A DNA stretch of 34,862 nt from positions 1 through 34,862 of the forward strand of contig CAIMWF010000010.1 of assembly GCA_903845055.1 (NCBI GenBank). The letters are read 5' to 3'. Source of the DNA: an uncultured Bacteroidales bacterium (GTDB lineage: Bacteria; Bacteroidota; Bacteroidia; Bacteroidales; FEN-979). Below the pieces are notes generated by a model that worked only from the letters and a program-made list of their open reading frames with translations, ran no database searches and was not told the origin of the DNA. Position numbers and translations under genes: made by a program. This document shows positions 1 through 34,862 of the stretch, one piece after another. Numbering within the stretch: the first letter of the stretch is position 1; every line of letters starts with the position of its first letter.

Positions 1-2643
1 CAAACCAGCATCCTCTGTCCCTTCATGACCGACCTGGCCATCTATCCCTCTTCGGGGCAGGGAGTCTGGTACGAGGGCAATGCCAACTATGCCATCTTCA
101 GGTGGAGTGCCTCCCTGTACAACATGCAGGGAAGCACCAGCGTCAACTTTTCGGTCAAGATATATCCTTCGGGGGTGATCGAGTTCTATTACAACGACAT
201 GCTCTTCCCGGCCGGCACGGCATGGACCGGCGGAATGTCGTCGGGGGATAACAAGAACTACCAGTTGTCGCAGCTGAGCAACACTTCATCCATCGCGAAC
301 GGCACCCTCGACCGGTTTATTTCGTGCGGCTTCCCTCCCGAAATGGAGATATCCGAAGACGGTCATTTCACCGGCACCCCGACAAACTCCTACCAGAACC
401 TGCCCATCAGGTTCCAGGTGACCGACAACAACAACATCTCATCTACCAAAACGCTGCTGTTCAATACCAGTGGGCTGCTGATCACACCAACCATTATTTC
501 GGGGGGCGACAGCCTGATCGAGTTCGGGGAAACCGCGAATATTACGCTCAACATCAGCAATGTCGGTACCCAGGCATTGCATTCCCTGAATTTCTGGATC
601 ACGAAAACCGACCCCTATATCACCCTGACCGACAGCACCGAATACCTCCCGATCATCACCGGGGGGCAGAACATCACCCTGGCCAATGCCTTTTCTTTTT
701 ATGTTTCGCCCGAAATTCCCGACAACCATGCCTTCTCCGTCGTCCTGCATGTACAGGCACAGGAGGGTGGTTTCCAGCGATCGATGGACCTGCTGGCCCA
801 TGCGCCGCTGTTCCACATCACCGGGACCCTGCTGCTCGACGGGGACAACGGCATGCCCGATCCCGGGGAGAGCGCCGACCTCCAGGTCACCTATCGTAAC
901 AATGGCAGCGCCAGGGCATCCTTCATCAATGTACTGCTTACCTCACTCGACACCAACCTGGCCATCAACGTGGCATCCAAAGGGTTCCAGCAACTGAAGC
1001 CCGATTCATCCAAAACCCTTACCTTTCATGTGACGGCAGGCAACAGTGCCCCCGCCGAACATCTTTACAAGATCAAATCGACCGTGACGGCCAACAACAA
1101 TTTTTCGGCCATCGATACCCTCTACCTCTTTTCTGGGCAGATCGTGGAGGATTTCGAAACCGGGAATCTCAACAAATTTCCCTGGTTTTCCACCGGCCAG
1201 TGGCCATGGATCATCGAAACAGGAGTCAAATACGAAGGCAATTACAGTGTGCGTTCGGGGGGCATCACCAACACTGCCGAGAGCATCTTCAACCTGACCG
1301 CCCGCGTGCTGGCCGACGGCGATATCAGTTTTTACAAGTATGTTTCATGCCAGCACGACCCCACCGGCGCGAGGAATACCGACTACCTTGCCTTCAACAT
1401 CGATGATTATGAGATGGGGCGATGGGACGGCATCATTGACTGGAGCAGGGAGACCTTCCACGTTGCTGCCGGGCTGCACACCTTTTCATGGGTTTACCAC
1501 AAGGACAGCACCGTTGTTGCCGGCTGGGACGGCTGCCTCCTCGATTTCATCACCCTGCCGCTGATCGAAGGGACCATCCCCGCGATATCGGTCAACCCCT
1601 CTTCTGTGGAAAAAACCGTGGGACAGGGACAAAACGCCATCGATTCGATCAGGATCACCAACCCCGGCGGGGGATTGCTCCGGTATTCGGCGATCGTATC
1701 CGACACTGCCGCCAATAAAATGGACATCACGGGCGATAACCTCGCCGCCTCCTATGTTTCCTGCAACACCGACGGCTTCGTGCCCGGGCAGGCGGTCAAC
1801 TGGATTTTCACCGTGCACAACCAGGGCACCGACAATGAATTCATCAAACATGTCAAATTCGATATGCCGCCGGGGGTCAACATCACCGGCGTAACCAATT
1901 TTTCGGGTGGATCCCTGGGCGACCTGGTATTCCAGGGTACTCCGGGAAACGGCACTTCGCTACACTGGCAGGGTACGAGCGCAGGGGGTCGCGGCGTGCT
2001 CAAACCCGGCGAAACAGCCTCCGCCACGCTGACCGGTTCCATTTCCGAAACCTTCAACAACGATGTGTTCACCGTATACAACCTCACAGGCGACTCCACC
2101 GGCACTGCCCCACACCTTCAGCCCGGCAATGTCAAGATAACAAACCTTGGAATCTCCAACACCTGGCTGTCGCTGACCAGGGCGACCGGAAGCCTGTTGC
2201 ACAACCAGTCGGGGAGTGTCATCCTGCATTTCAACTCGGCCGGCCTTGCCTACGGTATTTACCGTTGCAAGCTGATTGCCCGCGATTTCTACAACAACAA
2301 GATCATCATCCCCGTGACCCTGTATGTCTCCTGGCCGGCACCGGTCGGCAGCCTGGCATCCAGGGGAGGAACAGGCCTTACAGGCAATTACCCGAATCCG
2401 TTTTCGGAGGACACCCGGATTCGTTACACCCTGGCGGGTACCGCTGATGTTGTCATTGAAATAACATCCGTCCAGGGATCGCTGATGCGTAAATGGAACC
2501 TCACGGCCATGCCGCAGGGAGACCACGACCTGGACTGGGACGGGATGGACAGCCAGGGAAGCCGGTTGCCGGCGGGTGTTTACATCTGCAACATGAAAAC
2601 CGGTAATTACCGGGGAAGCCTGAAACTGATCCGGATCCGATAA
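1..2643 (+). CDS. Large secreted T9SS cargo protein, C-terminal part (5' end outside window)
   Basis: The reading frame is open from base 1, so the true start lies to the left; the first internal ATG is at 25. About 880 residues are visible. The N-terminal visible part resembles the aromatic/Asn-rich beta-sandwich often found in T9SS-exported proteases and adhesins. Ig/CARDB-like repeats follow (motifs such as GETANITLNISN and PGESADLQVTYRNNG, counting from the ATG at 25 about residues 165-350). A jelly-roll/MAM-like module starting FETGNLNKFPW lies at about 375-515, then further beta domains. The last ~85 residues (GNYPNPFSEDT ... LPAGVYICNMKTG ... LKLIRIR) are a typical type A T9SS sorting domain with a FlgD-like Ig fold, which directs export across the outer membrane and surface anchoring. 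No catalytic domain is visible; a C25- or S8-like peptidase could lie upstream. The next gene starts 10 nt downstream, which suggests an operon. Confidence 0.8.
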   Translation, partial: QTSILCPFMTDLAIYPSSGQGVWYEGNANYAIFRWSASLYNMQGSTSVNFSVKIYPSGVIEFYYNDMLFPAGTAWTGGMSSGDNKNYQLSQLSNTSSIANGTLDRFISCGFPPEMEISEDGHFTGTPTNSYQNLPIRFQVTDNNNISSTKTLLFNTSGLLITPTIISGGDSLIEFGETANITLNISNVGTQALHSLNFWITKTDPYITLTDSTEYLPIITGGQNITLANAFSFYVSPEIPDNHAFSVVLHVQAQEGGFQRSMDLLAHAPLFHITGTLLLDGDNGMPDPGESADLQVTYRNNGSARASFINVLLTSLDTNLAINVASKGFQQLKPDSSKTLTFHVTAGNSAPAEHLYKIKSTVTANNNFSAIDTLYLFSGQIVEDFETGNLNKFPWFSTGQWPWIIETGVKYEGNYSVRSGGITNTAESIFNLTARVLADGDISFYKYVSCQHDPTGARNTDYLAFNIDDYEMGRWDGIIDWSRETFHVAAGLHTFSWVYHKDSTVVAGWDGCLLDFITLPLIEGTIPAISVNPSSVEKTVGQGQNAIDSIRITNPGGGLLRYSAIVSDTAANKMDITGDNLAASYVSCNTDGFVPGQAVNWIFTVHNQGTDNEFIKHVKFDMPPGVNITGVTNFSGGSLGDLVFQGTPGNGTSLHWQGTSAGGRGVLKPGETASATLTGSISETFNNDVFTVYNLTGDSTGTAPHLQPGNVKITNLGISNTWLSLTRATGSLLHNQSGSVILHFNSAGLAYGIYRCKLIARDFYNNKIIIPVTLYVSWPAPVGSLASRGGTGLTGNYPNPFSEDTRIRYTLAGTADVVIEITSVQGSLMRKWNLTAMPQGDHDLDWDGMDSQGSRLPAGVYICNMKTGNYRGSLKLIRIR

Positions 2644-2653
2644 ACCGCACTGC

Positions 2654-4441
2654 ATGAACAAGAAACAGAAAAAGCTGCTGATCTTCACATTGCTCATATT
2701 TTTTTCCATGGTCGTGGTCGCCCTTGGGCTGAAATACTTTCCCTTCACCCGGGTGATGAAGATGCCCGCCGGTTCGGAAAAGGAATTTGCCAACCCGAAA
2801 AAGAGCCTGCAGCTTCCGCCCCATAACCTTTACTTTGATTTTGAGGTGCCCGCCGGCAAGGAGGTGCCCGGAGGTTTTTACAAGGGGCTTGCCCACTCGG
2901 GCCGGTATTCGGTGAAGGCCTTTGGCCAGAACAGCTTCAGCTTCGCCATCGAACGAACCGCCGGCGAGGTGGGGGTCGAAAACCTGAAAGCGGTTGCCCT
3001 AAGCGCGTGGATCTATGTTTTCCCCACCAAAAACGAGGCGAAAGGCAACTTCGTATTCACCGCCTCCAACGAACTGGGAGTTAATGTCTGCTGGCAGGGG
3101 ATCGCCCTTCATGAGCCGGAAGTCCCGAAAGGAAAATGGTTCAAGATCAGCGGATATTTCGACCTGGGCGCCGTCAAATTCAAACCGGGCTACAAACTCC
3201 AGGTCTACTTCTGGAACAACAGCCGGACCGACATCCTGATCGATGACTACAACATCGTTTTCGGTGGAACCCCCGAACGCCGGGGCGATTCCACCCGGGT
3301 CGACATGACAAAACCGGCCGGGTATGTGGCACGGTTTAACATGCCCCCCTTCCCGGTAACCCTGCTTGAAAAAGGGAGCACCGGAACCCTGCCGGGAGCA
3401 GCCGAAACCGGACCCGGTGACCAGGTGGTTGCGGGAAACTTCCTGAACACCGGTAATGACGCCCTCTTCATCATCAGGAAGGACGGCCGTTGCCTGGCAT
3501 ATGCCTGCTGCCCGTCAAACGGCGGTTTCAGCAAGGTCACCCTGGGCAATGCGGCAATCCTTGCATGGCTGAATCCCGTTCAAAAGATCCTCAGGGGAAA
3601 ATTTATTGCTGGCGAGGGGGAACAGCTCATCATCACCGGCGAAAAGGGATGGATCCTCGCAGCGATCGATTTCAAAGGAAATCCCTGTACTTCACGGGAT
3701 GGAATACAGGCAAACATAAAAATCCTCTCCAGGTCGGATACACCCGAAAGCAGCCTCTATGCCGGCGATTTTAACGCGGACCGCCGCTCGGAGATCCTCA
3801 CCATCGCCTCAAACGGTTCGTGGAGGGTGCAGTCGTTCGAACAGGCCGCGAATGCCGCCGGCAAATGGAAAGTGATCGCCGCAGACGACAAACAGCCCGT
3901 GGCGGAATGGAACCGTGCTGAACGTGAAGTATCGGTCTCCGCGGGGAGGTTCCTCGCCCGCTCTTCCTGCGACCAGGTACTCACCGTCAGTAAAGGGAAA
4001 GAGGATAAACAATGTTCATGGACCATTTTCAAACTCAACATTCCGCACTTGAAATGGGAGTCATGTTTTGGCGCAAAACAGGGTTTCTGCGGGAAGACCG
4101 TCGGCAAAGACAGCCTGAAGCTTACCGACCGGTTTTACACCTTCAACACCGGTGATGAGCGTGAACCCCGGATCCTGCGCTACAACCGCGACTGGCGGTT
4201 CGACCTGGAGGAACTACGGATGAACGATTCCACCTTTGAAATCCGGTCATCGGTTGATTTCCATGGGTTTGAACTCGATCACAACCCGAAATACTATGAA
4301 TCCCTGCTGCTCGTTCCCGGTAATTTTACCGGTTCGCAATCAAACTCGTTTTTCGTGTCGGGCCATATCGCCCGGGAACGGCATTATGAGGCGATCCTGC
4401 CCGATTTTTCAGATATTTATTCATTCCCCGGAAAAAAATAA
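2654..4441 (+). CDS. Membrane-anchored protein with carbohydrate-binding-like jelly roll and FG-GAP-like repeats
   Basis: 595 residues, not a family I can name. Residues ~8-28 form one strongly hydrophobic segment after a Lys-rich start (MNKKQKK), with no lipobox, so it is probably an N-terminal anchor. Residues ~55-210 read as a jelly-roll or galactose-binding-like module (FDFE opening, GKWFKISGYFDL, LQVYFWNNSRTDILIDDYNI). The rest contains stretches such as VAGNFLNTGNDALFIIRKDG and YAGDFNADRRSEILTI, which resemble FG-GAP/VCBS calcium-binding propeller repeats. It sits 10 nt after the T9SS protein gene and 8 nt before the GH16-like lipoprotein gene, so the three are probably co-transcribed. 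A role in binding or sensing an extracellular polysaccharide is inferred from domain type and neighbours only. Confidence 0.72.
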   Translation: MNKKQKKLLIFTLLIFFSMVVVALGLKYFPFTRVMKMPAGSEKEFANPKKSLQLPPHNLYFDFEVPAGKEVPGGFYKGLAHSGRYSVKAFGQNSFSFAIERTAGEVGVENLKAVALSAWIYVFPTKNEAKGNFVFTASNELGVNVCWQGIALHEPEVPKGKWFKISGYFDLGAVKFKPGYKLQVYFWNNSRTDILIDDYNIVFGGTPERRGDSTRVDMTKPAGYVARFNMPPFPVTLLEKGSTGTLPGAAETGPGDQVVAGNFLNTGNDALFIIRKDGRCLAYACCPSNGGFSKVTLGNAAILAWLNPVQKILRGKFIAGEGEQLIITGEKGWILAAIDFKGNPCTSRDGIQANIKILSRSDTPESSLYAGDFNADRRSEILTIASNGSWRVQSFEQAANAAGKWKVIAADDKQPVAEWNRAEREVSVSAGRFLARSSCDQVLTVSKGKEDKQCSWTIFKLNIPHLKWESCFGAKQGFCGKTVGKDSLKLTDRFYTFNTGDEREPRILRYNRDWRFDLEELRMNDSTFEIRSSVDFHGFELDHNPKYYESLLLVPGNFTGSQSNSFFVSGHIARERHYEAILPDFSDIYSFPGKK

Positions 4442-4449
4442 TCTTCACC

Positions 4450-6372
4450 ATGATGCTTTCGCCCCGCTATATCCTCCTGGTCATCCTGCTCCCATGGCTA
4501 TTCATCTCCTGCGGCCAATCCACGAAATCATTGTCGGTGGTCAGCGGTCAGTTCACGGTGAAGGATTTCAACCCGGCAACCAACTGGAAACAGGGAGAAA
4601 TTCTCTACCTCGATTATCCCGACGCCATCACGAACGGGTTTATCATCCCGACAGCCAGGCAGGTGGAGGGAGGGTTTTTCCGCATGGAGTTCCACCTGAA
4701 AAATACGGGAGCCGCCCCGCAGAAATTTTTTTATAAAATCTATTACCAGAACGAATCGTACAAGTTCCCCGAACGCGACGCGACCGACACCACCCGGCAG
4801 CACCAGTTGGCATGGGAAAACTTCTACGGATCGTGGGAGGAGGTCGCCACCACTTTTGCCGAAACGGCGATCATCCCTTCCGACAATGATTTTCACCCGG
4901 TCGAAAGCACTTTCCGCATCGTCGGCAACCCGAGGGATGAACAACGGTATTACGCCGACAACCACAACGACCGCTGGAAACGAAACCCGCGCGTCGGAAA
5001 TTACAGCTTTCTGCTTGTAGTGACCACCGGTGAGAACATAGAGCAGAAGATCATCCCCGACAATGTCAGGAACATCGGGTTGAAGAGCGATCAGGGATTC
5101 GTGAACCCCTTCTTCTATTTCCTTTACGGACCGGGAAAATCGCTTAAGAATACGGCGGTGCAGCATTCCCCTCGCCTGCTCACGGTCGTGGCAAAACCCG
5201 ATCCCGGGGCGGGGATTTACATCAACCCGCGGGCGAATTTCAGCGACTTCAGTGCGCAGGCCAGAACCCAGGGCTGCGGCCAGGATTCGTCGCTGTACCG
5301 GTCGGCGGGATTTGAGCAGTTCGTCCATTTCATCGATCCCACCACGAAGATGAACAACATCCCGGTGATCGCCGACATCCTGAACGACAATTATACCCGC
5401 ACCGATTACAACTGGAACAAACAGTTCTACCGCAAAGATGAACTGGTGAGCATCACCGCCACGGTGGCACCGCGTCCGTGCGAGACGGTCTTTTCCGATC
5501 CGGTCGGTCATAAGATCACCCTGCACAATCCCAGGTCGGAGTTCGGGAAATGGCAGAAACAGAATGTCGGGGTGATCACCCGCCACGGCATGACTTACGG
5601 GAAGTGGACCGCCAAATGCAAGCTGACCGAACTGCTCAACAAACACAATATGTGGAACGGGCTTACCAATGCCATCTGGCTCATCACACAGGCGCAGGCC
5701 GACTGGAATTTCCGCCGCGACTGCAGCAACGGCGGTTACATGGCCAACTATTACGGGGGTCAACAGGACCAGCGGGTGAAGAACGTCGGTTATTCCGAAA
5801 TCGACTTCGAGATCCTGAAAACCGTTCCCTACTGTCCCTCGTGGGTGCTGCCCCCCGCCTACAACCAGGGCGCAGGCGACCAGGGAAACGTGCTGAACTG
5901 GAACGTTCCCTTCCCCGAGGAGATCCTGGCCGACGATGACAAGATCACGGTTTCATGCACCAACTGGGACATGGCCTGCTGGCAGCCGGCCGACTTCCAC
6001 GACGGGTGTTACCCGGTGCGCTACGACAACAAGACCTTCTGGGCCCACCGTTGGGACCGCAATTACCGCGCCCTCACGGAAAAGACTCCCGAAAGCGACG
6101 ATGAACTTTTTGCTTCACCCTTTTACTATTTCCAGATCGACTGGCAACCCGACCGGATCATATGGCGCATCGGCCCGTCGAAGGACAAGATGCATGTGGT
6201 TGGGTATGTCGACGACAAGGTGACCTCTATCCCGAACAATCAGATGCTCCTCATCATCACCCAGGAGTTTCACAATACAAAGTGGTGGATCGGGTCGGCC
6301 TATTCGCAGGATAATACCCCCTTCCCGAAGGTGGATTATGTCGGTGAGATCTATGAACTGACGATTGAATAA
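4450..6372 (+). CDS. GH16-like lipoprotein with a long N-terminal extension
   Basis: 640 residues with an N-terminal lipoprotein signal ending in the lipobox LFISC (Cys21), so it is predicted to be membrane-attached. The C-terminal half (about residues 340-640) resembles family 16 glycoside hydrolases (laminarinase/agarase/carrageenase clan). GKWTAKCKL is followed by an acidic motif, SEIDFEIL, with E450, D452 and E454 in the GH16 E-x-D-x-E arrangement (nucleophile, helper, acid/base), and by the later strand YFQIDWQPDRIIWRIG that is usual in the family. The first ~330 residues are beta-rich and unrecognised. The domain is more diverged than usual, with Cys-containing insertions (FRRDCSNGG, TNWDMACWQ), so the substrate is unknown. 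The gene is 8 nt downstream of the preceding one and converges on the O-acetylation genes. Confidence 0.75.
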   Translation: MMLSPRYILLVILLPWLFISCGQSTKSLSVVSGQFTVKDFNPATNWKQGEILYLDYPDAITNGFIIPTARQVEGGFFRMEFHLKNTGAAPQKFFYKIYYQNESYKFPERDATDTTRQHQLAWENFYGSWEEVATTFAETAIIPSDNDFHPVESTFRIVGNPRDEQRYYADNHNDRWKRNPRVGNYSFLLVVTTGENIEQKIIPDNVRNIGLKSDQGFVNPFFYFLYGPGKSLKNTAVQHSPRLLTVVAKPDPGAGIYINPRANFSDFSAQARTQGCGQDSSLYRSAGFEQFVHFIDPTTKMNNIPVIADILNDNYTRTDYNWNKQFYRKDELVSITATVAPRPCETVFSDPVGHKITLHNPRSEFGKWQKQNVGVITRHGMTYGKWTAKCKLTELLNKHNMWNGLTNAIWLITQAQADWNFRRDCSNGGYMANYYGGQQDQRVKNVGYSEIDFEILKTVPYCPSWVLPPAYNQGAGDQGNVLNWNVPFPEEILADDDKITVSCTNWDMACWQPADFHDGCYPVRYDNKTFWAHRWDRNYRALTEKTPESDDELFASPFYYFQIDWQPDRIIWRIGPSKDKMHVVGYVDDKVTSIPNNQMLLIITQEFHNTKWWIGSAYSQDNTPFPKVDYVGEIYELTIE

Positions 6373-6394
6373 CCTTTCCCCGCGGTTCATGCCG

Positions 6395-6710
6395 CTACTC
6401 TTTATACACATCTCTTTTTAAAATGGATTTTGGAATGGCTGAAGGAATATCTACTTGAGCTTCATGAACAGGGCAAAAGTTTTCAACTTATCTCTGTGAT
6501 TCTCCCTGCATCTCCGTGGATCTCCGTGTAATTATTTGTTACACAGAGAGACACAGAGTCCACACGGAGAAACACAGCGTGGTAAGCACCAGATTAATTA
6601 ATCATGAGGAATATTGCAATCCTTCATTATAGTTTAATCGGAAAAACAGGAAAAGGTAATCAACCTGTCAGCATTTTATTTTGGCAGGGTAAGATGTGTA
6701 TAAAGATTAG
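6395..6710. mobile_element. MITE-like non-autonomous element with 19-bp inverted ends and 12-bp target duplication
   Basis: The end 6395-6413 (CTACTCTTTATACACATCT) is repeated inverted at 6692-6710 with 18 of 19 matches. Immediately outside both ends is the same 12-mer in direct orientation, CGGTTCATGCCG, at 6383-6394 and 6711-6722, which is the arrangement expected of a target-site duplication. The 316-bp interior has no credible gene. Removing the element and one duplication copy restores a hairpin, CCCCG...CGGGG, midway between the two convergent stop codons, which would be a natural bidirectional terminator. This interval also accounts for the longest gene-free stretch in the left half (6373-6735). 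A 12-bp duplication is long for most IS families, so the responsible transposase is unknown. Confidence 0.6.
6492..6578. repeat. Imperfect palindrome of CTCTGTG/CTCCGTG units inside the MITE-like element
   Basis: The left arm contains CTCTGTG, CTCCGTG and CTCCGTGTAA; the right arm contains TTACACAGAG, ACACAGAG and CACGGAG. Together they form an imperfect stem of about 40 nt around an AT-rich loop (ATTATTTG). Degenerate CTCTGTG-type repeats of this kind are known as dispersed non-coding repeats in many bacterial genomes. It could be cargo of the element or an independent repeat. Confidence 0.6.
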
Positions 6711-6735
6711 CGGTTCATGCCGGGGAGCAAAATGG

Positions 6736-7884
6736 TTATTTTTTTGGATGGTCGGCCCGGATGTTCAACAGGTTCGGCGTGTAGATTTCGAGCAGCACGA
6801 TATCCGGTTTTTCATGGCCGGTGATTTCGGGGTTCGGGCCATATTTCCACGCATCGAAAATGTAGACCGACCGGCTGAAATGTTCGCTGAACAAGGGTAT
6901 CAGCGAAGCAAAAAAGGAGTCGCGGATGACCACGGCACGGGGCAGGGAATGGTCGGGAATACCCCGCACCAGTTCGTATTCGGCCGGGTAGCCGAACAGG
7001 GGAGGAGGCGGGTACCCGAACTTCGGGAGTTCCTGCGAACGCGGGTTCACCACCCCCGGGGTGACGAAAACCTCTGTGATATGCTGCTGCAATCCGGCCA
7101 TGGTCGCCAGGTTCCCGGCTTCATGACGGTAGCCCGACAACCGGAATTCCCCCATGTCCAGAGGCTTTACCGCGGGGAAATCACGGTGGATCCGGTTGAC
7201 GATGCCTCGGTAACTGTACCAGGCACCCAGCCCGTTCCAGTGGCTATCCGTCCGGTAAAACAGCCATCCCGATTTTTTCGCCGCGACCAGTGAATCTTTC
7301 AGGTTAACGAGGTGGCAAAGCGTATCCCTGGCCAGGATGGTCATGAGTTCGTCGGGAAATGCAGGTTTTTCGGAACGGATGAAATTTCCCGGTAGAAACT
7401 CCGGGTAGACATCGCACTTCATCGGGGCCACCGCAACATAAAAGATAATCCCCATCGCCCGGTATTCCAGGGCCCGGCGGTGCAGTTCCCCGGCAATCTC
7501 CATGAGCCGGGCTGTTCCGGGCTGGTTCCGCCCTTCGTAAATTTCACGTTCACTCCCGGTTGCATAGATCCAGCCTCCCTGGCCGAAAGCCACCTCCGAA
7601 GGAATGGGCGAACGTTTAAAGAGGTAATAATCCACCACCAGGGTGTTGAGATGGATCAGTTCATGCCGCAGGAAAAAGTGATCGTTGAAATATTTCTCCC
7701 AGGCTGCGGGATAGGCGCGGAGGCTGGCAGCCCGCAATACGGGCTTTGGCGCCAGAACCCGGTTCTCGGCACGGCTGATCCCCGCCCCCGCCGGCCTGAA
7801 TAGCCGGTATGCCAGCGGTACGCTGATCCAGGCGAGGAAAACCAGGATCAGCAAGGTATGGTGGATATGGGGAGGTCGTTTCAT
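6736..7884 (-). CDS. AlgJ/AlgX-like SGNH-type polysaccharide O-acetyltransferase partner
   Basis: The frame is open upstream, but the start is set at the ATG at 7884 (MKRPPHIHHT), giving 382 residues. That ATG overlaps the stop of the upstream MBOAT gene (TGATG), a translational-coupling arrangement, and it precedes a single N-terminal membrane anchor at residues ~9-26. Key motifs fit the AlgJ/AlgX family: FYRTDSHWN at 209-217 (Asp213/His215 of the catalytic dyad) and VVIRDSFF at 318-325 (Ser323 nucleophile in the GDS-like block). In alginate and related systems such proteins receive acetyl groups handed over by the MBOAT protein and acetylate exopolysaccharide in the periplasm. No other alginate synthesis gene is present here, so the polysaccharide is unknown. 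The likely gene order is MBOAT first, then this gene. Confidence 0.85.
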   Translation of the reverse strand: MKRPPHIHHTLLILVFLAWISVPLAYRLFRPAGAGISRAENRVLAPKPVLRAASLRAYPAAWEKYFNDHFFLRHELIHLNTLVVDYYLFKRSPIPSEVAFGQGGWIYATGSEREIYEGRNQPGTARLMEIAGELHRRALEYRAMGIIFYVAVAPMKCDVYPEFLPGNFIRSEKPAFPDELMTILARDTLCHLVNLKDSLVAAKKSGWLFYRTDSHWNGLGAWYSYRGIVNRIHRDFPAVKPLDMGEFRLSGYRHEAGNLATMAGLQQHITEVFVTPGVVNPRSQELPKFGYPPPPLFGYPAEYELVRGIPDHSLPRAVVIRDSFFASLIPLFSEHFSRSVYIFDAWKYGPNPEITGHEKPDIVLLEIYTPNLLNIRADHPKK

Positions 7885-9374
7885 CAGAAGTGGAAATAGA
7901 TGAAGGGCGTATTGGTTTGCGATAGCAGGTACATCGTGGATACAAAGAGTACCAGCACCACCGCGATGATCGTTCCCAGCGACCATCCCGCCTGCAAAAG
8001 AGGGCCGCCGTTGTCGCCCCGCCGCACCATCCCCGCCCGGAGCCATTTCCCGGTATCCCGGAAAAGGGTGGTCGAACCAAGCACGGCCACTACGGCCATG
8101 ACCACGAATTCACGGGTAAAATATGCACGCAACGCCGGCCAGGATGTTGCGACACCCCGGGCACCGGCCATTACACGGAGGAATTTCAGGGCTTCCGTGA
8201 GGGTGTCTGCACGGAAAAAAACCATGGAGACCACGATGAAGAAAACCATGTAAAGGTGTGCCAGCGGGCGGAAACGCCGCACGATCCATCTCCCGGGTTT
8301 TGTGCGCTCCCAAACCAGCATCACGCCGTTCAGGGTTCCCCAGGCGACAAAATGCCAGGCGGGCCCGTGCCAGAAGCCGCAGAGGACAAAGGTTGCCATC
8401 GCGGCGAACAGGTAGATGATCCCTTCTGACCGGAAACCGGCGTACCGGTCCTTTTTCAGCTTCCCTGAAATAGACCAGGCCAACGGCAGGAACAGAAAAT
8501 CGCGCAGCCACGTGGAGAGCGAGATGTGCCACCGCTGCCAGAATTCCTTCACCGACCGGGAGCTATAGGGAAAGTTGAAGTTTTCCACGAACGCAAACCC
8601 GAACATCCTGCCAAGGCCGATAGCCATGTCGGTATATCCCGAAAAATCATAATAGATACGGAGGGCGTAGCACGCGGCACCCAGCCAGGCCAGCGGGGTG
8701 CTGAGCAATTCCGTGGGGGTGGTGAAAACCTGGTCGGCCACCCAGGCGATCGGGCTCGAAATGACGACCTTTTTGAAAAGGCCCAGTGCAAAACGACTGA
8801 TCCCCGATGAAAACTTCTCCAGGGTTACGGTCCTTTGGCTGATCTGCCCCGACAGCTCCCGGTAGCGGTCGATGGGACCTGCAATCAACTGCGGGAACAT
8901 GGCCAGGTAAAGGGCGAGACCGGTGAAATTGCGCTGCGGGGCCGATTCCCTGCGCTTTACGCTCACCAGGTAAGTGATGGCCTTGAAGGTGAAGAAGGAG
9001 ATCCCCAGCGGCAGGATCACGTCGTGTACCATGATCGGAGACAATCCCAGCAGGCGGATCAAAACACCGGCATTGTGAACCGCGAACCCGGTGTATTTGA
9101 ACACGCCGAGCAGCAGGAGGTTCAGCACAATGCCGGCGGTGAGCATCCGTTTTCGTGCCTGCTCCCCATCCGGCCTCCCGATGGCCAGCCCCATGCCGTA
9201 ATTCAATACAACGGACCCGGCCAGGACGAGGGTGCTGGTAACACCACCCCAGGCATAGAAGACGAAGCTGGCCAGCAGCAGTGCCATGTTTTTCAGCTGT
9301 CGTGGCACCAGGAAATAAACAAGCAGGGTAACGGGAAGGAACCAGTAGATAAAGAAAAGGGAATTGAACAACAT
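7884..9374 (-). CDS. MBOAT family O-acyltransferase (AlgI-like)
   Basis: 496 residues with about ten hydrophobic segments across the inner membrane, close to the usual AlgI length. Family signatures are clear: MLFNSLFFIYWFLP at the N terminus, FPQLIAGPIDRY at 160-171, RIYYDFSGYTDMAIGLG at 239-255, EFWQRWHISLSTWLRD at 277-292 (His283) and LCGFWHGPAWHFVAWG at 331-346, with His336 the putative catalytic histidine. The enzyme is expected to move an acetyl group from a cytoplasmic donor across the membrane to the downstream AlgJ-like protein. The pair probably decorates a secreted or capsular polysaccharide. A TAnnTTTG-like promoter lies about 26 nt upstream. Confidence 0.92.
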   Translation of the reverse strand: MLFNSLFFIYWFLPVTLLVYFLVPRQLKNMALLLASFVFYAWGGVTSTLVLAGSVVLNYGMGLAIGRPDGEQARKRMLTAGIVLNLLLLGVFKYTGFAVHNAGVLIRLLGLSPIMVHDVILPLGISFFTFKAITYLVSVKRRESAPQRNFTGLALYLAMFPQLIAGPIDRYRELSGQISQRTVTLEKFSSGISRFALGLFKKVVISSPIAWVADQVFTTPTELLSTPLAWLGAACYALRIYYDFSGYTDMAIGLGRMFGFAFVENFNFPYSSRSVKEFWQRWHISLSTWLRDFLFLPLAWSISGKLKKDRYAGFRSEGIIYLFAAMATFVLCGFWHGPAWHFVAWGTLNGVMLVWERTKPGRWIVRRFRPLAHLYMVFFIVVSMVFFRADTLTEALKFLRVMAGARGVATSWPALRAYFTREFVVMAVVAVLGSTTLFRDTGKWLRAGMVRRGDNGGPLLQAGWSLGTIIAVVLVLFVSTMYLLSQTNTPFIYFHF

Positions 9375-9399
9375 GCCGGCAGCCGATAGTTTATGTCGG

Positions 9400-9416
9400 T
9401 AAAAGTAGTATTTTTA
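9400..9416. promoter_or_regulatory. Divergent promoter candidates for the MBOAT gene (-) and the saccharopine dehydrogenase-like gene (+)
   Basis: On the minus strand TACTTTTA lies at 9407-9400, and on the plus strand TATTTTTA at 9409-9416; each differs from the Bacteroidetes -7 consensus TAnnTTTG only at the last base. They lie about 26 nt upstream of the respective ATGs, in the only gap between the divergent genes. No clear TTTG -33 box was seen. Position and similarity only. Confidence 0.35.
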
Positions 9417-9440
9417 TCCCTGTTAAGAAAAACCGGAATT

Positions 9441-10595
9441 ATGAAGATTATTGTACTCGGCGCGGGCCTCGTCGGGGGACCCATGGCCATCGATCTTTCG
9501 AAGGATAAGGCATTTGAAGTGACTGTTGCCGATATAAACCCGGCTGCACTCCAGGCGATTGCCGGCCGGCAAAGCGGGTTTGGGCGCCCCATTGCCACCG
9601 TCACCGCCGACCTGTCCGATCCCGCCAGGGTGGCGCATCTGGTGGCCGGTCACGACATGGTGATAAACGCCGTTCCCGGCTTCATGGGATTTCAAACACT
9701 GAAGGCCATCATCGGGGCGGGGAAAAACGTGGTGGATATCGCCTTTTTTATTGAAGATCCCTTCGAACTCGATGAGCTGGCCCGCCAGAAGAATGTCACC
9801 GCCATCATGGACATGGGCGTGGCCCCCGGCATGTGCAACGTGCTCATCGGGTATGCCGACCACCTGTTCGACGAAACATTGGATATTCTCTACATGGTGG
9901 GCGGGCTGCCCGAAATCCGCGAATGGCCCTATGAATACAAGGCCGTTTTTTCGCCGGTTGATGTGATCGAGGAATACACGCGGCCGGCGCGCTACATCGA
10001 AAACGGCAAGTTTATCATAAAACCCGCCCTCTCTGATCCCGAACTGATCACCTTCCCGGGCATCGGCACCCTGGAGGCCTTCAACACCGACGGGCTGCGG
10101 TCGCTGGCGCACACGGTGAAATGCCCCAACATGAAGGAGAAAACCCTCCGTTACCCCGGTCACATCGACAAGATGCGGCTGCTGCGGGAGACCGGTTTTT
10201 TCAGCCAGGAGGAGATCGAGGTGCGCGGCGTGTGCATCAAACCCATGGACCTTACGGCACGGCTGCTCTTCCCGAAATGGAAACTGGAGGAGGGCGAGGT
10301 TGACATCACCGTGATGCAGGTAATGGCTGAAGGAATGAAAGACCGAAAAAAAATTCGCTATACCTGGGACCTGTACGACAAATACGATCCCATCACCCGC
10401 ATCCATTCGATGGCCCGAACCACCGGGTATTCGGCGACCGTCGCCCTGCGCATGATCGCCGACGGACTTTATACCCGCAAGGGGATCTCGGTTCCCGAAT
10501 TCATCGGGAAACAGCCTGCATGCGTCACCTATATGCTGCAGGGGCTGAAACAGAGGGGGGTTGTTTACCGGGAGACCCTGGAGAATATCGAATAA
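9441..10595 (+). CDS. Saccharopine dehydrogenase-like NAD(P)-dependent oxidoreductase
   Basis: An in-frame ATG exists at 9393, but I take the ATG at 9441 (MKIIVLGAGLVGGPMA) because it places the Rossmann dinucleotide motif GAGLVG at residues 7-12, the normal distance from the start. This gives 384 residues, the usual size of the saccharopine dehydrogenase family (glutamate-forming, LYS9-like). AVPGFMGFQTLKAIIGAGKNVVDIAFF, split over the end of the Rossmann domain, and the MDMGVAPGMCNVL block fit that family, followed by the C-terminal catalytic/dimerisation domain. Members act in lysine catabolism or synthesis, and relatives work on carboxynorspermidine or other opine-like substrates. Sequence alone does not separate these here. 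It is followed 59 nt later by a HEAT-like gene. Confidence 0.85.
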   Translation: MKIIVLGAGLVGGPMAIDLSKDKAFEVTVADINPAALQAIAGRQSGFGRPIATVTADLSDPARVAHLVAGHDMVINAVPGFMGFQTLKAIIGAGKNVVDIAFFIEDPFELDELARQKNVTAIMDMGVAPGMCNVLIGYADHLFDETLDILYMVGGLPEIREWPYEYKAVFSPVDVIEEYTRPARYIENGKFIIKPALSDPELITFPGIGTLEAFNTDGLRSLAHTVKCPNMKEKTLRYPGHIDKMRLLRETGFFSQEEIEVRGVCIKPMDLTARLLFPKWKLEEGEVDITVMQVMAEGMKDRKKIRYTWDLYDKYDPITRIHSMARTTGYSATVALRMIADGLYTRKGISVPEFIGKQPACVTYMLQGLKQRGVVYRETLENIE

Positions 10596-10654
10596 CGGAT
10601 ATTGAACATTGTATATCGAAGTGTGGAGAAACGAATGATTACCGGGTAACATTT

Positions 10655-11179
10655 ATGGAACTGAATTCATTCCTGACCGATAAGGGCATCAAGCCGAAAG
10701 AGAAGACAGAAATTCTTGCCGCGATGATCGCCGAAAAGGAGATCATGGTAGCGCAACTGGCCGGTTTTGCGAAGATGGCGAAGGAACCGGTGAAGGCGAC
10801 CTGCATGGAGGCCCTGGAACATGCCACGCTTGCAAATCCGGCCATCCTCGATGAGGCATCTTTTGATTTTGTCGTTCAATCCCTGAAAGACAAAGGACCC
10901 CGTGTGAAATGGGAATCGGCAAGGGTGATCGCCAACACCGCCCATCTTTTCAAAGGCAGGCTCGGCCCGGCCGTCGAAAACCTGCTGGCCAACACAGAAC
11001 ACCCGGGGACCGTGGTGCGCTGGAGCGCGGCCTTCGCGCTTGGCGGGATCCTGAAATTAAACACTTCCCTGAACAATGAACTGGTTCCGGCCATCCGGGC
11101 CATCGTGGAACGGGAAAAGAAGGAGAGCATCAGGAAGCTCTACCTGCAGGCCATGAGGAAAGTGACGAGTGACGAATGA
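10655..11179 (+). CDS. Small HEAT-like helical repeat protein
   Basis: The frame is open further upstream into the previous gene, but the first start beyond that gene is the ATG at 10655 (MELNSFLTDKG), giving 174 residues. The sequence is all helical, with HEAT-like pairs such as VKWESARVIANTAHLF and GTVVRWSAAFALGGILKLN. These repeats usually form protein-binding superhelices; no enzymatic motif or signal peptide is seen. The last residues, KVTSDE, and the TGA stop are encoded by a heptamer repeat (AGTGACG units) that starts within the gene. The protein's natural C terminus has therefore probably been rewritten by repeat growth. The function is unknown. Confidence 0.72.
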   Translation: MELNSFLTDKGIKPKEKTEILAAMIAEKEIMVAQLAGFAKMAKEPVKATCMEALEHATLANPAILDEASFDFVVQSLKDKGPRVKWESARVIANTAHLFKGRLGPAVENLLANTEHPGTVVRWSAAFALGGILKLNTSLNNELVPAIRAIVEREKKESIRKLYLQAMRKVTSDE

Positions 11180-11188
11180 CGAGTGACG
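11161..11188 (+). repeat. Heptamer tandem array (AGTGACG x4) overlapping the stop codon of the HEAT-like gene
   Basis: Four units of 7 bp: AGTGACG, AGTGACG, AATGACG, AGTGACG. TGA occurs in every unit at the same offset. Because 7 is not a multiple of 3, consecutive units place TGA in all three plus-strand frames. The actual stop of the gene (11177-11179) is one of these TGAs. Confidence 0.8.
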
Positions 11189-11225
11189 GATCAAAGGAAT
11201 TTCCGGGGGGAAAGCAGCCACGCAA

Positions 11226-11333
11226 TTCACATTTCAGATTTCAGATTTCGCATTTTTTTACTTACAATATTTTGAATGTGAGATGTGATATCTGAAATCT
11301 GATAAATCTCAAATCTGAAATCTGAAATGTGAA
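11226..11333. terminator. 23-bp perfect inverted repeat between convergent genes (bidirectional terminator-like)
   Basis: The arm 11226-11248 is the exact reverse complement of 11311-11333. Both arms are built of CTGAAAT/ATTTCAG heptamers. The 62-nt loop (11249-11310) also carries CTGAAAT-like units. It lies between the 3' ends of the HEAT-like gene (+) and the glutamine synthetase family gene (-). Position supports transcription stop or RNA 3'-end protection, but there is no U-tract directly after the stem, so it may simply be a repeat. Confidence 0.5.
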
Positions 11334-11338
11334 GGACA

Positions 11339-12844
11339 CTACCCGCAATGCAGGTATGCGTTGACAAGTTTCATCACCTCTTTTTCCTGGTTTTTAACCC
11401 GGTCGCGGAGATCGGCGTCGTTGAAGCTTTTCAGGTAGCGGATCAGCCCGTCGATGATCTGTTTCGGGAAGATGCCGTGCTCCTCGTAAATGGCGCGGTG
11501 TTTTTCAAGGTAGTCGGCCGATTCCCAGCAGGAGAAGGGCAGTTGCTGAAGTTCGTTGACCCTTGACTTGTATTTTTCTTCGAAGATATTGACATCGACA
11601 TAGGTTTTCGCGGCCATCTCCAGGGCGTTCGCCATCTCGATGCCATGACGCGCAGCCACCGTGAGGCCCGCGAAAAGCAGGTAGATGTCGGCCGACCCGT
11701 CGGGACAGCGGAACTCGACCGTTTGACGGCCTCCGAATCCCTGCTGGGTGTCTTTTTCCTGCGGGTTGGCATCGGTGATCATGTCGTGCTTGCTGCCCCA
11801 GCCAAGGGGGACGCGTACCAGCACCGAACGGTTGCGGTCGCCCCAGCATACATTGGTGGGCGCCTCCTGGTGCGGGACCAGGCGAAAGTAACTCGTGGGG
11901 ATCATGTTCCCGAAGGCGGTGAGCGATTGCGACAGGTCAAGATACCCGGCAATCGCCTTGCGGGCGGTATCGGAGAGTTTCCCGTTGTCGAGCATCACGC
12001 TGCTGCCGTTTTTCATGAGCCGCGTGTGCACGTGCATCCCGCTGCCGGCTTTGCCGGTGGTGATCTTGGGGGCAAAGGTGATGGTGACACCGTATTTGTG
12101 GGCCAGCGAACGCAGCACCCATTTGGCGATCATCAGCTGGTCGGCTGCATCTTCGAGGCGCACCGGGGTGAATTCAATTTCGTTCTGTTCGTACGACATG
12201 CCCGATTCGGTAAAGTTGCCCACCTCGGAATGGCCGTATTTGATGAATCCGCCGCACCTGGCAATCGCGTGCATGGCTTCGATGCGCAGTTTTTCCCATT
12301 TACAGAAGGGCGAAGACTCGTGGTAGCCGCGCTGGTCAACCGCCTCGAACAGGCTGTCCTGCTCGCTGATGATGTAATATTCAAGTTCGCCCATCACCTC
12401 GAACGAAAGCCCGGTTCTTGCTTTCAGCACCTCGTGCGACTTCCGCAGGATGTGCTCGGGCGAGTTGGCATAGGGCTGCCCGTCCTTGTCGTAGTATGAG
12501 CAGAGGATGTCGACTGCCGGGATGGGGGAGAAGGGGTTGACGAATGCCGAACGATAGCGGGGGATCACGTAAAGGTCGGAAGATCCCGCCTCGACATAGT
12601 TCGGGAAAAGACTGGAACCATCGACGCGCTCGCCTGCGCTGAGGATGCTGTCGAGGTGCTGGCGGTCCTTGATGATGAAATTGAGCGTCTTGAGCCGGCT
12701 GTCGGCTGCCGAATAACGGAAGTTCAGCATCTGGATGCCGTTCGCTTCAATGAAGCGGATCAGGTCGGCTTTGGTAAAATCATCGGCGGGTTTGTCGAGG
12801 AAGTGCACGAGGGCGTTGGGATTCAGCGAAATGTTGTCATTCAT
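11339..12844 (-). CDS. Glutamine synthetase family protein (type I-like, no obvious adenylylation site)
   Basis: 501 residues, slightly longer than typical GlnA (~470). Family motifs are in order: the beta-grasp N-terminal domain to ~110, MGELEYYI at 151-158 with metal-binding Glu, YEQNEIEFTP at 218-227, the ATP-binding block PKITTGKAGSGMHVH at 259-273, and WGDRNRSVLVRVP at 334-346 with catalytic Arg. An FRCPDGSAD motif replaces the usual FRxPD region. The usual Tyr adenylylation loop (NLYDLP-like) is not recognisable; the corresponding stretch reads NELQQLPFSC. The enzyme may be a true ammonia-assimilating synthetase or a gamma-glutamyl-amide ligase of the same fold. It is divergent from the TerC gene with a shared 100-nt promoter region. 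Confidence 0.88.
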   Translation of the reverse strand: MNDNISLNPNALVHFLDKPADDFTKADLIRFIEANGIQMLNFRYSAADSRLKTLNFIIKDRQHLDSILSAGERVDGSSLFPNYVEAGSSDLYVIPRYRSAFVNPFSPIPAVDILCSYYDKDGQPYANSPEHILRKSHEVLKARTGLSFEVMGELEYYIISEQDSLFEAVDQRGYHESSPFCKWEKLRIEAMHAIARCGGFIKYGHSEVGNFTESGMSYEQNEIEFTPVRLEDAADQLMIAKWVLRSLAHKYGVTITFAPKITTGKAGSGMHVHTRLMKNGSSVMLDNGKLSDTARKAIAGYLDLSQSLTAFGNMIPTSYFRLVPHQEAPTNVCWGDRNRSVLVRVPLGWGSKHDMITDANPQEKDTQQGFGGRQTVEFRCPDGSADIYLLFAGLTVAARHGIEMANALEMAAKTYVDVNIFEEKYKSRVNELQQLPFSCWESADYLEKHRAIYEEHGIFPKQIIDGLIRYLKSFNDADLRDRVKNQEKEVMKLVNAYLHCG

Positions 12845-12876
12845 GGCCTTTATGATTCAGTGAATATCAGGGGCGA

Positions 12877-12903
12877 CAAAAGTAAGAATATTTTATAACT
12901 TTG
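12877..12903. promoter_or_regulatory. Divergent consensus -7 elements for the glutamine synthetase family gene (-) and TerC gene (+)
   Basis: TACTTTTG on the minus strand (12884-12877) and TAACTTTG on the plus strand (12896-12903) both match the Bacteroidetes -7 consensus TAnnTTTG exactly. They lie about 33 nt and 41 nt from the respective start codons and are separated by only 11 bp, so the two promoters should compete or be co-regulated. No convincing -33 TTTG was found. Confidence 0.5.
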
Positions 12904-12944
12904 TCATCCTGTCACCTCAACCTCTCATACTCATTTGCGATGGA

Positions 12945-14015
12945 ATGACCAACCTGAACGAAATTGTCTTCTTCACCTCCTTCATCCTCTTCATCGGCAT
13001 CATGCTGGGGATCGACCTGGGTTTTTTCCAGAAGAAGAACCATGCCCAGTCGGTTCGGGAGGCGGTTGCCTGGACCCTGGTCTGGGTGGGAGTTTCCGTA
13101 GGGTTTTACCTGCTCATCCGTTTTCACGGGAACTGGATTCACGGCAGCCATACCATCGAAGCGCTCCAGGCGCGCATCACCAAATTCCACCACCCGATCA
13201 ACATCACCGGGCTGAGCCTCCAGGAGGCCATCAGCCGCTACAACCGGAACCTTTCGCTCGAGTACCTCACCGGTTACCTCATCGAATATTCCCTCTCGGT
13301 CGACAATGTCTTTGTCATCGTCATGATCTTCATCTCCTTCAACATCAAGCCAAAATACTTCAAGCGGGTCCTTTTCTGGGGGATCCTGGGGGCCGTGGTC
13401 ATGCGTTTTCTTTTTATTTTCGCGGCGAGCGCGCTGATCCAGCGCTTTGCATGGTTTCTCTTCGTTTTCGGGGGAATGCTGCTGATCATCGGGTTCAGGA
13501 TGGGCTACCAGTTCCTGTATGGCGCGGAGGACGAACAGATCGACACCGAAAAGCACCCGGTGGTCAGGATGGCTTCACGTTTTTTCAATGTTGCGGATGA
13601 TGAGCACGTGGAAACCTTTTTCCTTCGCCGGCAGGGCAGGCTTTATGTCACGCCGCTTTTCATCGTTTTGCTGGTCATCGAGTTCTCGGATGTTTTATTT
13701 GCAGTCGATTCGGTCCCGGCAGTGTTTTCGGTGACGCAGGATCCTTACATCGTCTTTTTCTCGAACATCTTTGCCATCCTCGGGCTGCGCTCCCTGTTTT
13801 TCCTGGTGATGGATGTCATGAACCGGTTCCACTACCTCAAAATGGGACTGGCGGTGCTGCTGACCTTTGTCGGGGTGAAGATGCTGGTGCACGACATTTT
13901 CAGGATATCCACCAATGTCTCCCTTATCGTCATCGCCTCCATCCTTGCCGCCAGCATCCTGGCCTCGAACCTGAGAACCTTCATTATCAGGAGAAAACTG
14001 AATTTGAAGATTTGA
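12945..14015 (+). CDS. TerC/Alx family integral membrane protein
   Basis: 356 residues with about nine hydrophobic segments. The two family signatures are present: LIEYSLSVDNVFVI around residue 112-125 and IEFSDVLFAVDSVPAVFSVTQ around 245-265. Acidic residues inside these membrane helices (Glu114, Asp120 and the EFSD/FAVDS pair) are those linked to metal transport in the family; Alx-type relatives in other bacteria handle manganese. Residues ~62-105 form an extended soluble loop. No yybP-ykoY-type riboswitch is evident in the short leader. The final codons (NLKI, stop) are supplied by the octamer array that follows. Confidence 0.9.
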   Translation: MTNLNEIVFFTSFILFIGIMLGIDLGFFQKKNHAQSVREAVAWTLVWVGVSVGFYLLIRFHGNWIHGSHTIEALQARITKFHHPINITGLSLQEAISRYNRNLSLEYLTGYLIEYSLSVDNVFVIVMIFISFNIKPKYFKRVLFWGILGAVVMRFLFIFAASALIQRFAWFLFVFGGMLLIIGFRMGYQFLYGAEDEQIDTEKHPVVRMASRFFNVADDEHVETFFLRRQGRLYVTPLFIVLLVIEFSDVLFAVDSVPAVFSVTQDPYIVFFSNIFAILGLRSLFFLVMDVMNRFHYLKMGLAVLLTFVGVKMLVHDIFRISTNVSLIVIASILAASILASNLRTFIIRRKLNLKI

Positions 14016-14144
14016 GGATTTGAGGATTTGAGGATGTGAAGATTTGAGGATTTGAGGATGTGAAGATTTGAGGATTTGAAGATTTGAGAATTTGAGGATG
14101 TGAAGATTTGAGGATGTGAAGATTTGAGGATGTGAAGATTTGAG
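14001..14144 (+). repeat. Octamer tandem array (GATTTGAG/GATGTGAA, 18 units) overlapping the TerC stop codon
   Basis: Eighteen consecutive 8-bp units run without interruption. Variants are GATTTGAG, GATGTGAA, GATTTGAA, AATTTGAG and AATTTGAA. Only positions 1, 4 and 8 vary, G at 4 always occurs with A at 8, and TGA at positions 5-7 is present in every unit. Since 8 is not a multiple of 3, TGA falls in all three plus-strand frames. The TerC stop at 14013-14015 is one of these TGAs. There are no spacers, so this is not a CRISPR array. Confidence 0.9.
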
Positions 14145-14241
14145 AATATCTGAAATCTGAAATATGAGATTTGAAATGTGAAATGATTTCCTCCCTGAAA
14201 TTCCTCCTGATCTGTCACTCGTCACTCGTCACTTGTCATTC
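14145..14241. repeat. Degenerate CTGAAAT heptamers and GTCACTC heptamer array at the 3' end of meaB
   Basis: 14150-14184 holds imperfect CTGAAAT-type units like those of the inverted repeat at 11226-11333. 14214-14241 is GTCACTC, GTCACTC, GTCACTT, GTCATTC; on the minus strand, which codes meaB, every unit carries TGA. The meaB stop (14231-14229) is one of them, and the protein end NDK is repeat-encoded. Together with the octamer array this fills the convergent gap between TerC and meaB. Confidence 0.7.
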
Positions 14242-15356
14242 CTAAAATATCTTGCCAGCATCTCCTGCGCCGCCTGGTAAGGGTTCAGGGTTCCTTTCAT
14301 GATCTCCGCCTCTCTCGAAGCAAGGTCGCGGCTGATCTCTTTCTGGCTGAAGAAGTGCCGGCGGAGGCCCTCTTCGATCGTCTCCCTGAAGACCTGCCGG
14401 TTTTGTTCCATCCGCCGTTGTTGAAAAAATCCGGTTTCGCCGGTGAGCCTGCGGTGCTCCATGATCAGCTCCCATACATGGCCGATCCCCATTTTGGTGC
14501 GGGAAGAGCAAATGTCGGCCACCGGGGTCCAGCCGCTGCCGGGGGGAGGAAAGAGGTGCAGGGCGTTGGCATACTCCACGCGGGCCGTTTTTGCCTTGGC
14601 CAGGTTGTCGCCGTCGGCCTTGTTGATCACGATGGCGTCGGCCATTTCGATGATGCCGCGCTTGATCCCCTGGAGTTCGTCGCCGGCACCGGCCAGCATG
14701 AGGAGCAGGAAGAAATCGACCATCGAGTGGACCGTCGTTTCCGACTGCCCGACCCCAACGGTTTCGATAAAGATTACATCGAACCCTGCGGCCTCGCAAA
14801 GCACGATGGTTTCGCGGGTTTTCCTGGCCACGCCTCCCAGCGATCCTGCAGAGGGCGAAGGACGGATAAAGGCATCCGGGTCGACCGACAACTCCTCCAT
14901 CCGGGTCTTGTCGCCCAGGATGCTGCCCTTTGAGCGGCTGCTGCTGGGGTCAACCGCCAGCACCGCCAGCTTGTGTCCCATTGCCGTCAGGTGTTTCCCG
15001 AGTGCTTCGATAAAAGTACTTTTTCCCACCCCGGGAACCCCCGTTATTCCAATTCTGATGCTCCCTTGCCCGGCTTGCCCTTCATTCGTAAATCGTAAAT
15101 CGTAAATCGTCAATCTTCTAAGGCACTCTGCAATAACTTCCTGTCCCTGCGCCTGGTGTGCCGTGAGGCTGCTCTCCACCAGCGTGATCGCCTTGCTCAG
15201 GATGGTCCGGTTGCCCGCAAAGATCCCTTCGAGGTACTCCTGCGTGGTGAGCCCCCGTGGTTTATGCGCACGGATCTTCCTGGCGACCTCCTCGTTGACC
15301 GGGGATGGCGGATCGATGCCATTCATGACATTGAGAGCGGATTTGTCAGTCATCAT
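14229..15356 (-). CDS. meaB: Methylmalonyl-CoA mutase-associated GTPase, MeaB/ArgK family
   Basis: 375 residues, G3E-type P-loop GTPase that protects and loads adenosylcobalamin into methylmalonyl-CoA mutase. Motifs: Walker A GVPGVGKST at 106-114, AVDPSSSRSKGSILGDKTRM at ~134-153, ETVGVGQSE at 198-206 and NKADGD at 245-250. Two ATGs are adjacent (15356 and 15353); either could be used. Residues ~82-92 (LTIYDLRFTN) just before the nucleotide-binding strand are encoded by a CGTAAAT heptamer array and have no counterpart in the usual family pattern, where the helix runs almost directly into the strand. They look like an in-frame insertion. The mutase subunits are not in the window. The stop codon lies in a second heptamer array. 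Confidence 0.93.
   Translation of the reverse strand: MMTDKSALNVMNGIDPPSPVNEEVARKIRAHKPRGLTTQEYLEGIFAGNRTILSKAITLVESSLTAHQAQGQEVIAECLRRLTIYDLRFTNEGQAGQGSIRIGITGVPGVGKSTFIEALGKHLTAMGHKLAVLAVDPSSSRSKGSILGDKTRMEELSVDPDAFIRPSPSAGSLGGVARKTRETIVLCEAAGFDVIFIETVGVGQSETTVHSMVDFFLLLMLAGAGDELQGIKRGIIEMADAIVINKADGDNLAKAKTARVEYANALHLFPPPGSGWTPVADICSSRTKMGIGHVWELIMEHRRLTGETGFFQQRRMEQNRQVFRETIEEGLRRHFFSQKEISRDLASREAEIMKGTLNPYQAAQEMLARYFRNDK
15084..15114. repeat. CGTAAAT heptamer array inside the meaB coding region
   Basis: About four units of CGTAAAT/CGTCAAT on the plus strand (15087-15114), preceded by a partial unit. The coding (minus) strand reads GATTTAC units, which contain no stop in the frame used. 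They encode residues of about 82-91 of the GTPase. The array resembles the other intergenic heptamers in size and degeneracy but differs in sequence. Confidence 0.8.
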
Positions 15357-15390
15357 GGGTTAGCATTGGGAGGGTGGAGATGTATACAAG

Positions 15391-15545
15391 GCAAAAGGCA
15401 GTAGGCAGTAGGGTGGGGGGACTATATGTTTTCCGGAATTTGTCATTTGTCACTCGTCATTTGTCACTTTTACTGCGTGTATTCAGTTTTTTGATCAGTG
15501 CGTTTAGCATTTTTCCCATTGCCCACTGCCTATTGCCTATTGCCT
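15391..15545. repeat. Heptamer arrays upstream of meaB (GGCAGTA, GTCATTT and inverted GCCTATT)
   Basis: Three clusters lie between the meaB start and the tRNA promoter. 15391-15412 has AGGCAGTAGGCAGTAGG; 15438-15470 has TTTGTCATTTGTCACTCGTC-type units (the GTCACTC family again); 15518-15545 has ACTGCCTATTGCCTATTGCC, which is the inverted counterpart of the first cluster. The inverted clusters could form a long imperfect stem with a ~105-nt loop. Nothing else is visible in 15357-15600. Confidence 0.6.
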
Positions 15546-15622
15546 TGTTTCTGTCTTGTACTCCCTTATAGGTACAAAGATAATTTTTTTTCCAATTCGC
15601 CCTGTATTTCCCAAAAAGTCAC

Positions 15623-15630
15623 TACTTTTG
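15623..15630 (+). promoter_or_regulatory. Promoter -7 element for tRNA-Lys
   Basis: TACTTTTG matches the Bacteroidetes consensus TAnnTTTG exactly and ends 12 nt before the mature tRNA 5' end, the spacing expected for a start site a few bases upstream of the tRNA. The -33 element is not clear. Confidence 0.55.
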
Positions 15631-15642
15631 CAGACCCAATTC

Positions 15643-15715
15643 CTCTTCGTAGCTCAGTTGGTAGAGCAATTGACTCTTAATCAATGGGTCCCAGGTTCGA
15701 GTCCTGGCGAGGAGA
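15643..15715 (+). tRNA. tRNA-Lys (anticodon CTT)
   Basis: A 73-nt cloverleaf folds completely. The acceptor stem CTCTTCG (15643-15649) pairs with CGAGGAG (15708-15714) with one G-T pair. D arm: GCTC/GAGC. Anticodon stem ATTGA/TCAAT holds loop CTCTTAA, anticodon CTT. The variable loop is GGGTC and the T arm CCAGG-TTCGAGT-CCTGG. The discriminator base is A15715. CCA is not encoded at the correct position (the next bases are CAC), as is usual in this phylum. Confidence 0.96.
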
Positions 15716-15726
15716 CACCAAAATCA

Positions 15727-15761
15727 ACGACTTACAGAGACATTTGTGAGTCGTTTTTTAT
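15727..15761 (+). terminator. Rho-independent terminator of tRNA-Lys
   Basis: The 10-bp stem ACGACTTACA (15727-15736) / TGTGAGTCGT (15745-15754) has one G-T pair, an 8-nt loop and a T-tract (TTTTTTATTT). It begins 12 nt after the tRNA, so the transcript is monocistronic. Right after it, TTTCCGGCCAG occurs twice in tandem (15761-15782), of unknown meaning. Confidence 0.8.
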
Positions 15762-15815
15762 TTCCGGCCAGTTTCCGGCCAGCGGGTACAAAAAATCACC
15801 CGGTTTCAATAGTTG

Positions 15816-15922
15816 TGGACAAGCCGGATCATCTGACCACTTGCCGCCGATTTAGAGTTCGTTCAGCTGTTTTATTTTCAAATCTTTAGGGTGGCCGGTT
15901 CAAATAGGAGAAGGCTGGTTCA
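15816..15922. repeat. Copy 1 of a 38/39-bp direct repeat, followed by IS21-like terminal-repeat remnants
   Basis: 15816-15853 (TGGACAAGCCGGATCATCT, then GACCACTTGCCGCCGATTT) recurs at 20822-20860 with a single 1-nt gap. Downstream, GGGTGGCCGGTTCA (15889-15902) and AAGGCTGGTTCA (15911-15922) are two direct repeats resembling the multiple terminal repeats at the ends of IS21-family elements, here without istA or istB. The resemblance is from memory of such elements. The interval 15783-15963 contains no gene that I can support. Confidence 0.45.
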
Positions 15923-15963
15923 TGCGAATTTCCCGGGCCTCACGATCAAACTGATCCCCGGAA

Positions 15964-17349
15964 TTATTTCACGATCAGCTTTTCCTTGTATATCTTGCCT
16001 TCCCTGGTTTTGTATTTCAGCAGGTAAACCGCGGCCGGTAAGCCACCCAGGCTTATATGGATGTTCCCGGCCGGAACATCCTGCTTAAATACATTTTTTC
16101 CTGGCAAATCCGTGATCGTCAGCTGACCCCCGAAAAGATCGCCGGGAAGATTAATATTCAATATGTCAGTGGCAGGATTGGGAAATATTTTCAGAAGCCC
16201 GCTGTTTTCCACCGGAGCAACCCCCGTGATGGTCTGATAACTCATAACCGTGGCTTTGTCGCTGTAACCGCCATCCACATAACAGGCATAGATCTTCCCG
16301 GTACCGTCAACCTTCATGCAGGTGGAATATGCGCCGCCGGCTGAAAATCCCGCGTTTCCGACAGGCGTCCAGCTGCTGCCATCGAAACCCATCGCCGTTG
16401 CTTTGTAGCTGTTTCCGTAATCCGTGTAAATTACATAGGGTTTTGCGTTGGGGCCTGCTGCCACGATAATATTGTCAGCGGTATCCGGTGAAAAGGCCTT
16501 CACGCCAACAACCACCCAGGAGGTTCCTGTATATTTCATCACGGTAGCCTTGCTGCCATGCGCCTCATCGCGGTAAGCCACATAGGGGGTGTTGCTTCCA
16601 TCAATGGCAATGGTCGTAAAAATTGCAATTGAATCCGAAAACTCCGTATTGCCAAGATTTGTCCAGGTGGTGTCGCTGCATTTCAGCACCATTGCTTTAT
16701 TGTTGTTCGACGCATCGGTGCACGCTACATAAGGATTTCCGCTTCCGTCAAGCGCCATGGAGATAAAACTTGTTAAAATATTGAGCGCTCCCGGGTTCCC
16801 GACCGGAACCCAGCTGGTGCCGTTGAATTTCATCACCGTAAGACTATACAAATCCCCAAAACGCTGGTAGGCAACAAAGGGCGTACCTGTATTGTTGATG
16901 GCCAAGGAAAAGAAAGGAGAAATATTAACGGAGGAAATGGGCCCGCCAACAATTACCCAATTGCTGCCGTTGAATTTCATGACAGTGGCCTTCCCTGCGT
17001 TGTTGTTGTCTGAAAACAAGACATAAGGCGTTCCTGAAGGATCCACGGCAATGGAGTAATAATAGCAGGGCCCGGGGGTAAAACCGGCATTTCCGACAGT
17101 AACCCAGCTGGTGCCGTCGAACTTTTTTACGGTTCCCTTCAGGTTCTGATTCATATCCTGGTAAACAACGAATGGCTGGCCCGAAGGACCGAGCGCTACC
17201 CGGGTATAGGAAGCGGAACCGTCTGAAAAACCTGGGGTTCCGACATAGTTCCAGTTGGTTCCCTGCGCCTGCATGCTGTTAAGACACAGGCCCGCCAGGA
17301 GGATGATCCAGGCCGGAAACAGATGAGATACAGTGACCGGGTTTTTCAT
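15964..17349 (-). CDS. Secreted 7-bladed beta-propeller protein with T9SS sorting domain
   Basis: 461 residues. The signal peptide runs to about residue 29 (cut after MQAQ). Seven repeats follow, each starting with a (T/S)-x-W-x-x-V/L-G core and centred on an SxAxDxSGxPYV-like strand. The Trp residues are at 33, 82, 131, 180, 229, 278 and 327, an exact 49-residue period. Seven equal beta repeats strongly suggest a closed propeller, probably a ligand-binding platform. Residues ~385-461 (LLKIFPNPATDILNINLPG ... AAVYLLKY ... KEKLIVK) are a type A T9SS sorting domain, so the protein is exported to the cell surface. No catalytic residue is evident. It is the last gene of a minus-strand row of surface proteins. 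Confidence 0.85.
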   Translation of the reverse strand: MKNPVTVSHLFPAWIILLAGLCLNSMQAQGTNWNYVGTPGFSDGSASYTRVALGPSGQPFVVYQDMNQNLKGTVKKFDGTSWVTVGNAGFTPGPCYYYSIAVDPSGTPYVLFSDNNNAGKATVMKFNGSNWVIVGGPISSVNISPFFSLAINNTGTPFVAYQRFGDLYSLTVMKFNGTSWVPVGNPGALNILTSFISMALDGSGNPYVACTDASNNNKAMVLKCSDTTWTNLGNTEFSDSIAIFTTIAIDGSNTPYVAYRDEAHGSKATVMKYTGTSWVVVGVKAFSPDTADNIIVAAGPNAKPYVIYTDYGNSYKATAMGFDGSSWTPVGNAGFSAGGAYSTCMKVDGTGKIYACYVDGGYSDKATVMSYQTITGVAPVENSGLLKIFPNPATDILNINLPGDLFGGQLTITDLPGKNVFKQDVPAGNIHISLGGLPAAVYLLKYKTREGKIYKEKLIVK

Positions 17350-17426
17350 GTTCTAGGGTGATTACGAGTTGATGTCTTTATCATTGGAATGTGAAAAACA
17401 GTTATAACGATGAGATTAAATGACGA

Positions 17427-18173
17427 TCATTTGCTTTTATCACTCAAACAGCGGATGGAATAGGCGGTCGTCTTCATCCATACCCCGCGGCGGGCGCTCT
17501 TTTCAGTACAGGACAATCTCATGGTATAGGCCTCCTTCAAGGGATTCGTGCCTTCAAGCGTTGTAGTCGTCCACCATACACCAAAATTATGGAGCCCACT
17601 GTATAAAGGCTGGGTTGGGTCGTAAAACCCCCCGGGAAGGCCGGTCCATCCGCTGATATTGGTAGCGCCGATATTTGGATAGGTTGGACTTCCCCAATGC
17701 GCCACACCTGTTTCTTTCATTTCACCACCGGCCATGGTATCGCCATTTGCCAGGAGATAATTGCCTCCCAGGTTTGCAACCAGTTTCGTGTAATCAGCAT
17801 CACTGGGAACATGCCAGCCTATTGGTGCGACACTACGAGCGTCGGCAACAGCATACCAGTTGTAAAGCCATCCGTAAACCCCGATATTGCCGGCGGAGTT
17901 ATCATATGCATACAGCATGCCTGCTGTATCTGCAGTCAGCTTATCCAGGCCCGATCCGTTTGTTATGGGATCCCCGTTGCGGTAGTGCTTTACTTTCAGG
18001 TTTTCGACCATCCAGGTTTGTGTACCGATGACCACGGTGTGGTATACATTGCCGTCAATGTCGGTGACGGTAGGGCCGGAGGATGAGCCAGTGGTACTAC
18101 TCTTCTTGCAACTCACAACAACCAATGCACAAAGGGACAGTGCAGATAGCACCAGGATTCTTCTGATTTTCAT
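17427..18173 (-). CDS. FISUMP-domain lipoprotein (copy A)
   Basis: 248 residues. The lipoprotein signal ends at ALVVVSC (Cys22). A short Ser/Thr/Gly linker is followed by a Fibrobacter succinogenes major paralogous (FISUMP) domain: TDIDGNVYHTVVIGTQTWM, ENLKVKHYRNGDPI, YGWLYNWYAV, GWHVPSDADYTKL, and the C-terminal strand YSIRCLSDKSK. The domain's biochemical role is unknown; it is common in surface proteins of Bacteroidota and Fibrobacterota. It lies directly downstream of a paralogue (copy B, 66 nt away) with the same architecture, indicating tandem duplication and divergence. Confidence 0.88.
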   Translation of the reverse strand: MKIRRILVLSALSLCALVVVSCKKSSTTGSSSGPTVTDIDGNVYHTVVIGTQTWMVENLKVKHYRNGDPITNGSGLDKLTADTAGMLYAYDNSAGNIGVYGWLYNWYAVADARSVAPIGWHVPSDADYTKLVANLGGNYLLANGDTMAGGEMKETGVAHWGSPTYPNIGATNISGWTGLPGGFYDPTQPLYSGLHNFGVWWTTTTLEGTNPLKEAYTMRLSCTEKSARRGVWMKTTAYSIRCLSDKSK

Positions 18174-18239
18174 AGGATAGAATTTATTGCATATTCAGTT
18201 AATTGTAACTTTTTGTGATAACAACGATTCGTTGTCACG

Positions 18240-18992
18240 TCAATCCTTCAGGCAACGAACTGACATGCCATACTGTTTTATTGGATTTGCACGATAAGCA
18301 ACAATACCATCAAAGTTAAGGTTGACGCACCATGCTGCGGGTTGGTTAAGCCCTGTGCCAACCTGTGTGCTGGTCCAGAAGAAGGCTATGGAGCCCAACC
18401 CACTAAAGGCGCTGTTGTAATAGCTGCCCCCTGGAAGGGCTGAGAAACCGCTTGCGTTGGTTGCCCCGGTATTCGGAGTTTTCCAGTGAGTGGTTCCGGT
18501 TTCTTTCAGTACGCCGCCTATTCCGCCATAGTCGGGACTCAGGGCGGTTCCGTATTTGGTGTTAAGATAGGCGGATAAAGCATACCATTCGGCATCACTG
18601 GGAACATGACAACCGTCAGGTGCAAGTGTATGAGCATTCGTCAATGCATACCAGTTATAAAGTTTCCCGTACACTTTTGAATTATCAGGATTACTGTTAT
18701 AATCGTAAATTCTCCCGGTTGAATCAGTAAGATAAAAATCAGATGATTTCATCATGGCTGTCGCGACAGGATCGCCGTTGCGATAATGAGTCACCCGCAG
18801 ATTTTCGACCAGCCATACCTGGGTGCCGAGTGTCACCGTGTGATAAACATTGCCGTCGATGTCGGTCACCGTCCCTCCGGCTGGCGGAGGATTCGTTGTG
18901 CTGCTGTCACTCTTTTTACAACCTGTTGTAAATGTCAGCGCAAATCCCATCATCAATAATGGGTAAAGCCAATATGTTTTTTTCTTTTTCAT
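18240..18992 (-). CDS. FISUMP-domain lipoprotein (copy B)
   Basis: 250 residues. The lipoprotein signal ends in LTFTTGC (Cys25). The linker KKSDSSTTNPPPAGG is followed by the FISUMP domain: VTDIDGNVYHTVTLGTQVWL, ENLRVTHYRNGDPV, YGKLYNWYALTNAHTLAP, HVPSDAEWYALS, FSALPGGSYYNS and a closing MSVRCLKD. It shares the opening block nearly exactly with copy A but differs strongly in the middle, where these proteins may bind their ligand. Predicted outer-membrane or periplasmic lipoprotein. Each copy has its own ~70-90-nt upstream gap, so separate promoters are possible. Confidence 0.88.
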   Translation of the reverse strand: MKKKKTYWLYPLLMMGFALTFTTGCKKSDSSTTNPPPAGGTVTDIDGNVYHTVTLGTQVWLVENLRVTHYRNGDPVATAMMKSSDFYLTDSTGRIYDYNSNPDNSKVYGKLYNWYALTNAHTLAPDGCHVPSDAEWYALSAYLNTKYGTALSPDYGGIGGVLKETGTTHWKTPNTGATNASGFSALPGGSYYNSAFSGLGSIAFFWTSTQVGTGLNQPAAWCVNLNFDGIVAYRANPIKQYGMSVRCLKD

Positions 18993-19083
18993 GTGTTAAT
19001 ATTTATTTTTTCGGGTCACATGGAATAGTCATAAATTATCATTTTCTGTTTTTCTACTGAATCGAAACAAACCAGCCACACTG

Positions 19084-20646
19084 CTAATGAACTACAACCA
19101 GTTTCCCGGATGAAACCCTGCTTCCCTCCCTCAACTCAACAAAATAAATCCCTGCATTCCATCCTGATGATTCCAGCTGATACGCGTTGCTTCTACTGCT
19201 TAATACTTTTTCGAAGACCGTTTTTCCCGAGAGATCAAGTACCCGCAGCAGCACCCCTTCATTCCCGCCGGCATGGTAGTTTATCACTGCATGATCATCT
19301 GCGGGTACGGGATATAGTGAAAAATCGACAGTCCCCCTTGCCTCGGCTATGCCCATACTAAAACCGGTTTGGTTATACCGGGATAACCAGGTGTAGTTTT
19401 GCCGGGTTGACCCCGCCTGCACTATTTTGTTTCCCGGCAGCAGGATCATCGGACCGGCATTCGTATACTGGCTTCCGGTAGCATTGGGGTCATACTGAAA
19501 ATAAGTATAAGGCATGTGATTTGCAAAAACAGAATCAGACTTGCCGGCCGTGGTTAACATCGCCAACTGGCAGGCGTATGTTTGAAAAGTCGATGTGCTG
19601 TTGCTTTGCCCAGAGATGAGCACCTCCCCGTTGTCAAGCGCCAACCCGCCTGCCATGATCGTACTGATGAATAAATTGATTGCCGCCAGTCCGTTCACCC
19701 CATAGCTCATATCCTGTGTCCCATCGGCTTTTATATGAATGGCAAATGAAAAACGACTCACATGGGCATAATTTAATAAGACCACGGTGCTGTTATCGGG
19801 CAAACCCACACCAATAACAGACTTAAGCCCCAGTTGCGCTGTTTGCGCCGGATCCGGAAGAATCATGCTGGAACCGCCAGTCCCAAAGGTATTATCAATA
19901 CTCCCGTTGGGCAAAATACGCGTTAGGAACACATTACCGGAAGGCGTCTGGGTTGTCATGACAATCCGGTCGTTATGATCGAGGATGAAACTGCAGGCAG
20001 TCCAGACCGTTTGGTTGATTGTTAGCTTGCCGGCCGTGCCAAAGCTGTTGTCCACAATACCATTACTGTTCAGTTTGATGATCATGGCGGTGTCGTTCTG
20101 AAGCCCGAAGTTGGTAAATACCAGCCGGATCGTGTTATCGGAAAGAACCTTTATATCAGGATCCATATTCGCAAAGCCCCAATCGGGATGCACCTGGTTT
20201 CCAAACGTAGCATATCCATTTGTACCGAAAGTTGAATCGATGACACCTGCCGATGTCAGCCTTGCTATATGGCAGCCGTAATTCGAAACCGGCCCGGAAC
20301 AAGCCAGGATCTTTCCACTGGTTAAAACCTTGACCGTTGGCCCCTGGATTGTATAAGGAAGAACGGCATATCCATTCACGCCAAATGTAACGTCAAGTGT
20401 TCCATCGGCAAGAAACCGCCTCACCGCGGGGTATTGAGTACCTTTTATCCCCTGCACTATTTTGCCATCGGTTTGCACATCCATTCCGGATGGTGTGGCA
20501 ATGTAGGAAGTATTAAGAGTACTGATAACCAATCCGCTCGTACCAAAACTGCTGTCAGCCTGGATCGAACGCACTTGTGCATGTGCGGCCAGGCTGTTCA
20601 TAAGACCTACTGCTGAAATTATTATTAAGAATAATTTTGTTTTCAT
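19084..20646 (-). CDS. Secreted delta-60-repeat protein with T9SS sorting domain
   Basis: 520 residues. Signal peptide to about residue 23 (AHAQ). Delta-60 repeats of ~52-62 residues follow, each with a D-x-(S/T)-F-G-x-x-G core: DSSFGTSG at 31, DVTFGVNG at 85, DSTFGTNG at 137, DNSFGTAG at 199, DNTFGTGG at 251 and DMSYGVNG at 312. They probably build a propeller. Residues ~435-520 (VDFSLYPVPADDHAVINYH ... NAGIYFVELREGS ... KLVVVH) are a T9SS type A sorting domain. An unusually clear Shine-Dalgarno, AGGAG (20657-20653), sits 6 nt before the ATG, whereas most genes here have A-rich leaders without one. No enzymatic motif is seen. Confidence 0.86.
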   Translation of the reverse strand: MKTKLFLIIISAVGLMNSLAAHAQVRSIQADSSFGTSGLVISTLNTSYIATPSGMDVQTDGKIVQGIKGTQYPAVRRFLADGTLDVTFGVNGYAVLPYTIQGPTVKVLTSGKILACSGPVSNYGCHIARLTSAGVIDSTFGTNGYATFGNQVHPDWGFANMDPDIKVLSDNTIRLVFTNFGLQNDTAMIIKLNSNGIVDNSFGTAGKLTINQTVWTACSFILDHNDRIVMTTQTPSGNVFLTRILPNGSIDNTFGTGGSSMILPDPAQTAQLGLKSVIGVGLPDNSTVVLLNYAHVSRFSFAIHIKADGTQDMSYGVNGLAAINLFISTIMAGGLALDNGEVLISGQSNSTSTFQTYACQLAMLTTAGKSDSVFANHMPYTYFQYDPNATGSQYTNAGPMILLPGNKIVQAGSTRQNYTWLSRYNQTGFSMGIAEARGTVDFSLYPVPADDHAVINYHAGGNEGVLLRVLDLSGKTVFEKVLSSRSNAYQLESSGWNAGIYFVELREGSRVSSGKLVVVH

Positions 20647-20821
20647 GTGCTGCTCCTTTTTTTAATGCATGAATAATGTTCCCGTCTCTTATTACCAGCC
20701 TTGAAAATAATTGTAAATGTAAGGTGAATTTAAGGTGATTCGACACAACATGCATTTTATATTACTTAATATCAATTGTTTATAATTTAACAACAGATGT
20801 TACTTTGGTAACAGGATCATA

Positions 20822-20860
20822 TGGACAAGCCGGATCATCTCGACCACTTGCCGCCGATTT
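20822..20860. repeat. Copy 2 of the 38/39-bp direct repeat
   Basis: Same orientation as the copy at 15816-15853, differing by one extra C. The two copies bracket the block of four minus-strand surface-protein genes (about 5 kb). The remainder of the 320-nt gap 20647-20966 is AT-rich with no gene and no convincing promoter. Confidence 0.7.
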
Positions 20861-20966
20861 TGATTGACCAGCATAGCCTGTTAACAATAAACATACAAGG
20901 TTTGTCATTATACGCCGGCCCGTGATGGTCAAATCCATCGGGTTGCCCAGTAACTACAGTGGACGT

Positions 20967-21332
20967 TTAGGTATTGTTTGAATGTTTTTTTAATTGGGTA
21001 AAAGTCCAGATTGCGCCTAAACAATCAATACTGCCAATCGCAGCCAGCATCATGGATTGTTTGAATACAAATACAAAAACGATGGTCATTAAAAAGAAAA
21101 ATAACCTGCCAAAAACAGTAGATTTATAAAAATATGTTTGCTCGTGAACCGAAGAATAGAAATAATAGATTCCTGCCGTAAATGTAAAGAGGCCTAACAT
21201 TCGGATCCAAATCTCGTTTGTAATTTGAAAACCCAGGAGAGAGAGTAAAACATTTGGAATAATAATCATCCCTGCGCCCATCAGGAATAAATAGAAGGAA
21301 TAGATGCGGATGGTAAATGCTGTTTTGCTCAT
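20967..21332 (-). CDS. Small four-helix membrane protein, family not recognised
   Basis: 121 residues with four hydrophobic segments (about 10-31, 43-59, 73-90 and 93-111) and short polar turns, ending in KKHSNNT. The pattern resembles small DUF4345-like integral membrane proteins, but I cannot assign a family with confidence. Start chosen at MSKTAFTIRI. The gene stands alone, with gaps of about 270-320 nt on both sides, and is much more AT-rich than the genes in the first 15 kb. Confidence 0.6.
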   Translation of the reverse strand: MSKTAFTIRIYSFYLFLMGAGMIIIPNVLLSLLGFQITNEIWIRMLGLFTFTAGIYYFYSSVHEQTYFYKSTVFGRLFFFLMTIVFVFVFKQSMMLAAIGSIDCLGAIWTFTQLKKHSNNT

Positions 21333-21486
21333 TATGTTTTTTATTAAGTTTTTTGGTCAATTTTAATCCAAAATTGAGACAATTAAATAACATCCCCAAA
21401 ATTAATTGTAATCAGATGAAAAATCGTAAAACGGCAAATGACAACCCCGTTTTTACCGCGTGACCGGGCCGCCCGGGGGCAACAAA

Positions 21487-21519
21487 AAAAGAGGACGCCC
21501 TTTTGGGACGCCCTCTTTT
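21487..21519 (-). terminator. Rho-independent terminator of the LruC-domain gene
   Basis: Read on the minus strand, AAAAGAGGGCGTCCC and GGGCGTCCTCTTTT form a strong stem with about two mismatches around an AAAA loop, followed by TTTTTTTG. It lies about 90 nt past the stop codon of the gene at 21607-23673. A smaller hairpin (GTAAAACGG at 21426 with CCGTTTTTAC at 21447) lies further on. Confidence 0.7.
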
Positions 21520-21606
21520 CATATTCTGCCCGGAACCGTTTCGTTACCGCATTTTGAAACCGTTTTCAGGCGGATCTCCAAAAAACCAGGATCGTCCTGA
21601 CCGGGG

Positions 21607-23673
21607 TCAGTTACTGGGATATATTTTTGAAGCATTGCGGTACCCGGGCATGTTCTTATACCAGTCGGTATTGGTGCTGCCTGAACTGGCCGCCCAGTTG
21701 ATAAAGTTGTTGTACGCCGTGTTGATCGCCGCCTTTTCAATGGGGTAATCAAACCGTTGGGCAAGGTTCATGGCCCAGGGAAGGTTGTTGGTCGTCCTGT
21801 AATAGCGTCCCTGCGAGGGTTTGCTGTCGTCGTCGAATGTTCCGAAATCGCTCCCGTCAACCTTGTCGGTAGGTGCCATGTCGGGCAGGTGGACTTCCCG
21901 GTTGCGTTTCCCGTTCACGATGATAAAGGGATTGTAGGGTGGTTTCCCCAGGAGGGCAGGCGAAACCGGAACAGCAAGGGTGATCACCAGGTGCAGCGTA
22001 TCGGGGGTGCTGTACCGCGCACCCGGGGTGGTGTTTGCCCCGGCCTCCCCCTGCCCGGGGGCACGAAGATGGTCGAAGGCGTCGTCAAAAGCAATGATGA
22101 CCGCTTTTGACTGCCCGGCTTCGGTATTGTTGGCCGAGGTGGAAATATATCCGTGTTTCAGACTGGTGCCGGTCACATTCTGAATTTGATCAGGGGACAC
22201 CGGCAACTGGAAACCAAAGCCGCTATGATACGAAGCACCGATTGCTTCGGTGATGATCGTGGCATCGATCTCAACAACCTGGTTCTGCTCATTGGTGACT
22301 TCGTTGAAACGATAGGAGATCACCATGTCGTTGAAGTCGTAATCGCCCCTTGCCGGCCACAGGTCTTCAAAAGCCAGTGAACTGTATCCCGAATTTGACG
22401 GGGTGTAATTGTTGAAGGCCTTTTTCGGGTTATTCGGGTAATCATCTGAATTGTCGGGAACTCCGTCATTATCGGTGTCGATGACCGTGGTGGCAAGCAA
22501 CGGCATGTTGTTCGTGCTGACAGCCTGCATCGGGTCAACGGAGATGTATAATATGCCGTCGTTGCAATCCAGGTCCGAACCCTGGTATTTGCCCATATCT
22601 TCGTAGGAGAGCATGATCTGCTGGCGCAGTGGGTCGTTGAAAAGAAGCAGGTGTTTGAGCATCTGGGGGTCGGTGGTGTTAAAGGCAGGAATCGAATACC
22701 ACACATCGCTGCCGGGCCCAACATAGGTTCCGATGCCGTTCCACCCGTGAGGTACCACCACGAAGCCGATGGACTTGCCGGCGCCGAAATGGCCGAGATG
22801 CACCTTGTTGCCCGGGTAAAGCCCGCCACCGCTGCCGTTGTTGCTGACATTCGGGAAAACCAGGTGGATGGTGTCAATTTGTGCGGCGGTGGCCGGCGGT
22901 TGATTGGTGTTAAAGGTAAAATAGCCCAGGCTGTTCATCCAGCCTGCACCTTCGGTGATATAGGTCATATAGACCTCACTCGGTGCCAGGATGTCGATGT
23001 TGTTCGGAACAGATGGAACAAAATACCCAGGATGGTTCGCCACCTCGTTTTTGTATTCGGGAAGGGCCGTGTTGATATCCTGCATCGTTTGCTGGGAAAC
23101 CGGATCATTGACCGGCATGAGGTTGCCCGGCACCCCCTGGCTGTCATAACCGCTCATGTACACCCAGTGGATGCCGTTCGGTCCTTTGAAACCGCCTGGA
23201 GCCGATGATTTAAAAGTTGCCGGTGCGGGCGGCTTTCCCCCGAACATCCCTGCAACACCGGTCGATGTTACCGGCAGGTCCATCTGGCGCACGAGCCCCA
23301 GGAAATTATTGAATACCGTTACTTTGCTCATTGCCGAAGGCAAAACGGCTGCAGCCTTTAAAACCCCGTCGGCCCCGGTGATGCCGCTCGTAAGATATAC
23401 CCCTCCCGAATCGGGGTTTGCCGAGTAAAGGGTAAAACGAACCCCCTTGATCGGGTTGTCCATGTTGTCTTTGGCCGAAAGTGAGATGTTCACGTTGCGT
23501 GTCGTGGCCCAGTTGAACATGGAGGATACGACCAGCTGGTTGATCGAATTGGGGGCGCTTTCCCCGGAGCTTTGCGTTTTGCGGCACCCGGAGGTGAAAA
23601 CAAGGATGCCGGAACAAACAATCATTAAAAGAAGGATACGGGATTTTATGGTTGAAAGTTGATTGTATTTCAT
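21607..23673 (-). CDS. LruC-domain lipoprotein with DUF4114-like and TSP3-like modules
   Basis: 688 residues. The lipoprotein signal ends in LVFTSGC (Cys30). An Ig-like module around residues 50-130 (NVNISLSAKDNMDNPIKG, typical of cell-surface beta domains) is followed by a DUF4114-like region (GAGKSIGFVVVPHGWNG ... FNDPLRQQIMLSYEDM ... LDCNDGILYISVDP, ~295-385). Next is a calcium-binding TSP3-like motif, DTDNDGVPDNSDDYPNNP, near 397. The C-terminal LruC/DUF4842 domain (FEDLWPARGDYDFNDMVISYRF, then GFGFQLPV) fills about 430-625. Such lipoproteins are found at the surface of Bacteroidota and Leptospira; their biochemical role is not established. A terminator follows. The gene is divergent from the large T9SS gene at 24021. 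Confidence 0.85.
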   Translation of the reverse strand: MKYNQLSTIKSRILLLMIVCSGILVFTSGCRKTQSSGESAPNSINQLVVSSMFNWATTRNVNISLSAKDNMDNPIKGVRFTLYSANPDSGGVYLTSGITGADGVLKAAAVLPSAMSKVTVFNNFLGLVRQMDLPVTSTGVAGMFGGKPPAPATFKSSAPGGFKGPNGIHWVYMSGYDSQGVPGNLMPVNDPVSQQTMQDINTALPEYKNEVANHPGYFVPSVPNNIDILAPSEVYMTYITEGAGWMNSLGYFTFNTNQPPATAAQIDTIHLVFPNVSNNGSGGGLYPGNKVHLGHFGAGKSIGFVVVPHGWNGIGTYVGPGSDVWYSIPAFNTTDPQMLKHLLLFNDPLRQQIMLSYEDMGKYQGSDLDCNDGILYISVDPMQAVSTNNMPLLATTVIDTDNDGVPDNSDDYPNNPKKAFNNYTPSNSGYSSLAFEDLWPARGDYDFNDMVISYRFNEVTNEQNQVVEIDATIITEAIGASYHSGFGFQLPVSPDQIQNVTGTSLKHGYISTSANNTEAGQSKAVIIAFDDAFDHLRAPGQGEAGANTTPGARYSTPDTLHLVITLAVPVSPALLGKPPYNPFIIVNGKRNREVHLPDMAPTDKVDGSDFGTFDDDSKPSQGRYYRTTNNLPWAMNLAQRFDYPIEKAAINTAYNNFINWAASSGSTNTDWYKNMPGYRNASKIYPSN

Positions 23674-23847
23674 GGTAAATTGGTTTTGGTGAATGGATAC
23701 TAAGAATCTTCAATTTCCATACCAACCATTCCGGAGAACCAATAAATAAAGATAATCAGCATGTTACGAAATCACGGATTGTCTCAAATTGGGAATATTG
23801 TTTATTTTTGGAATATAAAAAATATTTCACGAACCTGGATCAAATCC

Positions 23848-23935
23848 AAAATGGTAAATGGCAAGATGGTAAAATGGTAAGATGCGAGATAGCAACCCTG
23901 TTTTTACCATTTTGCATTTTGTCATTTACCATTTT
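23848..23935. repeat. Imperfect 32-bp inverted repeat of AAAATGGTA units in a divergent gap
   Basis: Left arm 23848-23880 and right arm 23904-23935 are near reverse complements built from AAAATGGTA/AAATGGCA-type units; more TACCATTT units continue to 23950. It lies between two divergent genes, so it is not a conventional terminator. The rest of 23674-24020 is AT-rich, with no gene and only a promoter candidate. Confidence 0.65.
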
Positions 23936-23976
23936 GTATTTTACCATTTACTTTTCTTCCTGCCCATTTTTTTTCC

Positions 23977-23985
23977 TACTTTTAT
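23977..23985 (+). promoter_or_regulatory. Promoter candidate for the large T9SS gene
   Basis: TACTTTTAT matches TAnnTTTG except for the final base and lies 36 nt before the ATG at 24021, just after the inverted repeat. The -33 box is not evident. Confidence 0.35.
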
Positions 23986-24020
23986 AGGGTCCAAAAATCT
24001 TTTCATTTTAAAAAACCGCT

Positions 24021-27020
24021 ATGAACAAATTTACCTTCTCCCGGCTTCCCCTGGCCTTTGTCTTCGGGATCCTGGCATTGTTATTCTCCCTCCCTGTCCT
24101 GGCGCAGTACAAGGATAATCCGAACCTTGACCAGGTTCCCCGCTACCTGAGGGAACGGGCCCCGAAGAGCCCCGACCTCCCGCTTTCGACCATCATCACC
24201 GTGAACAATTATGACAATTTCAACCTCGGTGTCGATTTCGGCGAAAGCAACATGGCTGAGAACCCCAACAACCCGCCCTGGTTCTTTACAGCCTACAACA
24301 CCAACACGGCCCATCATACCGAAAACGGCATCGACTGGGCAACCGTCACGCCCGCCTTCGGCGCGACCATGGAGGGGGACCCGGTGGTAACCTACGACAG
24401 CCTCGGCAACTTGTTCTATATGAACATGTACGGAGCGACCATCGCCGGCTGCAAAGTGATGGCCTCCACCAACAACGGCGTTTCCTGGGGACCCTCCATT
24501 ACGGCCATTGCCGGGAACGACAAGAACTGGATCGCCTGCGACCAGACCAACGGTCCCTATGCCAATTATGTATATACCACCATGACCAACGGGGGGCCCC
24601 CGGGGAATTTTGCCCGCAGCACCGACCATGGCCTCACCTTTACCTCGACCTTTGCACCCACCACCCAGCAGATCCCGGGGATGATGGTTTGCGTCGGCCC
24701 CGAAGGGAACGTGCAGGGCGGTGCCGTGCATGTGGTCACCAACAGCGGCAGCTCCTTCACCTCCACCTACACCTTTTATCTCTCCATCGACGGCGGGGTA
24801 ACGTTCACCCAGAAGTCGACCCAGCAGTTCTGCAATACCGTCGGCAGCCAGGTTGGCGGCAGGAACTCGGTACAGAACATGCGTACCCGGCCCTACCCGA
24901 TGATTGCGGCCGACAACAGCTATGGCCCGCACCGCGGCCGCATGTATTGTGTTTATGCCTCCAACGATCCCCCGGGCGACGGAAACAAACCCGACATCTG
25001 GTGCCGCTATTCCGATAACGACGGAACCACCTGGTCTTCGGCCGTCATCGTCAACGACGATCCCAACACGCAAACCCATCACCAGTGGCACCCGGGCATC
25101 TGGTGCGACAAGCAGACCGGCAGGCTTTATGCCATGTGGATGGACACCCGCGACTGCCCGACCAGCGACAGCGCCATGATCTATGCATCCTATTCCGACA
25201 ACGGCGGTGTTACCTGGGCAGCCAACCAGGTGCTGTCGAACCAGAAAATGAAGATCGACTGCCCCACCTGCGGCGGCGGCGGAACGCCGCGCTACCAGGG
25301 CGACTACAACGGCATCATCTCCAATAAAAAGGTCGGCAACGCCGGCTGGACCGATTTCAGGCAGGGCTCCTTCATGAGCGTGACCTCCTATTTTCCCGAT
25401 TTTGCCATGTCCATCAACCACACCTCCGATACGCTTTACGTGTCAAACGACAGCACCGACTTCGTGGTCAGCGTGCCGGGTGTGAAACTCTATACCGATA
25501 CGGTCATGCTGTCGGGCGTGATCACCCCGACCCCGTCGTCGGGCAGCATCACCTTCCTGTACCCGCAGGGGAACAAGATACTCTCCTTTCCAGGGTCGAA
25601 GATCGTTCGTCTCAAACTGAGCGGGAATGTCCCGCTGGCCGACTACCAGGCGACCTTCTATGCGAAGGGGCCCAATGGCACCCCCGCGCACCAGCGCACA
25701 GCCACCATCAAGGTGCTGGCCTCCCTGTCGCTTTCGGTATCGGTTACGGCAACACCCACCACCATATGCCCCGGGGGTACCACGCAGTTGCAGGCCTTTG
25801 CGAGCGGCGGGAACAATCCCTACACCTATGCATGGACCTCCAACCCGCCGGGATTCACCTCCACCCAGGCCAGCCCGACCGCATCACCGACCGTCAACAC
25901 CCGTTACATCTGCACGGTGCATGACAATGCCGCGCATGTCGCCAAAGACAGTGTCATGGTAACGATGAGCAGTGTTCCCGCAAACCCGGGTACCATTTCG
26001 GGCAACGCGGCTCCCTGTATGTCGACCAACGCCAGCTACAGCATCGGCCCGGTAACCGGTGCCACCACCTATAACTGGACGGTTCCCGCAAATGCCACCA
26101 TTCTTTCGGGACAGAATACCACCGCCATTTCCGTTGCATGGGGAACCACCTCGGGGAATGTGACCGTTACCGCAGGGAACAGTTGCGGAAACGGAACCGC
26201 CAGCCAGCTTGCCGTAACACTTGCTCCCGCGCCCACTACCCCGGGTACCATCACCGGACCTGCAACCGTTTGCACCGGGACCACGGTCAACTTCAGCGTA
26301 CCAACCGTTACGGGCGTGACCAACAACTGGACCGTGCCTTCTGACGCCACGATCACGGCAGGACAGGGAACACCTGCCATTACCGTTCATTGGGGGATCA
26401 GCGCCGGCTTTGTCAGCGTGGATGCGCAGATCGCCACCTGCATCAGTACGGCAACCACCCTGGCGGTTAACACGGAGACCCTGCCCGCTGCGGCCCAGGC
26501 GGTATCGGGTCCCGATACGGTATGCCAGGGACTGGGCGGTTACCAGTTTACCGTTCCGCTCATCTCCAATGCCTCCACCTATGTATGGAACCTGCCGACG
26601 GGTGCCACCATTTCACAGGGACAGGGTACCAATTCGGTGGTAGTTGCCTTCAGCGCTTCAGCTGTTTCGGGCAATGTTACGGCAGCGGGCAGCAACCTTT
26701 GCGGCACCGGCACGGAGGGGTCGAAATTCGTCAAGGTAATGGTCTGCACGGGGATCGGCACCAACCCGCTCCGGTCGCAGGTCGTCCTCTATCCCAACCC
26801 GGTTCACGGTCTTCTTACGCTTTCGGTCACAGGAAGCGAGAAACAGCTCCGGGTGCTTATTACCGATGCAACCGGCCGCAACGTGTACGACCAGTCGCTC
26901 AACAATCTCCCGGCCGAATATACGCGGCAGATCGATGTCAGCAGGTTTGCAAAGGGAGTTTACATGATCAGGCTCACCAACGATTCAAGGGTCTTTTCCG
27001 GGAAGTTCGAGGTGGAATAA
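24021..27020 (+). CDS. Large secreted protein: Asp-box (sialidase-like) propeller, PKD-like domains, T9SS sorting domain
   Basis: 999 residues. Signal peptide to residue 29 (LPVLAQ). Residues ~55-465 hold five Asp boxes (S-x-D/N-x-G-x-T-W/F) at 149, 200, 255, 331 and 392, as in sialidase/BNR propellers; the sialidase arginine triad and FRIP motif were not identified, so a binding role is as likely as an enzyme. The His/Trp/Cys-rich stretch HHQWHPGIWC (353-362) and the CPTCGGGG motif near 425 may hold a metal. Ig/PKD-like domains follow (VTATPTTICPGGTTQLQAF, then three repeats beginning PGTISG, PGTITG and AAQAVSG) to about 915. The last ~75 residues (VVLYPNPVHGLLTLSV ... KGVYMIRLTNDS ... GKFEVE) are a T9SS sorting domain. 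It stands alone between two AAAATGGTA repeats. Confidence 0.87.
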   Translation: MNKFTFSRLPLAFVFGILALLFSLPVLAQYKDNPNLDQVPRYLRERAPKSPDLPLSTIITVNNYDNFNLGVDFGESNMAENPNNPPWFFTAYNTNTAHHTENGIDWATVTPAFGATMEGDPVVTYDSLGNLFYMNMYGATIAGCKVMASTNNGVSWGPSITAIAGNDKNWIACDQTNGPYANYVYTTMTNGGPPGNFARSTDHGLTFTSTFAPTTQQIPGMMVCVGPEGNVQGGAVHVVTNSGSSFTSTYTFYLSIDGGVTFTQKSTQQFCNTVGSQVGGRNSVQNMRTRPYPMIAADNSYGPHRGRMYCVYASNDPPGDGNKPDIWCRYSDNDGTTWSSAVIVNDDPNTQTHHQWHPGIWCDKQTGRLYAMWMDTRDCPTSDSAMIYASYSDNGGVTWAANQVLSNQKMKIDCPTCGGGGTPRYQGDYNGIISNKKVGNAGWTDFRQGSFMSVTSYFPDFAMSINHTSDTLYVSNDSTDFVVSVPGVKLYTDTVMLSGVITPTPSSGSITFLYPQGNKILSFPGSKIVRLKLSGNVPLADYQATFYAKGPNGTPAHQRTATIKVLASLSLSVSVTATPTTICPGGTTQLQAFASGGNNPYTYAWTSNPPGFTSTQASPTASPTVNTRYICTVHDNAAHVAKDSVMVTMSSVPANPGTISGNAAPCMSTNASYSIGPVTGATTYNWTVPANATILSGQNTTAISVAWGTTSGNVTVTAGNSCGNGTASQLAVTLAPAPTTPGTITGPATVCTGTTVNFSVPTVTGVTNNWTVPSDATITAGQGTPAITVHWGISAGFVSVDAQIATCISTATTLAVNTETLPAAAQAVSGPDTVCQGLGGYQFTVPLISNASTYVWNLPTGATISQGQGTNSVVVAFSASAVSGNVTAAGSNLCGTGTEGSKFVKVMVCTGIGTNPLRSQVVLYPNPVHGLLTLSVTGSEKQLRVLITDATGRNVYDQSLNNLPAEYTRQIDVSRFAKGVYMIRLTNDSRVFSGKFEVE

Positions 27021-27033
27021 GATCAGCAGCAAA

Positions 27034-27080
27034 AAATGAAAAATGGCAAAACGGACTTCCCGTTTTGCCATTTTTCATTT
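27034..27080. terminator. Perfect 21-bp hairpin between convergent genes
   Basis: Arms 27034-27054 and 27060-27080 are exact reverse complements with a 5-nt loop (ACTTC). The right arm holds T runs. It lies 14 nt after the T9SS gene stop and 80 nt from the phosphatase stop, so it can terminate in both directions. The following bases (27081-27115) carry further ACCATTTTA units of the same repeat family as 23848-23935. Confidence 0.75.
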
Positions 27081-27161
27081 AACCATTTTACTATTTTACC
27101 ATTTTACCATTTGCAGATCATGCCCCGCGTATGAAAAATGGTTGGTAAGCCTGCGGGGAGG

Positions 27162-28133
27162 CTATTTGTAGCCCCTGCTGTAATGATAGATCATATTGCC
27201 CGAGGTACCCACAAAACAAACCCTTATATTGTCGGATTTAAGCGAAACAACCGTAAAGGCAGGTTCCGAACCACTGAATACCGTCAGGTCGTTGGAACTG
27301 TTCTCACGGGTATCTCCCCCGGTCCCGGTAACGATGTAATCGAGGTTGCCATTTTTTTCCTTCAGGTGCTGAAGGTCATGATCGTGGCCGCAGAAATAGA
27401 ATTGGGCATGATACTGTTCGAGTAACGGCTTAACCCGGTCGATCATTTCTTTGGTGTTTCCGTGTTTGTGGCTTGCGGAATAAATCGGATGGTGGCCAAA
27501 CACCAGGATCCATTGTTCCCGGGAATTTTTCAACACCTCTTTCAGCCATTTCATTTCCGCTGCGGTATCCTGTTGCGTAATCTCAGGGTATTCGCCCGTT
27601 CTTGTATAATACTCACCTACCAGGGGAGGAGTATCCAGAAAAATTAACCTCGCTGAAATGGAATCATTGATTTTTTTGGCAAAGGTGTAATAATGATCCG
27701 TAAGCCTCCAGCGACGGCTGATTTTGGAATAGTTTATTTCGGCCTGCGGACTGCCTTTGTAATCGTGGTTCCCCAGCACGGGAAACCATTCAACGTGGAG
27801 TGAAAGGGGTTTGTAAACATTCTCGAAATTCGCCGCCCACAAAGGATCCTGGGTGGAGGCGACCCCGCTTATCTGGAAGTTATCCCCGCATGAAACTATA
27901 AACTTTGCATTAACGCTGTCTGCGGTCCTGCCCATCTGGTCAGCGACTTCCTGCTGATGCTTGGCGCCATTCCATCCCCAGTCGCTGACAATGATGAAGT
28001 TGAATGCTTTATTAAATGTTTGGGAAGTGACGGGCGATTGTTTGGAGACAGGTGCGACGGTCTGTCCGTAACTGCTTGAAAAGACTAGAATAACGAACGC
28101 CAGTAAGATAAATATGATGATATTTTTTTTCAT
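27162..28133 (-). CDS. Secreted metallophosphoesterase, purple acid phosphatase (TRAP)-like
   Basis: 323 residues. Signal peptide to about 24 (SSYGQ). The calcineurin-type metal-binding blocks are all present: VSDWGWNG (Asp51), SCGDNF (83-85), GNHDY (121-124), GHHP (213-216) and GHDHD (249-253), the order and spacing seen in tartrate-resistant acid phosphatases. It probably removes phosphate from organic esters outside the cytoplasm. It follows the receptor/lipoprotein/YncE genes on the same strand after a 132-nt gap containing a strong hairpin, so it may be partly uncoupled from their transcription. Confidence 0.9.
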   Translation of the reverse strand: MKKNIIIFILLAFVILVFSSSYGQTVAPVSKQSPVTSQTFNKAFNFIIVSDWGWNGAKHQQEVADQMGRTADSVNAKFIVSCGDNFQISGVASTQDPLWAANFENVYKPLSLHVEWFPVLGNHDYKGSPQAEINYSKISRRWRLTDHYYTFAKKINDSISARLIFLDTPPLVGEYYTRTGEYPEITQQDTAAEMKWLKEVLKNSREQWILVFGHHPIYSASHKHGNTKEMIDRVKPLLEQYHAQFYFCGHDHDLQHLKEKNGNLDYIVTGTGGDTRENSSNDLTVFSGSEPAFTVVSLKSDNIRVCFVGTSGNMIYHYSRGYK

Positions 28134-28176
28134 TTGAATAAGGATTTAGTTGATTTCTACAGATGAAGTTAAAACA

Positions 28177-28220
28177 AAACATCCATGGCATCTGCTGATG
28201 TTTCAATGCCATGGATGTTT
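28177..28220 (-). terminator. 15-bp perfect hairpin between the YncE-like and phosphatase genes
   Basis: AAACATCCATGGCAT (28177-28191) is the exact reverse complement of 28206-28220, with a 14-nt loop. On the minus strand it is followed by TTGTTTTAAC. It starts 46 nt after the YncE-like stop and could terminate or attenuate read-through into the phosphatase gene, or protect the upstream mRNA 3' end. Confidence 0.65.
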
Positions 28221-28265
28221 CGATGAATTACTGCAAAAAGATCATTGACAATCAGCCCTTTGCTG

Positions 28266-29294
28266 TCATTTTGGTGCAATATCCAGAATAACAAATGAAC
28301 CGGGTGCTACGGTTGGTTTACCCCCCTCTGTCGGGGTTTCAAAGTTAGCGGAAGGCAGGTAGGCGTGATGTGTCAGTTTGTTCACGGTCATGGTTTTGGC
28401 GCCTTTTTGGGTCGGAAAGGTCTCTAAAACCGCGTATTTCCCGTCTGCCCCTTCCTGTACGATCGTCAGCGACCCTTCACCATTTGAACTGAATGCACGT
28501 TTTAAACCCGGGTCGAACGCCGCACCGTCAGGTTTCCCGCCAATAGGCACGGTGGTGATCACTTTGCCGGTTTCGGCATCAAGCACAACCATCAGGTTAT
28601 TGGCACAAACGCTGAACAAACGATGCCTGTCATTGTCGAGGGCCAGCCCTGTCGGTTCTTTACCCTCTCCCAAAGACCACTCATTTTCCACCTTGAACGA
28701 TTTTGAATTGATGACGTCAACTTTGCCTTTATCCTCCAGGTTGACGAAAACCCTGCCTTTCCCATCCGTTACCGAAAACTCCGGATTCCCGGTAAAGGAG
28801 ATGTTCGCTACGATCTCATCGGTCTTCGCATCAATGACGGAAGCGTTGTTTGAATGACCATTAAATACGAAAACCTTCTGGCTGAATAAATCAAACAGGA
28901 TGGCATCCGGACTTTTTCCGGGAATCACAATTTTCTTACTTACTTTAAAAGTTTTGGTATCGAAAACCGTCACCGCGTTATCATTCTTGGTGCTGATATA
29001 ACCTTTGTTGAGATCATGGGCAACGGCAATGCCGTGCACCCCATCAAGCCCGGTAATCCTCCCGATTTCGGTTCCTTTCTCTTCATCCACAACCTGGACC
29101 ATATTTCCATGCGAAACATAAAGTCTTTTGGCTGCATCATCTGAAAAAAGATAATCCCATTTTTCATTCCCTTCGAGAGGAATTTTGTTCATAATTTTAT
29201 AACCGGATGAACTTTCCTGTGCATGTAAGGACAACAGCGGGTTTCCGCAAATCAACACGCAGATAAAAAATAACATTCTCATTTGCTCTTTCAT
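28266..29294 (-). CDS. YncE-like secreted beta-propeller protein
   Basis: 342 residues. Signal peptide to about 26 (SLHAQ). Repeats of about 42 residues have the YVTN/YncE pattern: RLYVSHGNMVQVVDEEKG, GYISTKNDNAVTVFDTKTF, KVFVFNGHSNNASVIDAKTD, RVFVNLEDKGKVDVINSKSF, RLFSVCANNLMVVLDAETG. Together they make a seven-bladed propeller. In E. coli the yncE gene lies beside the TonB-dependent receptor gene yncD; here the YncE-like gene is likewise in a receptor operon, 17 nt after the beta-helix lipoprotein gene. A role as a periplasmic ligand-binding partner of the receptor is an inference. Confidence 0.88.
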   Translation of the reverse strand: MKEQMRMLFFICVLICGNPLLSLHAQESSSGYKIMNKIPLEGNEKWDYLFSDDAAKRLYVSHGNMVQVVDEEKGTEIGRITGLDGVHGIAVAHDLNKGYISTKNDNAVTVFDTKTFKVSKKIVIPGKSPDAILFDLFSQKVFVFNGHSNNASVIDAKTDEIVANISFTGNPEFSVTDGKGRVFVNLEDKGKVDVINSKSFKVENEWSLGEGKEPTGLALDNDRHRLFSVCANNLMVVLDAETGKVITTVPIGGKPDGAAFDPGLKRAFSSNGEGSLTIVQEGADGKYAVLETFPTQKGAKTMTVNKLTHHAYLPSANFETPTEGGKPTVAPGSFVILDIAPK

Positions 29295-29311
29295 GGGTTG
29301 TTTTAACTGAT

Positions 29312-30601
29312 TTATGGTTTTAAAATGGGCAAATGTTTGTTACCATGACCATCACCCGGGTATGCGCCCATGTCTTTATTCAGGGGCATCGGGGAACCAA
29401 TGGTAAAAGGAAACAAGGTACCGCTGGTGGTACCCGCATTCAGTGCCGGCGAAGCGGATGCGAGGGAAGGCACGTTTTTATCCTGGTTACAAACAGTTAT
29501 ATCCGGATCGTAGTGGGTAAATACGGTGCCGCAGGCGGTAAGCCCGTATGAAACTTTGTCGGTCGGTTGGGGAACCCCGTTGGAACCCTGGATATAAGGA
29601 TTGTTTGTTTCGACATTGGAAGAATCCGAAGCCTGGGCGTAATACATAAAAATCAGGTTGTTGCTGTACGAAGTATTGGCCATGTCGCAACCGGTTGCAC
29701 TTTTTGCAAGATGGATCCCGTTACGGCAGCCTACGATCACATTGTTATAAACCTTACCGGCGGAGTTTGCATCCAGGTAGATCGCGGATGAAAGTTCACC
29801 AATTTTCCTCCAGTTCCCGTTCACAATGGTATTATTGTAGATATTAAACCTTGTTTCAGGCAGGGGGACGGTTTTGCTGGTATTTAATTTTATGCCGCTG
29901 TTGGCCGAACTCCAGATGTAGTTGAAAGCGATATCTCCGTGTGCACCTTTTTTAATGTTGATCAAATCGCCGTCTGAACCTCCCAACCGCTGCAGAACAT
30001 TCCTTTTGATACTGCAGGTAATATCGCCCGCTAAATGAATACCGTCATCGATACCTCCAAACATCCAGTTGTCTTCAAAGATGATTTTTGCACCGACATT
30101 GTAATTCTGACTCCCTTCCACGTCGAAACTTGCCTGGGCGCTGCCAGTCTGATCAGGACCGCCCGTATAATTGATGTGCGTAAAGGTTATACTTACAAAA
30201 AGCGAAGTGGAGTCAACCAGGAATCCTCCCCAATAACCTGATTGTCCGAGATTTGCATAAGCAAGAGACTCATTGCTGGTTGTAAAGGTGATGGGTTTGC
30301 TTTCGGTTCCGTTGCAGATCAGGGTACCTGCAATTTCAATATGGAAGTTCCCGGTGGCAATGACTTTAACACCCGGGGAAACGCCAAATGAATCGGATTT
30401 GTTAACAATCATATCCCCGTCAAGATAGTAGGTTGAATCAGGTTTTAAACTGCCTTTCAAGGTACCATGCAGGTGACTGCCCGTAATATAGGAACCGGCA
30501 GGCGGTTTAATGTCGTTTGTAGAGGTACTCTCTTTTTTACAGGAGCTAAGCGAATACGCCAATACCCCGGTTACAAATAAAAATAATGTAAAGTTTCTCA
30601 T
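29312..30601 (-). CDS. Surface lipoprotein with right-handed parallel beta-helix
   Basis: 429 residues. The lipoprotein signal ends in YSLSSC (Cys21). The body has the stacked short beta-strand pattern of pectate-lyase-like beta-helices (repeats such as GAKIIFEDNWMFGGIDDGIHL, split as strand-Asn-turn units, IKRNVLQRLGG, FNIYNNTIVNGNW and VYNNVIVGCRNGIHL). I see no convincing lyase catalytic set, so it may bind rather than cut its ligand. It is 18 nt after the TonB-dependent receptor gene and 17 nt before the YncE-like gene, so it probably serves the receptor the way SusD-like lipoproteins serve SusC receptors. That partnership is inferred from position. Confidence 0.82.
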   Translation of the reverse strand: MRNFTLFLFVTGVLAYSLSSCKKESTSTNDIKPPAGSYITGSHLHGTLKGSLKPDSTYYLDGDMIVNKSDSFGVSPGVKVIATGNFHIEIAGTLICNGTESKPITFTTSNESLAYANLGQSGYWGGFLVDSTSLFVSITFTHINYTGGPDQTGSAQASFDVEGSQNYNVGAKIIFEDNWMFGGIDDGIHLAGDITCSIKRNVLQRLGGSDGDLINIKKGAHGDIAFNYIWSSANSGIKLNTSKTVPLPETRFNIYNNTIVNGNWRKIGELSSAIYLDANSAGKVYNNVIVGCRNGIHLAKSATGCDMANTSYSNNLIFMYYAQASDSSNVETNNPYIQGSNGVPQPTDKVSYGLTACGTVFTHYDPDITVCNQDKNVPSLASASPALNAGTTSGTLFPFTIGSPMPLNKDMGAYPGDGHGNKHLPILKP

Positions 30602-30619
30602 TTTTTAAAATTTTAAAGG

Positions 30620-33340
30620 TTAAAAAGAATATTTAATTTCAACAGAGTAGTTTTGATAATTGTAGGCCTTTCGCACCAGGGTATTGTTCTCTTCTTTCAG
30701 GTACCATGTAATGGGGCTGTTCAGCAGGTTCGAAGCTTTGACCGTTATAAAGAACTTCTTATAAATTCTTTTTTCGAGGGTTATTCCCAGGTTGTGATAA
30801 TTTGCCTGGTACCTGTTAAAACCGAGATGGCTGTTATTGATGGCTGATAGATTTTCGCCCTGCATGGTATAGGTGACACTTGATTTTATGCCGGCCCGCT
30901 TGCTGCGGTAGGAGACACTGGCATTAAAAAGGTGAGGCGATTGACCAACCAGGGTCCTTTTATACCCGACCGTAGGATTGGCAACAAGTACGGTATCTTT
31001 ATAAATATAATCGACGGCTTTGTCCGAAATCTGTGAAAAGGTATAGGTATAGTTGGCGCTGATCCCGAAATTGCCAAAATGTTTGGAGGCAACCAGTTCA
31101 ATACCATAGTTGACGGTGGGGGTCGTTACGTTTGAAGGTCTTGCATTGCCACTTTGATTTAAGATTTCCTCGATTGCATTGATGATTTGTTTGTAGAATA
31201 CTCCGACGGTAAAAACATCCTGCAATTTTGGATATATTTCCCAGCGTAAATCGAAGGAATTCGCGTAAGCGGGTTGCAGGTCGGGATTTCCGCTCTGCCC
31301 TCCGGCCCGGGGATCGTTATAAGGGATTACTTCAGTATAGGTCGGCCGGTTGATCGCCCGGTAATATGAAAAACGCAGGTTTTGGTTTTCTGTAAATTTA
31401 TAAGTCAGATGAAGGCTGGGGAAAAGGTCAAAATTTTGCCTCGTTGATTTTGCAACAGGAAACTGGATGTTGTTCTGGTTATGTTCGGTACGCAGATAGT
31501 AAGTCTCAAACCTTAATCCGAATAAAACCTGGAGTTTACCAAAAGTTGAATTCGCCATGCCATACGCTGCACCTATGTTTTCCCACGCCCTGTAATTACC
31601 GGGGTTTAAATATGCATTTCCTTTTTGTTCCTGGGCATTCTGGTCATTTCTCAGCGGGACCGTTAACAGGTTTGGATTTGGATAATTCTTATAGTTCCTG
31701 TAGGAGGTATCATCATAGGGTTGAAAGAAATATTCATTTGCATAATTTTCCCTGAATTTTTGCCGGTACATGCCACCCGCCTTAAACTCAAACAAATGAT
31801 TGAATACAATGGGTTTGTATTTTATGTTGACATAGGCCGATTTGTTTTCGTCAATATCCCATTGCCAATCCCTTACAACAGGTCGTGAATAATTAAGGTA
31901 TGCCGGGTTGTTTCCACCCTGGGCCAATTCTACGGTTGCAAAATCGGGTGAATCCGAGTTGGCCCTGGCGTACAGGAGCGTCCAGTCAACCGTGAGGTTG
32001 CCCCATAAATTATGTTCACCTGTTAAGGTAGTTAAAGAAATAGCAGAATTATCGGTTTCTGTCTGGGTCGCGATGGGGCGGATAAACTGCCCGTTATTAT
32101 CCGTCTGATGATCTTCATACTTCCTTACCCTCAGTTCTTTCGCAGAGAACAGTGAACTATAGATACTGATCTGGTTATTTTTATTGAACTGGTAATCCAG
32201 CTTCAAATAGCCACCCAGCCGTTGTTGATTTTTACTGTATACCTGGTGTTCCATATACTCGGCCGATGGTTTCCCGTCTTTAAAAGCCGGGACATAACTG
32301 GTGTAATCGTATGTATTGGCAGCAGAGTTGTTTTGATAACTGACAGCCAGCATGACCCCGAATTTTTTCTTAAAAAATCTTTTCCCGCCCGAAAACCCCA
32401 AATTCATATCGGGGCTTGCCGTTTTTGTTGTTGCAATTAAATTGTTCCGGGGAAATTCCGATTCTTTAGCCTGGTAATTGGAGCCATAAAGCTCATTGAA
32501 ATCTTTTTTGGAAACGGTACTGTTGTCGAAGGTTAAGAAGCTGTGGTTTAAGTAATACTGGTTGTACCCGAATCCGGTTTCAAATCGGTAAAATGCGGTA
32601 TCCGGCGCCTGTTTCAATTTGATATTCACGGTGCCGCCGATGGCATCCGCTTCCAGATCGGGGGTTAAAGCTTTTATGACCTCAATCCGCCCCACCAATT
32701 CCGAACTGATGATATCCAGGTTCACCGACCGGCCACTGGAACTGGTGCTTGGCATGAGTGCACCATCAATAAAAGCAGTATTATACCTCGTGGGCATGCC
32801 TCTTAAAATCAGTTGTGAATTGCTGCCAAAACTGTTTTTTGTCATCGAAACACCTGAAACACGCTGCATTACATCTGCCACATTCCGATCGGGCAATGTT
32901 TCAATCTTTTCAGCGGTTATGATATTAAGGACCTGGATTGCATTTTTCTCGGAAAGACGTGCACTGTTCTCCGTGTTTTGGATCCTGGTCCCTACGACAT
33001 TCACCTCGTTGAGGTTTTCCTGTTTTGGCGTCAGTTTGCAGTTGACTTCAGCCACTGCATCACCGGAACCTACCGAAATGATATGTTCATCATTGGAATA
33101 ACCAACATAACTGCAAACCAGTTTATATTTTCCCTTCTCAATGTTCTTTAAACGGTACTCACCATCCGTTCCCGTGGAGGTTCCTTTTCCCAGTTCCTTG
33201 ATCAGTACGGTGGCTCCAAATACCGGTTCTCCTGTTCTTGAATCAACCACTTTTCCCTTTATATCACCGGCAAATGACGAACCAGTTGTGAAAAATAAAA
33301 CAAGAAATGTGAATATCAGATATTTACCTAGTTTGACCAT
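30620..33340 (-). CDS. TonB-dependent outer membrane receptor with N-terminal carboxypeptidase-like domain
   Basis: 906 residues. Signal peptide to ~24 (GSSFAG). A carboxypeptidase-D regulatory-like domain at ~25-105 (GKVVDSRTGEPVFGATV, GTSTGTDGEYRL) precedes the plug at ~120-235 (NVADVMQRVSGVSMT, QLILRGMPTRYNTAFIDG, VIKALTPDLEADAIGGTVN). A barrel follows to the C terminus, ending YSVEIKYSF with the terminal aromatic. The LTPDLEADAIGGTVNIK segment is typical of the TonB-Xanth-Caul receptor group rather than SusC, and no SusD gene is present. It imports a ligand through the outer membrane using TonB energy; the substrate is not deducible. It heads an apparent operon and is divergent from a response-regulator gene. 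Confidence 0.93.
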   Translation of the reverse strand: MVKLGKYLIFTFLVLFFTTGSSFAGDIKGKVVDSRTGEPVFGATVLIKELGKGTSTGTDGEYRLKNIEKGKYKLVCSYVGYSNDEHIISVGSGDAVAEVNCKLTPKQENLNEVNVVGTRIQNTENSARLSEKNAIQVLNIITAEKIETLPDRNVADVMQRVSGVSMTKNSFGSNSQLILRGMPTRYNTAFIDGALMPSTSSSGRSVNLDIISSELVGRIEVIKALTPDLEADAIGGTVNIKLKQAPDTAFYRFETGFGYNQYYLNHSFLTFDNSTVSKKDFNELYGSNYQAKESEFPRNNLIATTKTASPDMNLGFSGGKRFFKKKFGVMLAVSYQNNSAANTYDYTSYVPAFKDGKPSAEYMEHQVYSKNQQRLGGYLKLDYQFNKNNQISIYSSLFSAKELRVRKYEDHQTDNNGQFIRPIATQTETDNSAISLTTLTGEHNLWGNLTVDWTLLYARANSDSPDFATVELAQGGNNPAYLNYSRPVVRDWQWDIDENKSAYVNIKYKPIVFNHLFEFKAGGMYRQKFRENYANEYFFQPYDDTSYRNYKNYPNPNLLTVPLRNDQNAQEQKGNAYLNPGNYRAWENIGAAYGMANSTFGKLQVLFGLRFETYYLRTEHNQNNIQFPVAKSTRQNFDLFPSLHLTYKFTENQNLRFSYYRAINRPTYTEVIPYNDPRAGGQSGNPDLQPAYANSFDLRWEIYPKLQDVFTVGVFYKQIINAIEEILNQSGNARPSNVTTPTVNYGIELVASKHFGNFGISANYTYTFSQISDKAVDYIYKDTVLVANPTVGYKRTLVGQSPHLFNASVSYRSKRAGIKSSVTYTMQGENLSAINNSHLGFNRYQANYHNLGITLEKRIYKKFFITVKASNLLNSPITWYLKEENNTLVRKAYNYQNYSVEIKYSF

Positions 33341-33518
33341 TGTTGTTTTTTAGTTCTGCAATTTTATACAGGAATTGAGGTACCGGCAATAGTAGTTTTA
33401 ACCTGGAAGAGATAGTGATTATGCTTTTCTGTTTATCAGGAAAGGCAATGGACAGGAATTGATATAGATAGCAATCGTCAGGCCCGGAATAATTAATAAT
33501 GATTTAATAAATGGCATC

Positions 33519-33560
33519 AATGGTAACCTAATGGTAACCTTTTATTAATATTTTATTAAT
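33519..33560. promoter_or_regulatory. Tandem direct repeats at 11-bp spacing in the receptor/response-regulator gap
   Basis: AATGGTAACCT occurs twice head-to-tail (33519-33529, 33530-33540), followed by TTTTATTAAT twice (33540-33549, 33551-33560), all at ~11-bp steps, one DNA helical turn. They end about 21 bp before the -7 element of the response-regulator promoter and could be an operator for that regulator or a partner. The remaining 33341-33518 is AT-rich and includes TACTATTG (33394-33387, minus) as a weak promoter candidate for the receptor gene. Confidence 0.45.
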
Positions 33561-33581
33561 CACCGCTTAACATGAAAGGTC

Positions 33582-33589
33582 TACTTTTG
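33582..33589 (+). promoter_or_regulatory. Promoter -7 element for the response regulator
   Basis: TACTTTTG matches TAnnTTTG exactly and ends 17 nt before the ATG at 33607, implying a very short leader of about ten bases. Confidence 0.5.
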
Positions 33590-33606
33590 AAAGTTAAATT
33601 TTCAGG

Positions 33607-34260
33607 ATGTCAGAAGTAAACCGAAAACGTATTATAATTGCCGACGACCAGCCCATTGTCAGTTTAGGTTTAAAACTCCTTCTGGAACAAACTTCCGATT
33701 TGTGTATTTGCGACCAGGCCTCCGAACCGGAAGAATTGTTTGAAAAACTTGATGAACAATCGTTTGATCTTGTCATACTTGAGCTGTTTTTACCTGGAAA
33801 AGATTCCCTGGATGTCCTGACGGAAATAAAGAAAAGGGACAAAAACTTACCGGTTGTGATTTACACTTCATGCTCGGATGAACAGTTGACAATCCGGTTT
33901 GTTAAAAATGGTGCCTCGGCTTTCATCAGTAAAAGAAGTGACCCGGATGAATTGGTTGAAGTATTGCGGAAAGTGCTGTCGGGGAAAAAGTATTTCACCC
34001 TGCATCAGATGGAGCGGATGGCTGAAATGTTTACAAAACCGGAAGAAACCGGAACGGAATCTGTAGAATTGCTTACCGACAGGGAATTCCAGGTAATGTA
34101 TATGATGGCTTTGGGTCTGAACCGGGTCTCTATTGCAAAAAACCTATCAGTAAGCAAAAACACAATCAGCAACCACCGGTATAACATTTTAAAAAAGATG
34201 CATTGGTCCTCCAATGCCGAATTGGTGCGGTATGCCCTCAACCATGGCATCAACCGGTAA
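33607..34260 (+). CDS. NarL/LuxR-type response regulator with Glu replacing the phospho-accepting Asp
   Basis: 217 residues. Receiver domain ~8-125: acidic pair Asp13-Asp14, switch Thr87/Ser88 (YTSCSD) and conserved Lys109 (FISKRS) are all intact. The acceptor position reads DLVILELFLPG, i.e. Glu59 (codon GAG) instead of the normal Asp. The LuxR-type helix-turn-helix is complete at ~150-212 (LLTDREFQVMYMMALG, SVSKNTISNHRYNILKKM). Glu here often mimics the phosphorylated state, so the protein could be constitutively active, or signal-independent. No histidine kinase is present. It is divergent from the TonB-dependent receptor operon, which is its most likely target along with itself; that link is inferred. 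Confidence 0.92.
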   Translation: MSEVNRKRIIIADDQPIVSLGLKLLLEQTSDLCICDQASEPEELFEKLDEQSFDLVILELFLPGKDSLDVLTEIKKRDKNLPVVIYTSCSDEQLTIRFVKNGASAFISKRSDPDELVEVLRKVLSGKKYFTLHQMERMAEMFTKPEETGTESVELLTDREFQVMYMMALGLNRVSIAKNLSVSKNTISNHRYNILKKMHWSSNAELVRYALNHGINR

Positions 34261-34304
34261 TCCTGCCGCCATGCAGTCCTTCTTGATCCCGGACCTTGGT
34301 GAAA

Positions 34305-34429
34305 AGGACCTCTCCCCGGTTATAACAGGACCTCTCCCCGGTTATGACAGGACCTCTTCCCGGTTATGACAGGACCTCTCCACGGTTATGACAGGACCTC
34401 TCCACGGTTATGACAGGACCTCTCCCCGG
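34305..34429 (+). repeat. 22-bp tandem repeat, five full copies plus a partial sixth
   Basis: The unit AGGACCTCTCCCCGGTTATG plus AC repeats at 34305, 34327, 34349, 34371 and 34393 with one to two changes per copy. A sixth starts at 34415 and runs into a GC-rich hairpin. There are no spacers between copies. It begins 44 nt after the response-regulator stop codon. Confidence 0.9.
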
Positions 34430-34512
34430 CCCTCCCCTTTGAGGGGAGGGGGACCGTTTGCCAGATTATGAAGCAGGACCTCTCCCCGGCCCTCCCCTTG
34501 GAGGGGAGGGGG
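34430..34512. repeat. Two GC-rich hairpins (CCCTCCCCT...AGGGGAGGG)
   Basis: CCCTCCCCT (34430-34438) pairs with AGGGGAGGG (34442-34450), and the same unit recurs at 34490-34498/34502-34510; each is preceded by AGGACCTCTCCCCGG, the start of the 22-bp repeat. They may act as terminators between the convergent response-regulator and DUF559 genes, although U-tracts are weak. Similar GC-rich dyads occur as dispersed repeats in Bacteroidota genomes. Confidence 0.65.
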
Positions 34513-34537
34513 ATGTTTTACCGGGAAAATGAAGGAG

Positions 34538-34862
34538 TTACTTTATTATGGAACGACCGAAAGCCACTATCATTATTTTTTTTAACACATGGTTAAGGTG
34601 ATACCGAACTTCGTCATTTGAAAATCGCAGGACCAGGATTCCGAGATTCTCCATGACTCCATCCCGTTGTTGATCGTGCTCCCGGCGATCTGTCTGTTGA
34701 TGTACCGGGCCATCCACCTCGATCACAAGTTTCGCCTGGTGACAGTAAAAATCGGCAATATAATAATTGACCGGATGTTGCCGCCTGAATTTAAAACCTG
34801 TTATTTTATTGCTTCTCAAACTCTGCCACAATTTTCTTTCAGAGGGAGTCAATTTCCGCCGG
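34538..34862 (-). CDS. DUF559 endonuclease-like protein (N terminus outside window)
   Basis: The first in-frame start is a TTG at 34852, but the frame stays open to the right edge (RRK before LTPSERKLW), matching the usual beginning of DUF559 proteins a few residues upstream, so the true start is outside. 107 residues are visible. The family core is clear: TPSERKLWQSLR, GFKFRRQHPVNYYIADFYC, KLVIEVDGPVHQQ and ILVLRFSNDEV. The DFYC...KLVIEVDG arrangement resembles the Vsr/PD-(D/E)xK nuclease fold. DUF559 genes are frequent single-gene additions in bacterial genomes, and their role is unproven. Confidence 0.88.
   Translation of the reverse strand, partial: RRKLTPSERKLWQSLRSNKITGFKFRRQHPVNYYIADFYCHQAKLVIEVDGPVHQQTDRREHDQQRDGVMENLGILVLRFSNDEVRYHLNHVLKKIMIVAFGRSIIK

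Follow-up and report, generated by a model that had tools for sequence, protein, structure and literature searches.

Tandem repeats with units of about 7 nt occupy many, mostly non-coding loci in cyanobacteria (STRR), and REP/BIME elements are dispersed intergenic sequences that occur as inverted pairs. Long simple sequence repeats have units of 5–11 nt (Mrazek et al. 2007, as cited in PMC4679880). Two heptamer systems come closest to the arrays described here. The GGGAATC / GGGGA(C/T)T heptamers of Xanthomonas and Nostoc form intergenic arrays with an oriented placement near genes (Rehm et al. 2015, PMC4692102); they are reported to favour four units, overlap stop codons, form inverted pairs in Xanthomonas and be under-represented between divergent genes. 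The TAACTGA heptamers are found in Beggiatoaceae, Cyanobacteria and some Bacteroidetes (MacGregor 2015, PMC4679880). Forward copies put a stop in each of the three frames and overlap the ends of 13 ORFs, reverse copies lie inside ORFs, and the author regards the gene-end position as a necessary consequence of the sequence. A similar placement is already published for one heptamer (PMC4692102), as are three-frame stops for TAACTGA (PMC4679880).

We analysed a window of 34,862 nt (the whole stretch of DNA under study) from an uncultured Bacteroidales bacterium of the FEN-979 lineage. The genes for a HEAT-like protein, TerC and MeaB end inside 7- or 8-bp arrays, as a first-pass annotation had proposed and the coordinates confirm (Table 1). 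Read on the coding strand, each unit of all three arrays contains TGA, and, since neither 7 nor 8 is divisible by 3, the stops fall in all three frames. The annotation spoke of three neighbouring genes with three different arrays. The three gene ends are real, but a glutamine synthetase (GS) gene lies between the HEAT-like and TerC genes and ends before its array, and there are only two unit families, since the HEAT-like and MeaB arrays belong to one (AGTGACG, of which GTCACTC is the reverse complement of a rotation). The GS gene uses its own stop at the conserved C-terminus in 20/20 sequences examined (our own included), and the TGA of the adjacent array (11275–11333) sits on the strand antisense to GS. 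The HEAT/ARM Pfam matches of the HEAT-like ORF are weak and below cut-offs, and its orthologues in three relatives lack the array-coded tail. The terC–meaB gap holds different units in different species. TGA had also been described as kept where other positions vary. This is true but not special to TGA: across the 13 gene-end arrays of the TGACGAG family (61 units), T is retained in 60 units, G in 59 and A in 60; C and the second A are each retained in 59. Arrays that face no gene end vary at the same two positions.

Table 1. Genes and arrays in the window (5'-type and 3'-type strands are explained in the text)
Feature	Position	Strand	Remarks
HEAT-like ORF	10520..11179	+	Stop 11177-11179 inside AGTGACG x4; tail VTSDE-stop
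AGTGACG x4 array, TGACGAG family	11161..11188	+	5'-type strand on +; HEAT-like stop in third unit
AATCTGA-family array	11224..11255	-	TCAGATT strand on +; 5'-type arm
AATCTGA-family array	11275..11333	+	3'-type arm; 5 nt beyond GS stop
Glutamine synthetase (GS)	11339..12844	-	Stops at conserved C-terminus, before array
TerC	12945..14015	+	Stop 14013-14015 inside 8-bp array; tail LNLKI-stop; Pfam-supported
GGATTTGA array, 8-bp, about 18 units	14002..14144	+	TGA on + in every unit
AATCTGA-family array	14148..14184	+	Between TerC-end and MeaB-end arrays
TGACGAG-family array	14214..14238	-	MeaB stop 14229-14231 inside
MeaB	14229..15356	-	Array-coded end NDK-stop; Pfam-supported
TCGTAAA array inside meaB	15086..15115	+	Stops mainly on antisense (+) strand
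AGGCAGT ... GTCACTC ... ATTGCCT arrays	15389..15548		Upstream of meaB; 5'-type first, 3'-type after
AAATGGTA-family array, TTTTACCA on +	27063..27112	-	Between convergent genes

The TGA units at gene ends and their consistent orientation are probably by-products of a family polarity and a coding filter, and not of selection for fail-safe stops. The gene-end arrays belong to a large intergenic population of 7/8-nt arrays with many unit families. The families show a polarity, in which one strand (5'-type) tends to read away from the 3' end of a gene, with its reverse complement (3'-type) further downstream, and in most of the abundant families the 5'-type strand happens to hold a stop codon. Where such an array abuts or replaces a native stop, which may be lost or absorbed, translation would halt at the first in-frame stop, after at most 20 nt of array; the protein would therefore change by a few residues only, which would be tolerated. 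Arrays in a stop-free orientation would lengthen the protein and therefore remain outside it, and longer tails would presumably be purged. As a guess, the arrays may originally have been the arms of inverted pairs lying at 3' ends; the same-family neighbours in relatives (6 inverted, 6 direct) count against such an origin.

We then investigated 1,177,624 bp (1.18 Mb), about 30% of the genome, and found 205 period-7/8 tandem arrays, a density that is perhaps somewhat high because the initial stretches all came from contigs matched by one array pattern; five shuffled copies gave 1, 0, 1, 1 and 0. The added stretches comprise more of the same contigs, C128 (with the same pattern matches), four contigs that protein searches had turned up and two chosen by number. 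The arrays are intergenic (145), at gene ends (45), inside genes (13) or at gene starts (2), as judged from gene calls by our own codon-model script rather than a standard annotator, and several of the in-gene arrays fall in long doubtful calls (for example, three within one 2361-nt call on C59). Arrays occur in 26/74 convergent, 90/443 tandem and 20/125 divergent gaps; convergent gaps are the richest class, and the difference between tandem and divergent gaps is small. Like long simple sequence repeats (Mrazek et al. 2007, via PMC4679880) and STRR, these are tandem units (about 7 nt, within the 5–11-nt range) beyond chance, at many and mostly non-coding loci; for neither does the material covered describe a polarity that families share with respect to gene 3' ends. 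Three-frame stops in one orientation and overlap with gene ends are shared with the TAACTGA repeats (PMC4679880), which in their main genome form one family lying in one orientation mostly just upstream of starts, whereas here there are many families and 45/205 arrays overlap a stop codon. Over the first 0.81 Mb there are 23 placements ≤15 nt from a start, 24 ≤15 nt past a stop and 38 overlapping a stop (an array near two genes being counted twice), so that no majority just upstream of start codons was seen there.

Polarity was scanned in ten families with 7- and 8-nt units, hand-picked from the array list with rarer families left out. Each of the ten has a stop on at least one strand, a strand being scored as stop-bearing at ≥0.5 stops per unit. 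The sum of net counts is 134, compared to 37.9 ± 9.4 under random orientation (0/2000 as high). With polarity fitted on the same set, the ratios are 73:24 at the stop edges and 56:9 at the start edges of tandem gaps, and 39:3 in convergent gaps; divergent regions show no polarity (10 vs 13.4 expected). When polarity was assigned leaving the region out, cross-family neighbours stood 5'-type before 3'-type in 40 pairs and the reverse in 1, with a further 11 and 12 pairs of equal type. Base composition was rejected as the source, as array-free gaps have no purine gradient after stops (tandem 0.475/0.482, convergent 0.497/0.507). In relatives, the polarity carried over from our genome is consistent in 85 cases and not in 30 (n=115; 24:8 at tandem stop edges, 16:6 at tandem start edges, 31:6 in convergent gaps), although of the five relative contigs a single one reaches significance by itself and some regions may share ancestry with our genome. 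The arrays resemble the heptamers of Rehm et al. (PMC4692102) in their intergenic position, stop-codon overlap and, in our genome, inverted pairs, and they are likewise sense near a stop and antisense near the next start. On the other hand, that system is one G-rich quadruplex-forming family, whereas here the polarity is common to differing families, and the ten scanned units contain no GGG tract on inspection of the list; the rarer units ACAGGGTG and AAATCCCC do carry GGG on one strand. Our literature search, which took in few subscription journals, found no published description of a multi-family polarity.

The first-pass annotation had also raised selection against repeats that extend proteins, and the data support such a coding filter. 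Stop codons are overlapped by 45 of the 205 arrays, and 29 of these extend 1–20 nt upstream of the stop codon, the gene ending at an array stop. None of the 13 in-gene arrays in the sample of our genome lies <480 nt from the gene end; four in-gene arrays of relatives lie 10, 142, 146 and 242 nt from it. Protein length was compared with orthologues in eight array-ended genes, namely the HEAT-like, TerC and MeaB genes and five picked for extensive overlap with the array, a choice that biases toward longer own proteins. The median differences, orthologue minus own length, are -5, 0, -4, -3, 0, -2, -1 and -2, the own protein thus being 0–5 residues longer, after removal of orthologues with <45% identity, no match in the last 35 residues or a run off the contig. 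A bias of stop usage to TGA was rejected: the overlapped stops are TAA (17), TGA (16) and TAG (12), and arrays with TAG and TAA end genes as those with TGA do.

These small length differences, and the fact that the HEAT-like, TerC and MeaB arrays and most stop-first gene-end arrays stop all frames, would also be expected if gene-end arrays were kept to halt ribosomes after read-through or frameshift past the native stop. We regard this fail-safe function, one of two ideas that the annotation had offered, as unlikely. It fares poorly against the refuting conditions that the annotation had set. Conservation of stop triplets at gene ends does not exceed that in other intergenic arrays (Mann-Whitney p 0.42 in our genome, 0.43 in relatives), and stop-bearing units are not enriched (28/39 vs 29.3 in letter-shuffled units). 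In our genome the stop triplet ranks slightly above other triplets in both settings (p 0.03 and 0.01), a ranking that took in only arrays with stops and so favours a high stop rank. Compared with random intergenic k-mers, the units of our genome bear stops more often in all but 31 draws out of 500; their A+T richness may explain this. The proposed strand bias relative to the upstream gene holds in part: non-overlapping tandem arrays are on the same strand in 44 cases and on the opposite in 24 (p 0.02), and those 0–14 nt past the stop lean to the sense strand (19 vs 7, p 0.03), but at ≥15 nt there is no significant preference (25 vs 17, p 0.28) and in convergent regions such arrays number 0 same and 5 opposite. 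Family polarity can account for both leans, and a second stop 0–14 nt past the native one may be of weak benefit. Stop-first families near stops (46:2) are more strongly oriented than elsewhere, which counts against the polarity account. AAATCGT, AATCTGA and TTTTGAG, which have the stop on the other strand, stand 4 sense to 9 antisense near stops in tandem gaps, and 4 to 15 with convergent gaps added, though these numbers are small. In multi-array gaps it is usually the stop-free strand of these three that faces gene ends, which argues against safety stops. In single-array gaps they show no polarity (net 0, -1 and -1, respectively), and it is clear only in the stop-first families and AATTAAA, which has stops on both strands; this favours a role of stops and is a weak point of the family-polarity account. 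GGGAATC, in which inspection shows no stop on the two strands, is placed in the same way in Xanthomonas (PMC4692102), again unlike what safety stops would require. Alternatively, arrays inserted into the last codons might truncate proteins, with only the stop orientation surviving. The 29 arrays that reach the coding side agree with this, but the own protein is at least as long as the median orthologue in all eight genes compared (five of them chosen for large overlap), and we consider truncation quite improbable.

The arrays could also be arms of intrinsic terminators or RNA 3'-end hairpins, with polarity arising from stem pairing, to which we give a small but real chance. Arrays are commonest in convergent gaps, same-family neighbours in our genome are inverted in 15 cases and direct in 1, and their folds are strong (mean z -6.9 over 16 folds of 8 pairs). 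The HEAT/GS gap (11220–11338) folds as a hairpin of its two AATCTGA-family arrays (z -6.5 and -5.9, both strands). However, same-family pairing is hardly above chance (8 vs 5.6 expected), the relatives have no excess of inverted pairs and the stretch 14140–14240 does not fold (z 1.2). Most ordered pairs are cross-family, and their arms do not pair: the duplex energy is -6.1 kcal/mol compared to -8.6 ± 1.2 for shuffled partners and -4.3 when one arm is reversed, and the mean fold z is -0.5 (median 0; 80 folds of 40 pairs). Hairpin pairing was therefore rejected as the source of the polarity. A REP/BIME-like population mobilised by a Y1 (RAYT) transposase would likewise be dispersed and intergenic, with inverted pairs, as seen in our genome, and polarity. 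We consider it highly improbable, because the units are direct tandem repeats rather than palindromic and no Y1_Tnp match was found in our genome (G000, about 95% complete) or in G005, G008, G011 and G037, yet gene L294 of G008 ends in a heptamer array.

Beyond the family polarity itself, ten or more families of one genome might share a bracket-like orientation code, with the 5'-type after a stop and the 3'-type further on, ahead of the next gene. Such a code would act in tandem and convergent gaps, be independent of pairing and stops and be absent in divergent gaps; this is a tentative idea that we hold to be possible but doubtful. If true, it would imply a shared direction-sensing process making or keeping arrays at gene 3' ends. 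The same placement reported for a stop-free unit in Xanthomonas and Nostoc suggests a general process at bacterial gene ends. The analysis separates the poorly supported safety-stop reading from a broader rule in which repeat orientation would be set by the neighbouring gene end, and the many families in this lineage make the rule testable by comparison.

The gene C40:800-1975 has an array-coded tail common to about half of its orthologues, so some array-coded tails may be kept by selection. Arrays add new C-terminal tails to proteins, such as TSDE-stop or SEVAR-stop on different genes.

The window corresponds to contig C10, one of 175 that make up a 3.95-Mb genome. The first-pass annotation reported that a HEAT-like ORF, terC and meaB end in arrays of 7- or 8-bp units with TGA in each unit on the coding strand, and the window sequence bears out both the positions and the TGA. 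The names TerC and MeaB hold; the HEAT call is weak. The three arrays had been described as different, whereas those of HEAT and MeaB are one unit family. Nor are HEAT and terC plain neighbours: a glutamine synthetase (GS) gene lies in between and stops short of its own array, which has TGA on the strand opposite to GS. Relatives of this TerC in named genomes (23 loci) are mostly labelled Bacteroidales or Bacteroidetes MAGs. Units in the terC-meaB gap differ between species, some of which (e.g. loci L096 and L111) have MeaB ending in an array of its own.

We found 205 arrays of period 7 or 8 in a sample of 20-kb genome stretches plus the window (1,177,624 bp, about 30% of the genome; 893 genes, called by our own gene caller), as against 1, 0, 1, 1 and 0 in five shuffled copies. 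Most are intergenic (145); 45 overlap a stop codon, 13 lie within genes and two at gene starts. Stretches of five relatives (800 kb) hold 109 arrays, whose unit families are partly different.

The conserved TGA had suggested selection for stops in the array as a safeguard against frameshift or read-through. The stop is on the sense strand in 36 of the 45 gene-end arrays (both strands in six, classed as none in two, opposite in one), a count uninformative alone because a gene can end only in an array with a coding-strand stop. The relatives have 15 stop-overlapping arrays (sense 10, opposite 2, none 2, both 1). Gene-end arrays use TAA 17, TGA 16 and TAG 12 times (all genes: 435, 298 and 146). 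TGA is not specially conserved: a comparison with intergenic arrays shows stop triplets no better kept at gene ends (Mann-Whitney p 0.42, and 0.43 in relatives). Units of the TGACGAG family retain T, G and A in 60, 59 and 60 of 61 cases at gene ends and in 23, 22 and 23 of 23 without a facing gene end; C and the second A are likewise kept. Stop-bearing units are not enriched (28 of 39 distinct units vs 29.3 expected from shuffled letters). Sense and opposite arrays in tandem gaps number 23:1 when overlapping the stop, 19:7 at 0-14 nt, 13:11 at 15-59 nt and 12:6 beyond; the bias is present in non-overlapping arrays taken together (44:24, p 0.02) and not significant from 15 nt onward (25:17, p 0.28). 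Convergent gaps, scored by the nearest 3' end, give 13:0 overlapping, 3:7 at 0-14 nt and 0:5 beyond. The first-pass observation stands in part; with no extra stop conservation at gene ends, no unit enrichment and no significant strand bias from 15 nt onward in tandem gaps, selection for a fail-safe stop is unlikely.

The orientation seems to follow a broader rule governing gene 3' ends, one that is known in part but unexplained. Across ten unit families and 818 gaps, a family tends to present one strand on the left of a gap and its reverse complement on the right. The summed net polarity count is 134 vs 37.9 ± 9.4 under random orientation, a value reached in 0 of 2000 random sets; tandem and convergent gaps with a single array give 50 vs 21.9 (0 of 2000), to which AAATCGT (0), AATCTGA (-1) and TTTTGAG (-1) do not contribute. 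Divergent gaps show no effect (10 vs 13.4). By edge, counts for and against the fitted polarity are 73:24 at tandem stop edges, 56:9 at tandem start edges, 39:3 at convergent and 19:17 at divergent edges. Fifteen of 16 same-family neighbour pairs are inverted and one direct (p 5e-4), the inverted pairs in one sense only within each family. When polarity is assigned without the region under test, cross-family neighbours run from 5'-type (the strand tending to read away from the gene's 3' end) to 3'-type (its reverse complement) in 40 cases, the reverse in one, with equal types in 23. Families with a stop on the 5'-type strand are sense 46:2 near the stop and 11:31 further away in tandem gaps; those with it on the other strand are 4:9 and 28:2, or 4:15 near the stop with convergent gaps added, in which one array can be scored for two genes. 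These counts illustrate and do not test, since families were grouped by their fitted polarity. AATTAAA carries stops on both strands and is among the most strongly polar families. The polarity probably does not stem from the stop.

Polarity carried over from this genome to 93 gaps of the relatives gave 85 consistent to 30 inconsistent placements (p 3e-7), made up of 24:8 and 16:6 in tandem gaps, 31:6 in convergent gaps and 14:10 in divergent ones. The five longer relative contigs together give 53:20, only that of genome G003 being individually significant. Over all relatives, cross-family pairs are in order in six cases, reversed in none and of equal type in four. Same-family neighbours are inverted in six cases (two in reverse order) and direct in six; thus the inverted arrangement of this genome is not carried over.

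Published accounts describe similar placements. TAACTGA forward arrays stop all three frames, hence their confinement to gene ends, and overlap the stop of 13 ORFs, with reverse arrays within ORFs (MacGregor 2015, PMC4679880). For GGGAATC-type heptamers, Rehm et al. 2015 (PMC4692102) report the sense orientation up to 50 bp past the stop, overlap included, the antisense orientation in the 50 bp before an ORF, inverted pairs in Xanthomonas, and scarcity where genes diverge. By inspection, this unit has a stop on neither strand, an independent argument against a stop function. One polarity common to many families in one genome was not found in the literature searched.

Pairing between arrays was also considered as the setter of polarity. 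In this genome, strong folding is seen for same-family pairs (mean z -6.9) and for the HEAT/GS gap folded separately (z -6.5 and -5.9). It is not seen for cross-family pairs (mean z -0.5, median 0), whose duplex value is -6.1 vs -8.6 when partners are shuffled and -4.3 when one arm is reversed. Same-family pairing hardly exceeds independence (8 vs 5.6). Pairing therefore does not set the polarity now; it may have done so at the origin. Of 21 genomes searched, 16 have Y1 transposase matches, some of them more than one or two copies, whereas the search of this genome gave no match.

The other proposal, selection against repeats that extend proteins, is supported at gene-end arrays by array reach, in-gene array distances and orthologue lengths. 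Of the 45 arrays, 29 extend into the coding side, by 1 to 20 nt. None of the 13 in-gene arrays of the sample lies within 150 nt of a gene end, the nearest being 487 nt away; a few in the relatives are closer (10, 142, 146 and 242 nt). Median orthologue minus own length is -5 (18 orthologues), 0 (15), -4 (18), -3 (13) and 0 (13) for five array-ended genes and -2 (28), -1 (29) and -2 (3) for TerC, MeaB and HEAT; thus arrays accompany slightly longer proteins. This would fit loss or absorption of the native stop, with translation ending at the array's next in-frame stop. In 20 of 20 GS sequences, that of this genome included, the protein ends at or almost at its conserved HCG.

Array-coded tails recur in several places (see the table). 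The C40 gene shares its array-like C-terminal end with 7 of 15 orthologues, in forms such as NSEIAK, SGEIAR, NSEMAK and GSEVAK (one such pattern is NSE-I/V/M-A-K/R); this gene-end array therefore seems old, and the tail is possibly kept. The tail TSDE* is found on four different proteins.

Features observed beside the gene-end arrays (C numbers, contigs of this genome; L numbers, loci)
Feature	Location	Strand	Remark
Gene with array-like C-terminal end	C40:800-1975 (L031 800-1975)	-	orthologues with the tail: L232, L233, L235, L236, L238, L239, L242
Gene with TSDE* tail	C34:58900-60261
Gene with TSDE* tail	C152:22700-23290
Gene with TSDE* tail	C48:21004-21384
HEAT ORF with TSDE* tail	window
meaB in-gene heptamer array	window 15086-15115		about residues 81-91
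Three oriented arrays upstream of meaB, with tRNA-Lys	window 15389-15716
tRNA-Lys (ctt)	window 15643-15716	+	just past the three oriented arrays
22-nt tandem repeat	window 34305-34429		AGGACCTCTCCCCGGTTATGAC, 5.7 copies

The meaB matches of relatives G012, G003 and G036 break at about residues 81-98, at the site of the in-gene array, which from these alignments looks as though it accepts in-frame insertions. The 22-nt repeat differs in class from the 7/8-nt arrays; in a relative's locus, L065, an array of about 22 nt lies downstream of terC.
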